64,000 nucleotides of DNA from Candidatus Gastranaerophilales bacterium (GTDB taxonomy: Bacteria > Cyanobacteriota > Vampirovibrionia > Gastranaerophilales > Gastranaerophilaceae): positions 186,001 to 250,000 of the forward strand of contig JAQUVW010000002.1 in NCBI GenBank assembly GCA_028693235.1. The letters are read 5' to 3'. Position numbers and translations under genes: made by a program. Numbering within the stretch: the first letter of the stretch is position 1; each line of letters starts with the position of its first letter. Shown piece after piece: positions 1 to 64,000 of the stretch. The notes beneath the pieces were generated by a model. That model worked only from the letters and a program-made list of their open reading frames with translations, made no database searches and was not told the origin of the DNA.

Positions 1-994
1 CACGGTTGTATTCAACACCCGTAGAAACCCTGCGAGGTGTGTTGTAAGAGGTTGAACCGACAAGTGCTTGTATTTCTACTAAAAGTGCCCTTGTTCCTTC
101 GTTTGTCGCAATTATTACGCTCCCCGGGGTGATATTCTTGGTTCTGTCGTGAATAAATAGTTCACTCGGATTTGTTACTTCGACAAGACCTGATTCTACC
201 ATATTAAAAACGCCGACTTCATTTGTACTTCCGAATCGGTTTTTATTGCATCTTAAGAGTCTGTAAGATTTATACCTGTCACCTTCAAAATAAACAACAG
301 TATCTACCATGTGCTCAAGTATTTTGGGTCCTGCAATGTTGCCGTCTTTTGTGACGTGTCCGATTATTACTATTGTTATATTTTTACTTTTTGCAATGTC
401 CATCAGGTAGTTTGTGCATTCTCTTATTTGAGATACGCTCCCTGCAGAGCTCGTAATTGCTCCCGTGTATATGGCTTGGATACTGTCAACCACTATAACT
501 TGTGGCTCAAGTTTGTCGATTTGCTCTTTTATGCTTTCAAAATTGGTTTGAGAATATACATAAAGGTTGTCAGAATTTACATTTAATCTTTGGGCTCTTA
601 GCTTTATTTGTGAGCTTGATTCTTCAGCACATACGTATAAGAGTTTTTTTCCGTTTTCGCAAATGGTTTTGCTGGTTTGAAGAACAAGAGTCGATTTACC
701 TATCCCGGGGTCACCTGCCAAAAGCACCATTGAGCCCTGCACTAAGCCGTTTCCTAAGACTCTGTCAAATTCTTCAAAGCCTGTTGAAAATCTTATGGAT
801 TTAGTTATTTCGATTTCGTTAATAAGGCACACAGGCGAGTCATCTCGAAAAGTTGTTATTTTGCTTGTTGCTTGAGGTAGTTCTTTTTCTTCTGTAAAAG
901 AGCCCCATGAGTTACACTCGGGGCATTTGCCCAAAGAGCGTGCAGTTTCGTAGCCACAGTTTTGGCAAATCCATTTCGTTTTTATTTTAGCCAT
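1..994 (-). CDS. radA: DNA repair protein RadA (Sms), C-terminus cut by window edge
   Basis: RadA is a RecA-like ATPase that helps process recombination intermediates during DNA repair. Translating the minus strand from the ATG at 992-994 gives an open frame of about 331 codons running off the left edge. The N-terminus has a C4 zinc finger (Cys10, Cys13, Cys24, Cys27). A Walker A motif AGDPGIGKST follows, and further on is the RadA-specific KNRFGSTNE motif. The last visible residues, SYNTPRRVSTGVEYNR, match the start of the Lon-like domain, so only the C-terminal part of the usual ~450 residues is missing. The start overlaps the stop of the upstream 336-residue gene by 8 bases, so the two are probably co-transcribed and translationally coupled. 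Confidence 0.96.
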   Translation of the reverse strand, partial: MAKIKTKWICQNCGYETARSLGKCPECNSWGSFTEEKELPQATSKITTFRDDSPVCLINEIEITKSIRFSTGFEEFDRVLGNGLVQGSMVLLAGDPGIGKSTLVLQTSKTICENGKKLLYVCAEESSSQIKLRAQRLNVNSDNLYVYSQTNFESIKEQIDKLEPQVIVVDSIQAIYTGAITSSAGSVSQIRECTNYLMDIAKSKNITIVIIGHVTKDGNIAGPKILEHMVDTVVYFEGDRYKSYRLLRCNKNRFGSTNEVGVFNMVESGLVEVTNPSELFIHDRTKNITPGSVIIATNEGTRALLVEIQALVGSTSYNTPRRVSTGVEYNR

Positions 995-1997
995 CTAATT
1001 TTTCTTTTCTTGATTCTGTAAGGTCATAATTTTTATCAATTCCGATAATTGTTTTTATAACAGCTTGTGCCATTAAAATCAAGAAAGGATTAACTCCGGG
1101 GCTTGTATTTAGTGTCACTTCGGTTTTTGTTTTATCTTCTTTTGTTTTGCTGAAATTTTCTCTTTCTTCAAAGGCGATTTCTGTTTGGACGTTATAGTTT
1201 AAGGCTTCGCCTGAGAGATTTTTTTCAACTTCATTTTTGGGAAATTCTTTGCTGCATGTAATTTGCATAGCGATAGCTTTTTGAGGTGCTTTGAACAACA
1301 CAACTTGCACGTTGCCGAAATGTTTAGTTGCAATCAAAATCGTAACAGAGTCGTCACTTTCACCGTTTCCGCCTGTAGTTTTTTCATTTATTTCAAGGCT
1401 AAAGCCGTTTTCTTCACCTAAAGGAAGCCACGGAAGGTAAAGCAACAAAATATTTTTTATCATTTGAGTCTGAGAAGTACCTGTGGTTGGAATACAAGCA
1501 TTTATAACGGCAGACAATTCATTTAGTTGGGCTGTTTTCATAGATGTGCCCATTTGATTAAAGTTAGCTATCATTTGATAAAGCTTTGATAGTGCTTCTT
1601 TCCCGTTTTGTTGCATAAATTGAATTAATTTTGAAATATCAAGATTTGAATTCATCATTAAAGTTTCAAGCTGTGAGGCTGTTGTTTCAGCGGTTACGCT
1701 AGATGTCATCATCAACAAAAAATCTTTAAGGTTTTGCGGTAAATTCAGTAAATCTCTAAGCAATACACCTTTGTCACCACTATTTAATTGGGCTAATTGT
1801 GTATTTATATATTTCGTTTGGGCCGCTATTTGTTGATAAGTAATAGTTGGTGCAGGCGTTGGGGTCTGCGGCATAGCGTTATTTTGTGAAGATTTGAAAT
1901 TTACCCCGTCTGCATTTTTGGCATTGCTTGCGGAGTTATTTACAAAATTTTGTGAATTAAAATTATTGGAGGATTGTCCGATATTCATATCACTCAT
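987..1997 (-). CDS. Unknown 336-residue protein upstream of radA
   Basis: I do not recognise this family. The first ~60 residues are low-complexity and rich in Asn, Ser and Gln. Two proline/threonine stretches follow, then a helical middle with many Met and Leu residues. A beta-rich segment around residues 185-260 contains LPWLPLG and a later HFGNVQVVLF stretch. The arrangement faintly recalls the C-terminal domain of flagellar hook-length proteins (FliK), but no flagellar gene lies in the window and I do not assign that role. No signal peptide is visible; a short hydrophobic helix (FLILMAQAVIKTIIG) lies near the C-terminus. It overlaps radA by 8 bases. Confidence 0.75.
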   Translation of the reverse strand: MSDMNIGQSSNNFNSQNFVNNSASNAKNADGVNFKSSQNNAMPQTPTPAPTITYQQIAAQTKYINTQLAQLNSGDKGVLLRDLLNLPQNLKDFLLMMTSSVTAETTASQLETLMMNSNLDISKLIQFMQQNGKEALSKLYQMIANFNQMGTSMKTAQLNELSAVINACIPTTGTSQTQMIKNILLLYLPWLPLGEENGFSLEINEKTTGGNGESDDSVTILIATKHFGNVQVVLFKAPQKAIAMQITCSKEFPKNEVEKNLSGEALNYNVQTEIAFEERENFSKTKEDKTKTEVTLNTSPGVNPFLILMAQAVIKTIIGIDKNYDLTESRKEKLDG

Positions 1998-2141
1998 AGT
2001 AATATTATTAATGAAAAAATTTAATTTGGCATGTTTGTAAAGTTAAAAAATTTGGTATAAATATTATTTATTTATTTCTTCCTCAAAACCCATGTGCGAC
2101 AGGCTTTTGTCAATTTTTGTAATAATACTTTATATATAGGA

Positions 2142-2170
2142 TTTAAGTTTCTACAAAAGTAGTATATAAT
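2142..2170 (+). promoter_or_regulatory. Possible promoter for the 101-residue gene
   Basis: A perfect TATAAT lies at 2165-2170, 33 bases before the ATG at 2203. A weak -35 candidate (TTTAAG, 2142-2147) sits 17 bases upstream. A short inverted repeat, CTAC-aaaa-GTAG (2151-2162), lies between the two boxes. The -10 is good and the -35 poor, so confidence is moderate. The rest of the 205-base gap 1998-2202 shows no gene. Confidence 0.45.
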
Positions 2171-2202
2171 GATAATGCAAGTTATAATCTTGGTGTTCTC
2201 AA

Positions 2203-2508
2203 ATGTCATTTGATATTAACGGTCCTTCAAATTTTAAAAAACCGATGATTCAAGAGGCGCAGCAAATGAAAAATAATGGCGGCGGCGGCAACTTGGGCTA
2301 CTTCAAACGTAAAAATAAAAAGAAAGAACAAAAAAGTGACGTTTTTGGCTCTGATGACGATACGTTTGAAGATACTTTAGACATAAAAGAGGACAAAGAA
2401 GAAAAACCTCCTGTTAAGGAGTTTTTCTCGAGTTTCGTTGAAAAATTTAAAAAACCGTTTGAACATAAAAAAAATGACGAGGACAAAGAAAATCCATTCT
2501 CAGATTAA
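2203..2508 (+). CDS. Small highly charged unknown protein (101 aa)
   Basis: This is an unrecognised, very hydrophilic protein. A Gly-rich patch near residue 28 is followed by a basic run (KRKNKKKEQK) and then an acidic Asp/Glu segment. The C-terminal half alternates Lys and Glu/Asp around a short FFSSFVEKFKKPF amphipathic stretch. It has no membrane segment or known motif, and most of it is probably disordered. A TATAAT lies shortly upstream, but the ribosome-binding site is weak. Its stop codon overlaps that of the convergent bioA gene, the two sharing TTAA at 2505-2508. The composition resembles its neighbours, so a real gene is likelier than a spurious frame. Confidence 0.65.
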   Translation: MSFDINGPSNFKKPMIQEAQQMKNNGGGGNLGYFKRKNKKKEQKSDVFGSDDDTFEDTLDIKEDKEEKPPVKEFFSSFVEKFKKPFEHKKNDEDKENPFSD

Positions 2509-3851
2509 TCGTCAAATACATTTTTTATTGAGTTATAGGCAATATCTACAAGCTGTTTTATTTCGTTTTTCGTAATTACATAAGGCGGAATAAAATATAT
2601 TGTGTCGCCTAAGGGTCTTAGAATAGCACCAAGTTTTAATGCTTCATAATATATTTTTTTGCCGATTTTTTCACTTGCGTCAAAAGGCGTTTTTGTTTCG
2701 CGGTCTTTTACAAGCTCAATCGCTACTATCATGCCTGTTTGTCTTACATCTCCGACTTGATTTAATTCGTATAATCTTTGGGTTTCTTTTTTCATGTATT
2801 CAATTTTTGGTTGAAGGCTTTCTATTATTTTTTCTTCTTTGAATATTTTTAAATTTTCAACTGCAATAGCTGCTGCCAGAGGGTTACCTGTGTAGCTATG
2901 TCCGTGGAAAAATGCCTTCATAAAGTCATCAGAATAAAAACCTTTGTAGATTTTGTCGTTAGTTATAGTTACAGCAAGCGGCAAATAACCCGCCGTTATG
3001 CCTTTTGAAAGACAAACAAAATCAGGTTCTATTCCGGCATGTTCATAGGCAAACATTTTTCCTGTTCTGCCAAATCCCATGGCGACTTCGTCGTGAATTA
3101 ACAATATTTCATATTTATCGCAGAGTGCTCTTAATTTTTTAAGGTATTTAGGTGGATACATTCTCATTCCGCAAGCACCTTGTACTAATGGTTCGACTAT
3201 CATAGCTGCGATTTCTTCGTGATGATATTTGAAGATTTCTTCTGCTGAATTTATACATTCGCACTCGCAAGTTTGCTTGTCACATCCCATAGGGCAACGG
3301 TAACAATAGGGGCTTTTTGCTTCAAATTTTTCAAATAAAAGCGGTTTGAAAATAGCATAAAATGTATCTATTCCTCCAACTGAAACAGAACCTAATGTGT
3401 CGCCGTGGTAAGATTGCTCCATTGCGACAAATTTGGTTTTTGTCGGGCGTCCTACTTGTTGCCAATATTGAAATGCCATTTTAATTGCAACTTCTGTAGC
3501 TGTAGAGCCGTTATCTGAGAAAAAAACTTTAGTTAAAGACGGTGCTGTGATATTAACAAGTTCTTCTGCAAGTTCAATTGCAGGAACGTGTGAAAAGCCA
3601 CCCAAAAGCACGTGTTCGATTTTTTCCACTTGATTGCAAAGTGCTTTGTTTAGCCTCGGGTTTGAATGTCCCAATGTATTTACCCACCATGAGGCAATAG
3701 CGTCTATATATTTATTGCCGTCGATATCCCAAACATAAATCCCTTTACCTCGTTCAATGATAATAGGGCTTTCTTTTTCATAGTCTTTCATTTGGGTGTC
3801 GGGGTGCCAAACGTATTTTTTGTCTTTTTCGATTAGTTCTTGTTTATTCAT
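2505..3851 (-). CDS. bioA: Adenosylmethionine--8-amino-7-oxononanoate aminotransferase
   Basis: BioA is a PLP-dependent class III aminotransferase of biotin synthesis. It converts KAPA to DAPA with S-adenosylmethionine as amino donor. The sequence has the cofactor-binding FSDNGSTATEVAIKMA region, the HGDTLGS motif, the LLIHDEVAMGFGRTG block with the PLP-contacting Asp, and SKGITAGYLPLAV with the Schiff-base Lys. I start at the ATG at 3849-3851 (MNKQELIEK, 448 aa), preceded by AAGGCAG. A longer frame from a TTG at 3869 adds six residues without better support. The start overlaps the 3' end of the leuA-like gene by 8 bases. No other bio gene is in the window. An insertion with five cysteines around residues 190-205 is unusual. 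Confidence 0.93.
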   Translation of the reverse strand: MNKQELIEKDKKYVWHPDTQMKDYEKESPIIIERGKGIYVWDIDGNKYIDAIASWWVNTLGHSNPRLNKALCNQVEKIEHVLLGGFSHVPAIELAEELVNITAPSLTKVFFSDNGSTATEVAIKMAFQYWQQVGRPTKTKFVAMEQSYHGDTLGSVSVGGIDTFYAIFKPLLFEKFEAKSPYCYRCPMGCDKQTCECECINSAEEIFKYHHEEIAAMIVEPLVQGACGMRMYPPKYLKKLRALCDKYEILLIHDEVAMGFGRTGKMFAYEHAGIEPDFVCLSKGITAGYLPLAVTITNDKIYKGFYSDDFMKAFFHGHSYTGNPLAAAIAVENLKIFKEEKIIESLQPKIEYMKKETQRLYELNQVGDVRQTGMIVAIELVKDRETKTPFDASEKIGKKIYYEALKLGAILRPLGDTIYFIPPYVITKNEIKQLVDIAYNSIKNVFDD

Positions 3852-5373
3852 TTTTTTCTGCCTTAGCAATCAAGTTAAGTCCGTTAAATACTGCTTTAAC
3901 GTTAGCGTTGATTGTACTTTCGTCCTTTCCTCTTGATATTATTTTTTGACCTTTTGATGTTTCAAATTCTATAACGGTCATCGCTGTAGCTCCAGAGCCT
4001 AAAATTTCTTCGTCTAAAGCTTTTTGTTCGTAGTGGAGTAAATTGTAAGTAAAGCCTGCTGTTTTTAATGCGTTTAAGCAAGCGTCAAGTGGTCCGTTTC
4101 CTTCGCCTACCACGTCAAAATTTTCTCCGTTGTGACTGAATTGAAGTTGGAATTTTTCATTACAGATTTTTTCAAGTCCCAACAATATAAAAGGACCTTT
4201 GACATTGAAAACTTCTCTAAAGTAGATGTCAATAATGTTGCGGGTTGGAAGCTCTCCGACTTTTTCTGCCGCTTCTTTAACAATAGGCGTAATTCTGACG
4301 GCTTCTTGAATTGTAATCGGATAACCTGCGTCTGAAATGATTTCAAATACTGCTGTTTTTCCTGATTGAGAAGTGAATCCGAGTTTTTCGTCGTCTTTTC
4401 TACCTATTAAAGAAGGGTGAATAGGTCTATAAGCACCTTTTTCCATATCTTTGGTTTTGATGGCACCGTCTTGGTGGATACCGCTTCTATGTGCAAGAGA
4501 TTCAGGTCCGATTAAAGGGGCTTTATCTGCAATAGGTACTTTCGCCATATCTGAAACGGTCAAGGCAAGCTCATATATTTTTGACAAATCCAAAGGTACT
4601 TCGATGCCTGAATTATGCAAGGCGACTGCTACTTCATACATATTTGTATTGCCTGCTCTTTCGCCTAATCCATTTAGACAGCATTCAAGTTGAACGGCTC
4701 CTGCAAAATAGCTCTCAACAGTTGCTGCTGTTGCCATACCAAGGTCATTGTGGCAGTGAACCGCAATCATAATATCTCTCGGGAGTGCAGCATATACTTT
4801 TTCTACCATATCTACAAAAGTCTTGACTCTTGTTCTTTCAACTGTATTTGGCAAATTTATAACGGTTGCACCCGCTTTAACAACTTTTTTCAACGAATCG
4901 ATTACAAAATCTAAATTTTCCATGCAGTCGCCGAAGTGTTCTGCTGAAAATTGAACCTCTCCATTAGAGCCAATAGTTTTTTTTGCAAAGGTGACAGCTT
5001 CAATTGCTGCTTTTTGCACTTCTTGAGGACGTTTATTCAAAACGTATTTCATATTAAAAGGGCTCATTGCGATAAAAGTGTGCAATCGGGGACGTTTACA
5101 AGCTTGAATAGATTCAGCGGCTTTTATTATATCTTTCTCAACAGCTCTTGCTAATGCAGAGATAACCATATTATCAGGTGCTATTTCAGAAAGTCTTTTA
5201 CAAGTTTCATAATCCATTTCAGATGCAGCCGCAAAGCCTGCTTCTACTGCTTGAACATTTAGTTCGACGAGGTGTTTAAATATTATTTCTTTTTCGACCT
5301 TATTCCAAGGTTTTTTTAATGACTGATTGCCGTCACGTAATGTAATATCATAAAAAAACGGTTGTCTTGACAT
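3844..5373 (-). CDS. 2-isopropylmalate synthase family enzyme (LeuA/CimA-like)
   Basis: This is a DRE-TIM metallolyase that condenses acetyl-CoA with a 2-oxo acid. The N-terminal TIM barrel begins FYDITLRDGNQS and contains the metal-binding HCHNDLGMA motif and NGLGERAGN. A regulatory LeuA-type domain occupies roughly the last 120 residues (GNGPLDACLNAL, then a TINANVKAVFNGLN end). This architecture fits leucine synthesis (LeuA) or isoleucine via citramalate (CimA). The GNQ form of the first motif and the INLPNTVE block resemble type-2 LeuA more than CimA, but sequence alone does not fix the substrate. The start at 5371-5373 follows a strong GAGGTGA site (509 aa); an upstream in-frame extension lacks one. 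It overlaps bioA. Confidence 0.88.
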   Translation of the reverse strand: MSRQPFFYDITLRDGNQSLKKPWNKVEKEIIFKHLVELNVQAVEAGFAAASEMDYETCKRLSEIAPDNMVISALARAVEKDIIKAAESIQACKRPRLHTFIAMSPFNMKYVLNKRPQEVQKAAIEAVTFAKKTIGSNGEVQFSAEHFGDCMENLDFVIDSLKKVVKAGATVINLPNTVERTRVKTFVDMVEKVYAALPRDIMIAVHCHNDLGMATAATVESYFAGAVQLECCLNGLGERAGNTNMYEVAVALHNSGIEVPLDLSKIYELALTVSDMAKVPIADKAPLIGPESLAHRSGIHQDGAIKTKDMEKGAYRPIHPSLIGRKDDEKLGFTSQSGKTAVFEIISDAGYPITIQEAVRITPIVKEAAEKVGELPTRNIIDIYFREVFNVKGPFILLGLEKICNEKFQLQFSHNGENFDVVGEGNGPLDACLNALKTAGFTYNLLHYEQKALDEEILGSGATAMTVIEFETSKGQKIISRGKDESTINANVKAVFNGLNLIAKAEKNE

Positions 5374-5452
5374 ATTCACCTCATTGTTTGCTCTTTTCAG
5401 TTTCACTCATTCATTGTAGAATAAAATTGCTTAAAGATAAAGGTAATAACAA

Positions 5453-6745
5453 ATGATTGATAGATATTCCCGTGACGAAATGAAAAAAAATTGGGATTTA
5501 GATAGCAAATTCTCATATTATTTAATGGTGGAAAAGGCTATTTGCAAGGCTTATAATCAAATGGGGTTGATTCCTGATGATGATTTGAAAAATATATTAG
5601 AAAAAGCTTCTTTTTCTGTTGAGAGAATTGATGAAATTGAAAAAGAAGTAAATCATGATGTTATCGCTTTTTTGACAAATGTTAATGAAAATGTAGGTGA
5701 TTCATCTCGTTACATACATATGGGCGTTACAAGCTCTGATATTATTGACACTGCTCTTGCTTTACAAATTCAAGATGCTTCAAAAATTATAAAAAATGAT
5801 ATGAAAGAGCTTATAAAAACTTTGCGAGAAAAGGCACTTGAGCACAAGAATACAGTGTGTATAGGTCGTTCGCACGGAGTGCATGCCGAACCGATGACTT
5901 TCGGTGTAAAAATGTGCAATTGGGTCGATTTATTTGAGCGTAATTTGAAAAATTTTGAGCAAGTTTCAGAAACTGCAAAAGTAGGTCAAATATCAGGTCC
6001 TGTCGGTACTTACAGTAATATTGACCCTCAAATAGAAATTCTTGCGTGTAAAGAGTTAAATTTGACTCCGGCAAGGATTTCCACTCAAGTAATTGCAAGA
6101 GATATTCACGCTCAATTCCATCAAGCTTTAGCTCTTATTGCAACTGTTATCGAGCAATGTGCTATTGAATTGCGTCATCTCCAAAGGACAGAAGTTTTGG
6201 AGGTTGAAGAAGGCTTTTCTAAGGGGCAAAAGGGTTCTTCAGCTATGCCGCATAAGAAAAATCCTATCTCTGGTGAAAATCTCTCGGGTTTAGCTCGTAT
6301 AGTCCGCTCAAACTCAATAGCTGCATTAGAAAACATTCCACTTTGGCATGAAAGAGATATAAGTCACAGTAGTGTGGAAAGAATTATTTTTCCCGATTCA
6401 ACAATCCTCATTGACTATATGCTTAACCGTTTAAATACAGTTATGAAAAACCTTGTTATCAAAGAGAAAAATATGCTCAAAAATACTTCTCTATACGGTG
6501 GAATTGTCTATTCGCAAAAAGTTCTTTTGAAGCTTTGTTCAAAAGGTCTTTTGAGGGAAGATGCGTACATATTGGTTCAAACAAATGCTCTTGACGCATT
6601 TGAAAATAACGGCAATTTTAAAGAAAATCTAATGAAAGATGAAAAAATTCTTGAATATCTCACCGTTGCAGAAATTGAAGAATGTTTTGACCTTCAAGAT
6701 TATTTGAAAAATATAGATTCTATATACGCCAAGTTCTTTAGTTAA
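5453..6745 (+). CDS. purB: Adenylosuccinate lyase
   Basis: PurB splits SAICAR to AICAR and adenylosuccinate to AMP in purine synthesis, releasing fumarate each time. The protein has the normal length for the family (430 aa). The fumarase/aspartase signature SSAMPHKKNPISGEN lies around residues 260-275. The first conserved block MGVTSSDIIDTALALQ and the GRSHGVHAEPMTFG block carry the catalytic His region. The start is preceded by AAAGGTAATAACAA. It is divergent from the leuA-like gene with only about 79 bases between the starts, so the two promoters must lie close together. Confidence 0.97.
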   Translation: MIDRYSRDEMKKNWDLDSKFSYYLMVEKAICKAYNQMGLIPDDDLKNILEKASFSVERIDEIEKEVNHDVIAFLTNVNENVGDSSRYIHMGVTSSDIIDTALALQIQDASKIIKNDMKELIKTLREKALEHKNTVCIGRSHGVHAEPMTFGVKMCNWVDLFERNLKNFEQVSETAKVGQISGPVGTYSNIDPQIEILACKELNLTPARISTQVIARDIHAQFHQALALIATVIEQCAIELRHLQRTEVLEVEEGFSKGQKGSSAMPHKKNPISGENLSGLARIVRSNSIAALENIPLWHERDISHSSVERIIFPDSTILIDYMLNRLNTVMKNLVIKEKNMLKNTSLYGGIVYSQKVLLKLCSKGLLREDAYILVQTNALDAFENNGNFKENLMKDEKILEYLTVAEIEECFDLQDYLKNIDSIYAKFFS

Positions 6746-6891
6746 TTTTCTTATTCGACACTAAAAAAAGAAAATTTTATTAATAATTAAGCTTACTTAA
6801 AAACTATTTTGGCTTAATCAATTTTCTGCAATACTTTGAAAAATGTTAAAAAGTCTAAATCTAAACTGATAACTACTATTAAAATTTTAAA

Positions 6892-6897
6892 TATAAT
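6892..6897 (+). promoter_or_regulatory. Likely -10 element for malQ
   Basis: A perfect TATAAT sits 41 bases before the GTG start of malQ, with no convincing -35 at standard spacing. It supports the 6938 start, since a start at the upstream TTG (6836) or the ATG at 6896 would lie before or on the promoter. The rest of the 6746-6937 gap is AT-rich and shows no gene. Confidence 0.5.
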
Positions 6898-6937
6898 GCT
6901 ACAATTCTTGAGAAGATACACTAATGAGGATATAACA

Positions 6938-8851
6938 GTGGCTTGCTGTACAGAAAAGAAAAAATTTTGTTTTGATAAGAAAACTAAAAAAACTATTTCA
7001 AAAGCTTTAAAGGCACTAGGGAAAAAGAATTTGGCGTTTATAGCTCACGCTAACAGTTTCCCTGCTGAAGATGGTAAAAATACAGGGTTTGGTACTACAA
7101 ATTCTAAAGCTGCTGAAAATGTTATAGATTTCGTTAGTGGCGTTTTTAACGCTATTCAAGTCGGTCCTGCCGGAAAAACAAAAGCTATTGATTCTTCTCC
7201 TTATACAGGTACTATTTTCTCAAACAATCCTTTGTTTATTGATTTAGAACAATTAACTACAAAAGATTGGAAATCTATTTTATCAGAAGAAACTTACAAT
7301 AATGTTGTAAATAATAATCCGAATAAAGAAGTAAATAAAACTGCTTATTCCTACATTTTTAGTGTTCAGCAAGAAGCTTTGAAAGAAGCCTTTGATAATT
7401 TCAAAGCAAAAAAACCACACAGACTCGGAAAAGCATTCGAAAACTTCAAAAAAAATAATGCTTTTTGGCTCCAAAACGACGCTCTATACGAAGCTTTGAT
7501 TGTTGAAAATGAAAACGATTATTGGCCGAATTGGTCTAACGATATGGACAAAAGACTTTTAAATCCTCGTGATGAAAAAGAAAAAGCTATTTTTGCTGAA
7601 AGAAAAAAACAACTGGAAACAAAATATGCAGAATTAATTGAATTCTATTCTTTCTGCCAATTCGTTGTTTTTGAACAAAATGAAAAAACTAAAAAATACG
7701 CTAAATCTAAAGATATTAAAATGATTGCAGATAGACAAGTCGCTTTCTCAGACCGTGACACTTGGGCTTATCAATCTTTATTTTTAGACGGCTGGATGCT
7801 CGGCTGCCCTCCTGATTACTTCTCAGAAGATGGACAAGCGTGGGGCTTCCCGGTTATGAATCCTGAAAAATTGTTTAATCAAGACGGTTCATTGGGCGAT
7901 GGCGGAAAATTATTAAAAGAATTATACAAAAAAATGTTTAAGGAAAACCCCGGTGGCGTCAGAATTGACCACATTGTAGGTTTAATCGACCCTTGGGTTT
8001 ATAAAGTAGGACATAAGCCGAAAATTGAAGAAGGTGCAGGCAGGCTATACTCCTCTCCTGAACATCCTGAACTTTCAAGATTCGCCATTGCTACGATGGA
8101 AGATTTGAACGATGAAGTCGAAGCAGACAAAGAAAAAAGAATTAAATCTTTGACTGATGAACAAATCAAAAAATACGGTGCTTTGGTTGATAAAATCGTT
8201 ATCGCAGCAGCTAAAGAAATGGGACTTGATAAAGATGCGATTGTCTGCGAAGACCTCGGCACTTTGACTTATCCTGTTGAAAATGTTATGAAATATTTTG
8301 AACTTCAAGGTATGAGATTGACTCAATTTGTTGTTCCGGAAAAACCAAAACATCCTTATCGTGGTTCAAATATTGAAGAAAATGTATGGGCTATGGTTGG
8401 AACCCATGATAATGAACCAATCTCAATGTGGGCTGCTCAAACAGTTAATACTCATGAAGGCTATTTGAACGGTAAAAATCTTGCAGATGATTATTGGACT
8501 GAAGCCACTGACGAAGAAAAAGAAGAAATTGCAGTAAGAATTTCTAAAGATGCTGATTTCTTAACTCAAACAAAATTTGTTGAACTTTTCGCTTGTAAAG
8601 CAGAAAATATTCAAATTTTCTTCACAGATTTCTTGGGCGTTTATGATGTCTACAACCGCCCTGGTACATCAGGTGATTGCAATTGGTGTTTAAGAATTCC
8701 TAACAACTTCGAAGAATTCTATTGCAACAATCTTGAAAACGGCAAAGGTATGAATCTTCCTTTGATTTTGAAGCTTGCTATTGAAGCTCGCGGTTCTGAA
8801 TTTGCCAATAAAAATAAAGGTATTATTAAAGATTTAGAAGAATTGTTATAA
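6938..8851 (+). CDS. malQ: 4-alpha-glucanotransferase (GH77)
   Basis: MalQ (amylomaltase, disproportionating enzyme) moves maltodextrin segments between alpha-1,4-glucans in the cytoplasm. The three GH77 catalytic acids are present: Asp344 in RIDH (nucleophile), Glu438 in CEDLG (acid/base) and Asp491 in GTHDN (stabiliser). A long N-terminal region and an insertion rich in Lys and Glu precede the catalytic core. I choose the GTG at 6938 (637 aa) because a clear GAGGAT site lies about 8 bases upstream. The frame stays open back to a TTG at 6836, but that would start upstream of the likely -10. The stop overlaps the start of queD (TAATG). Confidence 0.93.
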   Translation: MACCTEKKKFCFDKKTKKTISKALKALGKKNLAFIAHANSFPAEDGKNTGFGTTNSKAAENVIDFVSGVFNAIQVGPAGKTKAIDSSPYTGTIFSNNPLFIDLEQLTTKDWKSILSEETYNNVVNNNPNKEVNKTAYSYIFSVQQEALKEAFDNFKAKKPHRLGKAFENFKKNNAFWLQNDALYEALIVENENDYWPNWSNDMDKRLLNPRDEKEKAIFAERKKQLETKYAELIEFYSFCQFVVFEQNEKTKKYAKSKDIKMIADRQVAFSDRDTWAYQSLFLDGWMLGCPPDYFSEDGQAWGFPVMNPEKLFNQDGSLGDGGKLLKELYKKMFKENPGGVRIDHIVGLIDPWVYKVGHKPKIEEGAGRLYSSPEHPELSRFAIATMEDLNDEVEADKEKRIKSLTDEQIKKYGALVDKIVIAAAKEMGLDKDAIVCEDLGTLTYPVENVMKYFELQGMRLTQFVVPEKPKHPYRGSNIEENVWAMVGTHDNEPISMWAAQTVNTHEGYLNGKNLADDYWTEATDEEKEEIAVRISKDADFLTQTKFVELFACKAENIQIFFTDFLGVYDVYNRPGTSGDCNWCLRIPNNFEEFYCNNLENGKGMNLPLILKLAIEARGSEFANKNKGIIKDLEELL

Positions 8852-9207
8852 TGTACGAACTAAAAGTTGAAAGCTCGTTTTCTGCGGCTCATCATCTATT
8901 AAATTATGACGGCGAATGTGAAAATCAACACGGTCATAATTGGAAGGTCGAAGCTTACATCAGCGGCGACGAGTTAAATAAATCGAATTTGTTAATAGAT
9001 TTTAAAATATTGAAAAAAGAATTAAACTCAATATTAGACATTCTTGATCATACTGATATAAACGAGTTACCTCAGTTTAAGAATAGCAGTCCAAGCAGTG
9101 AAATAATATCAAAGTTTATTTACGTTGAGTTAAAAAAAATAATTCCGCAAGTTTCTAAAGTTTCTGTTTGGGAAACTCAAAACTCTTGTGCGTCATATTT
9201 TGAATAA
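8851..9207 (+). CDS. queD: 6-carboxy-5,6,7,8-tetrahydropterin synthase (QueD)
   Basis: QueD is a T-fold enzyme that turns 7,8-dihydroneopterin triphosphate into carboxytetrahydropterin, the second step to queuosine. The zinc and catalytic pattern is complete: His14/His15 in SAAHH, then Cys23, His27 and His29 in ECENQHGHNWKVE, followed by the LDHTDIN block and the late Glu of SVWETQNSC. The catalytic Cys favours QueD over the eukaryotic-type PTPS. The length (118 aa) is typical. It is coupled to malQ by a TAATG overlap, although the functions are unrelated. No other queuosine gene is in the window. Confidence 0.92.
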   Translation: MYELKVESSFSAAHHLLNYDGECENQHGHNWKVEAYISGDELNKSNLLIDFKILKKELNSILDILDHTDINELPQFKNSSPSSEIISKFIYVELKKIIPQVSKVSVWETQNSCASYFE

Positions 9208-9215
9208 GGAGGAAT

Positions 9216-10061
9216 ATGTCTACATTGCAAGCCATTTTGATGGGCTTTATTCAAGGTCTAACAGAATTTTTACCTGTCTCAAGTTCAGGTCATTTGGTTT
9301 TAGTATCTAGTGTCTACAAGCTTTTATGTGGTCATGAATTTATTACTGCTAATGGCGAAGAAGTATTTTTTGATATCGTTTTGCATTTAGGTACTTTGTT
9401 TGCGATTTTTATTTTCTTTTGGAAAGATTTGATAAAGATAATAAAAGAATTTGTCAATGCGGTTAAAACAAAGAATTTTTCTGCTCCTGAGGCAATGCTC
9501 CCTATTTATTTAGTGGTTGGAACTATCTTCACGATACTCGTTGCTTATCCATTGAAAGATGTTTCGGAAAAATTGATTTCATCACCTGCAATCGTGGGGT
9601 GTTTTTTGATTTTAACAGGATGCGTTTTGTTTTTTAGTGAGATTATTTCAACAAAAATTAATTTAATAGATAAAATGAATTTTAAAAGAGCCATAGCAAT
9701 TGGTATAGCTCAAGGGCTTGCTGCATTCCCGGGGTTATCTCGTTCAGGTATGACAATCAGCACAGGGCTTTTATGCGGTGTCGATAGAGTCACAAGTGCC
9801 CGCTATTCTTTTCTTTTAAGCATTCTTATTATCATCGGGACTTCAATTTTTTATCCTATTTTAGAAATTGAGCCTAATAGCTTTATTAATTTTAATTGGG
9901 GCTCAATTGTTATAGGATTCTTTGTTTCACTTATTGTTGGTTATTTCTGTATAAAATATTTCATGAAGTTTTTAAATAAACATTCTATGAAGATATTTGC
10001 TTACTACTGCTGGATTGTAGGTACTTTAATGGCGGTAGGTTTTCACTTCTTTGTTAAATAG
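9216..10061 (+). CDS. uppP: Undecaprenyl-diphosphatase UppP (BacA)
   Basis: UppP dephosphorylates undecaprenyl pyrophosphate so the lipid carrier can be reused for peptidoglycan and surface polysaccharides. The two family signatures are visible: GFIQGLTEFLPVSSSGHL at the N-terminus, with the catalytic Glu and the Ser-rich loop, and GLSRSGMTIS around residue 175. The protein has about eight hydrophobic segments and normal length (281 aa). A strong AAGGAGG site precedes the ATG. It lies 8 bases after queD, so malQ, queD, uppP and punA look like one transcription unit. Confidence 0.97.
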   Translation: MSTLQAILMGFIQGLTEFLPVSSSGHLVLVSSVYKLLCGHEFITANGEEVFFDIVLHLGTLFAIFIFFWKDLIKIIKEFVNAVKTKNFSAPEAMLPIYLVVGTIFTILVAYPLKDVSEKLISSPAIVGCFLILTGCVLFFSEIISTKINLIDKMNFKRAIAIGIAQGLAAFPGLSRSGMTISTGLLCGVDRVTSARYSFLLSILIIIGTSIFYPILEIEPNSFINFNWGSIVIGFFVSLIVGYFCIKYFMKFLNKHSMKIFAYYCWIVGTLMAVGFHFFVK

Positions 10062-10073
10062 AAAGGCGTTTTA

Positions 10074-10877
10074 ATGCTTGAAAATTCTGTATCTTTTATA
10101 AAAGATAAAATCAATGGTTTTGTGCCTGAAATAGGTATTATTTTGGGTTCGGGTTTAGGCGAATTTGCTGATAAATATGAAGCAACAAAAATCAGCTATA
10201 ACGACATTCCGGGCTTTAAGCCTTCCCATGTGGCAGGACACAAAGGACAGCTTGTTTTTGCAACGATTGAAGGTAAAAAAGTTGTTATGATGCAAGGTCG
10301 TTATCATTTCTACGAAGGTCATGATATGCAGACGGTCACGTATCCTGTAAAGGTTATGAAAAAATTGGGAGTGAAAACGCTTGTCGTTACAAATGCGGCA
10401 GGGGCTTTGCATAAGGCATATTTCCCTGGTGATTTAATGATTATCAAAGACCATATTAATTTCATGGGGACAAATCCTCTTATCGGTAATAACGATGATA
10501 CTTTAGGAACACGTTTCCCTGATATGAGTAATGTTTACAAGGAAGATTTGAGAAACATAGTCAAAGCAAAAGCAAAAGCTTTAGGTATATCCGTAAAAGA
10601 AGGTGTTTATGCTGCAGTTACTGGGCCGAGCTATGAAACGCCGACAGAAGTTAAGATGTTGAAGCTTTTGGGTGCTGATGCGGTTGGAATGTCTACAGCA
10701 CCAGAGGCGATTGTGGCAAATTATTGTGGCGTTGACGTACTTGGCGTGAGTTGTTTGACAAACTATGCTTCAGGAGTCACTGACTCCCCTCTAAACCATC
10801 AAGAAGTAATAGAAACAGCTGACAGAGTAAAAGAAAATTTCCAAAAACTTTTATTGGAAATCATTAAATCGGTATAA
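10074..10877 (+). CDS. punA: Purine nucleoside phosphorylase
   Basis: This trimeric, PunA-type phosphorylase cleaves guanosine and inosine with phosphate in purine salvage. Recognisable blocks are the phosphate-binding GIILGSGLGEFAD, the GRYHFYEGHD motif, the VTNAAGALHKAYFPGDLM signature and the base-binding GPSYETPTE with the later LTNYASG. The length (267 aa) is typical. It follows uppP by 12 bases with an AAAGGCG site, and a strong hairpin terminator lies just beyond it. DeoC at 35.7 kb could act downstream on deoxyribose 1-phosphate after isomerisation, but the isomerase is not in the window. Confidence 0.95.
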   Translation: MLENSVSFIKDKINGFVPEIGIILGSGLGEFADKYEATKISYNDIPGFKPSHVAGHKGQLVFATIEGKKVVMMQGRYHFYEGHDMQTVTYPVKVMKKLGVKTLVVTNAAGALHKAYFPGDLMIIKDHINFMGTNPLIGNNDDTLGTRFPDMSNVYKEDLRNIVKAKAKALGISVKEGVYAAVTGPSYETPTEVKMLKLLGADAVGMSTAPEAIVANYCGVDVLGVSCLTNYASGVTDSPLNHQEVIETADRVKENFQKLLLEIIKSV

Positions 10878-10894
10878 ACTATTTTATTGTTGCA

Positions 10895-10920
10895 AAAAAG
10901 CTCCTTTATAGGAGCTTTTT
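10895..10920. terminator. Bidirectional intrinsic terminator between punA and the coiled-coil gene
   Basis: A perfect 10-base stem (AAAAAGCTCC with GGAGCTTTTT) encloses a 6-base loop. It has a T run on the plus strand and an A run that becomes a T run on the minus strand. It sits between two convergent genes, so it can stop both transcripts. Confidence 0.9.
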
Positions 10921-10944
10921 AAATGCTTTATTTGTTTTTTGCTT

Positions 10945-11565
10945 CTATTCTACAGTATCGTATTCTTCAACTTCTTGTTGCATATTATTTTGTTGTTGCA
11001 TTTGCATTTGAGATTGTTGATAGTTTGGAATATTTTGGTAGCTTTCAGCTTTTTGTTTTTCAAGATAAACTTGTCCATTTCTTACAATTTGTTGTAATTG
11101 GTTCAAGTCTGTATCAAGATTGTTCAAAATTTGTTCGGCGTAATTTTCAGCACCTTCTTTAATTTTAGCTGCATCTTGAAGAGCCAAAACTTTTGTATTT
11201 TCAGCTTCACGATTAGCTTGATTTTTGATATCTTCGCAGTCATTTATGACTTGTTCTCTAATTTTGGATGCTTCTTGTTGAACTGCTCTCAGCAATTCTG
11301 ACTCACTCAAAATACGAGCAGCTTCATTTTGTGCGTCTGAGATGATTCTTTCTGCCCTGTTTTGAGCTTCAAGTTGAATTTCATCACGACGTCTTAATAT
11401 AATTTCCGCTTCTTTAATATCTTCAGGAATTGAAGCGTCAATTCTATCCAAAGTTGCTTCCATTTCTGCATTTCTAAGGATAACGAAACCCGGCATGATG
11501 TGCAATCCTTTGTCTAATAAGAAGTTGGCTTTTCCTAAAAGCTCTTTAATGCGAAGCTGTGTCAT
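10945..11565 (-). CDS. Coiled-coil protein of the coaD-linked 'ATPase-like' family
   Basis: A short N-terminal segment (MTQLRIKELLGKANFLLDKG) is followed by a conserved-looking block, ATLDRIDASIPEDIKEAE. After that comes a long Ala/Glu/Arg-rich coiled coil, roughly residues 55-165, and a Gln/Met-rich disordered tail. The order and wording of these blocks resemble a protein encoded next to coaD in many Clostridia, often auto-annotated as 'ATPase' or 'ATP synthase subunit B-like'. That resemblance is from memory. The coil also recalls DivIVA and F-ATPase b subunits, but no membrane segment is present, so an ATP synthase role is unlikely. It lies 18 bases after coaD, in the same operon. Its function is unknown. 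Confidence 0.8.
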   Translation of the reverse strand: MTQLRIKELLGKANFLLDKGLHIMPGFVILRNAEMEATLDRIDASIPEDIKEAEIILRRRDEIQLEAQNRAERIISDAQNEAARILSESELLRAVQQEASKIREQVINDCEDIKNQANREAENTKVLALQDAAKIKEGAENYAEQILNNLDTDLNQLQQIVRNGQVYLEKQKAESYQNIPNYQQSQMQMQQQNNMQQEVEEYDTVE

Positions 11566-11583
11566 AGTTATAATACCTTTCCT

Positions 11584-12057
11584 TTATATTTTTTCTTTCA
11601 AGTATTCGGCGACAGGTTTTGGTACAAATTTAGTTATATCACCTTTCATTGTCGCAATTTCCTTCACGGTACTGGATGAGATGAAGTTGTATTTAGGTTT
11701 TGTAATCAAAAATACGGTATTTATGTCTGAGGCAAGTGCACTATTTGTTTGAGAGAGTTGCATTTCGTATTCGAAATCGGAAACTGCTCTTAATCCTCTA
11801 ATGAGGACATTTGCGTTTTTTTGCCTTGCGTAGTCGATTGTTAATCCGTCAAAACTGTCTACTTCAACATTTTGCAAATCAACACATGACTCTTTAATTA
11901 GCTTCAATCTATCTTCTATGGGGAGGAAGGATTTCTTTGAACTGTTCACTAATACGGCTATAATGACCTTGTCAAATATACTGGCGGCTCGCTTTAAAAC
12001 GTCTAAATGTCCTTTGGTTATAGGGTCAAAGCTACCGGGGTATATCGCAGTTTTCAC
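11584..12057 (-). CDS. coaD: Phosphopantetheine adenylyltransferase
   Basis: CoaD catalyses the penultimate step of coenzyme A synthesis, joining ATP to 4'-phosphopantetheine. The nucleotidyltransferase motif YPGSFDPITKGH is at residues 6-17, and the second signature ISSSTVKE lies near residue 125. The GLRAVSDFEYEMQ block is typical. The length (157 aa) is normal. The start is a GTG, preceded by AAAGGC. The coiled-coil gene follows in the same direction, an arrangement also known in Firmicutes. Confidence 0.96.
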   Translation of the reverse strand: MKTAIYPGSFDPITKGHLDVLKRAASIFDKVIIAVLVNSSKKSFLPIEDRLKLIKESCVDLQNVEVDSFDGLTIDYARQKNANVLIRGLRAVSDFEYEMQLSQTNSALASDINTVFLITKPKYNFISSSTVKEIATMKGDITKFVPKPVAEYLKEKI

Positions 12058-12151
12058 TTTTTTGCCTTTAAATCATGTATAGTACCACAATATAATTATA
12101 TTTTAAGCATGAAATAAAGATTGTTAAGTTTGCTAAAATGTTTATGATTGT

Positions 12152-12445
12152 TTACAAAACTTTTGTCTTTTTCAGCTTAAAAATGAACGAAAGGCTTGCT
12201 ATAGTTTGAAGAATGTCGAAAATCTTTTTTAGCTCAATTTCTCGTTTAAATATTTTTATTTTATGATTTAACATTTTTATATTCATTCTGTAGTCAGAAA
12301 TTAGGTTTATTATCCCTTTTTTGTATCTCAAAACTGTCAAATTGACTTCACAAATCATTTTGTCTGTGCGAATTAAAAAAGTCATGACAAAAATTCCTGT
12401 AATGATTTCAAGTATTATTAATAGCATTATTAAAACAACTAACAT
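12152..12445 (-). CDS. Small single-span membrane protein, unknown (97 aa)
   Basis: This is an unrecognised protein. Residues 1-26 form one strongly hydrophobic helix (MLVVLIMLLIILEIITGIF), so it is probably anchored in the membrane. The rest is a Lys/Ile/Leu-rich helical region that could form a short coil, ending in a basic tail. A good AAAGGT site precedes the ATG at a proper distance, which argues for real expression. It points away from murT across a shared upstream region of about 80 bases. No functional clue is visible. Confidence 0.65.
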   Translation of the reverse strand: MLVVLIMLLIILEIITGIFVMTFLIRTDKMICEVNLTVLRYKKGIINLISDYRMNIKMLNHKIKIFKREIELKKIFDILQTIASLSFIFKLKKTKVL

Positions 12446-12514
12446 ATATTACCTTTTTGATAAAATTAAATTTTATACTATTATAAAGTATATCTACACA
12501 ATTATGAATAGGCT

Positions 12515-12523
12515 TGGTATATT
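12515..12523 (+). promoter_or_regulatory. Extended -10 promoter of murT, possible leaderless start
   Basis: The sequence TGG-TATATT forms an extended -10 box that ends 5 bases before the ATG at 12529. Transcription would then begin at or next to the start codon. No ribosome-binding site is visible at a normal distance, which fits a leaderless mRNA. The reading is inferred from sequence alone. Confidence 0.45.
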
Positions 12524-12528
12524 ATTTT

Positions 12529-13881
12529 ATGAGCAAATTTAAGTTTTATTCGGCTATTGTTGCCGCAAATACTTTATCTTTAGTTTTAAAAGCTATAAGC
12601 AAATCCTCGGGGACCTCTTTTCCCGGAATGGTCGGTTTAAAAATTTGTCCTGATTTTTTACAAATGGCTCAAAAATATGCAAAAGAAGGTATTGTAAATA
12701 TCACGGGGACTAACGGAAAAACTACGACTGCCGGACTTTTGGCTCATATTATTAATATTTCAGGAAGAAAAGTCCTTCACAACGAAAAAGGTGCAAATAT
12801 GCTTACAGGCATTACGAGTGCACTTTTAGATGGGGTCGGCTTCAACAGAAAATCTGATTTCTTTATTTTAGAATCAGACGAAGCATATCTGACAAAAGTT
12901 TATGACTATATAACTGCAACTTATCTTTTGGTGACAAATCTTTTCCGTGACCAGTTAGACAGGTATGGAGAACTTGATACTACTTTTAAAAAAATTCAAG
13001 AAGCTATTGATAAAAATAAAAAATTGAAATTGGTTTTAAATGCTGATGATCCGATGGTTTCAAATCTCGGAAATAATAATGAAAGAATTTATTATGGATT
13101 TGAAGATATTAAATTCGAATTTGAAACCCAAGATGCCAAAGCTCCTATTGAAACTGTTTCCTGCCCTGTGTGCGGGGAAGCTTTAACCTATAAAAAAAGG
13201 TATTATGCTCATATCGGTGATTATAACTGCAAGTGCTCTTATGGGCGTCCTGATTTGAAATATAAGGCTGTTGGGCATATATATCCGAGCCATTCTATTA
13301 TAAATATTGAGCTTAACGGAAAAGAAGAAGCTTTTAAAATACCTTTACCGGGTTTGTATAATGTTTACAACGCTTTAGCTGCAATTGCTATGGCTCTTGA
13401 ATTAGATGTTTCTCCAAGAGAAATTCAATTGGGCTTTGATACGTACAAATCTGTTTTTGGTAGGGCAGAAAGACTTACTATCAAAGGCAAAAGTGCACTT
13501 GTTCAATTGATAAAAAATCCGGTGGGTGCGACTGAAGTATTAAGGTTAATTGCCGATACTAAAAAATCAAAATTACTCATTGTTTTGAACGATAATTACG
13601 CTGACGGGCGTGATGTATCGTGGATTTGGGATGCTGATTTTGAGCTTTTGAAAAATTATACTCAAGATATTATCGTTTCAGGTGTCAGAGCTTTTGATAT
13701 GGCTGTTCGCTTGAAATATGCAGGTGTTAACGAGTCTCAAATCCATGTTGAAAAAGATTTGAAAAATGCTATATCGGCTGCCGCTGCTATAACAGAGCAA
13801 GACGAAACGCTTTTGATTTTGCCTACTTATACCGCTCTTTTAAAAATGCAAAATATTGTAAAGAGATGTAGCTTTAAATAA
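12529..13881 (+). CDS. murT: Lipid II isoglutaminyl synthase catalytic subunit MurT
   Basis: MurT is a Mur-ligase-like enzyme that, with the glutaminase GatD, amidates the D-glutamate of lipid II. The Mur ATP-binding loop GTNGKTT is at residues 60-66. A zinc ribbon of four cysteines (CPVCG then CKC) is inserted in the central domain, as in known MurT. The C-terminal DUF1727 part contains the DGRDVSWIWDADFE block. I start at the ATG at 12529 (450 aa); a TTG five codons earlier lies inside the likely -10. GatD is normally adjacent but is absent from this window: the next gene encodes an unrelated small protein. Confidence 0.92.
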   Translation: MSKFKFYSAIVAANTLSLVLKAISKSSGTSFPGMVGLKICPDFLQMAQKYAKEGIVNITGTNGKTTTAGLLAHIINISGRKVLHNEKGANMLTGITSALLDGVGFNRKSDFFILESDEAYLTKVYDYITATYLLVTNLFRDQLDRYGELDTTFKKIQEAIDKNKKLKLVLNADDPMVSNLGNNNERIYYGFEDIKFEFETQDAKAPIETVSCPVCGEALTYKKRYYAHIGDYNCKCSYGRPDLKYKAVGHIYPSHSIINIELNGKEEAFKIPLPGLYNVYNALAAIAMALELDVSPREIQLGFDTYKSVFGRAERLTIKGKSALVQLIKNPVGATEVLRLIADTKKSKLLIVLNDNYADGRDVSWIWDADFELLKNYTQDIIVSGVRAFDMAVRLKYAGVNESQIHVEKDLKNAISAAAAITEQDETLLILPTYTALLKMQNIVKRCSFK

Positions 13882-13910
13882 CTGCAACACTAGCAATATA
13901 AGTATGTTTG

Positions 13911-13919
13911 TGTTATACT
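13911..13919 (+). promoter_or_regulatory. Extended -10 promoter of the 84-residue gene
   Basis: TGT-TATACT matches an extended -10 element. It ends 23 bases before the ATG at 13943, leaving a short leader that carries a good AAGGAAAG ribosome-binding site. The -35 region is weak, as expected for extended -10 promoters. Confidence 0.55.
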
Positions 13920-13942
13920 GTGAGCGGAAAAAAGGAAAGATA

Positions 13943-14197
13943 ATGTTAGTTAATTTTTTAGCAAGTTTAAATGCAATTTCAATGCAAAATAATATGGCAT
14001 TCCGTGGAATGGCTATTCAAGATTCTGCTCTTAACAACATTGGAAATACCAGCTTAAGAGGTGCTTACTTATCTGACCAACGTTCTTCTTTAGAAGCATT
14101 AAAATGCGACACTTTTATGAAAGTTGCAGATGCACAACTTGATGCTTTAGAAAAAGCCGAAAAGAAAAATAATAACGCTCCTAAATATGGTGCTTAA
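13943..14197 (+). CDS. Small unknown protein with an FRG motif (84 aa)
   Basis: This is an unrecognised small protein. It begins MLVNFLASLNAISMQNNM, followed by AFRGMAIQD. The rest is soluble and helical, and the end is a Lys/Asn-rich tail. The frame is open from 13904, but the AAGGAAAG site and the extended -10 both favour the ATG at 13943. The AFRG segment resembles the FKG/FGA motif in other unknown proteins of this window (36.3, 41.6 and 46 kb). It has its own promoter and no obvious functional partner. Confidence 0.65.
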   Translation: MLVNFLASLNAISMQNNMAFRGMAIQDSALNNIGNTSLRGAYLSDQRSSLEALKCDTFMKVADAQLDALEKAEKKNNNAPKYGA

Positions 14198-14214
14198 TTA
14201 ATTCGTTTTTCTTT

Positions 14215-15825
14215 TTAAACAGGTTCATCAATCTTCTCGCAACGGAAGAAGCCTTCTGCACAATGCTCATAGACGCAATTTTTGCCGTCGTTTTTAGCTT
14301 TGTAGAGTGCTTTGTCTGCCAAGTCGATTAATTCTTTTTCGTTTTCTGCATTAGTCGGGAACTCTGCTATACCAATACTTATTGTTGGTTTTATTGTGGT
14401 TGCTTCATCTAATGGAATTGCAATTTTTGCAATATTTTGTCTTAGTCTTTCAGCAATAATTCTGGCATCTTTTGATGTTGTTTCAGGAAGAATAACCGTA
14501 AATTCTTCGCCACCGTATCTTGCAGGAACATCGATGTTGCGGACGGTATTTTTTATTGTTGCTGCTATTTCTTTTAAAACCCTGTCGCCTATAAGGTGTC
14601 CATAGGTATCATTAATGCTTTTGAAGTTGTCAATATCCATCATAAGCAAAGAAAGCACGTGTCTGTAACGTTTTGCACGTTTTAGCTCTGTTTCTAACAA
14701 AGAGTAGAAATGACGATAAATATATAATTTTGTTAAACCGTCTTTTGTTGCAAGTTCGTACAATTTTGCATTGTCAATCGCAATTGCAGCTTGGTTTGCA
14801 AGTGCTTCAATAAATTCAAGGTCTTGTTTGTTAAAAAGCCTGTTATTTTTTTTGTTTGTAATGTTGATAACGCCTATTGCTTCTCCTTTTGCGACCAAAG
14901 GTACGCAAATTAAAGAAGACACATTAGCTGATATATTGGCTTTTGAAAAACGGGGGTCGTTTTGCCCGAGGTTTGTTATAATAGAGCGTTTTTCCGCAAA
15001 AACTTTGCCGGCGATGCCTTCATTAGCTTTAAGTTTTGTGCATTCGATTACGCCGTTATTTATATCAAATTCATGTTTAGGGTCATTCAAACCATAGACG
15101 ACTTTTACTTGCAAAGTGTTGTCAGTGTAGTCGTATAGCATTAAAGAGCCTTTTTCAGCATCAATAGTTTCGAGTGCTTTACCAAGTATGACTTGAATTA
15201 GCCCTTTTAAATCGTCAATAAAATTAACTGCTTGAGAAATATTGTATAAGATTGACAAATTGTGTAATGATTTGTGCAATTCTTTGATTTGGTTTTCCTG
15301 TTCTTGCTGTTTTGAAAATTTTATCAAAATCGGTTCGATACAATGGAATATTTTGTTTAAAGAAAACAAGTCACTTTCTGAAAATGGAGATTTATCTTGT
15401 TTTTGACCTATTGAACAGATACAGAATATTTCGCCGTCACGTCTGAAAACTTTGAAAAATTTGCTGTTCAAGTCTTGGAGCCCGTTTGCGTCCCAGAAAG
15501 CTTTGTATTTCAATTCTCCATTTTCGTCGGTAACTTCTAATAATTTTTCAGAGGCAAGTTTTATAAAAGATGCACCTTCAAGGTCGAAATCAAAGGTTCT
15601 GCAAATCACGTCATTGCAACTTTTTGAGTGGAACATTTCATTATTTTTTACAAAAAAGTATATTCCATTGATGTTCAATGTTGAAGAAATGAAGGAGCTG
15701 ATTCGATTTATCAAGTCATCCAAAGAGCATGCTTGATTAGATATAACGTTTAATTCAAATAGGTTATTCAGTTCAAGAAAGTTCTTTTGCAAATTATGGA
15801 TTTTTTCAGATAGATTTTGACTCAT
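14215..15825 (-). CDS. Diguanylate cyclase with GAF sensor domains
   Basis: This enzyme probably makes the second messenger cyclic di-GMP. Roughly residues 15-180 look like a divergent GAF domain. A clear GAF domain covers about 200-360 (ETIDAEKGSLMLYD, then EGIAGKVFAEKRSII and ANQAAIAIDNAKLY). The C-terminal GGDEF domain has an intact active site, YGGEEF. An RNID motif lies exactly five residues before GGEEF, matching the inhibitory I-site that binds c-di-GMP. No membrane segment is present, so it should sense a cytoplasmic signal. A TATAAT lies six bases before the ATG and no ribosome-binding site is visible, so the message may be leaderless. Confidence 0.93.
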   Translation of the reverse strand: MSQNLSEKIHNLQKNFLELNNLFELNVISNQACSLDDLINRISSFISSTLNINGIYFFVKNNEMFHSKSCNDVICRTFDFDLEGASFIKLASEKLLEVTDENGELKYKAFWDANGLQDLNSKFFKVFRRDGEIFCICSIGQKQDKSPFSESDLFSLNKIFHCIEPILIKFSKQQEQENQIKELHKSLHNLSILYNISQAVNFIDDLKGLIQVILGKALETIDAEKGSLMLYDYTDNTLQVKVVYGLNDPKHEFDINNGVIECTKLKANEGIAGKVFAEKRSIITNLGQNDPRFSKANISANVSSLICVPLVAKGEAIGVINITNKKNNRLFNKQDLEFIEALANQAAIAIDNAKLYELATKDGLTKLYIYRHFYSLLETELKRAKRYRHVLSLLMMDIDNFKSINDTYGHLIGDRVLKEIAATIKNTVRNIDVPARYGGEEFTVILPETTSKDARIIAERLRQNIAKIAIPLDEATTIKPTISIGIAEFPTNAENEKELIDLADKALYKAKNDGKNCVYEHCAEGFFRCEKIDEPV

Positions 15826-15878
15826 ATCATTATTATAGGTTAAATTACTAAAATTATAATACTATACTTGGCGTATTA

Positions 15879-16979
15879 TTAAATATTTTTAATATACATT
15901 TCGAGCATGATGTCGGGGGGATATTTTTTTATATTTTTTATTTGTAGGTGTTTTGCTTCTGCTAATTTGTTTATATCAAACCCTTGAACAAAGCTGATGG
16001 CTTGGTCATCACCGATAATTTGAGGTGCTATAAATTGAACAATTTTGTCTGCGAGATTTTCTTGAATTATAGCAGACGTAAGATTTGCACCAGATTCTAT
16101 CATTATGCTCTTTATACCTTTGTTCCAGAGCATGCTTATCGCTTTTTCAAGGTCAATGTGTGTGTTTTTCGATGGACATGGCATTAATTCTACATTTTGG
16201 CTATATGTTTTTTTGGTTTTCTCAATGGCATCTTGGGTTGTTAAGATATAAACTTTTGTTCTGTCATTTTTGTAAACATTATAGTCGGGGTTCGTTTTCA
16301 ATTTTGAATCAACAATTATTCTGATGGGATTTTTGCCGTTTTTTATTCGGCATGTTAAATTGGGATTGTCGGCAATAACTGTTCCTGAGCCTGTCATAAT
16401 AGCATCATTGGCGTTTCTTATTTGTTGAACTTTGTGTCTTGCTTTTTCACCTGTAATCCACTTTGAGTCACCGTTTTTGCAGGCGATTTTTCCGTCAAGC
16501 GTTGTTGCTGTTTTTAGAGTTATAAAGGGTTTATTTTCTATTTGATTTTTGAAAAAAATTTCATTAAGATTTTTACAATCTTCTTGAAGAATTCCGCTTA
16601 TGACTTCAATACCTGCTTTTTCAAGCTTTCTAATGCCTCGTCCTGCAACAATGGGGTTTGGGTCTTGAGTCCCTATGATTACTCTTTTAAACCCTTTTTC
16701 AATAAGCATGTCGGCACAAGGAGGTGTCTTTCCGTGATGAGAACATGGCTCTAAGTTTACAGCAATAGATTTACACTTCAGGTCGCAATCGGCATTTCTT
16801 ATGGCGTTCACTTCTGCGTGTGCTTCGCCGCATTTGTGGTGGTAACCTGTTGAAATTATTTTGAAATCGTCATCAAAAATAACAGCTCCCACTAAAGGGT
16901 TGGGGCTTGTTTTCCCTTCTGCTTGTTTAGCTAAAGATAAACATTTTTTTATAAGTTTTTCGTATTCTTTTTTAGGCAC
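15879..16979 (-). CDS. ribD: Bifunctional riboflavin deaminase/reductase RibD
   Basis: RibD carries out the second and third steps of riboflavin synthesis. The N-terminal zinc deaminase has His54-Ala-Glu56 and the PCSHHGKTPPC pair (Cys79, Cys88). The C-terminal reductase begins around residue 150 (PFITLKTATTLDGKIA) and contains the ITGEKAR block and the MIESGANLTSAII region. The length (366 aa) is normal. The start is a GTG only two bases after the stop of the upstream 200-residue gene, suggesting coupling. No other rib gene is in the window. Confidence 0.95.
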   Translation of the reverse strand: MPKKEYEKLIKKCLSLAKQAEGKTSPNPLVGAVIFDDDFKIISTGYHHKCGEAHAEVNAIRNADCDLKCKSIAVNLEPCSHHGKTPPCADMLIEKGFKRVIIGTQDPNPIVAGRGIRKLEKAGIEVISGILQEDCKNLNEIFFKNQIENKPFITLKTATTLDGKIACKNGDSKWITGEKARHKVQQIRNANDAIMTGSGTVIADNPNLTCRIKNGKNPIRIIVDSKLKTNPDYNVYKNDRTKVYILTTQDAIEKTKKTYSQNVELMPCPSKNTHIDLEKAISMLWNKGIKSIMIESGANLTSAIIQENLADKIVQFIAPQIIGDDQAISFVQGFDINKLAEAKHLQIKNIKKYPPDIMLEMYIKNI

Positions 16980-16981
16980 AA

Positions 16982-17584
16982 TTATTTAACTTTTCTAAAA
17001 AATTCTTCTGTGATTATTTGGGAATACTTGTCATCATTATTGACGGAGGTTAAAATAATATTTTTTCCGGATTTATTTTTGGCAACCCCTATTGTTCCTG
17101 AGATGTGTCCAATCGGCATATTTACCGTATCTGCTTCAAATCTAACATAGGGAACTTTTTGCCCCATCGCAATGTAGGTTCCTTTTTTGGTTACTTCAAA
17201 ATTTTCAAGTCTTACGAGTTGATATTGAAATTTGTTAATCAATTCGTGAAGTTTCTTGTTTACATCACCGGATTTAAAGTCTTTTTGAGTTAAAAGGTCT
17301 TCGTCTTTAGGCTCAATCAATGCAATTTTTTGTCCGGAATTTTTATGTTCAGCAAGCACAACATCATATCCGAGGACATTTGCAGTTCTGTCAATCATAT
17401 ATTCATCATTAAGATGTGATAGGTCGGCTATGCTTTTTGCTTTTTCAATAAGCGTTTCTTGTGAAGGCGTTGTGTATTCAACAAATTTATCTTTTACAAA
17501 GTCGACTCCGCCCAAAGATTGGAAGCCAATGTAGGCAAGGATTACCACTAAAATTTTTACAAATATGCTTAAACAGCCTTTCAT
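16982..17584 (-). CDS. Membrane-anchored unknown protein upstream of ribD (200 aa)
   Basis: This is an unrecognised protein. A hydrophobic stretch at residues 5-24 could be an uncleaved signal anchor. Cys4 lies before it, so it is not a clear lipobox. The rest is soluble and mixed alpha/beta, with a FQYQLVRLENFEV block and a later GHISGTIGVAKN block, so most of it is probably outside the cytoplasm. A clear AAGGAAA site precedes the ATG. It is in one operon with ribD but shows no riboflavin-related feature. Confidence 0.75.
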   Translation of the reverse strand: MKGCLSIFVKILVVILAYIGFQSLGGVDFVKDKFVEYTTPSQETLIEKAKSIADLSHLNDEYMIDRTANVLGYDVVLAEHKNSGQKIALIEPKDEDLLTQKDFKSGDVNKKLHELINKFQYQLVRLENFEVTKKGTYIAMGQKVPYVRFEADTVNMPIGHISGTIGVAKNKSGKNIILTSVNNDDKYSQIITEEFFRKVK

Positions 17585-17615
17585 GAAGATTTCCTTTATA
17601 TTTTTTATTAAAAAA

Positions 17616-17644
17616 TTGTTATTTTGCTTTAATTAAACTAAAAT
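17616..17644 (+). promoter_or_regulatory. mutS promoter with a very short or absent leader
   Basis: TTGTTA (17616-17621) and TAAAAT (17639-17644) are spaced by 17 bases. The -10 ends only 10 bases before the mutS ATG, leaving room for a leader of about four bases at most. No ribosome-binding site is visible. Confidence 0.55.
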
Positions 17645-17654
17645 AAGTATAGCT

Positions 17655-20231
17655 ATGTCAAATAAAGAAATCAATAATATAAACAGTATAGATGTCGATA
17701 TAAATGAAGCAACTCCGATGTTGCGTCAGTTTTTGGAGATTAAAAAACAAAATCCGGGTGTGATTTTGATGTACCGCATGGGCGATTTTTACGAGGCTTT
17801 TTTTGAAGATGCAATAACGATTTCTCAAGATTTGGAAATAACTCTAACCGCTAGAGATGGTGGTGCTTTAGGCAAGATACCAATGGCGGGTGTGCCAGCT
17901 AAAGCAATTGATAACTACATACCAAAATTACTTGATAAAGGGCACAAAATAAGTATTTGCGAACAGTTAGAAGACCCTGCCGCCGCAAAAGGACTCGTTA
18001 AACGTGGAATTACCAGAACGATAACCGCAGGCACTCTCGTTGAAGATAATTTGCTCAAGGCAAATGCTAATAATTATTTAGCTGCTTTGATTTGTGATGG
18101 CGATATTTTCGGTTTGGCTTATACGGATATTTCTACTGGTGAATTTAAAGTTACGCAAGGCGTTTTACCTGATATTTTGGCTGAGCTTGCAAGAATAAAT
18201 CCTTCTGAAATTTTGGCTCCTGTAAAAAAACAAAAAGTGCTTCCTTTTCAAATTGTTCCTGATGAAAAAATTGATTTGCCTGAGGAAATAACTCTTCCTT
18301 ATAATTGTTCAAAAGTAAGCTATAGTGCCTTTGATGAGTTAAAAGCAGAAAGTAATATTAAACAGGTTTTCAACACTGTAACGCTTGACGCATTTGGGTT
18401 TAAAGAATATAAACTCGGGTTTCAGGCAGCAGGTGCTGTTATTGAGTATCTCGTCGATACGCAAAAAGGTAATTTGCCTAAATTTGATATTATTACTTCT
18501 TATAGTTTGTCTGATTTTGTTTCAATTGACGCCAATACCCGCAGAAATCTTGAGCTTTTAGAAACAACCAGAGATAAGTCCAAATTCGGAAGTTTGTTAT
18601 GGGCTATTGATAAAGTTAAGACAAATATGGGCTCCAGATTGCTCAAAAAATGGCTTACTCAACCTGTGAAAAATATTGCCGAAATTATAAATAGACAAAA
18701 TGCTGTTGAAGAACTCGTGAATTTTTCGCAAGCTCGTCTAGAGCTTTCAAATCTCTTGACAAAAGTATATGATATTGAACGTTTAGCGGTCAGGTTAAGC
18801 AACAATAATGCTAATCCCAGAGATTTTTTGGCAATTAAAGATACTTTGAATTTGCTTCCTGATTTTGAAGATATTTTATCTAAATTTTCTTCTGAATATT
18901 TAGATAATATAACAAGCTCAAAAGATGAATTGTTGGAATTTGCCTCTATAATTGAGAGGACTATATCTGAAAATGCCCCCCTTGCTCTAAAAGAAGGCGG
19001 AATTATCAAAGAAGGTGTAAATACTGACCTTGACTATTACAAATCGCTTTTAACAGGTGGAGAAAAATGGTTAAAAGAATTTGAAGCTATCGAAAAAGAA
19101 CAATCAGGGATTAAAAACCTTAGAGTCGGCTATAGCAAAACTTTTGGATATTTTATAGAAATTACAAATTCTAATCTTTCATTGGTTCCGCAAAATTATA
19201 TCCGCCGTCAAACATTGACAAACGCTGAAAGATTTATCACCGACGAACTCAAAAATCATGAAGCTGACGTTTTATCTGCCCAATACAAAATAACTGAACT
19301 TGAATATAAAATATTTTCTGACATGAGAGAATATTCTAAAGAATATGTCGAAAAAATTAAAGATGTAGCCCATTCCTTATCAAGAATTGATGTTCTTTTA
19401 TCTTTTGCAAATGTTGCGATTGAATCAAATTATGTAAAACCTGAAATTGTTGATAATAATGAACTCTATATAAAAGAAGGTCGGCACCCTGTAGTGGAAA
19501 AAATTCTTCCTATGGGTAAATATGTAGCGAATGATTTACAATTGACAGCTAATTCGCTAGGTGCAGACACCCAATTTATGATTTTGACAGGTCCTAATAT
19601 GGCCGGTAAGTCTACCTATATGCGGCAAAATGCCTTAATCGTTGTTTTGGCTCAAATAGGCTGTTTTGTCCCTGCTGCTTTTGCAAGGATTGGTATTGTT
19701 GATAAAATCTTTACAAGGGTCGGTGCAGTTGATGACTTGTCTTTAGGGCAATCTACTTTTATGGTTGAGATGAGTGAAACTGCGTATATCTTGAATTCAG
19801 CTACAGAAAAAAGCTTGATTCTTTTAGATGAAATCGGTCGTGGAACAAGCACTTATGACGGAGTCGCTATTGCGTGGTCGGTTGCAGAATATATTGCTAC
19901 AAAAATAAAAGCTCGCACTATCTTTGCAACTCATTACCATGAGCTCAATGTCATGCCAAATTCTATCGAACAGATTAAAAATTACAGAATTACAATTTCT
20001 GAGCAAGAAGGCGAAATTGAATTTTTAAGAAAAGTTGTTCCCGGTTCTGCCAGTAAAAGTTATGGAATTCAGGTTGCTAAAATGGCAGGATTGCCTTCTG
20101 CTGTTGTTTCTAAGGCACAAAATCTCATGACCAAAATGCAAAAAGATTTTTCAAAAGATTTATCTTCAAGAAACAAATCACGCTCATTGGAGCCACAAGT
20201 TCCTCAACTTACATTGTCGTTTGATAAATGA
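17655..20231 (+). CDS. mutS: DNA mismatch repair protein MutS
   Basis: MutS binds mismatched bases and starts mismatch repair with MutL. The mismatch-binding wedge YRMGDFYEAFFEDA lies near residue 40. The connector, lever and clamp regions follow. The ATPase has Walker A GPNMAGKS at residues 646-653, Walker B LILLDEIGRG and the STYDGVAIAW block, then FATHYHELN. The length (858 aa) matches MutS1 rather than MutS2. Its stop touches the stop of the convergent 107-residue gene. No mutL is in the window. Confidence 0.97.
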   Translation: MSNKEINNINSIDVDINEATPMLRQFLEIKKQNPGVILMYRMGDFYEAFFEDAITISQDLEITLTARDGGALGKIPMAGVPAKAIDNYIPKLLDKGHKISICEQLEDPAAAKGLVKRGITRTITAGTLVEDNLLKANANNYLAALICDGDIFGLAYTDISTGEFKVTQGVLPDILAELARINPSEILAPVKKQKVLPFQIVPDEKIDLPEEITLPYNCSKVSYSAFDELKAESNIKQVFNTVTLDAFGFKEYKLGFQAAGAVIEYLVDTQKGNLPKFDIITSYSLSDFVSIDANTRRNLELLETTRDKSKFGSLLWAIDKVKTNMGSRLLKKWLTQPVKNIAEIINRQNAVEELVNFSQARLELSNLLTKVYDIERLAVRLSNNNANPRDFLAIKDTLNLLPDFEDILSKFSSEYLDNITSSKDELLEFASIIERTISENAPLALKEGGIIKEGVNTDLDYYKSLLTGGEKWLKEFEAIEKEQSGIKNLRVGYSKTFGYFIEITNSNLSLVPQNYIRRQTLTNAERFITDELKNHEADVLSAQYKITELEYKIFSDMREYSKEYVEKIKDVAHSLSRIDVLLSFANVAIESNYVKPEIVDNNELYIKEGRHPVVEKILPMGKYVANDLQLTANSLGADTQFMILTGPNMAGKSTYMRQNALIVVLAQIGCFVPAAFARIGIVDKIFTRVGAVDDLSLGQSTFMVEMSETAYILNSATEKSLILLDEIGRGTSTYDGVAIAWSVAEYIATKIKARTIFATHYHELNVMPNSIEQIKNYRITISEQEGEIEFLRKVVPGSASKSYGIQVAKMAGLPSAVVSKAQNLMTKMQKDFSKDLSSRNKSRSLEPQVPQLTLSFDK

Positions 20232-20555
20232 TTATTTTTTCAAAAGTTTAATCGGAAATTTTAGTATATTTAAAGCCAAATTTCCTATAGCTTTTGCACC
20301 TTTAACGGGATTTTTGCTTTTGGATAATATAGCTCCCGCAATATAAGTACCTAAAGCCGCAAAGCCAACTTTTTTAGCGTCAAGAGGTTTTTTGCCGCTT
20401 TTATTAAATACATCAGATTTTAAATTCGGATTAATTCCGCTTTTAGCTTGCGACAGATAATCAGATGGTTTATCTGTTAAATATTGATTTACATCATAAG
20501 GAAGCACTCCGTAAATCGAAAGCATATCATAAGTGCTCGGAATATTTGTTGACAT
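20232..20555 (-). CDS. Small unknown protein with a hydrophobic C-terminal half (107 aa)
   Basis: This is an unrecognised protein. The N-terminal half is polar and begins MSTNIPSTYDMLSIYGVLP, with a Tyr-rich YDVNQYLTDKPSDYLSQ segment. Residues 62-80 (VGFAALGTYIAGAILSKSK) are mildly hydrophobic and may lie in or on the membrane. It ends in a basic amphipathic helix (NILKFPIKLLKK). A good AAAGGTAG site precedes the ATG. The gene directly abuts mutS end to end with no terminator between them. The polar start and membrane-active tail suggest surface or membrane association, but no function can be given. Confidence 0.7.
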   Translation of the reverse strand: MSTNIPSTYDMLSIYGVLPYDVNQYLTDKPSDYLSQAKSGINPNLKSDVFNKSGKKPLDAKKVGFAALGTYIAGAILSKSKNPVKGAKAIGNLALNILKFPIKLLKK

Positions 20556-20660
20556 GATAAACTACCTTTTTTCTTACCTAACCTATTATTATAAAGTATT
20601 TTTTCACTAAATAATTGCCTTTTTACAGCATTTTTTGTTTAATTTTAATAAGAAAGAGAT

Positions 20661-22343
20661 ATGAGAATGATAGAATATTTTAAACTAGAAAAATGGTATA
20701 TTTTTGCCATTTTCTTAATTTTTATTTTTGCAATACCATTTTTTTGGCTTCGTCAAGGCAATATAGGAATTGATTTAGGGCGGGAGCTTTATATTCCATG
20801 GGAAATGACAAAAGGAAATCTTTTATATAAAAATATTTTTATAATTTTTGCACCTTTGTCTTATCAGATTAATGCTTGTTGCTTAAAGCTTTTAGGAGAT
20901 AAGCTTTCAACTTTTTATATTTTAGGGCTTCTAAATTCATTTTTATTTTTAAATGTTTTATATGCAATTTCAAGAGAGTTTTTGAGTAGGATTAATTCTT
21001 TTTTGCTTGTGATATTAGTTACTTTTTCAAGTGTTTTTGTTTGTCAGGTTTGTAATTTTAATATGCCTTATGCTTATGCTATTGTTTATTCTTCATCATT
21101 TTTTCTTTTGTCTTTATTCATGTTGATAAAATATATAAAAAGTGGAGAGGTTAAATTTGCATATCTTTCAAGTTTTTTTGCCGGAAGTTCTTTCGTCTGC
21201 AAATATGAATATCTACTATATTTGGTGATACTTTTTTATGTTTATTGTTTTATGAAACCGATAACAAATATTCAAAAAATTAAGGTTGTAGGGTTTATTT
21301 TGTTGATGCCGATAATATCATATGGAAGTTTGATATGCCAAGGCGTTACTTTTTCTGATTGGTATTCTACATTATTACGTGTAAAAGTCTTGAGCCTTTC
21401 AAGGTCTATGATAAATTTTTATTATACTACAGGCTCCTTGTTTGAACTGTCTAAACTAAAAGATATAATAATTTCGGCGTTTGGTTTTGTTGTGAATTTT
21501 CTTTGTTTGGCTTTACTTTATTGGAAGAAAAATCTTTTTAGTAGTAGATTCATTCAAAAAATTCTTGTCTGTATGGCGTCATTTTCACTTTTTGCATTTA
21601 TAATGAGCGGAAAATATTGGGCGTTTATTTATTTGCCGGTATTAAATTTATTATTGTTCGCCTTTTTGGTAAAAAAAATATTTGAAAATAAACCTCTTTT
21701 TGTTTTGACTTTAGCTTGCATATTAGCTTCAATGAAAGTCTTTTTTTATTTTGACTTAACAACCTATGGGGCGTATAGTGTCGGGATTGTTTTCCTTTGT
21801 TTTATTTCAATAATTCTTTCAAAGCAAGTCGCAAATGATAGTGGCTTCCAAAAAGCATTGGATGTTGCTGTGAAAGTTTTGATGATTTCTTCTATATTTG
21901 TTTTATTCGGACTTCAACTTGATGAGGTCAAAGGCCGTCAATCAGCTTTGTTTACACCTAAAGGTGTTATGTATGTTTTACCTGAACAAAAAACTTTTTA
22001 TTCTAAAATAATTGATTATCTGAGTCATAATGCAAAAAAACAAGACAAAGTTGTTGTTCTGCCTGAGACGCCTTTTATTAATTTCGTTATGGATATGGAT
22101 TCTGACAATCAAATATTTTTGCTTTTGCCATTTGACATAGATGTTTGGAGTGAAAAATTTATTGTCGAAGAATACAAGAAATCAAAGCCGAAATTTTTTA
22201 TTATTATGCCCAGAAAACTAAGTGAGTATGGGTATTCTGATATTTGTCAAAGTTATGCTTTTAGTGTATGTTCTTTTATAAAAAATGAATATAATCTTGA
22301 AGCTATGGTTGGGTACAATATATATAAAAGAAAAATACAATAA
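20661..22343 (+). CDS. Multi-spanning membrane protein, probable GT-C glycosyltransferase (copy 1 of 3)
   Basis: This is the first of three tandem paralogues. The protein has about ten or more membrane helices. The first extracytoplasmic loop contains IDLGRELYIPWEMTKG and FAPLSYQINA, with acidic residues placed as in the catalytic loop of GT-C enzymes (GT39/GT83, ArnT and PMT families). These use polyprenyl-phosphate sugars outside the membrane. A soluble C-terminal part of about 110 residues contains VVLPETPFINFVMDMDSDNQ. The family assignment rests on this loop and topology, without a profile search. By comparison with the other copies the true start may be the second ATG at 20667. The stop overlaps the start of copy 2. 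Confidence 0.78.
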   Translation: MRMIEYFKLEKWYIFAIFLIFIFAIPFFWLRQGNIGIDLGRELYIPWEMTKGNLLYKNIFIIFAPLSYQINACCLKLLGDKLSTFYILGLLNSFLFLNVLYAISREFLSRINSFLLVILVTFSSVFVCQVCNFNMPYAYAIVYSSSFFLLSLFMLIKYIKSGEVKFAYLSSFFAGSSFVCKYEYLLYLVILFYVYCFMKPITNIQKIKVVGFILLMPIISYGSLICQGVTFSDWYSTLLRVKVLSLSRSMINFYYTTGSLFELSKLKDIIISAFGFVVNFLCLALLYWKKNLFSSRFIQKILVCMASFSLFAFIMSGKYWAFIYLPVLNLLLFAFLVKKIFENKPLFVLTLACILASMKVFFYFDLTTYGAYSVGIVFLCFISIILSKQVANDSGFQKALDVAVKVLMISSIFVLFGLQLDEVKGRQSALFTPKGVMYVLPEQKTFYSKIIDYLSHNAKKQDKVVVLPETPFINFVMDMDSDNQIFLLLPFDIDVWSEKFIVEEYKKSKPKFFIIMPRKLSEYGYSDICQSYAFSVCSFIKNEYNLEAMVGYNIYKRKIQ

Positions 22344-24037
22344 TGATAGAATATTTTAAACGAGAAAAATGGTGTATATTTGCGATTTCCTTAATTTTTA
22401 TTTTGGCGATACCTTTTTTCTGGTTACGAATGGCTCTTTTGACTATAGATATTGGGCGTGAGCTATATATCCCGTGGCAAATGATTAAGGGGCATCTTTT
22501 ATACAAAGATATTTTTATTATTTTTGCACCTTTGTCTTATCAAATAAGTGCCTTTTCTTTGAAACTTTTGGGGGATAAATTATCTTCTTTTTATATTTTT
22601 GGACTTATTAATTCATTTTTGATAGTCAATTTGACGTATGCAATCGGGCGTGAATTTTTATCTAAAAAACTTTCTTTATTAATCACATTTTTTGTTATGT
22701 TTACGGGTGTTTTTGCTTTTCATATCTTTAATTTTAATATGCCGTATGCTTATGCTATGCCTTATTCTTTAATGTTTTTTTTAGCTTCTTTTTTGGCATT
22801 GATTAAATATCTTAAATCAAACGGGCATGAGGCAAAATATGTTTATATTTCTTCTTTATTTTGTGGGGCTGCGTGCGTAACAAAATATGAATATATTTTA
22901 TTTGCTATTTTTTTAGTTTATATTTTTTGTTGTTTTAAGCCGATTTCTGTTGCCCAAAAAATTAAATCGGTTTTAGCTTTTTTGACTGTACCGACGCTTT
23001 CTTATGGAACTTTATTATTGCAAGGGGTTACGTTTTATGATTGGTATAATAACTTTTTAATTGTTCAAAAAATGGCGACGAGCTCTGCTATGCATCACTT
23101 TTATATGGTTTCGGGAGCTTTTTTCAGTTTAAGTAAATTTTTCCAAGTCTTAAATACCGGCGTTATATTTTCATTAATTGTCGGGTTTTCGATTTATTAT
23201 TCATTAAAATTTAAAAAACAAAAAAATAAAAAGTCTGAGATTATAATTATTATTTTAACTTGGATTTTTTTATTTATATATTTTATGATATATGCTAATT
23301 TTTCTTTTGCTTTTTTATCGATTTTAAATCTTTTATTATTAACTATCTTTTTTAAAAGAATATACAAAAATCCGCCTTTGTTTGCCTTAATGGTTTCAGC
23401 TTTTTTAATTTCTCTTAAATCGTTTTATTCAATGGAGCTGATAGCCTATGGTGTAATATCTATTGGGGTTTTACTTGTAGCTATAGCTGCTTTTTTTCTT
23501 TCAAATATTCTTGAATATAAAAAAGAAATATATCTCTTGCTTGCAAAACAAATAATAGAAATTATTCTTACGTGTGCACTTGTCCTTATGTTCGGGTATC
23601 AAATATGGTGGCTAACTCATCTTAATAGTCCCGTCTATACTCCTAAAGGAGTTATTTATACAACTAAAGGGGCAGCCGCAATCCACAATGATTTTATAAA
23701 TTATTTAAAACAAAATACGAAAACAAATGATACATTATTAGTGTTGCCAGAAACGCCTCTTGTTAATTATGTTATGAATTTAGATTCTGACAATATTCAT
23801 TATACATTGATGCCTGCGGATATTGATATGTTTGGTGAAAAGCAAATATTAGACAAATTTGTAAAAATTAAACCCGATTTTTTTGCTTTATCAAACAGAG
23901 AAACTTCTGAATACGGTAAAGACTACATGTGCAGTTACTATGCTTCAACAATCTGCATTATGGTATATAAAAATTATAAATATCAAAAAACACTAAAAAA
24001 TGGAGATTACATAATTAACATCTATAAAAGGAAATAA
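22343..24037 (+). CDS. Multi-spanning membrane protein, probable GT-C glycosyltransferase (copy 2 of 3)
   Basis: The start MIEYFKREKWCIF nearly repeats that of copy 1, and its ATG overlaps copy 1's stop (TAATG). The catalytic-type loop reads TIDIGRELYIPWQMIKG, followed by FAPLSYQISA. A conserved VTKYEYILF block lies between helices, and the C-terminal domain has VLPETPLVNYVMNLDSDN. It clearly shares ancestry with both neighbours but has diverged along its whole length, so the duplications are not recent. Acceptor and sugar are unknown; cell-surface glycan or protein glycosylation is the general expectation for the family. Confidence 0.78.
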   Translation: MIEYFKREKWCIFAISLIFILAIPFFWLRMALLTIDIGRELYIPWQMIKGHLLYKDIFIIFAPLSYQISAFSLKLLGDKLSSFYIFGLINSFLIVNLTYAIGREFLSKKLSLLITFFVMFTGVFAFHIFNFNMPYAYAMPYSLMFFLASFLALIKYLKSNGHEAKYVYISSLFCGAACVTKYEYILFAIFLVYIFCCFKPISVAQKIKSVLAFLTVPTLSYGTLLLQGVTFYDWYNNFLIVQKMATSSAMHHFYMVSGAFFSLSKFFQVLNTGVIFSLIVGFSIYYSLKFKKQKNKKSEIIIIILTWIFLFIYFMIYANFSFAFLSILNLLLLTIFFKRIYKNPPLFALMVSAFLISLKSFYSMELIAYGVISIGVLLVAIAAFFLSNILEYKKEIYLLLAKQIIEIILTCALVLMFGYQIWWLTHLNSPVYTPKGVIYTTKGAAAIHNDFINYLKQNTKTNDTLLVLPETPLVNYVMNLDSDNIHYTLMPADIDMFGEKQILDKFVKIKPDFFALSNRETSEYGKDYMCSYYASTICIMVYKNYKYQKTLKNGDYIINIYKRK

Positions 24038-24040
24038 ATA

Positions 24041-25726
24041 ATGATGGAATATTTTAAAAAAGAGAAATGGTATCTGATTTCTTTAACATTCATTTTTATA
24101 CTCTTAGCAGTGCTTTGCTGGTTACGTCAAGGTGTTCTGATGACCGATATTGGCAGAGAAGTTTATATTCCTTGGCAAATGATAAAGGGTCAGCTCTTAT
24201 ACAAAAATATATATACTATTTTCGGTCCTTTTCCATATCAGCTTAATGCGTTGTGGCTCAAGCTTGTAGGCGATTCTCTTTCAAGCTTTTATTTGATAGG
24301 GCTTATAAATTCTTTTCTGGTAATTAATTTAGTTTATGCAATATCAAGAGAGTTTTTGTCAAAAGGTAATTCTTTTTTAATTACGTTGTTTGTAATGCAA
24401 TCATCGATTTTTGCGTATCATATTTTCAATTTTAACTTCCCTTATGCTTATGCAAGCGTGTATGCGGTTTCTGCTCTGTTGGCTTCTTTATTGACTCTTT
24501 TGAAATATCAAAAATCTAAAGATGTTAAATTTGCATATCTGGCTTCATTTTTTGCAGGTATTTCACTTTTGTCAAAATACGACTATGTTTTGTACATATT
24601 GTATTTGGTATGTGTTTTTTGTTTTATTTGCCCTTTAACTTGGCGTCAAAAAATCAAAGCTACTTTGGTTTTTATTAGTATGCCTTTAATCTCCTATGGG
24701 GCGTTGCTTATACAGGGGGTAACTTTTTCTGATTGGTATAATAACTTTTTGTTAGTACAAAAGATGGCTACAACTAAAGAGTTGTCACATTTTTATTTTT
24801 CATTGGGGGTGTATTTTCATTTCAATATCTTTTTGCAAACTGTTTTGTATGCATTAATATTTTTGGCTATATTCAAAGTAAGCTCTTTTTGTTTGTTTAA
24901 AGTCAATAATAAACACAGATTCTTCAAAATATTATTTATAATAATTTTTCAAATAGTATATTTCTTGTATTTTATCAAAATGTCATTTTGGAGCTTTGCA
25001 TTTTTATCTGTTATAAATGCAATGATTTTAGTTTCTTCTCTTAGTAAAATATATAAAAACAAATTGCTTTTTACATTGGTTATTACTGCTTTTTTAACTT
25101 CATTTAAGGCTTTTTATTTTTTAAATATGACAACTTACGGCTCAGCGATAGTCATTTTTACATTGATTTCAGTTGTTTCTGCTACTTTGGTATTGTGTGA
25201 CAATGATGAAAAAAGAATTGTTCTTAATCGAAACATAAAAATGATATTGCTTGCTGGTATAGTGGCACTTTGCCTAATTAACGCTACTTTCATAAGAATG
25301 GCAAAAAACCCTATTATTACTCCTAAAGGGACATTATATACTACATACCCTTGCTATTACACAAATAGCATGTTGATGAAGTATCTTGAACAAAATGACA
25401 AAAAAGGCAAAAAAATGATAATTTTACCGGAGACACCATTTATGAATTATGTCTTAAATATGGATTCGGATAATCAGGCATATACTACGCTTCCAGTTGA
25501 AGTCGCTGTTTTTGGGGAGGAAAAAATTATCCAACGCTTTAAACAAATTAAACCTGAATTTTTTGTAGTTTCAAATAGAAAAACAGAGGAATACGGCTAT
25601 GATTATATTTGTAAAAACTACGCTTTTGGACTATGCTCAATGATATATAATGACTATAATCAAGATGCTGTGTTTGAAGAGGGCAAGTTGAAGATGATAG
25701 TTTACAAGAGAAAAGATTTGAAATGA
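24041..25726 (+). CDS. Multi-spanning membrane protein, probable GT-C glycosyltransferase (copy 3 of 3)
   Basis: The third paralogue begins MMEYFKKEKWYLI. Its loop motif is MTDIGREVYIPWQMIKG, followed by FGPFPYQLNA; the later LSKYDYVLY and ILPETPFMNYVLNMDSDN blocks match the other copies. It lies three bases after copy 2 and overlaps rimO by four bases (ATGA), so all four genes should be co-transcribed. Within the conserved loop the Leu of copies 1 and 2 is replaced by Val. If the GT-C reading is right, the three copies may use different acceptors or sugars. Confidence 0.78.
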   Translation: MMEYFKKEKWYLISLTFIFILLAVLCWLRQGVLMTDIGREVYIPWQMIKGQLLYKNIYTIFGPFPYQLNALWLKLVGDSLSSFYLIGLINSFLVINLVYAISREFLSKGNSFLITLFVMQSSIFAYHIFNFNFPYAYASVYAVSALLASLLTLLKYQKSKDVKFAYLASFFAGISLLSKYDYVLYILYLVCVFCFICPLTWRQKIKATLVFISMPLISYGALLIQGVTFSDWYNNFLLVQKMATTKELSHFYFSLGVYFHFNIFLQTVLYALIFLAIFKVSSFCLFKVNNKHRFFKILFIIIFQIVYFLYFIKMSFWSFAFLSVINAMILVSSLSKIYKNKLLFTLVITAFLTSFKAFYFLNMTTYGSAIVIFTLISVVSATLVLCDNDEKRIVLNRNIKMILLAGIVALCLINATFIRMAKNPIITPKGTLYTTYPCYYTNSMLMKYLEQNDKKGKKMIILPETPFMNYVLNMDSDNQAYTTLPVEVAVFGEEKIIQRFKQIKPEFFVVSNRKTEEYGYDYICKNYAFGLCSMIYNDYNQDAVFEEGKLKMIVYKRKDLK

Positions 25727-27039
25727 AAAAAATTGCTTTGATTAATCACGGATGTGCCAAAAATTTAGTAGACTCTGAGTTGATGCTTGGTATTTTGTCA
25801 GACGCAGGGTACAAAATTACTCTCGACGATAAGGATGCAGATATCGTTATTGTAAATACTTGCTCTTTTATTCATGATGCAGAAGAAGAATCTGTGTCTT
25901 CAATACTTGAAATGATTAATGAAAGAAAGAAAGTCATAGTTACCGGTTGTCTTCCTCAAAAGCATAAAAAAGAACTTCAAAAAGCATTGCCGGAAGCAGT
26001 TGCGTTCCTTGGAACCTCCGACTATCAAAAAATAGCTGAGGTTGTAAAATCTGTATATAAGGGCTCCAGTGACTCTATATACGAAGTTTCTGATAATCCT
26101 TGTTACAAATATGATGAAAACTCTACACGTCAACAAATTACCGTTGGTGCAAGCTCTTATTTAAAGATTGCCGACGGGTGTAATTTCGAATGTGGATATT
26201 GTGTTATTCCCAAATTGAGAGGAAAATATAATTCAAGAAAAATCGAAAGTATTGTTGATGAAGCTAAAATTCTTGCTGATAAAGGCGTTAGCGAAATAGT
26301 TTTGATTGCTCAAGATACAACAAGTTATGGAATTGACTTGTATGGAAAACCTTCCCTTGCTCAACTTTTGGTTGAATTGAATAAAATTCAAAATCTTAAC
26401 TGGATTAGGATTATGTACACATATCCGACAATGATTGATGATGAGCTTTTGCATACTATTGCCAAGCTTGATAAAGTAGTTAAATATATTGATGTGCCTT
26501 TGCAACATTGTTCTCAAAACGTTTTGAAATCAATGAAAAGACCTGTTCAAAATTATAAAGAACTTATTCAAAATATGCGAAATATAATTTCTGATTTAGC
26601 CCTAAGAACTACTTTTATAGTCGGTTATCCCGGTGAAACGGAAGAAGATTTTGAAGAACTTTATCAATTTGTTGAAGAAACTAAATTTGATAAATTAGGA
26701 GTTTTTGAATTTTGCCGTGAAAAAGGAACATACGCATATTCGCTCCCTAATCAGGTATATGCAAAGGACAAAAAACGCAGAAAAAACAAAATTATGAAAC
26801 TTCAACAAAAAATTTCTAAGCAGATTAATGCGGATTTAATCGGGCAAAATATAAATTGTATAGTTGAATCGATTACAGATGAAGGAATGATTGTTGCAAG
26901 GTCTTATAAAGATGCTCCGGAGGTTGATGGACTTGTTTTTGTAACCAGTGAAGATTTTCCTGTCCCTGGCGATATTATTTCTGTAAAAATAACTTCTGCA
27001 AATGAATATGATTTGTTTGGTACTTATAAAGACAATTAA
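25723..27039 (+). CDS. rimO: Ribosomal protein S12 methylthiotransferase RimO
   Basis: RimO is a radical-SAM enzyme that adds a methylthio group to an Asp of ribosomal protein S12. The N-terminal UPF0004 domain carries cluster-binding Cys11, Cys47 and Cys76. The radical-SAM motif is Cys153-x3-Cys157-x2-Cys160 in DGCNFECGYC. A TRAM domain occupies roughly the last 65 residues. The start KIALINHGCAKNLVDSE is diagnostic for RimO rather than MiaB. It overlaps GT copy 3 by four bases, and its stop overlaps the convergent protease gene in a TTAA. Confidence 0.95.
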   Translation: MKKIALINHGCAKNLVDSELMLGILSDAGYKITLDDKDADIVIVNTCSFIHDAEEESVSSILEMINERKKVIVTGCLPQKHKKELQKALPEAVAFLGTSDYQKIAEVVKSVYKGSSDSIYEVSDNPCYKYDENSTRQQITVGASSYLKIADGCNFECGYCVIPKLRGKYNSRKIESIVDEAKILADKGVSEIVLIAQDTTSYGIDLYGKPSLAQLLVELNKIQNLNWIRIMYTYPTMIDDELLHTIAKLDKVVKYIDVPLQHCSQNVLKSMKRPVQNYKELIQNMRNIISDLALRTTFIVGYPGETEEDFEELYQFVEETKFDKLGVFEFCREKGTYAYSLPNQVYAKDKKRRKNKIMKLQQKISKQINADLIGQNINCIVESITDEGMIVARSYKDAPEVDGLVFVTSEDFPVPGDIISVKITSANEYDLFGTYKDN

Positions 27040-28589
27040 AATAAGAGTAAGATTTTAAATCTTGCTATTTGAGGGTCGTTTTTTGCGTTAGGATTTGTTT
27101 TTACAAAATCTTTCAAGATTTTTCTCGCTTTGAAAATATTCTTTTCTCTAATGCAGGCACTTGTATATGCCGTTATGGCGTCGATATTAGAGGGGTCTTC
27201 ATTTAAAATTTGTTTAAATTCTTGTTCCGCTTCATTGTTATTTTTTTGCAGTGAGTGGATTTCTGCTATTAATATCCTTGAGTCTATATTTCCACTTGTT
27301 GAATAAGCGGCTTGTGCGAATTGTAAGGCTTTGGGGTAATTCTTCATATTTATTGCAGAAACGGTCATGTTGTAATAAAGAACAGAAAGTGTTTCATTAT
27401 CTCTAACATAAGGTATAGCATCGTTTAAGACGGTTATACTTGCTTCGTAATCTTCTTTTTTAGCATATATTGAGGAGAGTTCAATCCAATTGTTGATATC
27501 GTTTGGATTGTTTTTTAATTTTTCTTTTGCTGCATTTATTTTCTCATCAGAAGTTGTATTGTTCAAAGATTCTGTCAAAATCGGTGCGAAAATAAGATTT
27601 TTGCGGTTCAAGTTTGTGATAGCAGAATTTGTTATATCGGGATTAAGCTTGTAAAGGAGCCTCAATGTGTTTAAGTCGATATAAGAAATATCTTTTTTAT
27701 CTCCGTATGCGAAATCTTTGTCCGCAGAATAGTACATTATAGAGCCTTTATAGTTGCTGTGTCCCCATATCCCTAAGGCGTGACCTATTTCGTGAACAGC
27801 GATGACGTTCATGTCATCTGCTGGGAAATCTGTTCCCAAATTCGTCTTTTTTAGAATAGTTATTGTCATGTATAAAAGGCTTTTGTTTCTTATTTTAGGC
27901 GATGTTAGCCCTACTGCATACTCGCAGTTTCCCTCCGTGCAATCTCCGTTATTTTCCCTGTTGCTGTCAACAAATGATATTCTGATGTCGGCGTTTGGGT
28001 CGTCAGTTTTTTTGAAAGATACCAACTCAAAGGTTTCTTTTTCCCACGTAGCGAAGGACTTTTCAACTGCTTCATAATAAAATTGCGGAACATTTGACTG
28101 TTCTACATAATAAGTTAGAGGCATATCGCTTACATTCCATCTGATTACCTCACCGTTATAAACTACATTTTCTATATAGTTGACGCCGATTTTTAATGAC
28201 AGATGAGCTTTGTAAGATTTCAAAATGTTTGTTGCAAGCATTTCGCCTGCTGTATTGTTATCAAGTTGAGAAATTCTATAAATCTCTTTTTGATTTTCGT
28301 ACGTCAAAGGCAACTTGGAAAGACTATAAACTTCTCTATATAAAGCTTCTTTATCTTTGTTGTCAAGGTTGTAGACCATTTTATATATTTTTGCAGCTGT
28401 TTCAAAGTCGCCACTTTTGTAGGCACTGTCTGCAAAAATGTCCAAAGTTTGCGATGGAAAAATTTTTATAACAAGTAAAATGCTTAAAATAAAAATGAGA
28501 AAATATAACAAAAATCGTCTTTTCTTTTTGGGTTTTAAAGGTTTGTTTTTTTGTACATTAATCCCGACATTAACACTTTTCTTTTCCAT
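27036..28589 (-). CDS. Membrane-anchored matrixin-like zinc metalloprotease with TPR repeats
   Basis: A basic N-terminus and a single helix (about residues 26-42) predict a type II membrane anchor with the rest outside. A short TPR-like pair follows at about 53-95. The protease core contains the metzincin zinc motif HEIGHALGIWGHS, with ligands His266, His270 and His276 and catalytic Glu267. A SIMYY Met-turn (Met285) follows. Residues ~350-515 form several TPR-type helical repeats. The combination suggests a surface protease that holds its substrate or a partner through the TPRs. It lies downstream of the condensin operon, 36 bases from scpB, and converges with rimO. The substrate is unknown. 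Confidence 0.85.
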   Translation of the reverse strand: MEKKSVNVGINVQKNKPLKPKKKRRFLLYFLIFILSILLVIKIFPSQTLDIFADSAYKSGDFETAAKIYKMVYNLDNKDKEALYREVYSLSKLPLTYENQKEIYRISQLDNNTAGEMLATNILKSYKAHLSLKIGVNYIENVVYNGEVIRWNVSDMPLTYYVEQSNVPQFYYEAVEKSFATWEKETFELVSFKKTDDPNADIRISFVDSNRENNGDCTEGNCEYAVGLTSPKIRNKSLLYMTITILKKTNLGTDFPADDMNVIAVHEIGHALGIWGHSNYKGSIMYYSADKDFAYGDKKDISYIDLNTLRLLYKLNPDITNSAITNLNRKNLIFAPILTESLNNTTSDEKINAAKEKLKNNPNDINNWIELSSIYAKKEDYEASITVLNDAIPYVRDNETLSVLYYNMTVSAINMKNYPKALQFAQAAYSTSGNIDSRILIAEIHSLQKNNNEAEQEFKQILNEDPSNIDAITAYTSACIREKNIFKARKILKDFVKTNPNAKNDPQIARFKILLLF

Positions 28590-28625
28590 TTAAGACCCTT
28601 TACGCACTACTTATATTGCTACATT

Positions 28626-29132
28626 CTAGTCATTTTTTGCTTGAGTGTCAATTTCGAGTATTTTGGCTAAAGCTTTTGTGTCGCCTTTGAGTTTAAAATA
28701 TTCGGCAAACTTTTGCGTAGTTCTTATGTTGAAAGAGCGTCCGTTTTTATCTCTGCTTCTTGATATGAGCCCTTTTTTCAAGAGTTCTTGGACATGTTCA
28801 TAAGCAGTTGCTCCACGCATATCTTTTAAAATAGATTGCCTAATTGGTTCTTTTATTGCGATTATTGTTAGCGTTTTCAAAACAGCAGGCGACATTTCAA
28901 CAGGGCAAAGCTTTTCGACTATATCCATGTGTTCTTGTTTTACTTGAAGAATGTATCCGTTTTCGTCATCAATTTCGAGGGCACCTTCTCTTGCAGCGTA
29001 ATCCATAATCAAATCAAGCATTGCTGTTTCTACCTCGATTTCATCTTGTTCAAGTATTTCAGAGATTTCTTTGATTTGCATTGGTTTTGCTGTCACGAAT
29101 AAAACAGCTTCAATTTTTGATTTGAGTTCCAT
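28626..29132 (-). CDS. scpB: Segregation and condensation protein B
   Basis: ScpB forms the winged-helix dimer that binds ScpA in the SMC condensin complex. Two winged-helix domains are visible, beginning ELKSKIEAVLFVTAKPMQI, with the typical LKTLTIIAIKEPIRQSILKDMRG and LLKKGLISRSRDKNGR blocks. The length (168 aa) is normal. It starts one base after scpA ends, in the order smc-scpA-scpB, which fixes its identity. Confidence 0.95.
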   Translation of the reverse strand: MELKSKIEAVLFVTAKPMQIKEISEILEQDEIEVETAMLDLIMDYAAREGALEIDDENGYILQVKQEHMDIVEKLCPVEMSPAVLKTLTIIAIKEPIRQSILKDMRGATAYEHVQELLKKGLISRSRDKNGRSFNIRTTQKFAEYFKLKGDTKALAKILEIDTQAKND

Positions 29133-29133
29133 T

Positions 29134-29991
29134 TTAAGCTGTCTCCGCTATAATTTCTTCATTGTGTTCTTTAACAACATACAGGTCTGAATAAAATTCA
29201 TCTTGCTCTAGCGTAAAGTCCGTATTTACAGTTAAAAAGAGGAGTGCGATATAGGCTGAAATTTTATCCATACCAAGTAAAGTTAACGTATTTAATTCAA
29301 CTTTTTCTTCTTTTTCAAATATTTTGACTAAATTTTCTTCTAATATTTTTACGCTGTTTTCAATATATTCATCGTGGGCAAGGTTTATAATGTCATCTGA
29401 TGTCAAATTTGCGTAAGAGCGAACTCTTCGTTTTGCTCTTTCAAGAGTGTTTTTCAAAGATTGTTTGCGGTCGAGTTCTTCATAAAATTGGAGCTGTCTT
29501 ATTAAGTCTTTTAAAGTTACGACTCTGTTTCTGTTTAGTCTTACACTGGTTCTTCTTTGAAGAGCTTCATCAAGCGAAACGACATTATTTCTGTTGATTG
29601 TTGCTTCTTCTTCCTCTATTTCGCCCCATTCGTCGTTATAATCGAGTTCTGACTGGTCATCTTCCATTTGTAGCGGGTCTATACCTTCTAAAATATTTGA
29701 TTTCAATTTTAATAAAATAGCTGCGAACAAAAGAGTTCTACCCGTAAGTTTCAGATTGTTAGATTTACTTTCAGCAAGATGAATGAGATATTTATCTGTT
29801 ATATCAACAATATCAATGTTCCACGGGTCGATTTTACCTGTTTTAGCCATTGAAACGAGAATCTCAATACCATCTAATTGGTCAGAGGGGCTGTTTACGG
29901 ATATCATCTCGACATTATCGCCAAATTCATTTGGTAAAGATTTGGTTGCTTCTTCTATATAAAAATTTTCAGCATTATTTTTTTCTATCAT
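29134..29991 (-). CDS. scpA: Segregation and condensation protein A (kleisin)
   Basis: ScpA is the kleisin that bridges the two SMC heads. The typical N-terminal block LDGIEILVSMAKTGKIDPWNIDIVDITDKYL is readable, followed by the AAILLKLKSNILEG helix. An acidic linker occupies about residues 105-135. A winged-helix C-terminus ends the kleisin part (ALLFLTVNTDFTLEQDEFYSDLYV). It sits one base from both smc and scpB, so expression of the three is surely coordinated. Confidence 0.95.
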   Translation of the reverse strand: MIEKNNAENFYIEEATKSLPNEFGDNVEMISVNSPSDQLDGIEILVSMAKTGKIDPWNIDIVDITDKYLIHLAESKSNNLKLTGRTLLFAAILLKLKSNILEGIDPLQMEDDQSELDYNDEWGEIEEEEATINRNNVVSLDEALQRRTSVRLNRNRVVTLKDLIRQLQFYEELDRKQSLKNTLERAKRRVRSYANLTSDDIINLAHDEYIENSVKILEENLVKIFEKEEKVELNTLTLLGMDKISAYIALLFLTVNTDFTLEQDEFYSDLYVVKEHNEEIIAETA

Positions 29992-29992
29992 A

Positions 29993-32900
29993 TCAATCTC
30001 TCAATTTTACCCCTGTAACTTTGGTTTTGCCTTTTTCTTTTTGGGTTACGCCGATGGTTCTGTTTGCTGATTCAATCATTGGTTTTCTTAAACTTACGAC
30101 TATAAATTGGGCGTCATTTGATTGTTTTTTAATCATTTCTGCAAGTTTTTCTACATTTATACCGTCTAAGTGCATGTCTACTTCATCAAAGGCATAAAAT
30201 GGAGCAGGTAAATGTCTTTGGATTGAGAAAACAAAAGCGAGTGCAGTAAGTGATTTTTCGCCGCCAGACATTGATTCAAGCCTTTGAGCTTTTTTATCTC
30301 TTGTTGCTGCTTCAATTGTCAAACCGCCGAGAAACGGGTTGTCAGGGTTTTCTAAGACTAATGAGCCGTGACCGTCAGATAGCTGAGAAAAAATATCTTT
30401 GAAATTGACGCTGATATCGTCATATGTTTCTAAGAAGGTTTTTTTCTTTAAATCTTCATAACCTGTCATTCGCTCTAGGATTTCGGTTCTTTCTTTAGCC
30501 AAAGTTTCGATTTTGTTTTTAAGTTCTTCTTGGCGTCCAATAACTTCATCATACGCTGTTATAGCACGCATGTTTACAGGTTCCATTTCTTCCATTCTGC
30601 GTTGAAGTCTTTGGATTTTTGATGTAATTTCTTCCGTTGAAATATCAACAGGAGTTAGGCTTGAAGTTTCAATTCCTGCTTCTTTGAGTTCTTTTTCAAT
30701 CTCGTTTAAAGCAGGGTCAAGTTCTCTACGGCGAGATTTGAAGGCTTCAATTTGCTCAGCCATTTTTTCAAGGTCACTTGTATAAACATTTTTTTGTTTT
30801 TCAAGCTCCAGAAGTTCTGTTTGTACGGCATCACGTTCTGTTTGAAGTTTTACAAGCTTTTCGCCAAGTTCTTGAATTTTGGAATTTAGTTCTTTAATTT
30901 TGCTTTCAAGCACTTTTATATCTTGTATGTATTGAACTTTGTCTTCTTCAAGCTTTTTGTTATCTTTTAGAAGACTTTCGATTTGTTCTTCTTTAGTTTT
31001 TATAACGTCGTTGCTAAAATCAATTTCACGATTTAAATCGTTGATATCATTTTGACAAGAGAGGACTTTAGACTGATATTTTTTGATTGAATTTTCAACA
31101 GATTCAGTCATTTCTTTAAGTTTGGCAAGTTCACCCTCACTCATTTTGCTTTCGATTTCTTTGATTTCTTCTTCTGTTTGGAGTGTTTTTTCATTAATTT
31201 CAATGAGTTTGCTTTCAAAAGAATCAAGTTTTTTCTCAAGTTCTATGGTTTTAGGTTGAAGATTTTTAATTAAGGCTTCTCTTTCAACGATTTTTTTGTC
31301 ATTTTCTTCAGAGTTTTTAATAAGGTTAGAAAGTTCCATTTTAGCCCCGTTTAAGGTATTCAATGAATTAGAATAATCTACTCTTACTTTTTCTTGTTTA
31401 ACTTCAAGTTCTTTCTTTTTGGCTTCAAGTTCAGCATAGTTTTTCTCAAAATCTTTAAGACGTTTTTTGAAAGTATCGAGTTCATCGTTTTGATTTTGGC
31501 TGAATTTCAAACCTGTTTGAGCTCGAGAGCCGCCTGTTATAGAGCCTGATTTTTCGAACAAAGAGCCGTCGAGGGTGACCATTCGGTAATGTCCGATTAA
31601 TTTTCTTGCACATTCATAATCTTCTACAACTAAGGTTTCTCCCAAAGCGTGATAAAATGCGTCTAAATATTCATCATCAAAATCAATGAGGTTTATTGCA
31701 AAATCAACAACGCCCTTGTCTTTTGGCAGCCTTAAGCTTGAAGGTGCTTTTCTTATTTTGTTTAAGGGCAAGAAAGTCGCACTACCGGCTCTTGCTGATT
31801 TCAAAATGTCGATAGCTACTTTAGCAACGTGCTCATCGTCTACAACAATATTTTTCATTCTTCCGCCCATAGCGATTTCAAGAGCTGTTGAATATTCTTT
31901 ATCAACTTTTCCGAGTTGTAAAAGTGGAGCGTGGACGCCGTCTAGTTTTGCGTTTAGGACAGTTTCAATGGCACGTCCCAAGTTGATTTCTTCGTAAGCA
32001 TTTTTTTGAGCTTCCAGTTGAGAAATTTTACGGTATGCCATTTGAATATTGTAACCGAGGTCGTTGGTTTCATTTTTGGTTTTGTCGAGCTCGTACATTA
32101 CATTTTGTTGAACGATTTTGTAGTCTTCAAGCTCTTGAGAAAGTTCTTTGACTTGAAGCTCCAGTTTATCTTTATTGCCTGCAAAATTTGCACTGAAATC
32201 ATTGAATTCGTTAATTAAGTTTTTAGAATCTTCAATTTCTCTTTTTGCATTAGAAAGCTCTGTTTCCAAAGGGATAGATTCTTTTTGGATATTAAGCTCA
32301 TCATCTTTTAATTTTTCAAGTGTTTTTCTTAAAGAATTACGTTTTTCTATGTGTTGTTCAGCGGTTTGGGTCAAACCTGATGCTTCTTGAAGTATTCTGT
32401 TAAGTTCGTTTTCTTGGGATTTTATATTGTTTTCAATATCTTTAATTTCAGCTTTTTTTGCTTCAATTTTGGAATTTGTTGCATTGATTTTATTTTTTAA
32501 ATTTTCAATACCGTTTTTGGCATTTTCAATAGTTCTCAAGTTGTCATGAATGTTTTTGTCAGCATAATTTGAGGCAGTAGTTTTTCTTTCGATTTGCCCT
32601 TTTAATTCTTCAACTTGTTTTTTTGTTTCTATTTGTTCGGCTTCGCCGTTTGTTTTCACAAGTTCAGCTATTTCGTCATATTTTGTTTGAACGGAAGCAA
32701 GTTTCTTTTGGAGTTCTTTTAGGCTGAATTCTTCTTCTTTTTTCTTTTTATTGCAGTCTAAAATGCTTTCGTGAACTTTTTCAATAGAGCGTTTAATATC
32801 GAAATATTTTACTGTTGTAATTTGGCTTTCTAAGGCATTTTTTTCTTGTTTAAGCTTTTGATATTTAAGAGCGACTTCTCTTTCTTGAGCCAGTTGTTCA

Positions 32901-33490
32901 ATCCTAGTTGTGATTTCATTAAGGATGATAGTTGACTTTTCGACTCTTTGTTCAACTGTTTCAAGCTCGTTAGAGGCTTGCTCTATTCGTCTGTCGAAGT
33001 CTGCGACGCCTGCAATTTCGTCAATAATTTTTCTTCTGTCATTAGCAGAGCAGTTTGTAATACTGGTAACGTCACCTTGCATCATTACGTTGTAGCTGTT
33101 GGGTGTAATGTTATATTTTTCAAGTTTTGAGTGAATGTCGCTTAGTGTTGTGATTTTATCATTTAGGTAATAGATACTGTTGAAACCTTGATTAGATTTT
33201 CTAATTCGTCTTGCGATTTTGAGTTCTTCTTCGTCGTCTTTTTCTGCACCGAAAGAAACCCGTACATAAGCTTCGTTTCTATTTGTATGGGTTGATATAA
33301 GGTGAAAGAGTTTTTCTGCTCTCAAGGTTCTTGAAGTAGAAAGTCCCAATGCAAACAAGACACTGTCAATAATGTTACTTTTTCCTGAACCATTCGGACC
33401 TGATATGGTCGTGAAGCCTTTCAGAAAAGGAATAGTAACATCGCTCGCAAAGGATTTAAAGTTATCTACCTCTAGCTCTTTAATGTACAT
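29993..33490 (-). CDS. smc: Chromosome segregation ATPase SMC
   Basis: SMC is the condensin ATPase that organises and helps segregate the chromosome. The N-terminal head has Walker A GPNGSGKSN at residues 31-39. Two long coiled coils flank a hinge at about 515-660 that includes GSITGGSRAQTG. The C-terminal head carries the ABC signature SMSGGEKSLTALA and Walker B FYAFDEVDMHLD. The length (1165 aa) is typical. It leads the smc-scpA-scpB operon. The start MYIKELEVDNFKSFA matches the conserved SMC opening. Confidence 0.97.
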   Translation of the reverse strand: MYIKELEVDNFKSFASDVTIPFLKGFTTISGPNGSGKSNIIDSVLFALGLSTSRTLRAEKLFHLISTHTNRNEAYVRVSFGAEKDDEEELKIARRIRKSNQGFNSIYYLNDKITTLSDIHSKLEKYNITPNSYNVMMQGDVTSITNCSANDRRKIIDEIAGVADFDRRIEQASNELETVEQRVEKSTIILNEITTRIEQLAQEREVALKYQKLKQEKNALESQITTVKYFDIKRSIEKVHESILDCNKKKKEEEFSLKELQKKLASVQTKYDEIAELVKTNGEAEQIETKKQVEELKGQIERKTTASNYADKNIHDNLRTIENAKNGIENLKNKINATNSKIEAKKAEIKDIENNIKSQENELNRILQEASGLTQTAEQHIEKRNSLRKTLEKLKDDELNIQKESIPLETELSNAKREIEDSKNLINEFNDFSANFAGNKDKLELQVKELSQELEDYKIVQQNVMYELDKTKNETNDLGYNIQMAYRKISQLEAQKNAYEEINLGRAIETVLNAKLDGVHAPLLQLGKVDKEYSTALEIAMGGRMKNIVVDDEHVAKVAIDILKSARAGSATFLPLNKIRKAPSSLRLPKDKGVVDFAINLIDFDDEYLDAFYHALGETLVVEDYECARKLIGHYRMVTLDGSLFEKSGSITGGSRAQTGLKFSQNQNDELDTFKKRLKDFEKNYAELEAKKKELEVKQEKVRVDYSNSLNTLNGAKMELSNLIKNSEENDKKIVEREALIKNLQPKTIELEKKLDSFESKLIEINEKTLQTEEEIKEIESKMSEGELAKLKEMTESVENSIKKYQSKVLSCQNDINDLNREIDFSNDVIKTKEEQIESLLKDNKKLEEDKVQYIQDIKVLESKIKELNSKIQELGEKLVKLQTERDAVQTELLELEKQKNVYTSDLEKMAEQIEAFKSRRRELDPALNEIEKELKEAGIETSSLTPVDISTEEITSKIQRLQRRMEEMEPVNMRAITAYDEVIGRQEELKNKIETLAKERTEILERMTGYEDLKKKTFLETYDDISVNFKDIFSQLSDGHGSLVLENPDNPFLGGLTIEAATRDKKAQRLESMSGGEKSLTALAFVFSIQRHLPAPFYAFDEVDMHLDGINVEKLAEMIKKQSNDAQFIVVSLRKPMIESANRTIGVTQKEKGKTKVTGVKLRD

Positions 33491-33781
33491 TCTTAAATTG
33501 TTTTACCCAAGTCGACTTTTATACGTATATATCTATCTATTAAACAACAAATACATGTAATAGTCAAAATCGTAAACTATATTTTACAATGCTATCGCAA
33601 GAGTGGAAAATTTGTCGATTCGAGTTGCGTTTGCTGTTATTTAAGCTAAATTCTGACTTACTTTTGTTTATTTAGGCTCCAACCTACTTGTAAAAAAGTA
33701 AACAAATATAAAAAAGCTTTTTGTTTTTAAAAAAATAATGTAGAATGTTTAAAGAAATAGTGTGCGAGAATAGGCGTCAAT
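33491..33781. other. Divergent smc/pilT intergenic region without a gene
   Basis: This 291-base gap is the longest non-coding stretch in the window and lies between two divergent genes. I see no open frame with a good start. It holds a 10-base palindrome TATACGTATA (33520-33529) near smc. An inverted repeat, TTTGTTTA (33663-33670) with TAAACAAA (33699-33706), lies toward pilT. A TAGAAT (33741-33746) could be the pilT -10, but no -35 fits at normal spacing. The palindromes are candidate operators only. Confidence 0.4.
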
Positions 33782-34885
33782 ATGGCAAAATTTGATATAA
33801 TTAGATTTTTAAAAGAAGCTGTCGAAAAAGGTGCATCAGATATACATTTGAGAACTGATGAGCCACCTGCATTAAGGAAAGACAGCAAAATTTTCAAAAC
33901 AAATCTTGAACCTTTGTCAGAGTCAGATATGTTTGCTATTATTGATACGCTTTTGCCGGTAAGCATTAAAAATAAAGCTTTTGAAGTTTTTGATTTAGAC
34001 TTTGCTTATGAGATAAAAGGCGTTTCTCGTTTTAGAGTCAATCTTTCACGTGAACTCGGCAGAATGTCTATGGTTATAAGGGTTATTTCATACGAAATTT
34101 TGAGTTTTGATGAGCTTAATCTTCCAAAATCAATAGAAAATTTTTCTCATTTAACCAATGGTATTGTCTTGATTACAGGTCCTACAGGAAGTGGAAAATC
34201 TACAACCATTGCTTCTTTACTTGATTATATTAATGAACATTATCAAAAACATATTATAACGATAGAAGACCCTGTTGAGTATATTTATACAGATAAAAAA
34301 TCAATTTTTACTCAACGCCAAATTGAAATAGATACGGCGTCTTTTCCTGATGGAGTTAAATATGCTCTAAGACAGGATCCTGATGTTATTTTAATCGGTG
34401 AAATCCGTGATAGAGAAACTATGCAAAGTGCTCTTAAAGCTTCTGAAACAGGTCACTTGGTTTTTGCGACACTGCACACAAATGATGCCGTGCAAACCGT
34501 AAACAGAATTGTAAATTTCTTTGACCCTCAAGATAGAGATTTCGTCAGAAAACAACTCGCAGAAACTTTAAAAGGTACTGTTGCTCAAAAACTTCTTCCT
34601 AAAAAAGATGCAAAAGGTCGTGTACCTGCTTGCGAAGTTCTTGTTGTTACTCCTACGGTCAAGGATTTCATCATAAAAGATGAAGTGGATAAAATTTATG
34701 AACTTGTTAAAAAAGGTTCATTTAACGATATGATTACCCTGAACATGTCTTTGTTCAGTATGATTTCAAACGGTGTTATAACTCGTGAAGACGGCTTGTA
34801 TGCAAGTGATAACCAAAATGAATTGGAACAGTATCTTCGTGGAGCGTTCCATGGCACAAATTTCAACCCGAGGTCAAATCTTTAA
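33782..34885 (+). CDS. pilT: Type IV pilus retraction-type ATPase PilT
   Basis: PilT powers pilus retraction and twitching. The N-terminal domain has the ASDIHLRTDEPPALR block. The ATPase has Walker A GPTGSGKS at residues 133-140, the Asp box TIEDPVEYI, Walker B VILIGEIRD and the His box HLVFATLHTNDA. The length (367 aa) fits PilT better than PilB. The AIRNLIRE motif of classical PilT is not recognisable; the corresponding segment reads IYELVKKGSFNDM. No other pilus gene is in the window, and recO follows after two bases. Confidence 0.92.
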   Translation: MAKFDIIRFLKEAVEKGASDIHLRTDEPPALRKDSKIFKTNLEPLSESDMFAIIDTLLPVSIKNKAFEVFDLDFAYEIKGVSRFRVNLSRELGRMSMVIRVISYEILSFDELNLPKSIENFSHLTNGIVLITGPTGSGKSTTIASLLDYINEHYQKHIITIEDPVEYIYTDKKSIFTQRQIEIDTASFPDGVKYALRQDPDVILIGEIRDRETMQSALKASETGHLVFATLHTNDAVQTVNRIVNFFDPQDRDFVRKQLAETLKGTVAQKLLPKKDAKGRVPACEVLVVTPTVKDFIIKDEVDKIYELVKKGSFNDMITLNMSLFSMISNGVITREDGLYASDNQNELEQYLRGAFHGTNFNPRSNL

Positions 34886-34887
34886 TT

Positions 34888-35652
34888 ATGGCTCAAAATT
34901 TTGTTACAGATGCAATTAATTTAAGGTCATACAATTTGAGTGAAGCTGACAAAATTGTCGTTATGTATTCAAAAGAAAAAGGGCTTATAAAAGGTGTTGC
35001 AAAAGGAACCAAAAAGCCTACAAGCAAACTCGGTGCACGTATGGATATGCTCGTTGCTAATAAATTGATGCTTCATAAAGGAAAAAATCTCGATACTATT
35101 TGTCAGGCAGAGGCTTTAAATACGTTTTTAAACCTTAGGCAGGATATGGATAAGCTTTTTTATTCTATGTATTGCTCTGAAATTGTCAACAATTTCGGCA
35201 TTGAAAATGACCCAAACAGCTTCGAAGTCTATGATTTGTTTTATAATTTTTTAAATACCCTTGCTGCTACTACAAAAAAAGAGGATATTCTGCTTTCCGT
35301 CTTAAGGTTTCAACTTAAAATGATGTATCTCTCAGGGTATTCTTTGGAGCTTGATTCTTGTTCAAAATGTGGCGAAAAATTAGGCGAAGAAAATTTGTAT
35401 TTTGCGTTTGAACACGGCGGCTTAATCTGCTCCAATTGCCGTTCTACAAGTGTCAATGCAATAAAATTCCACTACAAAATAAAAGACTTTCTTAAGACTT
35501 TGCAATCTTTGGACTTTAATCAAAAAACACGCTATGATGATTTGGCAACAGAAAGAATTTGCGATTTTTGTTTTAATCTGTTGAAAAAACACATAGAATA
35601 TCATTCCCCAAAGAAGTTTAAAACTACGGGAATATTAGAGGGAATTAAATAA
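34888..35652 (+). CDS. recO: DNA repair protein RecO
   Basis: RecO acts with RecR to load RecA onto single-stranded DNA coated with SSB. The N-terminal OB fold begins with TDAINLRSYNLSEADKIVVMYSKEKGLIKGVAKG, which matches the family. The C-terminal helical part has a zinc finger from two CxxC pairs (CSKCG and, about 25 residues later, CSNC). The length (254 aa) is typical. It starts two bases after pilT, and deoC follows at 19 bases. Confidence 0.93.
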   Translation: MAQNFVTDAINLRSYNLSEADKIVVMYSKEKGLIKGVAKGTKKPTSKLGARMDMLVANKLMLHKGKNLDTICQAEALNTFLNLRQDMDKLFYSMYCSEIVNNFGIENDPNSFEVYDLFYNFLNTLAATTKKEDILLSVLRFQLKMMYLSGYSLELDSCSKCGEKLGEENLYFAFEHGGLICSNCRSTSVNAIKFHYKIKDFLKTLQSLDFNQKTRYDDLATERICDFCFNLLKKHIEYHSPKKFKTTGILEGIK

Positions 35653-35671
35653 AAAACGGGAGAGATTTGTT

Positions 35672-36319
35672 ATGAATTTAGCAGAATATATTGAACATAC
35701 ACTTTTAAAGCCTGATGCAACCAACGAAGATTTGAAAAAACTTTTTGAAGAAGCAAAAAACCATAAGTTTAAAGGCGTATGCGTAAATCCTGTAAATGTA
35801 AAAATGGCAAAATCATACTTAAATGCAACCAACGTTGAAGTTGTTACGGTTGTAGGTTTCCCTCTAGGAGCTTCACTGCCTGAAGTTAAAGCTTTTGAAG
35901 CCAAAAAAGCTATCGAAGACGGTGCCGATGAAATTGATATGGTTATTTCAATCCAAGGTGTTAAAAATAAAGATTGGGATTTTGTTAAAAAAGATATCGA
36001 AGCTGTAAGGTCTGCGACTATCGGACATATCCTAAAAGTGATTTTGGAAACAGATTTGCTTGATGAAGATGAAATAATTAAAGCGTGTGAAGTAGCAATC
36101 GATGCCAAAGCTGACTTCGTAAAAACATCAACAGGATTTGTTAAAAATGGTGTTGGTGCAAAAGTTGATGATGTTCAAATAATGAGTAATGTTGTAAGTG
36201 CTAAAGGCTTGCAAGTAAAAGCTTCTGGCGGTATTCGTGATAAAGAAAAAGCAATAGCCTTAATTGAAGCTGGTGCGGTAAGACTTGGCACAAGCTCAGG
36301 CGTTAAAATTAACTCATAA
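35672..36319 (+). CDS. deoC: Deoxyribose-phosphate aldolase
   Basis: DeoC splits 2-deoxyribose 5-phosphate into glyceraldehyde 3-phosphate and acetaldehyde. The barrel shows the VCVNPVNV block, VGFPLGA, and DEIDMVI with the catalytic-site Asp. The Schiff-base Lys is in DFVKTSTGF, and VKASGGIRD with the second essential Lys follows. The length (215 aa) is typical. A GGGAGAG site precedes the ATG. It may work with purine nucleoside phosphorylase in nucleoside salvage, though the two genes are far apart. Confidence 0.96.
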   Translation: MNLAEYIEHTLLKPDATNEDLKKLFEEAKNHKFKGVCVNPVNVKMAKSYLNATNVEVVTVVGFPLGASLPEVKAFEAKKAIEDGADEIDMVISIQGVKNKDWDFVKKDIEAVRSATIGHILKVILETDLLDEDEIIKACEVAIDAKADFVKTSTGFVKNGVGAKVDDVQIMSNVVSAKGLQVKASGGIRDKEKAIALIEAGAVRLGTSSGVKINS

Positions 36320-36320
36320 G

Positions 36321-36635
36321 TTAAGCAGTTAAAATTTTATACGAAGATTTTTCAATTTTATCTATAATTTTTTGCGTTATCTTTTTTGGTTCAACAGGTT
36401 TTTCTATCATTCCAACGTTGAGATTTTTTCTGATGCAACTTTGAATAAATCTTGTACCGAAAATAAATAGAGGAACTGCAATAGAAGCGATTTTCAATAC
36501 AGATTTTTGAAAATCTGAAAGCTCAAAACTTTTTTTAGAAGTTTCACTCGATTGCTTAGTTGATTGTTCGCCTTTGAATTTAGGGCGAGAAACATAGTTT
36601 GTCATTAATGCAGGTGTAGTAGAAGAAATATTCAT
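36321..36635 (-). CDS. Small membrane protein with an FKG motif, unknown (104 aa)
   Basis: The N-terminal third is polar and contains RPKFKGEQ around residue 20, matching the FKG/FGA pattern in other unknown proteins here. Residues 45-67 (SVLKIASIAVPLFIFGTRFIQ) form one membrane helix. The rest is a basic, soluble helix. It begins the lineage-specific block at 36.3-42.7 kb, reading in the same direction as the GH13 gene upstream of it (47-base gap). The function is unknown. Confidence 0.65.
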   Translation of the reverse strand: MNISSTTPALMTNYVSRPKFKGEQSTKQSSETSKKSFELSDFQKSVLKIASIAVPLFIFGTRFIQSCIRKNLNVGMIEKPVEPKKITQKIIDKIEKSSYKILTA

Positions 36636-36682
36636 TTTTTGCTCACTTATTTTTATTTTACAGGTTATTTTATTTTTGATTA

Positions 36683-38428
36683 TTATAAATTTTGTTTAAG
36701 AACTTCAAGTCCTGATTTTTCGATATCGGGTGTATTTACTTCAAATACATGGATTCTGGCAGCACCCAAGTCCACATTGATTTTTCCGTCTTGAGCTTGG
36801 ACTTCGCTGTTATCTCCATAGGTAGGAAGTAAATTTTGAAGTTTTTTATTTCCGCTCAATCCGGGGATATTGACGCTTCCTTTTTGTCTTTCATTGATAT
36901 TTCTGTTTGCAACGACAACAAGAGTTTTGCCGTTTAAGTGTCTTGCAAAAGCGATAACTTGGTCATTAGGGTCATTTTCAACTTTCAAAGGAATAAATGA
37001 ACCGTGAGTGATAACATCTTTGTGATCAGCTCTCATTTTTAGTGATGCTTCCATGAAATCACCGACTTCAGGATGTTTGCCGACAAGCGGTCTTGAGAAA
37101 TTGAAGATATCAGGTCTTCCTTTATGAACTGTGCATTCATGGTTTTTAGTGTTTGTTTGAGTATCAGTTTGACCTTCAAAGTCATACAAATAATCATCAC
37201 CTGATTGGTAGCCATCCATATAATATGGGTTTGTCATAGGTAATGTGGCTTGCAAGCCTGATACAAGGTTGATGAATTTAGGTCCACCGCTGAACATTAA
37301 AGATATGTCATCGTGTGTGCCGAAAGAACCGATTAAAGATTTACCTTTTTCAAGTCCTTGTGACATTTGCAAATTTTCTTTTACATAATTTGTCAATTCG
37401 CTTGCTTTTGTCCATTCGTGGAAAATATGATATTGACCGTAATAGCTGTCAAATCCTGCACGTAGGCAATCTTCAGGTCTGTCATAATTCATGTTTAATT
37501 GAGGTGAAGCGTCTTCGTATGTGTAGCTTTCAGCTAACCATGCAAATTCAGGGTCTTTTTGTCTTGAATAAGGAATGATAATATCCCAAAATTCTGTTGG
37601 TTTAGTTCTTGCTACGTCTGAACGAATACCGTCAAATCCGTAGTCTACGCACATATCAACAAATTTTTTGTGTAAATCAACTAATTCAGGATTTAATTCT
37701 TTTTTTGTTTCATCTTTCCAAGGATTGAACATTCTGATATCATTCCAACCTTGAGGAGTTTTTGCTAATCCGTTTCTTTCAAAAGCCATTAACTCAGGAT
37801 GTTGTTGGAATAAATCGTAAGATGCACAACTAGGCAAATCAAGCATTACGTGAATGCCACGTTTGTGAGCTTCTTGGATAAATCCTTTAAGTTCTTCTTC
37901 AACGCTGCGAGGATCGTTTTTGTCATCTAATGCAGGGTCGATTTTCAAGAAATCTTGAGGTGCATATAGTGAACCGGCTGTACCCATAGCGTTTTCAATT
38001 CCGGGAGGGTTAATTGGAAGAACGTGAAGAGTATTAATTCCCAACTTTTTCATTTCATCAAGTTTGCCAACGGCATTGACGAAAGTACCTTGCTCGTCAT
38101 TTCCTCTTATTAGCTGGTTGCCTTCTTTATCTTTAGCATTGAAGGTTCTTGGAATTATACCCATAATAACTGCTTCGTTATTTTTAAATAAAGATCTTAA
38201 ATCATTGTGCCAAGCAACATTTTCTGTTTTTTTGCCATCAACAGCTGCGACTTTAACATTGGCGTTAATAGCAGCTTGATTTAAATATTTTTCAAGAATG
38301 TTTGAATTTTTAGGTTCAACTTCTCTCGGTTGAGCGTCATTAGCTTTTGGAGGTTCATAGTTAGAAACCGGCTTAGCTCCGACTGCATTTGAGTTTACAT
38401 TTAAATATTGATTCATTATGTTAGTCAT
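36683..38428 (-). CDS. GH13 alpha-amylase family enzyme with an unusual N-terminal extension
   Basis: The catalytic barrel carries the GH13 acids: Asp271 in GFDGIRSDVA (nucleophile), Glu300 in WLAES (acid/base) and Asp373/374 in GTHDD (stabiliser). The usual region I sequence (DVVxNH) is replaced by DLPSCA at about 197-202, which somewhat resembles GlgE-type maltosyltransferases. Activity could therefore be hydrolysis or transfer on alpha-1,4-glucans. The first ~80 residues are disordered and hold two copies of a short motif, MNQYLNVNS and LEKYLNQAA, related to the start of the upstream 1046-residue protein. No signal peptide is seen. A GGAGAAAAG site precedes the ATG, which overlaps the upstream stop by one base. 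Confidence 0.88.
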   Translation of the reverse strand: MTNIMNQYLNVNSNAVGAKPVSNYEPPKANDAQPREVEPKNSNILEKYLNQAAINANVKVAAVDGKKTENVAWHNDLRSLFKNNEAVIMGIIPRTFNAKDKEGNQLIRGNDEQGTFVNAVGKLDEMKKLGINTLHVLPINPPGIENAMGTAGSLYAPQDFLKIDPALDDKNDPRSVEEELKGFIQEAHKRGIHVMLDLPSCASYDLFQQHPELMAFERNGLAKTPQGWNDIRMFNPWKDETKKELNPELVDLHKKFVDMCVDYGFDGIRSDVARTKPTEFWDIIIPYSRQKDPEFAWLAESYTYEDASPQLNMNYDRPEDCLRAGFDSYYGQYHIFHEWTKASELTNYVKENLQMSQGLEKGKSLIGSFGTHDDISLMFSGGPKFINLVSGLQATLPMTNPYYMDGYQSGDDYLYDFEGQTDTQTNTKNHECTVHKGRPDIFNFSRPLVGKHPEVGDFMEASLKMRADHKDVITHGSFIPLKVENDPNDQVIAFARHLNGKTLVVVANRNINERQKGSVNIPGLSGNKKLQNLLPTYGDNSEVQAQDGKINVDLGAARIHVFEVNTPDIEKSGLEVLKQNL

Positions 38429-41400
38429 TATTTCTTTTCTCCAGCGTAGACGTCTTCATTTTTCATTTTACCAAAGAACTGTTGAGCGAGCAATGTAGTT
38501 CCAACTAAGGCAATACCTGCAATGCCGAAAGTCTTCATCCATTTATTTGTGTTGAAAGCATTGTTTGCAGCTTTGTTGACCATATCTTCGATAGAAGAAC
38601 CTACAAGAATATGTCGCCAAGAGCTATTTGCAGATTGGTTAACACCGTTTAAAACATGGTGCGGTTTGTACCAGTAGTCAGAATTTGCAACTTTGTCAAT
38701 GAATTCTTTTCTATATGAGTCAAAGTTTTGTAGAATATTTTTTTCGTCAAGTACGGTTTTAGTTGCACTATCAACAGGTTGACCAAACATAACATCAATA
38801 ACACCTTTATATGCTGCTGGTCCTACGTTATTTAATTTTTCTGTGTAGTCTGTTATTTTGTATGAAAGCATTGCTTCTACAGATTTTTTGGTCGCAATTT
38901 TTGTGTATTCAGCAACTGTCATTCCGCTTTTTTGTAGTTCGGCAATGGATTTAGGGATAAGTCCATCAGCTTTGTCAAAAATGTTTAGCATTGATTTTAA
39001 TAGAGCAGAGCCCACTTCATCAGTTTTTTTAGCCGCAGTATCGGCAAATGTATGAAAATCTATTTTTTTTGCGTTATATTGCTCAGCTAATTCTCTGATG
39101 CCACTAATAAGTTCTTCGCTTACTTCATTCTCAAGTTTTGGAACATCTGCATTTTTGAAAAGTTTTCGGATATTATCCAAGTCGAGGCTTTCTTTTCCTG
39201 ATTTAATGTTCTCTAAATTTTTAGCCAATGTACCTTTTAATTCATTATTGATATGACCATTCATTTCATTTTCTATGATAGAACGCAAGTTTGGAGAATC
39301 AAAATTTTGTTCCAACCAACCAATTTTGCCTGGGTGAAGGCCATTATTGTCGATAATATTTTTTAGCTCAGTATTGAGCATATCTTTTTTCTTTTGAACT
39401 AATTCAACCAGATTTTCACTACCGTATTGAGCTAGAAGTTGCTTGTCAAAAGTTCCGTCAGCCATTCTTTTATATAAATCCATAGTTTGAACCATACGGT
39501 ACATAGAAGCTCTTGCTCCCATAATTCTTGAATCTACGTATGATTTTGCAGAATGTTTTGCAGAACCTGCAAGTGTTTGAGATAAGCCTTCTTCAAATTT
39601 TCTTGCTGCATAGTCAGCATTCCAAGCTTCACCTGATTTTGCTTCTTTAAATCCTGTAATTTTGCCTGTAAAGAATTGTGCAATATTAGAGAAGCCTTCT
39701 TTTTGGAAGCTTTTTGCTGTTGGGTTGTATATTGTATCAACCGCAGTGCCTATTTTATCTTGAAGCCCTTTTGATAATTGTTTGTCGTATTCTGCTATTG
39801 ATTCAGAAAGTTCACTCATTGCCTTTTTGTATTGTTCAGGGTTTTCAGCTAATTTTTTAAGCTTTGTATCAATCAAAGCGACTGATTGGTTATTGCCAAG
39901 TTTGGCTATTTCTAAGTCTTTTCCTTTAATACCAATTGATTTTAAGAATTGGTTATTTACTTTGCCCCATTGGTTTGCAATGAATGTTTCTGCTTGGTCG
40001 CCTACATTTACACTGATATATTTATCTAAAGGTTTTTTGTTGAAGTTGAAACCATCAACCATTTGGAATAATTTTTTAATGCCTGATTTAGCTTCTCCAA
40101 CAGTTGTGCCGCTTTGTCCTTTTATAGTTGCTTCAATTGCGTCACTTATTGATTTTTGGTTTCTTTCAAGTTCAAGTATATTGCTTTGACCTAAAGAACC
40201 GCTTAATTTTTTAGCTAAAGCTTCAGCATTTTCTGTAGTTATTTTAAATCCTTCACCTTGTGATTTGATAAAGTTTTCAACAGCTTCTTTGTTCATTCCC
40301 AAAACTTTGAAATCACTGCTGTTGTTCATAAATAATCTTTGGGCGAAGTCTTTGCCGACAGGTTCAGAAGCTGCACTGTTAAATACATCTGTCAAAATTT
40401 CAACAGCTTCTTCTGCATCAACAGCTTTTGATGTGCTTGGAATTAAGCTTGCAAGATTTTTAGATATTACAGAAGTGGTTTCAGGTGTCATTTCTGTTAT
40501 GTCGCCCATTGCATTTTTGATTTGTTCAGCAGTAAAGCCTTTTAATGCTTTGTTTTGGCTTAAAGTTGCAATCAAACCGTCATTTACTTTTACAGAAGAT
40601 TTTGCCATTTGAGAAAGTTCTTTCTCAATAGCATCGCCTAGTGCAATGTCAGAATCTGAGTTGATGATTTTTGAGATTTTTCTAATCATGTCAGGTGTTA
40701 ATTGTTCAGAGTTTGATTTTGTAAATATTGCATCAAGTGCTTTTGCGGCATCTTTATCGTGAGCTACGTATGTTGATTGAGTAGCTTTTGAAACTAAATC
40801 AGGAGTAAATGCTTCTATATGTTTATCAAGTGCTTTTTCAGCCTTTGACAAACTTGCGTTTTGTTGAGCTTTTCCAATAGCTTTTTCAGCAACGCTACAG
40901 CCTAAAGCACTCATCAAAGGAGTAGCTAGACCGGCTGTTGCCATCCATAAAGTATTTCCTTGAACAGCTATTTTTTGAGCTTTTTGTTTAATGACTTCGT
41001 CTCTGTTTTTGATATCAGTAGGGACTTTCATTTTGTCGCCCATTTTATTCAAATCTTCTTTAGAAACCATATCCCAAGGAACGTATTGAGGATCTTGGAA
41101 GAAGGTCTTTTTTCTGCCGTAGCTGTCTTCATATTTTTGGTGAATATCAACGCCGAATTTTGCTTTTAAAGGAGCTTGAATAGCGAGTTTTGGCCATAAA
41201 GCCATAGAAGCAAAGAAAGAACCAAAGCCTACAAATTCCATTGTTTTTTTAAGTTTTAAAGGATTTTTTACGAATAAATATGCTGCAAGTCCTAAGGAAC
41301 CTGCTTTCATAGCCAAGTCATTCATTCTGCCTAGTTCGTGGTCATTAGCTTTACCTTGAGCACCTTTTTTAATATTTACGATATCTTGTTTTAAATCTTT

Positions 41401-41568
41401 AGCGTAAGAAATAGGAGATGAGAACAATCTGCTCGGAAGCATATGACCTCTGCCTTCCAGCGGTTTAATTTTATTGGCTGTATTTAAGTCAATTTTAATT
41501 GCCGGTAAAGGTTGAGATGCCGGTTGTTGTTTATTTTGATTTAGATAGTTATTAAGTAAATCTGTCAT
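38428..41568 (-). CDS. Large unknown membrane-associated helical protein (1046 aa)
   Basis: I do not recognise this protein. It opens with MTDLLNNYLNQNKQQP, like the GH13 enzyme downstream. Hydrophobic helices occur near residues 88-130 and 205-225, and one lies near the C-terminus (FGIAGIALVGTTLLAQQF). Between them is a region of about 750 residues, almost all alpha-helical and rich in Lys, Glu, Ala and Asn, which may form a long bundle or coil. The blocks PLKAKFGVD and a later TLWMATAGLA match parts of the upstream 367-residue protein. It is translationally coupled to the GH13 gene and lies one base after its paralogue. A scaffold or spacer role is conceivable but not shown. Confidence 0.8.
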   Translation of the reverse strand: MTDLLNNYLNQNKQQPASQPLPAIKIDLNTANKIKPLEGRGHMLPSRLFSSPISYAKDLKQDIVNIKKGAQGKANDHELGRMNDLAMKAGSLGLAAYLFVKNPLKLKKTMEFVGFGSFFASMALWPKLAIQAPLKAKFGVDIHQKYEDSYGRKKTFFQDPQYVPWDMVSKEDLNKMGDKMKVPTDIKNRDEVIKQKAQKIAVQGNTLWMATAGLATPLMSALGCSVAEKAIGKAQQNASLSKAEKALDKHIEAFTPDLVSKATQSTYVAHDKDAAKALDAIFTKSNSEQLTPDMIRKISKIINSDSDIALGDAIEKELSQMAKSSVKVNDGLIATLSQNKALKGFTAEQIKNAMGDITEMTPETTSVISKNLASLIPSTSKAVDAEEAVEILTDVFNSAASEPVGKDFAQRLFMNNSSDFKVLGMNKEAVENFIKSQGEGFKITTENAEALAKKLSGSLGQSNILELERNQKSISDAIEATIKGQSGTTVGEAKSGIKKLFQMVDGFNFNKKPLDKYISVNVGDQAETFIANQWGKVNNQFLKSIGIKGKDLEIAKLGNNQSVALIDTKLKKLAENPEQYKKAMSELSESIAEYDKQLSKGLQDKIGTAVDTIYNPTAKSFQKEGFSNIAQFFTGKITGFKEAKSGEAWNADYAARKFEEGLSQTLAGSAKHSAKSYVDSRIMGARASMYRMVQTMDLYKRMADGTFDKQLLAQYGSENLVELVQKKKDMLNTELKNIIDNNGLHPGKIGWLEQNFDSPNLRSIIENEMNGHINNELKGTLAKNLENIKSGKESLDLDNIRKLFKNADVPKLENEVSEELISGIRELAEQYNAKKIDFHTFADTAAKKTDEVGSALLKSMLNIFDKADGLIPKSIAELQKSGMTVAEYTKIATKKSVEAMLSYKITDYTEKLNNVGPAAYKGVIDVMFGQPVDSATKTVLDEKNILQNFDSYRKEFIDKVANSDYWYKPHHVLNGVNQSANSSWRHILVGSSIEDMVNKAANNAFNTNKWMKTFGIAGIALVGTTLLAQQFFGKMKNEDVYAGEKK

Positions 41569-41569
41569 T

Positions 41570-42673
41570 TTAGCATACCACCTTTTCTTTGCTGTCGTCG
41601 ATTATTGGGGTAGAAGCTGCTTTTTTAGCAGCATTTTTGGCGGGGTCTGTTAAAGTTATTATATTGCCGAGCAATGTGACGCCTACTGCGGAAAGAAGTA
41701 ATGCTTTACCTGCAATTCCCCAAGTTTTAATTTTATTTTCGCCACCTTGCCATAGTTGAATGGCACTTTCTTTTGCGGTTTTTCCAATAGATTTTAGCCC
41801 TCTTGTCAATCTGCTTGCCTTAATAGTTTCTTCAATTGGCTTGCTGAACATAGTTCCTTTGTTAAAGTTTTTAAGATGGGCAATGTTTAAATTTTCCCAA
41901 GGTTTTTGCATTGCGAATGCAACTGCAGTTCCTGCCCATAAATATGAAGAAAGAGTTGAGAAAGTTCTTGTTTTGGTTACCAATTCTTTAATTTTAGGTT
42001 TAACGATTTGGTCTGAATCTTGTAGATTTTCGCCGTAGCCCATTTTCTTAGCTACTTTATCGTAGTAACTATTGCGATTTTCGCCGAAATTTTTGTTATC
42101 ATAAAGTAAGTCCCAGCGAGGGAAATCAACACTTTCGAATACTTTGTGGTATTCATTGCTTATTAAATCTTTATCGTCAACTGAATCAGGGAGTTCGTTT
42201 ACTTGTTTTTTATATGCCAAATTCATATCAACGCCGTATTTAGCTTTGACCGGCAATTCGATTAATTTTTTAGATAAATTTTTAGCAGCTCCGTATAAAA
42301 CAACTCCAAGAGCCATCTTTTTGCCTAATTTAGCTGCACTTTTAGCTGCATTTTGAGAGAAATGTTTAGATACAAGATTAGATGTAGCCATCATCATTAA
42401 GCTACCTGTCAAATAAGGCCACATTCCCATTGTTAAAAATTCGTAGAAATTTGCGTTTTTACTACCTTTAAAGCCTTTGATAGGATATACGGTTACTGCA
42501 TTTTGAAACTTATCAGCAGTGATTCTTGCAGCAGTAAGCGGAGGCGTTTTGCCTCTTTTTGTTACTATTACTTCGTCGCCGTGTGGGACTGAAGGTTGTT
42601 TTTCTTCAGTTTCATTTTGCTTAAAAGCAAGTGCAGTCGCTTGATTGGTAGAAGAGCCGATTGGTTTTATCAT
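41570..42673 (-). CDS. Unknown membrane protein related to the 1046-residue neighbour (367 aa)
   Basis: This protein shares PVKAKYGVDMNLAYK, an SSYLWAGTAVAF helix and a hydrophobic C-terminal helix (GIAGKALLLSAVGVTLLGNI) with the larger protein downstream. It looks like a shorter paralogue without the long helical middle. An N-terminal polar region of about 75 residues ends in YPIKGFKGSKN, an FKG-type motif. Three or four membrane helices are likely. I start at the ATG at 42671-42673, preceded by GAGGGA; the frame stays open to a GTG at 42691 that would include this site. It leads the operon with the large protein and the GH13 gene. Confidence 0.78.
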   Translation of the reverse strand: MIKPIGSSTNQATALAFKQNETEEKQPSVPHGDEVIVTKRGKTPPLTAARITADKFQNAVTVYPIKGFKGSKNANFYEFLTMGMWPYLTGSLMMMATSNLVSKHFSQNAAKSAAKLGKKMALGVVLYGAAKNLSKKLIELPVKAKYGVDMNLAYKKQVNELPDSVDDKDLISNEYHKVFESVDFPRWDLLYDNKNFGENRNSYYDKVAKKMGYGENLQDSDQIVKPKIKELVTKTRTFSTLSSYLWAGTAVAFAMQKPWENLNIAHLKNFNKGTMFSKPIEETIKASRLTRGLKSIGKTAKESAIQLWQGGENKIKTWGIAGKALLLSAVGVTLLGNIITLTDPAKNAAKKAASTPIIDDSKEKVVC

Positions 42674-42738
42674 AATTCCCTCATTGAACACAATATATCT
42701 TATATTAAAATAAACTCCCGAAAATCCATGTTATTGCT

Positions 42739-42754
42739 ACATGTTAGGACATGT
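42739..42754. promoter_or_regulatory. Paired ACATGT palindromes upstream of the membrane-protein operon
   Basis: ACATGT occurs at 42739-42744 and again at 42749-42754, separated by TAGG, about 66 bases before the operon start. Each half is itself a palindrome. A second AT-rich dyad, TTGTAAA-tatt-TTTACAA, lies at 42813-42830. These could be operator sites, but the region is too AT-rich for certainty. Confidence 0.35.
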
Positions 42755-42846
42755 ATTTGCTAATTTTTACATAACTTTACACGAATTGCTTTCTCCAAAA
42801 TTGAGTAAATTTTTGTAAATATTTTTACAAATATTTACAAACTCAA

Positions 42847-43263
42847 TCATGTTATAAATTGAACTATAATTTGTCTTGTTCGTGGCTTGTTATCAAAATC
42901 AAGCAGAATAACTTGTTGCCATTTTCCGAGTAGCAGATGATTGTTTTCTACCGGAAGATTTATAGAATTCCCTATTAATGAAGCTCTTAAATGGGCATAA
43001 CCATTGCCATCATGCCATTTGTTGTCGTGAAAATAATCTTTGTTAACAGGTGCTATTTTTTCTAAAATTTCCGGTAAATCTCTAATTAACCCCGGTTCAT
43101 ATTCCATCGTTGTTATAGCTGCCGTGCTTCCTATAACTGATATACAAACATTTGAATTCTTTGCGTTTTGTCGCATCGCAAATGTATTTATTTTGTTCGT
43201 GATATCGATTATGTCGTTAAAGCCTTTTGTATTCACGGTGAATTTTTCTATTGTAATAGTCAT
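42847..43263 (-). CDS. yjbQ: YjbQ family protein (UPF0047)
   Basis: YjbQ proteins are small trimeric beta-rich enzymes with weak thiamine-phosphate synthase activity and an uncertain main role. The C-terminal signature is clear: HLRASLIGNS, then LLLGKWQQVILLDFD and RTRQIIVQ. The metal-site His residues fall in KWHDGNGYAHL. I start at the ATG at 43261-43263 (MTITIEKF, 138 aa), which matches the family length. The open frame continues upstream for 26 codons without a better start. Confidence 0.9.
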   Translation of the reverse strand: MTITIEKFTVNTKGFNDIIDITNKINTFAMRQNAKNSNVCISVIGSTAAITTMEYEPGLIRDLPEILEKIAPVNKDYFHDNKWHDGNGYAHLRASLIGNSINLPVENNHLLLGKWQQVILLDFDNKPRTRQIIVQFIT

Positions 43264-43385
43264 ATAAACTCGGTTAATTATCATTTGTAATATTTTATTA
43301 TAAATTATTATAGTTATTTTTATACTTTTTGGGCAACCCAATCGGGCTATTTTTTGTATTAAAAGGAAATATTTATTTTATTTTC

Positions 43386-43414
43386 TTGCGAAATTTTAAA
43401 AATACAATTACAAT
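43386..43414 (+). promoter_or_regulatory. Promoter of the zinc-ribbon gene
   Basis: TTGCGA (43386-43391) and TACAAT (43409-43414) are spaced by exactly 17 bases. Transcription would start near 43421, leaving a leader of about 85 bases before the ATG at 43506 with an AAGGAGA site. The leader is long enough for regulation, but I see no clear structure in it. The remaining part of the 43264-43505 gap holds no gene. Confidence 0.65.
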
Positions 43415-43505
43415 ATAAAAAGTAGATAACAAACTTAGTAATTAAACTCTTAATTCCTATTTCCAATTATTTACGAAGTTTAACTCAATTAAGGAGAAAG
43501 CCAAA

Positions 43506-43772
43506 ATGTACCAAGAAGAAAAGCTCATTTGCGAAGATTGCGGTTGTGAATTCGTTTTTACAACAGGCGAACAAGAATTCTACGCTGAAAAAGGGCTTGT
43601 CAACAAACCAAAGAGATGTCCTGAATGCAGAAAAGCAAGAAGACAAAAAAACAGAAAAAAAATGTATGATGTGACATGCTCTAAATGTGGTTGCGAAACT
43701 AAAGTTCCCTTCAAACCTATCCCGGGAAAAGAAGTTTATTGCAAAGATTGTTACGCTAAATCTCAAGCATAA
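43506..43772 (+). CDS. Two-zinc-ribbon small protein (CxxC-x17-CxxC type)
   Basis: This 88-residue protein has two zinc-ribbon units. The first has CEDCG (Cys9, Cys12) and CPEC, with a basic ARRQKNRKK run after it. The second has CSKCG and CKDC near the C-terminus. This fits the small 'zinc-ribbon' family found in many anaerobes and deep-branching bacteria, whose role is unknown; nucleic-acid binding is a reasonable guess. A strong AAGGAGA site, a good promoter and a strong terminator indicate an independently and probably highly expressed gene. Confidence 0.88.
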   Translation: MYQEEKLICEDCGCEFVFTTGEQEFYAEKGLVNKPKRCPECRKARRQKNRKKMYDVTCSKCGCETKVPFKPIPGKEVYCKDCYAKSQA

Positions 43773-43791
43773 TTAACAATATTGGAATAAG

Positions 43792-43821
43792 AAAAGAGGA
43801 CTGATTTCAGTCCTCTTTTTT
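43792..43821. terminator. Intrinsic terminator after the zinc-ribbon gene
   Basis: A stem AAAAGAGGACTG pairs with CAGTCCTCTTTT around a short loop and is followed by more T residues. It is 20 bases past the stop. The A-rich left arm lets it work in both directions, which also suits the convergent 46-residue gene. Confidence 0.9.
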
Positions 43822-43841
43822 GTGTATTTCCTTCAAGTTTA

Positions 43842-43982
43842 TTAAGCATTAAATGCTGCGATTATTTGAGTATCTAGTTCTACGTTGCAACCTAAGTTGA
43901 AATTTATGACACATATGCTTGTTACCAATATTAAAATCAATGCACTAACCAACATATAGTTGGTATATTTTAAATCGCTCAT
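43842..43982 (-). CDS. Membrane peptide of 46 residues, unknown
   Basis: The minus strand encodes a 46-residue peptide from the ATG at 43980-43982. Residues 9-29 (YMLVSALILILVTSICVIN) form a single membrane helix. A short tail follows that contains a second Cys (NLGCNVELD) and ends IIAAFNA. An ACGGAGT ribosome-binding site precedes the start at a good distance. It lies 60 bases after the repeat-protein gene on the same strand, so the two may be co-transcribed. Size and form fit a small regulatory or toxic membrane peptide, but there is no evidence for either. Confidence 0.6.
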   Translation of the reverse strand: MSDLKYTNYMLVSALILILVTSICVINFNLGCNVELDTQIIAAFNA

Positions 43983-44042
43983 GATTTACTCCGTTTGTTG
44001 TTGTTTATAAAAGAAGGCATTTTTGTTGAAAATTAAAAGTTG

Positions 44043-44243
44043 TTATGCAACTGCGTTGAATGAACCGCCACCGGAAGAACCGCCTGATGAAGCACCTGTT
44101 GAAGGAGCTGCTGCTACAGAACCTGCTGTTTCTGCACCTACAAATGCTACAGAACCTGCTGTTTCTGCCGGATTCATTGCTACAGAACCTGCTGTTTCAT
44201 AACCGAATTGAGGTCCGACTTTTGCGATTGATAGATTGTTCAT
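44043..44243 (-). CDS. Small protein with three 11-residue ETAGSVA repeats
   Basis: This 66-residue protein starts MNNLSIAKVGPQFGY. Three 11-residue units follow, each beginning ETAGSVA (then MNPA, FVGA, AAPS). A Gly/Ser-rich tail ends SFNAVA. Charged residues are few, so it is probably disordered or beta-structured. A strong AAGGAG site precedes the ATG. No known precursor-peptide, adhesin or antifreeze repeat matches from memory. The antisense frame over the same bases (44060-44245) is a shadow of the repeats. Confidence 0.65.
   Translation of the reverse strand: MNNLSIAKVGPQFGYETAGSVAMNPAETAGSVAFVGAETAGSVAAAPSTGASSGGSSGGGSFNAVA
44113..44198. repeat. Three tandem 33-base repeats inside the small repeat gene
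   Basis: The sequence GCTACAGAACCTGCTGTTTC occurs at 44113, 44146 and 44179, exactly 33 bases apart, with less conserved bases between. The unit is a whole number of codons (11), so copy-number change would keep the frame. This is a coding minisatellite; with only three copies and unequal spacers it is not a CRISPR. Confidence 0.9.
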
Positions 44244-44336
44244 AGAATACTCCTTATATCTTTTTTATATTTTTTATATCTCACATTTATATAAAAACAT
44301 TTTAAAATGCTTGATTTCAACAAAGGGTCTTTTCGT

Positions 44337-44368
44337 TACAAAGGTTAACATTTCTGCGTAACCTTGTA
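44337..44368. repeat. Imperfect inverted repeat upstream of the repeat-protein gene
   Basis: TACAAAGGTTA (44337-44347) pairs with TAACCTTGTA (44359-44368), with one extra base in the left arm and an 11-base loop. It lies about 95 bases before the repeat-protein start, in a 253-base gap (44244-44496) that otherwise holds no gene. No T run follows on either side, so it is more likely an operator or RNA structure than a terminator. Confidence 0.5.
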
Positions 44369-44496
44369 AGAGTAAGTAAAAAAGACTTTTGTATAAAAAT
44401 GTAGTCGAAAAATATTCAAATCATGTAAATTCAATCGGCACATGCTTTTAGGGGCAATTTGGTTCTTAATTCCTTTGTTTAAAGCAATCGACCCCA

Positions 44497-45816
44497 TTAA
44501 AGTTTTATTATATTTAAGCCGAATAATAATAATAGTATTAATAAAATCGGGACGATAAATTTTAATCCTATATTAAATATATATGCAAGGGGTTTGTTTT
44601 TTAACATTGTATAGAAATCAGGTTTCATAAACCAACCTACTACTATGCAGATTATGATTGTGTTTAGTGGCATTAATATATTTGCGGTTACAAAATCTAA
44701 CAGGTCAAAAATTGTTTTTCCGTCTATTTTTAGAAAATCAAGAACTCCAAAAGAAAGAGTTGCGGGAATAGATAATAAAAATATTATAGAGGAAATTAAC
44801 ACGGTTGCTTTTTGTCGAGAAATTTTAAAGTTTTCATGAAAGGTAGCAATAGGTGTTTCAATTAGACTTATACCGGAAGTTATAGCAGCGAAAAAAAGTA
44901 GTATGAAAAAAGTTATAGCAGTAAAATTTCCAAACGGTAAGCTTGCAAAAACTTTCGGAAGTGTTATAAAAACAAGGCTAGCACCTGCCGTGGGGGTAAG
45001 TCCTAAAGAAAATACTGCAGGAAAAATCATAATTCCTGCTAAAATAGCAACTATAGTGTCTGAAATTATTAATATATAAGAAGATTTAAAAATGTTAGTT
45101 TTTTTAGACAGGTAGCTTCCATAAGTCACTAATGCACCCATTCCTATGCTTAGCGTGAACAGAGATTGTCCGAGTGCAAGTAAAATCATTTTTATATTTA
45201 TTTTAGTGAAATCAGGTTTGAACATAAATTCAAGCCCTTCTTTAGCATGTGGAAGTGTGCAAGATGTAATCGCCAGTATCAGTAACATTAATAAAAATAT
45301 CGGCATCATTATATTATTGGCTTTTTCAATACCTTTATTAACTCCTTTGAACGGAAACCAAGCGGTCAAAAATATAAAAAGTGTAGTAAAAAATAATGGC
45401 GAATATGGTTTTGCAACAAATGTTCCAAAATATTCTGAGTAATTAACAGGCGGCGTGTTAATCAAATAAATCCATATATAATTGAGTATCCAGCCCCCTA
45501 CAACAAAATAAAATGCCGGTACTAAAATAGCTGTTATTGAGCATAACCAGCCAAATATTTTGAACTTTGGCTTAACAGAACCGAAAGAACCAACGTTATC
45601 TTTTTGATAAGTTTTCCCTAATAAAAGTTCACAAATTAAAGGAATAATGCAAATAGTAAAGATAAGAGTTAAATATACAAGTAAAAAAATTGCACCCCCA
45701 TTTTGTCCCATTACATAAGGGAAACGCCAAATGTTGCCTAAGCCAACGGCACTTCCTATGGTTGCTATTATAAATGAAATATTAGATGTCCATTGCGGGC
45801 GAGATTCGTTTGACAT
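44497..45816 (-). CDS. Sodium-dependent transporter of the NSS family
   Basis: Members of this family (SLC6/LeuT fold) import amino acids or related small molecules with sodium. The first helix has the diagnostic GSAVGLGNIWRFPYVMGQNGG with the unwound Na/substrate site. About eleven or twelve helices follow. The segment SLFTLSIGMGALVTYGSYL matches helix 6 of the family, and GLIETPIATF-like residues mark helix 8. The length (439 aa) is typical of the prokaryotic branch. The substrate cannot be read from sequence. No partner gene is adjacent. Confidence 0.93.
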   Translation of the reverse strand: MSNESRPQWTSNISFIIATIGSAVGLGNIWRFPYVMGQNGGAIFLLVYLTLIFTICIIPLICELLLGKTYQKDNVGSFGSVKPKFKIFGWLCSITAILVPAFYFVVGGWILNYIWIYLINTPPVNYSEYFGTFVAKPYSPLFFTTLFIFLTAWFPFKGVNKGIEKANNIMMPIFLLMLLILAITSCTLPHAKEGLEFMFKPDFTKINIKMILLALGQSLFTLSIGMGALVTYGSYLSKKTNIFKSSYILIISDTIVAILAGIMIFPAVFSLGLTPTAGASLVFITLPKVFASLPFGNFTAITFFILLFFAAITSGISLIETPIATFHENFKISRQKATVLISSIIFLLSIPATLSFGVLDFLKIDGKTIFDLLDFVTANILMPLNTIIICIVVGWFMKPDFYTMLKNKPLAYIFNIGLKFIVPILLILLLLFGLNIIKL

Positions 45817-45960
45817 AACGGTTCCTTTTGATATTTGCTGAGTTTTAACACAAATGTATTAAATCAAATTTTTATTATTATGTAAATTTTTTAATATTAA
45901 ATTTCATTACAATTTGTTTAGCTAAGGGCAATTATAAATACGTTCTTATTTCATGGATAT

Positions 45961-47238
45961 ATGAAAATTTCTTTTGCCCCAATACAAAATTATAATTCAG
46001 GAGCTAGACAAAAACAGACTCCTTCTTCAGATTTAAAGTATCAATATAATCTTAATGCGGATACGGTTTCCTTTGGTGCTATAAAAAAGAATAAACTTGA
46101 TGGATATCAGCTTTTAAGTGCTAATTATTTCAAGGCACCTTTGGAAAAGTTCAAGGATCAGGAAGATTTTAAAGATTGGGCAAGAACAAGTTTGTCGGAA
46201 AAAATGAAGCCCGATTCTTATCCTTGTGAAAGCGAACTTGACTCTAAAGAAAGGGAAAAAAGACTGACGGAATGGCGCCAATATATGTTTTCTGATAGAT
46301 TTATGTTGGACCATCCAACTTTAGCTTTGTATGTTGCGGACTCTATAACGAAAGATTTGTATCCTGATACGAAAAATTTCCCGCCGCTTTTTGATACTGA
46401 ATCTATGAAAAAAACATTAAACGAAATTGATGTTATTTTAGAAAAAAATCCAAAAGCGAATATTAGTTTTCCTAAAAAGTACAATCATAATCTTAAACAA
46501 AAAATGCTCAATGCTGCAGAAAAATTTCCCGACCAGTCCACCAACGGAAGAATGTATTGGGTGAGGGTTCCATCTTTTGAACATGACCCGGAGCATATCG
46601 ATAAAAATCTTAAAATTATAAATTGTATTAGTGCCGAGGCTTGGTGCACAAAAGGGCATTTCGCTTCAAAATATCTTAAAAACGGTGATTTCTTCATTTT
46701 GATGGATAAAAACAATCCCGAGCTTTCCGTTCGTTTAGAAGGCGAAGATAAAATTGCAGAGGTTCGTGACAGAAATCATAATTCAAATTTTGGCTTGAGT
46801 TATTTGGAGCCTTTAAAAACTCTTGCTCAAGAAAAGAATTTAAGTGGTTTTGAAGGCGAATTTCAAAATCTTCAACGCAGACAAGATGTATTGAATATTG
46901 CTAAAGAAATTTCAGCTGATGATATTCAAAACAAAAATTATGCAAACATTTTACGTTCCTCTGGTATAGAAGTTAAAGAGCTTGATGATGGAATGCTTGA
47001 ACTTGCAAAATTCCAAAAAGCCGCGAAAGAGTTTACATACGAGGATTTGGGTATAAGTGAAAATGAAATGTTTAAACATATCAAAAAGATAAATGGCAAT
47101 GCTAATTTTGAGGGCACACAAGTTACAAACCTCGGTGCGTTGAAAGAAATCGGTGGATATACATTCGCTTCACAAAGCAAGTTGAATTATGAATCTTTCA
47201 AAAATGTTAAACAAGGTGGACGTACTTTTTGGGACTGA
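45961..47238 (+). CDS. Unknown 425-residue protein with an N-terminal VSFGA motif
   Basis: The start MKISFAPIQNYN and the DTVSFGAIKK at about residue 35 resemble the FKG/FGA motif of other unknown proteins in this window. The body is soluble. A WVRVPSFEHDPEH to AEAWCTKGHFASKYL block at about 198-240 is followed by an FFILMDKNNPELSVRLEGEDKIAEVRD beta segment. That layout recalls PcfJ-type and phage-encoded proteins, but only faintly. Residues 385-412 (GNANFEGTQVTNLGALKEIGG) look like one degenerate leucine-rich-like repeat. No signal peptide is seen. Secreted effector, phage-derived or cytoplasmic roles all remain open. Confidence 0.72.
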   Translation: MKISFAPIQNYNSGARQKQTPSSDLKYQYNLNADTVSFGAIKKNKLDGYQLLSANYFKAPLEKFKDQEDFKDWARTSLSEKMKPDSYPCESELDSKEREKRLTEWRQYMFSDRFMLDHPTLALYVADSITKDLYPDTKNFPPLFDTESMKKTLNEIDVILEKNPKANISFPKKYNHNLKQKMLNAAEKFPDQSTNGRMYWVRVPSFEHDPEHIDKNLKIINCISAEAWCTKGHFASKYLKNGDFFILMDKNNPELSVRLEGEDKIAEVRDRNHNSNFGLSYLEPLKTLAQEKNLSGFEGEFQNLQRRQDVLNIAKEISADDIQNKNYANILRSSGIEVKELDDGMLELAKFQKAAKEFTYEDLGISENEMFKHIKKINGNANFEGTQVTNLGALKEIGGYTFASQSKLNYESFKNVKQGGRTFWD

Positions 47239-47332
47239 TGTCCGTTGAATAGACTATAAATATTCTATTCGGGTCGAAAAAATTGTCGTTTTATGCTTTA
47301 ATAGAAGGGTGAGAATGCTACGAGGAGCAGTT

Positions 47333-48604
47333 ATGAAGACAATTAACATCGGCATAATCGGTTTAGGTACTGTTGGAACAGGTGTGTTCAAAACATTACA
47401 AGATTTTAAACAGGTTTGTATCAAAAAAATTGCGGTAAAAAATATTAATAAAAAAAGAAATATTGAAAATTTTGATACAACGCTTTTGACTGATGATGCG
47501 ATGACGATAGCAAATGACCCGAAAATTGATGTGGTTGTGGAAGTCGTAGGTGGTATCAATCCTACATTCGATATCCTTAAGACGGCTATGCGTAACGGCA
47601 AGCATATTGTTACTGCAAACAAAGAACTTTTAGCAAAACATGGCGAAGAACTTTTTCAAGTTGCAAAAGAAAATAATGTAGTTATTCTATATGAAGCAGC
47701 TATTGCGGGCGGTATCCCAATTATAATGCCTATAAAAACTATTCTTGCAGGTAATAAAATTAATGAAATTTCTGCAATATTAAATGGAACTACTAATTAT
47801 ATTTTGACAAAAATGGACGAAGCTCCTGTTTCTTATTCAGAAGTTTTAAAAGAAGCACAAAATTTAGGATATGCTGAAACTGACCCTACAGGTGATGTTG
47901 AAGGATTTGATGCAGCGTACAAAATTACAACTTTGGCGACAATTGCTTTTAATCAAAGAGTTAATGTCAACAAAATCTATAGAGAAGGAATTACAAAAAT
48001 TTCTGCTCAAGATATTGAATTCGCTCGTGAGTTTGGATACAAAATAAAGTTGATTGCGACTGCAAAAATCACAGAAGATAATAAGGTTGATGTAAGAGTT
48101 CACCCAATGCTTGTTGATAAAAACCTTGTTTTGGCTCATGTAAATGGGGTCACAAATGCTGTTATGTTAAAAGGACACCCTGTCGGTGAAGTTATGTTTA
48201 CAGGACCCGGGGCTGGTGAAATGCCTACGGCGAGTTCTGTTGTCGGGGATATTTTAGCTCTTGCAATAGAAATTAATAAATCTGATTATCCGCTTCCGAT
48301 GATGCGTTGTCACCATGAAGTAAAAGCTGAACAACTCGATATTAAAGATACTTATAATAAATATTATATTTCACTAAATGCTGTAAATACCCCGGGCGTA
48401 ATCGGTACTGTCGGAACGGTTTGCGGTCAACATCATTTGAACCTATCAAATATTCTTCAAAACGGAGTTAAAGAGGATAATACAGCTGAAATCATTGTTA
48501 TTACGGCAAAAAGCAAAGAATCTGACGTTAGAGATGCACTTCACGCTATGCTTAAATCAGGTTCTATCAACAAAATAAACAGTTTAATTAGAGTTATGGA
48601 TTAA
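47333..48604 (+). CDS. hom: Homoserine dehydrogenase
   Basis: Hom reduces aspartate semialdehyde to homoserine, the branch to threonine and methionine. The NAD(P)-binding [12 protein letters not shown] is at the N-terminus. The catalytic domain shows [21 protein letters not shown] and the [12 protein letters not shown] and [13 protein letters not shown] blocks. A C-terminal ACT domain ([17 protein letters not shown]) suggests feedback control by an amino acid, usually threonine. I start at the ATG at 47333 (423 aa), preceded by GAGGAG. An in-frame start at 47309 would include that site. It is followed by thrC. Confidence 0.96.
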
Positions 48605-48623
48605 AATTAAAAGGAATAAAATT

Positions 48624-49688
48624 ATGGCAAATCATTATCAAGGTTTAATTAACAAATACAGAGAATTTTTACCGGTATCTGAAAAGACTCCTGTAGTTAC
48701 TCTTAACGAAGGAAATACCCCTTTGATTAAAGCTGATAATTTGGCAAAAAAAATCGGTTTGGATGCAGATATATACTTGAAATATGAAGGCTCAAATCCT
48801 ACAGGAAGCTTTAAAGACAGAGGTATGACAATGGCTGTTTCTAAAGCTGCTGAAGCAGGTTCAAAAGCTATTATCTGTGCTTCAACAGGTAACACGAGTG
48901 CTGCTGCCGCTGCATACGGAGCTAAGGCCGGCATGAAGACTTTTGTTCTTATTCCTGACGGATATATTGCACTTGGTAAATTATCTCAAGCAATGATGTA
49001 CGGGGCTCAAATCATTGCGATTGATGGCAATTTTGATGAAGCTTTGGAAATGGTTTTGAAAATTTCTGATAACTATCCGATTACACTTGTAAATTCTTTA
49101 AACCCATATAGAATTGAAGGGCAAAAAACAGGTGCATTTGAAATAGTTGAAGCACTTGGCGATGCTCCTGATTATCATTTTATTCCGGTCGGGAATGCAG
49201 GTAATATAACAGCTTATTTCAAGGGCTACGAAGAATGGTTTGTTGCAAAGAAGACGACTCATTTACCAAAAATGATGGGTTATGAGGCACTTGGAGCTGC
49301 TGCTATTGTAAAAGGTGAAAGGATTACACATCCTGAAACCATTGCAACTGCTATAAGAATAGGTAATCCTGCGAGCTGGGAAAAAGCAGAACGTGCTCGT
49401 GATTTATCAAAAGGAAAAATTGATTCTGTTACTGATGAAGAAATTATTGCAGCATACAAAATGCTCGCTTCAACAGAAGGTATATTGGCTGAACCAGCTT
49501 CAGCTGCATCTGTTGCCGGTTTAATCAAAGCTCATTCTCAAGGTCTTGTTGAAAAAGGTTCAAAATGCGTTTGCATTTTGACGGGAAACGGCTTAAAAGA
49601 CCCTGATAGTGCGATTAAATATTCAGCTGCAGAGGTTAAAAAGACATCTGCAAACTTGGATGATATTATTAAAGCTATGGAGATATAA
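48624..49688 (+). CDS. thrC: Threonine synthase
   Basis: ThrC converts O-phosphohomoserine to threonine with PLP. The Schiff-base Lys is in [13 protein letters not shown], the phosphate-binding loop reads [12 protein letters not shown], and the [15 protein letters not shown] block follows the Lys. The length (354 aa) fits the short bacterial type. It lies 19 bases after hom with an AAGGAAT site, and a terminator follows. Homoserine kinase, needed between the two steps, is not in the window. Confidence 0.96.
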
Positions 49689-49722
49689 TTTTAATACAAT
49701 TACAAAAAATCAATTTATTATA

Positions 49723-49754
49723 AAAATACCGAAGTTTTAAAGCTTCGGTATTTT
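49723..49754. terminator. Bidirectional intrinsic terminator between thrC and clpB
   Basis: A perfect 12-base stem (AAAATACCGAAG with CTTCGGTATTTT) encloses an 8-base loop. Symmetric A and T flanks let it stop both convergent genes. It ends six bases before the clpB stop codon. Confidence 0.92.
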
Positions 49755-49759
49755 GTTGT

Positions 49760-52372
49760 TTATTTTTTCACCTTAAAAGTGAGTTCTTCTCCGTCTGCAC
49801 CAATGACAATTTTGTCATGAGATTTGATTTCTTGTTCTAATAGCATTTTTGATAAAGGATTTTCGATTAATTGCCTTATTGTTCTTTTCAATGGACGTGC
49901 TCCATAGAGCGGGTTGAACCCTTTTGTTGCAAGTAATTCCTTTGCATCAGGAGTTAATTCAAGTGCTATATCTTTTTCCGCTAGTAATTTATGAAGATGG
50001 GCTGCTTGAATATCAACGATTCCACCTAGTTGTGCCAAGGTTAAAGCTTTAAAGAACACAATTTCATCAAGTCTGTTTAAAAATTCAGGTCTGAAACGTT
50101 GCTTTAATAAATCAGTTACTTTTTCTTTAGTTTGGTCATATTTTTCTTCAGACATCATTGATTCTAATGTGTTTTCAAGAATAATGTCGCTTCCGATGTT
50201 GCTCGTAAGGATAATTAAGGTGTTTTTAAAATCCACTGTACGACCTTTTGAATCAGTCAAACGACCATCGTCAAAAATTTGGAGCATTATATTAAATACA
50301 TCAGGATGAGCTTTTTCTACTTCGTCAAAAAGCACGACAGAATAGGGCTTACGGCGGACTTTTTCAGTCAATTGACCACCTTCATCATATCCTACGTATC
50401 CCGGAGGAGCACCTATGAGTCTTGCAACGGTATGTTTTTCCATATATTCGGACATATCAATTCTTATCAAAGCATCTTCGTCGTTGAACATAAATTCTGC
50501 TAAGGCTTTTGCAAGTTCTGTTTTCCCGACGCCTGTCGGTCCTAAAAACATAAAAGTACCAATCGGGCGTTTAGGGTCTTTTAAGCCTGAACGAGCCCGC
50601 CTTATGGCGTCAGAAACGACATTCACTGCTTCATCTTGACCAATTACTCGCTTGTGAAGATATTCTTCCAATCGAATAAGCTTTTCGACTTCGCTTTCAG
50701 CCATTTTTGTTACCGGAATACCTGTCCATTTGCTTACTATTTCCATAATATCGTCTTCGTCAATTTCTTCTTTTAAAAGACGATTTTCGGTTTTGTTTTC
50801 TTTATTTTCTTCGGCAAGTTTGAGTTCTTTTTCAAGTTCAAGAAGCTTGCCGTATTTTAATTCTGCTGCTTTTTGAAGATCGGCTTTACGTTCAGCTCTA
50901 TCAATTTCAATTTTGGTTTTTTCGATTTCTTCTTTTATTGCAACTTCGCCTTTGATTGACTTTTTTTCAAGTTCCCATTGGGTTTTTAGCTCGGTAATTT
51001 TTGTGTTTATTTCACTTAAAATATGATTAATATTTTCAATTTTAGTTTTATTTTCGTCGTTCATTTCTTTTTTTAATGCTTCTTTTTCAATTTCAAGTTG
51101 CATTTTTTGACGAACAAGTTTATCGAGTTCTTCCGGCATGGAGTCGATTTCAATTCTCAAAGAAGAAGATGCCTCATCAATTAGGTCTATAGCTTTATCA
51201 GGCAAAAATCTATCGGTGATATATCTGTCAGAAAATTTTGCAGCAGCGACGAGAGCAGCATCCTTGATTTTTACGCCATGGTGAACTTCATATCGTTCTT
51301 TTAATCCACGCAATATGCTTATCGTATCTTCGACAGAAGGTTCTTCGACCATTGTCGGTTGAAAACGTCTTTCAAGTGCGGGGTCTTTTTCAATATATTT
51401 GCGATATTCATTTATTGTTGTTGCACCGATACATCTTAGCAGTCCTCTTGCTAGCATTGGCTTTAGAAGGTTTCCTGCGTCCATAGAGCCTTCTGTTGCA
51501 CCCGCTCCAACTACAGTGTGTAATTCATCAATAAACATTATTATTTCGCCGTTAGAAGATTCTACTTCTTTTAAGACGGCTTTAAGTCTTTCTTCAAATT
51601 CGCCTCTGAATTTTGCACCTGCAACCAGTGCACCAAGGTCGAGGGCTACAAGTTTTGTGTTTTTAAGACTATCAGGGACATCGCCTCTGATTATTCTTTG
51701 GGCTAAACCTTCGACAATAGCAGTTTTCCCGACGCCGGGTTCACCTATTAAAACCGGATTATTTTTGGTTTTTCTGTTTAAAACTTGTATAATACGGCGG
51801 ACTTCTTCATCTCTGCCGATAACGGGGTCGAGTTTGCCTTTTCTCGCCATTTCTGTTAGGTCGGTTGAATATTTTTCAAGAGCTTTATAAGCTTCTTCAG
51901 CATTTTTTGAGTCCACTTTGTTGTTGCCTCTTATTTTTTTCATTGCATTTAAAATCGTATTTTTATCAATTTTATATCCTGAAAGAATATTTTGGACATC
52001 AGAACCCGAGAGCTCTGTCATGGCTATAAGAATATGCTCAATGCTAATAAATGAATCTTTGAGAGTTTCAGCTATTTCTTTAGCTTTATCAAAAAGTTGG
52101 ATGGTTTTGCTTGAAAGATATAACTGTTGACTACCTTGTTGTTGTTCAACGTGAGGAAGTTTTTGAATATCGACTATAACTTTGTTTTTGAAATTATCGT
52201 TATTGATTTTCAATGCTTCCATATAGTCTTTGGATATACCTTCTTTGTCTTCGGTAATTGCCAACAAAATATGCAAAGGTTCTAACTGTGTGTTGTGATA
52301 TTCATACATAAGTTGTTGAGCAAAATAGATAATTTGTTGGGTATAATCTGTTAAGCGGTTAAAATCTATCAT
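49760..52372 (-). CDS. clpB: ATP-dependent disaggregase ClpB
   Basis: ClpB rescues aggregated proteins together with DnaK. The N-terminal Clp domain begins with the [19 protein letters not shown] block. The first AAA+ module has Walker A GEPGVGKT at about 208-215. A long middle coiled coil spans roughly 400-525 and distinguishes ClpB from ClpA and ClpC. The second module has GPTGVGKT at about 610-617 and [15 protein letters not shown]. The length (870 aa) is typical. A strong AGGAGGTG site precedes the ATG. I do not see a CIRCE element in the 80 bases upstream. Confidence 0.96.
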
Positions 52373-52452
52373 AATGCACCTCCTGTATATTGTCAGTTTA
52401 ATGCATTTTTTTTTAAAATCAGAAAAAATTTATCTTTAATTAACAATTTCTA

Positions 52453-54309
52453 CTAGAAATTAACAATGGAGTTTGAAAGAGGTAGTGTAAAGACGAACTC
52501 AGTGCCTTTTCCTTCTTCGCTATTCACGTAGATGTTTCCGTTGTGTTCTTCAATTATTTTTTTGCAAATATAAAGCCCTAAGCCATAGCCGACTTTGCGA
52601 AAGCGTTTTGCTGTAGAGATATATTCGTCAAAAATCGTATCTTTATCTTCTTCAGGAATTCCCCACCCTGTATCGATTACAGATACTTTCAATTTATCAT
52701 TGTCATCTTCAATTTTAATTGTAATCGTACCATTTTCGGGGGTATATTCTGAGGCATTAATAATTAAATTATTGAGCACTCTTTTTATAGCCAGCGGGTC
52801 GAGTTCTAATTCATCAAATTTTGTTTCATTTATAATTTTAACGGTTTGATTTTTTTGTTCTAATAAATATTTTAGTTGTTCACTGTTTTTTTTAATTATG
52901 TCGTATATGGATTTTTTTTCTTTTGTCAAAATCATGTGCCCATTTTGAGTTTTATATTTAGTAAGCAAATTGTCGGTCATGTGTTGCATGAATTTACAAG
53001 AGCTTAAAATTTCATTAAGTATAGAAGCCAATTCGCCGTCAACAATGCCGAATTTATTATTGAGAATTAATTGAAGTGCTTGTATTTGTGCTCTTATAGG
53101 AGTTTTTAGGTCGTGTGTTAAAGTGGCAATAAAAGTTTCTTTTTGTTTTTGGTTTTGCACTTCTTGAGTAATGTCATTTATTATAATTAAATATCCGTCA
53201 AGGGTGTTTAAAGTTGAAAATATCTTTGAGATGCAAGCGTTAGCCGGTATCAAATGTCCGTTTACGTCATTATGATAATTGATTTTTATGGTTAAATTTT
53301 GTTCGTTTTGAGTAGCAAAATCATTAATTTTCGAGACGTTGCTTTCTGTGTTATCTTCTTTTATTAATTCAATAAAATTGCAAGCTTTTTGTACAGATCT
53401 CATTGTATATCGATGATTTTGAGAGATTATATTAAAATTTTTATCAGTTAAAATAATCTCACTTCTTGAAAATTGAAATATAGTGTCTAGTTTTTCTTTT
53501 TCATTAAAAAGAGAATCCTGAAGTCTTTTGATTTTTAAAGCATTATATATTTGTACTCTCGTGCTTTTTATATCGATAGGTTTATTGATATAGGCGTAAG
53601 AGCCGAGATTGTAGCTTTGAATTTTTACTTTTATGTTATCAAGAGCACTTATGAAAATAACAGGAGTGGCTTTATTTTTATTTGATAGTTTTAATTTTTC
53701 AGCAAATTCAAATCCGTTTAAACCAGGCATTACAATATCAAGCAGTATCAAATCATATTTTTTTTCATCGATAATTTTTAACGCATCAAAAGGCTTCATA
53801 TAACAATCAGGTGTGATTTTAAAGGGTGATAAAACTTCTTTTAAAAGTTCTATATTCATACACATGTCATCTACAATTAGTATTTGTGAATTTTGATAAT
53901 CACTGAAATTAATTTTGATATTACCATATTTTTCATTATTTTTAAGCTTATTTTTTTTAAGGCTGTTTACAATGATATCTTTATCTAAAGGTAGTTGGAT
54001 AAAGTTTTTAAATCCGAGATTATAAGCTTTTAGGATATCGTTTTTTGTGCAACTATTGTTGGTTGCCCAAAAATCAATGTGATGATAATTTTGAATTATA
54101 TTTTTAATTTTTTGCAGTTCATTATTTTCCAACGTATTTAATTTTATGATACATAGTTGGTAGTTGTTAATTTTATCAGAAACTTCTTCAAAAGTGATTT
54201 TGTCCATGACAAATTCATCATTATTTTGAAAATCGATTTCGGTTTCTGATATGTTTTTTTCAATAAAAAGTACTTTATACATATACCTATGCTCGCTGTT
54301 ATTATTCAT
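52453..54309 (-). CDS. Hybrid histidine kinase with N-terminal receiver domains
   Basis: Residues ~10-115 look like a degenerate receiver that lacks the phosphoacceptor context. A full receiver follows (ILIVDDMCMNIELL to YDLILLDIVMPGLNG, with the phosphoacceptor Asp near 191). A PAS-like segment covers about 275-385. The HisKA motif TLTHDLKTPIRAQIQAL has the phospho-His near residue 399. The HATPase domain shows NNLIINASEYTPENG, DTGWGIPEED and GYGLGLYICKK. No membrane helices are present, so it is a cytoplasmic relay. The start may be the internal ATG at 54282. No partner regulator is adjacent. Confidence 0.9.
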   Translation of the reverse strand: MNNNSEHRYMYKVLFIEKNISETEIDFQNNDEFVMDKITFEEVSDKINNYQLCIIKLNTLENNELQKIKNIIQNYHHIDFWATNNSCTKNDILKAYNLGFKNFIQLPLDKDIIVNSLKKNKLKNNEKYGNIKINFSDYQNSQILIVDDMCMNIELLKEVLSPFKITPDCYMKPFDALKIIDEKKYDLILLDIVMPGLNGFEFAEKLKLSNKNKATPVIFISALDNIKVKIQSYNLGSYAYINKPIDIKSTRVQIYNALKIKRLQDSLFNEKEKLDTIFQFSRSEIILTDKNFNIISQNHRYTMRSVQKACNFIELIKEDNTESNVSKINDFATQNEQNLTIKINYHNDVNGHLIPANACISKIFSTLNTLDGYLIIINDITQEVQNQKQKETFIATLTHDLKTPIRAQIQALQLILNNKFGIVDGELASILNEILSSCKFMQHMTDNLLTKYKTQNGHMILTKEKKSIYDIIKKNSEQLKYLLEQKNQTVKIINETKFDELELDPLAIKRVLNNLIINASEYTPENGTITIKIEDDNDKLKVSVIDTGWGIPEEDKDTIFDEYISTAKRFRKVGYGLGLYICKKIIEEHNGNIYVNSEEGKGTEFVFTLPLSNSIVNF

Positions 54310-54413
54310 TATGCAAACTTATAGAGAATATTTTAGTTTGTCATTATATATTAAAGCAGAAATGAAAAATTGATATTAACCACTAAGGTATATTTTTATG
54401 ACCATTGTGCTAT

Positions 54414-55250
54414 TTATTCTTTCAAGCTTCCGCCCAGCATATCGTCAATGAAATATTTTTTTCCTGCAAGGAATATCGTTATGACAGGAATGCAGCATAT
54501 AACAGAATAAGCCATTAATTCGCCCCATTGAGTAATTTCTCTAAAGCTTCCTTTAAAATTGGCAAGCCCGATTGGAAGTGTCCTCATTGCGTCAGAGTTT
54601 GTCACGATTAGTGGCCACATGAAGCTGTTCCAAGTGGTTATAAATGTGAATATAGCTAATGTTACAACTCCCGGCATTACTAAGGGTAAAGCTATTTTGA
54701 AAAAGATTACAAAATGATTGCAGCCATCAATTTTTGCGGCTTCTTCTATTTCCATAGGCAAAGATTTGAACCACTGCCGCATTAAAAATACGCCAAATCC
54801 CCCGAAAAGCCCCGGTACAATTAAAGCTTGATATGTATCAATCCAATTTAATTCTCTCATTATGAAAAACAAAGGGATAATATTTACTTGTGGCGGAACC
54901 ATCATGGTTATGAGAATAAGGAAAAAAAGAGGTTCTTTATATTTGAATTTCAATCTTGCAAAAGCATATCCTGCCATGGCGGAAATTATCACTTGCCCCA
55001 AAGTTGTTGCAAATGCAACAATCATGCTGTTGGTAAAATATTGCCTTATTGCTATTGCGTTAAATACATTTTTGTAGCTGTCAATGACAAACGGGTGTGG
55101 TATAAATTTCGGCGGATAATGAAATATTTGCTCAGGCATCATGAAGGAAATCAATAACATCCATATAAACGGAATAAGCATTGAAATAGCTCCCAAAGAG
55201 AGTGTTATATATCCTGCTGTTTTTACAAACTTTTTCACATCAACTATCAT
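54414..55250 (-). CDS. Sugar ABC transporter permease, MalG type, without visible partners
   Basis: This protein has six membrane helices and the EAA loop EEAAKIDGCNHFVIFFKIALP at about residues 172-195. It belongs to the carbohydrate-uptake (CUT1) permeases such as MalG, LacG and UgpE. The length (278 aa) is normal. These proteins work as a pair with a MalF-type permease plus a binding protein and an ATPase, none of which is in the window. The neighbours are a histidine kinase and a response regulator. The ribosome-binding site is weak. The substrate is unknown; alpha-glucosides would suit the malQ and GH13 genes, but that is a guess. Confidence 0.9.
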   Translation of the reverse strand: MIVDVKKFVKTAGYITLSLGAISMLIPFIWMLLISFMMPEQIFHYPPKFIPHPFVIDSYKNVFNAIAIRQYFTNSMIVAFATTLGQVIISAMAGYAFARLKFKYKEPLFFLILITMMVPPQVNIIPLFFIMRELNWIDTYQALIVPGLFGGFGVFLMRQWFKSLPMEIEEAAKIDGCNHFVIFFKIALPLVMPGVVTLAIFTFITTWNSFMWPLIVTNSDAMRTLPIGLANFKGSFREITQWGELMAYSVICCIPVITIFLAGKKYFIDDMLGGSLKE

Positions 55251-55265
55251 AACATGTGATTTTCA

Positions 55266-55294
55266 TTGTGAAAACATTAAAATTATGCGATAAT
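55266..55294 (+). promoter_or_regulatory. Promoter of the two-component operon
   Basis: TTGTGA (55266-55271) and GATAAT (55289-55294) are spaced by 17 bases. Transcription would start near 55301, giving a leader of about 50 bases to the response regulator at 55352, whose ATG follows GAGGG. Confidence 0.6.
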
Positions 55295-55351
55295 GTGCTT
55301 GTTAAAATTGAAAGAGATTATTTTTTGGTAAATCTCAAATGTTGAGGGTAT

Positions 55352-56065
55352 ATGCAAAAACGTCTATTGGTTGTTGATGATGATAATGAAATCAGAGAAT
55401 TGCTAGAGTTTGACTTGGCTCAAAGCGGTTATATTGTAGATACTGCGGTGGACGGTTTGGACGGCTTAAACAAATCGATTGCCTCTAATTATGATTTGGT
55501 TCTGCTTGACGTAATGATGCCTAAAATGAACGGTTTTGATGTCTGCAAAAATATAAAGAAAACTAAACCTGAAATGCCTATTTTACTTTTAACGGCAAAA
55601 GGAACTATTGGTGATAAAACATCAGGTTTTGACTCGGGGGCAGATGATTATATTGTTAAACCCTTTGATATCCAAGAGGTTTTGTTGAGAGTTAGAGCTC
55701 TTTTGCGTCGTAATTCACCTAAAAGTCAATCTTCTCCTGCTTCAGGTGAAATATTAAAAGCAGGTGATATCGAGCTTTTTCCTGAATCTTTAGAAACTGA
55801 AATTAAAAATAATCTTATAAAATTGACACCTACAGAGTTTGAAATATTATATTGTCTTATGCAACATTTTAATAATGCAGTTACTTTGGCTGTATTGCTC
55901 AATGAGGTGTGGGGGTATGACGGAGATGAAGATGTCAGAATGCTCAGAGTTCATGTCGGCGGCTTGAGGCAAAAAATAGAAGAAGACCCCAAACATCCCG
56001 TGTATTTGCATACTGTGACAAATGTCGGATATAAACTAACTCCTTTTGAAGAAGATGCAGAATGA
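55352..56065 (+). CDS. OmpR-family response regulator
   Basis: The receiver domain begins RLLVVDDDNEIRELL and has the phosphoacceptor Asp53 in LLDVMMPKMNG and the conserved Lys in VKPFD. A winged-helix DNA-binding domain follows from about residue 145 (LTPTEFEILYCLM, later RMLRVHVGGLRQKIE). It is encoded directly before a membrane histidine kinase with a four-base overlap, so the two form a pair. The target genes are not known. Confidence 0.95.
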   Translation: MQKRLLVVDDDNEIRELLEFDLAQSGYIVDTAVDGLDGLNKSIASNYDLVLLDVMMPKMNGFDVCKNIKKTKPEMPILLLTAKGTIGDKTSGFDSGADDYIVKPFDIQEVLLRVRALLRRNSPKSQSSPASGEILKAGDIELFPESLETEIKNNLIKLTPTEFEILYCLMQHFNNAVTLAVLLNEVWGYDGDEDVRMLRVHVGGLRQKIEEDPKHPVYLHTVTNVGYKLTPFEEDAE

Positions 56066-57759
56066 AAAAAATTAAAAGATTAAAAATTGTTGAACAAATT
56101 GCAATTGTTACCTTCTTTTCTGTAATTACTCCTTTGGTAATCGCAGGGCTAATTGTCAATAATATCAATCAACACGGCATAAGACGAGAACTTAGCTATT
56201 CAGCTGAAATGATTGCAGAATCTATTGAAAATAATATTCATTCACTCGTTGAATCAGATGAGGGTAAATTGAAAGAGGTCGTCCTCGCAACAAAATATTT
56301 CCCTAATGATTATATCGAAGATGTTTATTTGAAAGATGTTGTTATCAATTCAAATCTTTTTAAGGATTTGCAAATTATAATGCCGTCCCAGCTTAAAGCT
56401 GATTTTAAAGAGCCTTCAAGATTGCATTATAATGAAGAAAATCAGGATTTGATTTTGGCAGAAAAAATCCACGATGACAAATATCTTGTTGCGACAGTGG
56501 ATGTCGAAAAATTTAAGGATAAAATTTTTGAAAACATAAAGAATGATAAGCGTCAGATATATGTGCTTGATTCCAATACCGGCGGCTTAATATTTGCTCA
56601 TAATTATTCAAAAGATGACTTTGAAAATGTAAAAAAATTGCTTCCGTCCAAGTTGGAAATAGATGTTCCGGTAACTTATGGGGATATTAAAAACCAACCG
56701 TTAGCTTACTTGAAAGCAAGCGGTACAAATTTGCTTGTTATCGTGAATACCACGCATGAAATTACGGAAAAAACGATTAATACCGCAAGAGCCAAGATTA
56801 TTGTAGCTATTCTTGTTGCGGCTGCTTTCATTTTGCTTTTGGTCGGGATTTATACCTATTATCTATACATAAACATAAAACAGTTGTTTAAAGGTATTAT
56901 GGCTATATCAAAGGGGAATTACAAACGTCAAATCAGACTTTTGATGAATTTCTTTACTCCGTCTGAGGTTGTCTTTTTGGCTTCAGAGTTTAATAAAATG
57001 GTTAATGAAATCAATGTTTCTTATAAAAAATTGAAACAAAAAAATATAGAACTTAAACATCTTGATGAATTTCGCTCCAATCTTGTCGATACCGTAAGCC
57101 ATGAATTTAGAACCCCTTTAACAAGCATAAAAGGTTATACATCAAGGCTTTTGAGGCAAGATATCGTTCTTGATGAAGCTATGAAACATAAATCTTTGGT
57201 AGTTATAAAGCAACAGTCTGAACGTTTAGCGAGAATGGTTGAGGATTTATTGGTTATACCAGATATCGAAGGTGCCAAGCTCAATATAAGGCTTGAAGAT
57301 GTAAATTTGTGGGATACTGTGGAATCTTCTTTCTTGTCAATAAGAAATGTTGAAAATAGAATTGTAGAAAACCTTGTTCCTGCTGATTTTCCACTGGTTA
57401 GAGCAGATAAGGACAGGATTGAGCAAGTTATCATTAATCTCGTTGAAAATGCAACAAAATATGCTTATGAAGACAGCCCGATTGTTATAAGTGCTGAAGT
57501 CGAAAATGATAGAGCAATTTTGACAGTGTTCAATAAGGCTGACTATATAGATAAAGAAAAACTCGAAAAATTATTTGAAAAATTTACTCGTGTCGAAGAT
57601 GATACGACTCGAACCACTCGCGGAACAGGTTTGGGGCTTTTTATTGTTAAAGGACTTGTCGAAGCTATGCACGGGGCAATATATTTGAAATCAAGTGTTA
57701 AAAACGAGTTTTGGGTAAAAGTTATTCTGCCTTTGGTTAAAGAAAGTGAACAGGCATGA
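56062..57759 (+). CDS. Membrane sensor histidine kinase
   Basis: Helices near residues 12-30 and 246-268 enclose an extracytoplasmic sensor of about 215 residues with a Cache-like look. A HAMP-like linker follows. The HisKA motif VSHEFRTPLTSIKGYT has phospho-His347. The HATPase domain shows NLVENATKYAYED and GTGLGLFIVKGLVE; the central G1-type box is degenerate (TVFNKADYIDKE). Its ATG overlaps the regulator stop, and its own stop overlaps tadA. It should phosphorylate the adjacent regulator in response to an unknown external signal. Confidence 0.93.
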   Translation: MKKIKRLKIVEQIAIVTFFSVITPLVIAGLIVNNINQHGIRRELSYSAEMIAESIENNIHSLVESDEGKLKEVVLATKYFPNDYIEDVYLKDVVINSNLFKDLQIIMPSQLKADFKEPSRLHYNEENQDLILAEKIHDDKYLVATVDVEKFKDKIFENIKNDKRQIYVLDSNTGGLIFAHNYSKDDFENVKKLLPSKLEIDVPVTYGDIKNQPLAYLKASGTNLLVIVNTTHEITEKTINTARAKIIVAILVAAAFILLLVGIYTYYLYINIKQLFKGIMAISKGNYKRQIRLLMNFFTPSEVVFLASEFNKMVNEINVSYKKLKQKNIELKHLDEFRSNLVDTVSHEFRTPLTSIKGYTSRLLRQDIVLDEAMKHKSLVVIKQQSERLARMVEDLLVIPDIEGAKLNIRLEDVNLWDTVESSFLSIRNVENRIVENLVPADFPLVRADKDRIEQVIINLVENATKYAYEDSPIVISAEVENDRAILTVFNKADYIDKEKLEKLFEKFTRVEDDTTRTTRGTGLGLFIVKGLVEAMHGAIYLKSSVKNEFWVKVILPLVKESEQA

Positions 57760-58187
57760 AGCTTGAATTCATGGAGCTTGCTATATCCGAAGCTTTAAAG
57801 TCCGACAATGACATTCCTGTAGGTGCTGTAATCGCAAAAGACGGTGTTGTCATTGCAAAAGCCTTTAATCAAAAAGAGAAAAACAACGATTCGACTCAAC
57901 ACGCAGAAATATTGGCAATCAAGAAGGCATCCGGCTACTTGGGTAATTGGCGTTTAGCCGGTTGTACAATGTATGTTACGCTAGAACCTTGCCCTATGTG
58001 TGCGTCTGCAATTATCCAGTCACGTATTGAAAAAATTTATTTCGGCTCTTATGATATTTTGTATGGTGCATTAGGCTCAAAAATCGATTTGCGAAAAATT
58101 CATAATTCTAAACTTGAGGTCAAAGGTGGAATTATGGAGGAAAAATGCGATAATATGATTGATTTGTATTTTAAGGATTTACGATGA
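57756..58187 (+). CDS. tadA: tRNA-specific adenosine deaminase TadA
   Basis: TadA converts adenosine 34 of tRNA-Arg(ACG) to inosine. The zinc deaminase site is complete: His49-Ala-Glu51 and the PCPMC pair (Cys79, Cys82). The NWRLAGCTMYVTLEPC block is typical of TadA rather than of cytidine or guanine deaminases. The length (143 aa) is slightly short but normal. It overlaps the kinase before it and the TIGR02757 gene after it by four bases each. An essential tRNA gene within a signalling operon is an odd mix, probably reflecting gene packing. Confidence 0.93.
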   Translation: MKLEFMELAISEALKSDNDIPVGAVIAKDGVVIAKAFNQKEKNNDSTQHAEILAIKKASGYLGNWRLAGCTMYVTLEPCPMCASAIIQSRIEKIYFGSYDILYGALGSKIDLRKIHNSKLEVKGGIMEEKCDNMIDLYFKDLR

Positions 58188-58942
58188 ATTTAAAAATTTC
58201 GCTTGATGAATACGTATCAAGTTATGAAACAGAAGATTTTATAAAAGATGACCCGGTACAATTTCCTCGCAGATTTAATGATAAAAAGGATGTAGAAATT
58301 GCAGGTTTTTTGGCTGCTGTGATGGCTTATGGCAGACGTGAGCTTTTTATCGAAAAGCTAAGTCATATGTTTGCGATTATGAATCAACAACCCCATAATT
58401 ATATCTTGAATTTTAATGAAGCAAATCAAGATTTTGATGATTTTAAATATCGTTTTTCAAAAGGGATTGATTTTAAACAATTGTTTTTGATATTAAAAGA
58501 GCTTTATTCAACAGAGAATTCTTTAGAGAAGCTTTTTGCATATTCATACAATTCGACAGGAAGTGTAGAAGGAATGTTTCAAGGAATTGTTGATTATTTT
58601 TATTCCAGAGTGACCTTGCCTGTAACTCAAGGGTTTTATTTCTTGCTCCCGGACCCACGCAAAGGAAGTGCTATGAAACGTCTAAATATGATGATGAGAT
58701 GGTTCGTAAGAGATGGAGCCGTTGATTTAGGTATTTGGGATTTTATAGAAAAATCTGAACTATTAATTCCGTTGGATACACATGTCGCAAAGATTTCAAG
58801 AAAATTAGGACTTTTGAATCGCTCAAGCAATGATATGCGGGCGGTAATTGAGTTGACAAAAGTGTTGAAAGATATTGACCTTGATGATCCCATCAAATAT
58901 GATTTTGCATTATTTGGTTACGGAGTTAACAACAAGCTATAA
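58184..58942 (+). CDS. TIGR02757 family protein (DUF2400)
   Basis: This conserved family has no assigned function. Characteristic blocks are DPVQFPRRFNDKKDVEIAGFLAAVMAYGRR near the start, then KRLNMMMRWFVRDGAVDLGIW and LIPLDTHVAKISRKLGLL. The helix-rich fold and the LIPLDTHV block recall helix-hairpin-helix DNA glycosylases of the EndoIII type, but without the iron-sulfur cysteines, so a repair role is speculative. The length (252 aa) is typical. It closes the four-gene overlapping operon and a terminator follows directly. Confidence 0.9.
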   Translation: MNLKISLDEYVSSYETEDFIKDDPVQFPRRFNDKKDVEIAGFLAAVMAYGRRELFIEKLSHMFAIMNQQPHNYILNFNEANQDFDDFKYRFSKGIDFKQLFLILKELYSTENSLEKLFAYSYNSTGSVEGMFQGIVDYFYSRVTLPVTQGFYFLLPDPRKGSAMKRLNMMMRWFVRDGAVDLGIWDFIEKSELLIPLDTHVAKISRKLGLLNRSSNDMRAVIELTKVLKDIDLDDPIKYDFALFGYGVNNKL

Positions 58943-58944
58943 CA

Positions 58945-58971
58945 AAAAAGACGCCATATTAGCGTCTTTTT
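58945..58971. terminator. Intrinsic terminator ending the two-component/tadA operon
   Basis: A perfect 10-base stem (AAAAAGACGC with GCGTCTTTTT) encloses a 7-base loop, starting two bases after the stop. It can also serve the convergent 243-residue gene. Confidence 0.9.
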
Positions 58972-58995
58972 ATATTTTTGATTTGCATTAATCTA

Positions 58996-59727
58996 TTATT
59001 TAACTTTATCTGTTAAAACAAATAAGCTAATCAAGTCATTAATTTGAGTTACTTGTCTTTGATAGTCTTGAGCATGTCTTTCAAGATACATAATATTAGT
59101 TTTATATTCTTGAACTTTAGTCATGCAATCTTTGATTGAGCCATTCAAATTATCTTGAACTTGTTGAGCTTCTTGTAGAACTTGATTCATTGAGATGCCC
59201 AAAGCTTCTATAGTTTGTCTTATAATTTGAGCCCCTGTTTGTTTAGTAACGCCGGCAGGAAGTTGAGAAATTAATCTTTTTAAAACTGCGACATTAGCAG
59301 GAACGTCAACTTGAGTAGTTTTTTCTGCGTTATTCATATTAACCTCTTTTGGTGCTTGGTAACTGATAGGTGATTCAACCGGTTCTTCTTGAATTTGGGG
59401 AACAGGTTGGACGTTAAAATTGAAATGAGATGAGTCGTTATTCGGAATAACAACAGGCTCATTATCTTCAATAATAAAGTTTTCTTGGCTATCAATATTA
59501 GAAGCAGCAATATTATTAGTGACTTCGTTAGAGATTACGTCTTCAAAAATTTCTAAATTATCATTAACCGGTTCTTCGATTTCTTGAACGGCAGTTGCTG
59601 TTTGTTCTTTAATAACAGGGGGTTCAACGATTTCTTCTTCGATAGGATTTATTTCAATTTCAGATTGTCTTTTTAATGCTTCAACTATTTTCTTGCCTAC
59701 GCCCTCAGGCAATTGATTTTTAGCCAT
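58996..59727 (-). CDS. Unknown protein with a disordered acidic linker and helical C-terminus (243 aa)
   Basis: A short basic N-terminal helix (GVGKKIVEALKRQSE) is followed by about 110 residues of acidic, Pro/Asn-rich sequence that should be disordered. Residues ~140-243 form a helical domain with PANVAVLKRLISQLPAGV and a long amphipathic tail that may form a coil (ERHAQDYQRQVTQI). No membrane helix is present. It has a near-consensus promoter and a GGAAAGG site, so it is probably well expressed. The function is unknown; a scaffold or adaptor is one possibility. Confidence 0.75.
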   Translation of the reverse strand: MAKNQLPEGVGKKIVEALKRQSEIEINPIEEEIVEPPVIKEQTATAVQEIEEPVNDNLEIFEDVISNEVTNNIAASNIDSQENFIIEDNEPVVIPNNDSSHFNFNVQPVPQIQEEPVESPISYQAPKEVNMNNAEKTTQVDVPANVAVLKRLISQLPAGVTKQTGAQIIRQTIEALGISMNQVLQEAQQVQDNLNGSIKDCMTKVQEYKTNIMYLERHAQDYQRQVTQINDLISLFVLTDKVK

Positions 59728-59755
59728 AGTAAAACCTTTCCTTCTTTATGCGAGA

Positions 59756-59784
59756 ATTATAATTAAAATATATTTATTTTTCAA
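59756..59784 (-). promoter_or_regulatory. Near-consensus promoter of the 243-residue gene
   Basis: On the minus strand TTGAAA (59779-59784) and a perfect TATAAT (59756-59761) are spaced by exactly 17 bases. The -10 ends about 28 bases before the ATG, which has a good ribosome-binding site. Confidence 0.8.
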
Positions 59785-59829
59785 GTAAATATATGATGAA
59801 AGCATGTAATGATTGTGTTTTGGGGTAAT

Positions 59830-60222
59830 TTAATACAAATCATCTATTTTTTGTAAGGTTTCGAGTCCTTGAATGAAGTAGATAGATTGTTCAATATTTT
59901 TAGCGTTTAGGTTTGTAGAAGTGGCAAGGAGGGCACGTAAACTTTCTTGCCAATTGATATTAAAATCTTTAACGGTATTTTCAGGAGTGCATAATATGTC
60001 AGCTAAAGTAAATAATTCATTATTATAAAATTTCAAAGCTTTGCTTAATAGGTCAATGGTAATAGTTTTGGGAAAATTTTTCATTTGTCCGTTTTCGAGT
60101 TTTGAAATCAGAGCTGCACTGACGCCTGAATATTTTGCGAGTTCTCTAATTGATAAGTCAAGGGCTGTTCTTCTATGTTTGATGGTAGAGCCGAAATCCT
60201 CGAGTCTTTTTTTATTAGTCAT
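59830..60222 (-). CDS. XRE-type HTH transcriptional regulator
   Basis: This 130-residue protein has a lambda-repressor-type helix-turn-helix at about residues 10-65 (LSIRELAKYSGVSAALISKLENG). A helical C-terminal domain probably dimerises. I start at the ATG at 60220-60222 because GGAAGGG lies just upstream; a start nine codons earlier would read through that site. It faces the tail-fibre gene with 125 bases between the starts, and a palindrome spans both promoters. That layout is typical of a phage-type or element-type repressor that controls itself and the divergent genes. Confidence 0.88.
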   Translation of the reverse strand: MTNKKRLEDFGSTIKHRRTALDLSIRELAKYSGVSAALISKLENGQMKNFPKTITIDLLSKALKFYNNELFTLADILCTPENTVKDFNINWQESLRALLATSTNLNAKNIEQSIYFIQGLETLQKIDDLY

Positions 60223-60244
60223 GATTAAAAATCCCTTCCAGAAA

Positions 60245-60272
60245 ATCATATCATAACTTTAATAAAAATCAA
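60245..60272 (-). promoter_or_regulatory. Promoter of the XRE regulator
   Basis: On the minus strand TTGATT (60267-60272) and TATGAT (60245-60250) are spaced by 16 bases. Transcription would start near 60238, about 17 bases before the ATG. Its -35 shares bases with the palindrome at 60269-60282. Confidence 0.55.
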
Positions 60273-60282
60273 CACCAGTTGA
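60269..60282. promoter_or_regulatory. Candidate operator spanning both divergent -35 boxes
   Basis: TCAAC-acca-GTTGA is a perfect 5-base inverted repeat. It covers part of the -35 of the leftward XRE promoter and of the rightward tail-fibre promoter. A dimeric XRE protein bound here could block both. Confidence 0.55.
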
Positions 60283-60308
60283 CAAATATTAAAAAGCAGT
60301 GATAAAAT
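60279..60308 (+). promoter_or_regulatory. Promoter of the tail-fibre genes
   Basis: A perfect TTGACA (60279-60284) is followed after 18 bases by TAAAAT (60303-60308). The leader to the ATG at 60348 is about 33 bases and contains AAAGGTG. Confidence 0.65.
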
Positions 60309-60315
60309 AAACGCA

Positions 60316-60331
60316 TGTTGATTAGTAAACA
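60316..60331. promoter_or_regulatory. Second candidate operator downstream of the tail-fibre promoter
   Basis: TGTT-gattagta-AACA is an inverted repeat located around the expected transcription start. It contains a GTTGA half-site like that of the first operator, suggesting a second binding site of the same repressor. Confidence 0.35.
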
Positions 60332-60347
60332 ATGTGAAAGGTGAAAT

Positions 60348-61346
60348 ATGACAGACAATTTTAATGATGAAAATGGACTTGTGCCTGAAATACAAGTTGA
60401 GGTTACGGATAATAATCAACAAATACCTTTAACAATGAGTCAAAATATTCAAAATACTCTTTCAGTGCATAACAATGACGAGTATGCTCACCAGTCTATC
60501 TTGGATGCTGTTAGTGTTCAGGGAAGCAAGGTTACTCAGCTTACAACGATGACAATCAATAATAATACGTTGCTAAACAATCGTTGTGAATTGATTGAAG
60601 AACAGGTTGCTGCTGATAAAAACGGCTACGCAGATGTGCCTTTTTCTGTTGGGGAGCCTACAATAGATGTCCATTCAGTAAATAAAGCATATATGGTTAA
60701 TTATGTTACTAACAGGATAAATGAAATATCAGATAATCTTTTTGATTTTAAAATTTCTGATAAAGCTCAAAATGATGATTGGAAACCTGCTGACGGCAAT
60801 TGGCTTGACGGAAATATATATATATCAGCTTATCAATATCTTTTAAATCAATATAATTCAGGCACTTTAACCACAGATGCTAATAGTTATGTAGATTCAA
60901 CAAATACAATAAGCAATAAAAATGTGATATGTAACGTTAGTCCGAAGCTTTTTAGAATAGTTGAAAGTGCTAACGCTGTTGCTGTTGACGAGTTATATGC
61001 GGCTACGAATTCTGCTTGGTATTATTTGTTAGATATAGAAAACAGGCAGTTTAAACTTCCGAGGTGTGAGAATTTTATGCAATTGACAGGTATTGTCGCA
61101 AATGCGGGATTGTATAAAGAAGCCGGCTTGCCGAATATCGTAGGTGAAGCGTGGTCAGGTGCAGCTTTAAGTCATGATACAGGGTGTTTTAAAGTTACAA
61201 ATCAAGTATCTCGTGGTAGTGGTGGGGCAGATTATGCACCTTCTGTCTTAAACTTTAATGCTTCATTGGTAAATAAAATGTATGGTAATAGTGAAAGTGT
61301 TCAACCTCGTGCTAACAAAATGGTTTTATATTTTAAAGTTAAGTGA
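60348..61346 (+). CDS. Phage-like tail fibre protein
   Basis: The first ~70 residues are polar and probably fold as a stalk or attachment part. The C-terminal third resembles receptor-binding tips of phage tail fibres: FKLPRCENFMQLTG, then AGLPNIVGEAW, a Gly/Ser-rich stretch, and an end reading MYGNSESVQPRANKMVLYFKVK. That last block (YG-S-VQP, then a beta strand) is the common closing pattern of tail-collar-type fibres. A strong promoter and an AAAGGTG site precede it. No head, tail-tube, baseplate, lysis or integrase genes are nearby, so this is a prophage remnant, a satellite or a domesticated fibre. Confidence 0.8.
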   Translation: MTDNFNDENGLVPEIQVEVTDNNQQIPLTMSQNIQNTLSVHNNDEYAHQSILDAVSVQGSKVTQLTTMTINNNTLLNNRCELIEEQVAADKNGYADVPFSVGEPTIDVHSVNKAYMVNYVTNRINEISDNLFDFKISDKAQNDDWKPADGNWLDGNIYISAYQYLLNQYNSGTLTTDANSYVDSTNTISNKNVICNVSPKLFRIVESANAVAVDELYAATNSAWYYLLDIENRQFKLPRCENFMQLTGIVANAGLYKEAGLPNIVGEAWSGAALSHDTGCFKVTNQVSRGSGGADYAPSVLNFNASLVNKMYGNSESVQPRANKMVLYFKVK

Positions 61347-61363
61347 TAATGGAAAGGAATAAA

Positions 61364-61858
61364 ATGTACGATAATATTAGCTTAACAGGTAAAGTGGTAC
61401 CTGTAGATAATTTTTATAATGGTGACTTGGCAGAAGGAGATAAAGCTCTTTCTTTCGCTGAAAAAGGTTTGATTATGCGAGGATACGGATATGAAATTCA
61501 AAACCACGCAATTGTTGATATCTCAAATAGTGAGGCTTATTTAAAGCAAGTTCAATCAAAGCAAATTGAAGAGAATTTTGCAGTGAATGAGTGTAAATAT
61601 AATCTTGTTCTCACAACTCCAATTCAATATACAAACGGTAAAACGTATAAGCCGTCTTACGTTGATGAGTATGCAAAACTATTAGTAACAGACATTTTCC
61701 CTATCAGAATTTGGGATGCAACAGGGCTTGACTCAGACGAAATGACAAAAGAAGAGTTAAAATTGTTGGTTTCTTTTTTGAAACAGACAAGTGAACCTGC
61801 TTTTCAATCTTATAAAGTTAAAAAAGCAGAACTGTTAATTGAAAAACAAAACATATAA
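61364..61858 (+). CDS. Possible tail-fibre partner or assembly protein (164 aa)
   Basis: This protein begins MYDNISLTGKVVPVDNFYNGD and is soluble, with a beta-rich first half and a helical end (KEELKLLVSFLKQ, later VKKAELLIEKQNI). It directly follows the tail-fibre gene, and small proteins in that position are usually fibre chaperones or assembly factors. I do not recognise the family, so the role is inferred from position and size. The GGAAAGG site favours the ATG at 61364; the frame is open from 61343, overlapping the fibre gene by four bases. Confidence 0.6.
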   Translation: MYDNISLTGKVVPVDNFYNGDLAEGDKALSFAEKGLIMRGYGYEIQNHAIVDISNSEAYLKQVQSKQIEENFAVNECKYNLVLTTPIQYTNGKTYKPSYVDEYAKLLVTDIFPIRIWDATGLDSDEMTKEELKLLVSFLKQTSEPAFQSYKVKKAELLIEKQNI

Positions 61859-61871
61859 AAGGGAGTCTTTA

Positions 61872-61898
61872 AATATATTCAAATTGTGGTAATATATT
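61872..61898 (+). promoter_or_regulatory. Promoter/operator of the MerR-RelE pair
   Basis: The palindrome AATATATT occurs at 61872-61879 and 61891-61898, starting 19 bases apart. The second copy overlaps an extended -10, TGG-TAATAT (61887-61895), whose transcription start would fall at the ATG at 61902. This suggests autoregulation by the MerR-like protein and a leaderless message. Confidence 0.45.
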
Positions 61899-61901
61899 AA
61901 T

Positions 61902-62465
61902 ATGAGTGATAAATATGATATAGCCTTTAATACCAATTTTGTAGCCTCTTTAACGGGTGCTAGTGTTTCTCAATTGAATATGTGGGACAAAAGAGGACTT
62001 TCTTCCCCAAGTGTTTTAAAATCATCTGGTAGAGGTTCTGTTCGACTATATTCTTTTAAAGATATTGTTGAAGTTAAGACAATTGTCTATTTAAGAGATA
62101 ATAATATCAGTCTTAAAAATATAAAAATGGCAATAGATTATTTGAAACATACATTTGATTACAAATCCCCATTATCAGAATTAGTATTAATATCAAATGG
62201 AAAAGATGTTTTATGTGCTCCCCAAGGAGAAATTAATGATATTTCGGCTAGATGGATAGCTGCTAATAAAAATGGACAGTTGGTAATGCGGTTTATGGTA
62301 CCTTTGGGTGCTATTACTCAAACTATAGATGCGGCGATAAAAAAATACAATGAACGTATAGAAGAAGCTAGTCAAGAAGAAGCTAACGATGAATTAGTTT
62401 CACTTAAAGATATAGAGGAATCAGTTTTTGGAGTATCAAGTAAAGTTTACAAAAAGCGTGCTTGA
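61902..62465 (+). CDS. MerR-type HTH protein, likely antitoxin
   Basis: The N-terminal winged HTH (about residues 8-80) has the MerR pattern: FVASLTGASVSQLNMWDKRGL, then VRLYSFKDIVEVKTIVYLRD. Residues ~90-155 form a small beta-rich domain (ELVLISNGKDVLCAPQGEI), followed by an acidic helical tail (RIEEASQEEANDELVSL) of the kind antitoxins use to wrap a toxin. The end overlaps the RelE-like gene by 38 bases. No metal-binding cysteines are present, so it is not a metal sensor. MerR-type antitoxins occur but usually pair with other toxins, so this pairing is uncommon. Confidence 0.82.
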   Translation: MSDKYDIAFNTNFVASLTGASVSQLNMWDKRGLSSPSVLKSSGRGSVRLYSFKDIVEVKTIVYLRDNNISLKNIKMAIDYLKHTFDYKSPLSELVLISNGKDVLCAPQGEINDISARWIAANKNGQLVMRFMVPLGAITQTIDAAIKKYNERIEEASQEEANDELVSLKDIEESVFGVSSKVYKKRA

Positions 62466-62718
62466 AGAAGATATACCAAAACTAAATAAATCCGGTATTG
62501 ATTTAAAAGTATTATATCGCTCTTTAAAAAAGTTAGAAAACAATCCGTATGGTTCTTCTAGAGCCAAAAGCGGAGATTTAAGTGGTATTAGAGGAATGGA
62601 CTGGAATAAAGGTTATAGAGTTTTATTTAAAATAAATGATGATAAAAAGCTTGTGACGATTGTTTCTATAGATAATCATGATAACGCTTATAAAAAAGCA
62701 AAAAAACGAATTGATTAA
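62428..62718 (+). CDS. RelE/ParE-superfamily toxin
   Basis: This 96-residue protein matches the RelE fold: YQVKFTKSVLEEDIPKL, a helix LYRSLKKLENNPYG, then SGDLSGIRGMDWNKGYRVLFKI and a final strand VTIVSIDNHDNAYKKA. Such toxins cut ribosome-bound mRNA or act on gyrase; sequence alone does not say which. The start is a TTG at 62428 inside the antitoxin gene, preceded by GAGGAATC at a normal distance. The overlap couples toxin to antitoxin synthesis. A strong terminator follows the stop. Confidence 0.85.
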   Translation: MEYQVKFTKSVLEEDIPKLNKSGIDLKVLYRSLKKLENNPYGSSRAKSGDLSGIRGMDWNKGYRVLFKINDDKKLVTIVSIDNHDNAYKKAKKRID

Positions 62719-62732
62719 TATTTAAATATAAC

Positions 62733-62764
62733 AAAAAGGGAAAGCAAATTGCCTTCCCTTTTTT
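62733..62764. terminator. Intrinsic terminator between the toxin gene and groL
   Basis: AAAAAGGGAAAGC pairs with GCCTTCCCTTTTT with one mismatch and a short AT loop, flanked by a T run on the plus strand and A residues that become T on the minus strand. It lies 15 bases past the toxin stop and can also terminate the convergent groL. Confidence 0.85.
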
Positions 62765-62785
62765 GTTCAAAATGAATAAAACGAA

Positions 62786-64000
62786 TTACATCATTCCGGG
62801 CATGCCGCCCATAGCACCCATATCAGGCATTGCAGGAGCTGATTTCTTTTCAGGAAGTTCAACAACTGCAGCTTCAGTAGTCAATAGCATAGAAGCTACA
62901 GATACTGCATTTTGAAGGGCACTTCTAGTTACTTTTGCAGGGTCGACGATGCCGTGTTCAAGCATGTCAACGTATTTGTCGTTCATTGCGTCATAACCTT
63001 CGTTACCTTTGAGTTTTTTAACTTCTTCAACGATAACTTCGCCTTTAACGCCGCTGTTATTAGCGATTAAATATAACGGAATATCAAGTGATTCCATAAG
63101 AATTTTAACGCCGATTCTTTCATCATCAGGTAATTCTTTACAAGTAGGGCAATTTTCTTGTTTTTCTTGCATAGCTTGAAGAACTCTGATTAAAGCAACG
63201 CCGCCACCTGGGACGATACCTTCTTCTTTTGCAGCTCTTGTTGCGTTTAGAGCATCTTCAATTCTCAATTTTCTTTCTTTAAGCTCAACTTCAGAAGCTG
63301 CACCTACTTCGATAACGGCAACGCCACCTGATAGTTTAGCCAATCTTTCTTGAAGTTTTTCTTTGTCGTATTCGCTGTCAGAAGATTCAATTTGTTTTTT
63401 GATTAATTTTACTCTTTCAGCTACAGCAGTTTTATTTTCGTCACCGACAACAATAGTTGTGTCATCTTTGGTAACAGTAACGCGTTTAGCTTGACCAAGC
63501 ATTTGGACAGTTACGTTTTCAAGTTTAATGCCAAGTTCTTCAGTAAACATTTGACCGCCTGTTAGAATAGCGATATCTTCAAGCATAGCTTTTCTTCTGT
63601 CACCGAATCCGGGAGCTTTCACAGCAACAGCTCTTAAAACTTTTCTCATAGTATTTACAACTAATGTAGCAAGAGCTTCGCCTTCAACATCTTCAGCGAT
63701 TATTAAAAGTGAACGACCGTCACGAGCTACTTGTTCAAGAACAGGTACTAAATCAGCGATTAGGTTGATTTTTTTGTTTACGCAAAGTACATAAGCATCT
63801 TCTAAAACAGCTTCCATTCTTTCAGGATCAGTTACGAAATATGGAGAAATGTAGCCTTTGTCGAATTGCATACCTTCAACAACTTTTAGAGTTGTGCCTG
63901 TAGATTTCGATTCTTCAACAGTGATAACGCCGTCGTGACCGACTTTGTCCATAGCATCTGCGATTAGTCCGCCAATTTGTTTGTCGTTGCCTGCAGAAAT
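62786..64000 (-). CDS. groL: Chaperonin GroEL, N-terminus cut by window edge
   Basis: GroEL is the 60-kDa chaperonin that folds proteins with GroES. The visible frame covers 404 residues and is open to the right edge; the first visible residues are [17 protein letters not shown]. Typical blocks are [12 protein letters not shown], the apical [32 protein letters not shown] and the equatorial [14 protein letters not shown], ending in the Met/Gly-rich tail GGMPGMM. The missing ~140 residues are the N-terminal equatorial part. An internal ATG at 63952 is not the start. The groES gene would be expected upstream, outside the window. Confidence 0.98.

Follow-up and report, generated by a model that had tools for sequence, protein, structure and literature searches.

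Little is known of how the cells of Gastranaerophilales, a widespread group of uncultured gut bacteria, are organized. In one of their genomes, 2.1 Mb in size and of Gastranaerophilaceae type, an enzyme of family GH13 and the large membrane protein encoded beside it begin with similar short peptides. Both genes lie in a 64,000-nucleotide stretch of DNA (the window). What is this common tag, and what does it do? A sequence-only reading of the window had described it as a 'YLN' motif, unlikely to reflect ordinary homology, that may recruit proteins to a shell or scaffold. We found that the tag is real, conserved and common to unrelated proteins, and recruitment or clustering appears to be its most likely role.

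A tightly packed cluster encoding two tagged proteins

The relevant features of the window are as follows:

36321..36635, minus strand: small protein of 104 aa with a tag-like N-terminal tail (PALMTNYVSRPKFKG; likeness judged by eye only) and a hydrophobic segment; cluster membership uncertain
36683..38428, minus strand: GH13 enzyme of 581 aa, predicted to act on alpha-glucans, lacking a Sec signal, with a tagged N-terminal tail of ~70 residues (Pfam PF00128 and structural matches)
38261..38305, minus strand: GH13 tag copy 2, residues 42-56, SNILEKYLNQAAINA; strongest island among 51 orthologues
38399..38425, minus strand: GH13 tag copy 1, residues 2-10, TNIMNQYLN; conserved island among 51 orthologues
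38428..41568, minus strand: helical protein of 1046 aa with predicted membrane segments and a tagged N-terminus; no Pfam family or PDB fold match
41533..41565, minus strand: tag of the 1046-aa protein, residues 2-12, TDLLNNYLNQN; orthologue pattern xNL[IL]xx[YI][IL]xN
41570..42691, minus strand: untagged membrane protein of 373 aa that heads the cluster; its homologue by hhalign is the membrane domain at the N-terminus of the 1046-aa protein

The genes are tightly packed on the minus strand in the order 373-aa protein, 1046-aa protein, GH13 enzyme: the 1046-aa gene starts one base beyond the 373-aa gene and overlaps the GH13 gene by one base. The relationship between the 373-aa protein and the membrane domain of its neighbor is well supported (hhalign probability 95%, E 2.4e-8). 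As a tag carrier, though, the 373-aa protein was rejected, the strict motif being found in 0/75 members of its family. This family does show another tail motif, the 'FxG box' (VSFGA, PKFKG, INFSA), which recurs in N-terminal tails of the genomes analyzed and is seen in the window at 41570-42691, 36321-36635 and 45961-47238. It is present in 41/75 members of the 373-aa family compared to 4.1 in shuffles, its genome-wide test is weak, and in some GH13 orthologues it directly precedes the tag.

The cluster is conserved. Homologues of the 373-aa, 1046-aa and GH13 proteins occur together and in the same order in 39 of 40 fetched regions, the exception being truncated by a contig end. Among 191 genomes of the family, the 1046-aa protein was matched in 178, and a GH13 relative in all 191 when an untagged paralogue is counted. 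In our genome, this paralogue (L002:1420-2964) is of the secreted type, starts with a Sec-like signal, carries no tag and shares 40% identity with the tagged enzyme, matching it at E 5.6e-108. In each of the 13 genomes that lack a 1046-aa match, GH13 was matched only once, with E 2e-76 to 1e-106. As these sole matches are at the level of the paralogue, the match tables suggest that the tagged GH13 enzyme and the 1046-aa protein were lost together.

The tagged enzyme itself is a recognizable GH13 protein. Its match to PF00128 (E 8.8e-6) passes the Pfam cut-off, and its top structural matches are AmyB of Thermotoga neapolitana (4gkl), GlgE and the Thermotoga maltosyltransferase. It has the same barrel fold as these proteins at an identity of only about 18-20%, and it has the tagged tail in place of a signal peptide. 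The catalytic Asp nucleophile, Glu acid-base and third Asp (D271, E300 and D373) are invariant in 51 orthologues. Region I, where an N-H pair is usual, does not contain D-x-x-x-N-H but reads DLPSCAS, with D197 invariant and the N-H pair replaced. This is a local departure inside a clear GH13 fold. By comparison, the 1046-aa protein has no Pfam family, and a Foldseek search of its model against the PDB gave no fold match with E < 0.001 and nothing credible. Most of its orthologues have only about 750-900 aa; the additional length here comes from extra segments in a variable helical middle.

A short conserved motif in variable tails

The GH13 enzyme starts with MTNIMNQYLNVNS and carries its second motif at residues 41-53 (NSNILEKYLNQAA); the start of the 1046-aa protein is MTDLLNNYLNQNK. 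All three copies are thus where they had been reported: at the start of the enzyme, near its residue 48, and at the start of its neighbor. In 51 GH13 orthologues, the 70-residue tail is variable apart from two islands. In the first, N3, hydrophobic residues at 4-5, and N10 are conserved. The second comprises residues 42-49 plus A/G53, with N43, L45, Y48, L49 and A53 kept between variable linkers. The 1046-aa protein behaves likewise: among the first 25 residues of 45 orthologues, only 3-5 and 8-9 stand out, although in several genera this N-terminus lacks the motif. The proposal of a motif common to both proteins holds, but YLN is not its conserved part, and N50 of the enzyme is poorly kept. 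Instead, the motif that forms islands in variable, disordered tails across Gastranaerophilaceae reads [ST]-N-[LIVMY]-[LIV]-x-x-[YFM], in generic consensus followed by [LI], with the core N-[hydrophobic]-[LI]-x-x-[YF]-[LI]. The closest genera have variants such as MANYLDKYLN, TNVLERYLQN and TNVLNSILAN, and others have SGLLNAYLNNLAMIN or TNLIQNYISN.

In AlphaFold2 models, both GH13 copies form short helices (residues 3-9 and 44-55, pLDDT mostly <50) that are isolated in low-confidence segments and separate from the catalytic domain (pLDDT >90), suggesting that the tag is no confident part of the GH13 fold. The 1046-aa protein is modeled almost wholly as helix, with a tag helix at residues 2-11 (pLDDT about 53).

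Short helices with this Phi-Phi-x-x-Y-Phi spacing might act as amphipathic anchors that attach an enzyme directly to lipid. We consider this very improbable: the tag is short, polar and N/Q-rich, its conserved N would be unusual for lipid insertion, and the two main membrane carriers described here and below already have membrane segments and need no anchor.

Is the likeness between the two proteins inherited, accidental or a property of the DNA? Ordinary homology was ruled out, in agreement with the earlier proposal: the best local BLASTP match between the two proteins is the N-terminal tag (8/21, E 0.11), no other similarity was found by this search, and the two family profiles fail to align. 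Chance, or a DNA-level signal at start codons, initially has something to recommend it, in that low-complexity, N/Q-rich tails readily yield short matches and two of the tag copies sit at start codons. Synonymous codons at the motif vary freely, however, so selection acts on the peptide and not on the DNA, and a start-codon signal was rejected on these grounds; internal and C-terminal copies, moreover, lie far from any start. A scan of the genome for a DNA pattern of the form ATG..YLN was uninformative, with as many matches for the reversed control.

To quantify the likeness we used both matrices and shuffles. A matrix trained only on motif 2 of the GH13 orthologues ranked the N-terminus of the 1046-aa protein first of 455 sampled genes of its own genome, which was covered by searches plus a 22% sample of stretches. 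With this matrix, the median score of the 1046-aa orthologues was 12.6 bits, a value reached by 0.4% of the 455 sampled N-termini. The strict motif was found in 31/80 tails of the 1046-aa family, compared to 0.25/80 in shuffled tails (maximum 2), and in 38/80 GH13 tails, compared to 0.57/80 (maximum 4); these counts use related, non-independent sequences and so overstate the evidence. Among 1610 genes, the strict motif occurred 64 times in a disordered context, 63 of them in the GH13 and 1046-aa families, a ratio that measures specificity and not breadth because this set is rich in the neighborhoods of these genes. Reversed and permuted motifs gave 1-4 matches in the same set. The tag is thus more than chance, and the accidental and DNA-level explanations are largely refuted and hardly credible.

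Carriers outside the cluster

Recurrence in unrelated proteins is free of the kinship that weakens the shuffle counts. The earlier suggestion to look for the motif beyond the pair proved fruitful: motif HMM scans of 59 genomes revealed further, unrelated carriers. The clearest is a third family, an unlinked membrane protein of ~700 aa present in 102/117 genomes, with the motif in a P/Q-rich C-terminal tail (SPTNLLNMYKNG, TNLINQYLDSQ, or two copies of GNLVDMM). Our genome encodes its copy on another contig, where the motif reads STNYLDMMTNKQ. The strict motif is present in 25/51 of these tails (0.17 expected from shuffles) and a loose form in 40/51 (1.15 expected), leaving 11/51 without even the loose form. 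When the profiles of this family and the 1046-aa family were compared, the tag alone aligned. The strict motif thus occurs at 39-49% per family, implying that some lineages have degenerate versions or have lost it. The third-family tail (L251:499-2574 and relatives) also contains a conserved EPVRTYIPSP and a C-terminal helix, ADAALxxADxAEKxAxxTLAM.

The remaining carriers are sporadic, found in one to three genomes each. They include 5'-nucleotidase-like proteins (PF02872 and PF00149; MVNNFPPTNLLNKYKQ, with two copies in a second genus), a 399-aa HExxH protein (NTNLIMQYLENQARNN), a weaker case in an AAA ATPase (STNMLDKAKN), and small membrane proteins with the tag at the extreme N- or C-terminus. 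Only three proteins of our own genome are clear carriers, and its 5'-nucleotidase relative is untagged, so cargo differs by lineage. Two further candidates in this genome are a 333-aa probable membrane protein (L117:10657-11655; MDLLSAYSQPGVRVSFDN) and a 149-aa protein with EF-hand-like motifs (L110:9826-10272; NSTLISQMLQN...EFNG). Matches in RecG-like helicase, flagellar and repeat proteins were dropped as chance, as was one in a 287-aa open reading frame of our genome, which sits within a continuous, folded-looking reading frame.

Some of these carriers are of types that are usually secreted. 5'-Nucleotidases are usually extracytoplasmic enzymes, yet the tagged proteins (L332:195-1742, L333:972-2561 and L334:2421-4091) have N-terminal tags and no Sec signal. 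Together with the tagged GH13 enzyme, which likewise lacks the hydrophobic signal that its untagged paralogue appears to have, they raise the possibility of a Sec-independent export or membrane-insertion signal read by a dedicated machine. Export signals are normally end-specific, however, and the tag can be N-terminal, internal or C-terminal, anywhere between residue 2 and the final 20 residues, and is often repeated. Membrane proteins and an AAA ATPase are also among its carriers. Variable position and frequent repeats fit a docking motif better, and we regard an export signal as decidedly unlikely.

If the tag docks, what does it dock to? The earlier proposal of a membrane-bound scaffold would point to the 1046-aa protein, but this protein bears the tag itself and is not an evident receptor. 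In four genomes (G015, G050, G057 and G088), neither the 1046-aa protein nor the tagged GH13 enzyme was found, but their third-family proteins keep the motif (TNLLDKY, ENLVDMY, GNMLDKY); in a fifth such genome, G011, it is borderline (NLVDMN). As the third family keeps its motif where the pair is absent, the partner is probably some protein other than these two, or else the tags bind each other.

Docking motifs and encapsulation peptides

From what was directly observed, namely a motif that is conserved at the protein level, lies in tails predicted to be disordered and recurs in unrelated families, together with an operon that is itself conserved, we infer protein binding, one partner for all carriers and co-localization at a membrane. 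The tag would be a small helix with the core N-Phi-[LI]-x-x-[YF], displayed on disordered tails and bound by one common partner, so that otherwise unrelated proteins are gathered. Two tag copies would bring the cytoplasmic GH13 enzyme to the site of its translationally coupled membrane neighbor, and alpha-glucan processing would thereby be kept at a membrane. In our judgment there is about an even chance that this reading, a short linear docking motif that gathers unrelated proteins via a single putative partner, is correct. We propose only tentatively, and with some doubt, the more specific picture of a shell-less Gastranaerophilaceae system: at a single membrane-associated site, the helix would assemble enzymes, an ATPase and membrane scaffolds, and each lineage would have cargo of its own. 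In either form, the pattern suggests an undescribed protein-gathering system in non-photosynthetic gut cyanobacteria. If this is true, such a tag, kept in core families and exchanged among unrelated enzymes, would offer a handle on cellular protein organization; it would also hint at a function for large families that have no Pfam assignment, and could become a portable targeting tag.

Some short amphipathic N-terminal tags recruit cargo to shells or scaffolds. The recruitment part of the earlier proposal is favored by conservation at the peptide level and recurrence in unrelated proteins. The shell part is not: the microcompartment shell domain PF00936 had no match above the Pfam cut-off in our genome (best E 0.23), and we rejected a microcompartment shell on that basis. 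Encapsulation peptides are amphipathic helices of ~18 residues at a protein terminus, joined on by a disordered linker of poor conservation, and outside shells they can self-associate as trimeric bundles (PMC12339742). The layout is similar, as the entropy profile and low AlphaFold2 pLDDT indicate the same arrangement here, a terminal helix carried by a linker that is disordered and poorly conserved. In contrast to an end-located helix of ~18 residues, however, the tag has a core of about 7-9 residues with conserved N and Y, occurs in internal and repeated copies, and is also found C-terminally and on membrane proteins. It does not qualify as a microcompartment encapsulation peptide.

The self-association of these peptides nonetheless raises an alternative: tag helices may bundle with each other, so that tagged enzymes and membrane proteins cluster or condense without a receptor. 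Several carriers, repeats and disordered spacers make up a stickers-and-spacers layout, and the GH13 enzyme and 1046-aa protein both bear the motif, rather than one bearing the motif and the other a receptor. On the other hand, the conservation of N and Y points to specific recognition beyond hydrophobic packing, the core is less than the ~18 residues of encapsulation peptides, and third-family tags persist without the operon pair, though other tagged proteins could serve as partners there. We consider such homotypic bundling possible, if rather improbable.

The docking-motif reading finds its closest parallel in the short linear motifs that bind hubs and adaptors. To our knowledge, the sequence of the tag resembles no described bacterial motif, and in the open-access literature we found no paper on a linear motif in Gastranaerophilales. 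Hub- and adaptor-binding motifs are short, embedded in disorder, independent of position, sometimes multivalent and present in unrelated proteins. Two of their hallmarks are seen in the tag: it is a conserved island in a disordered tail, and it recurs above chance in otherwise dissimilar proteins.
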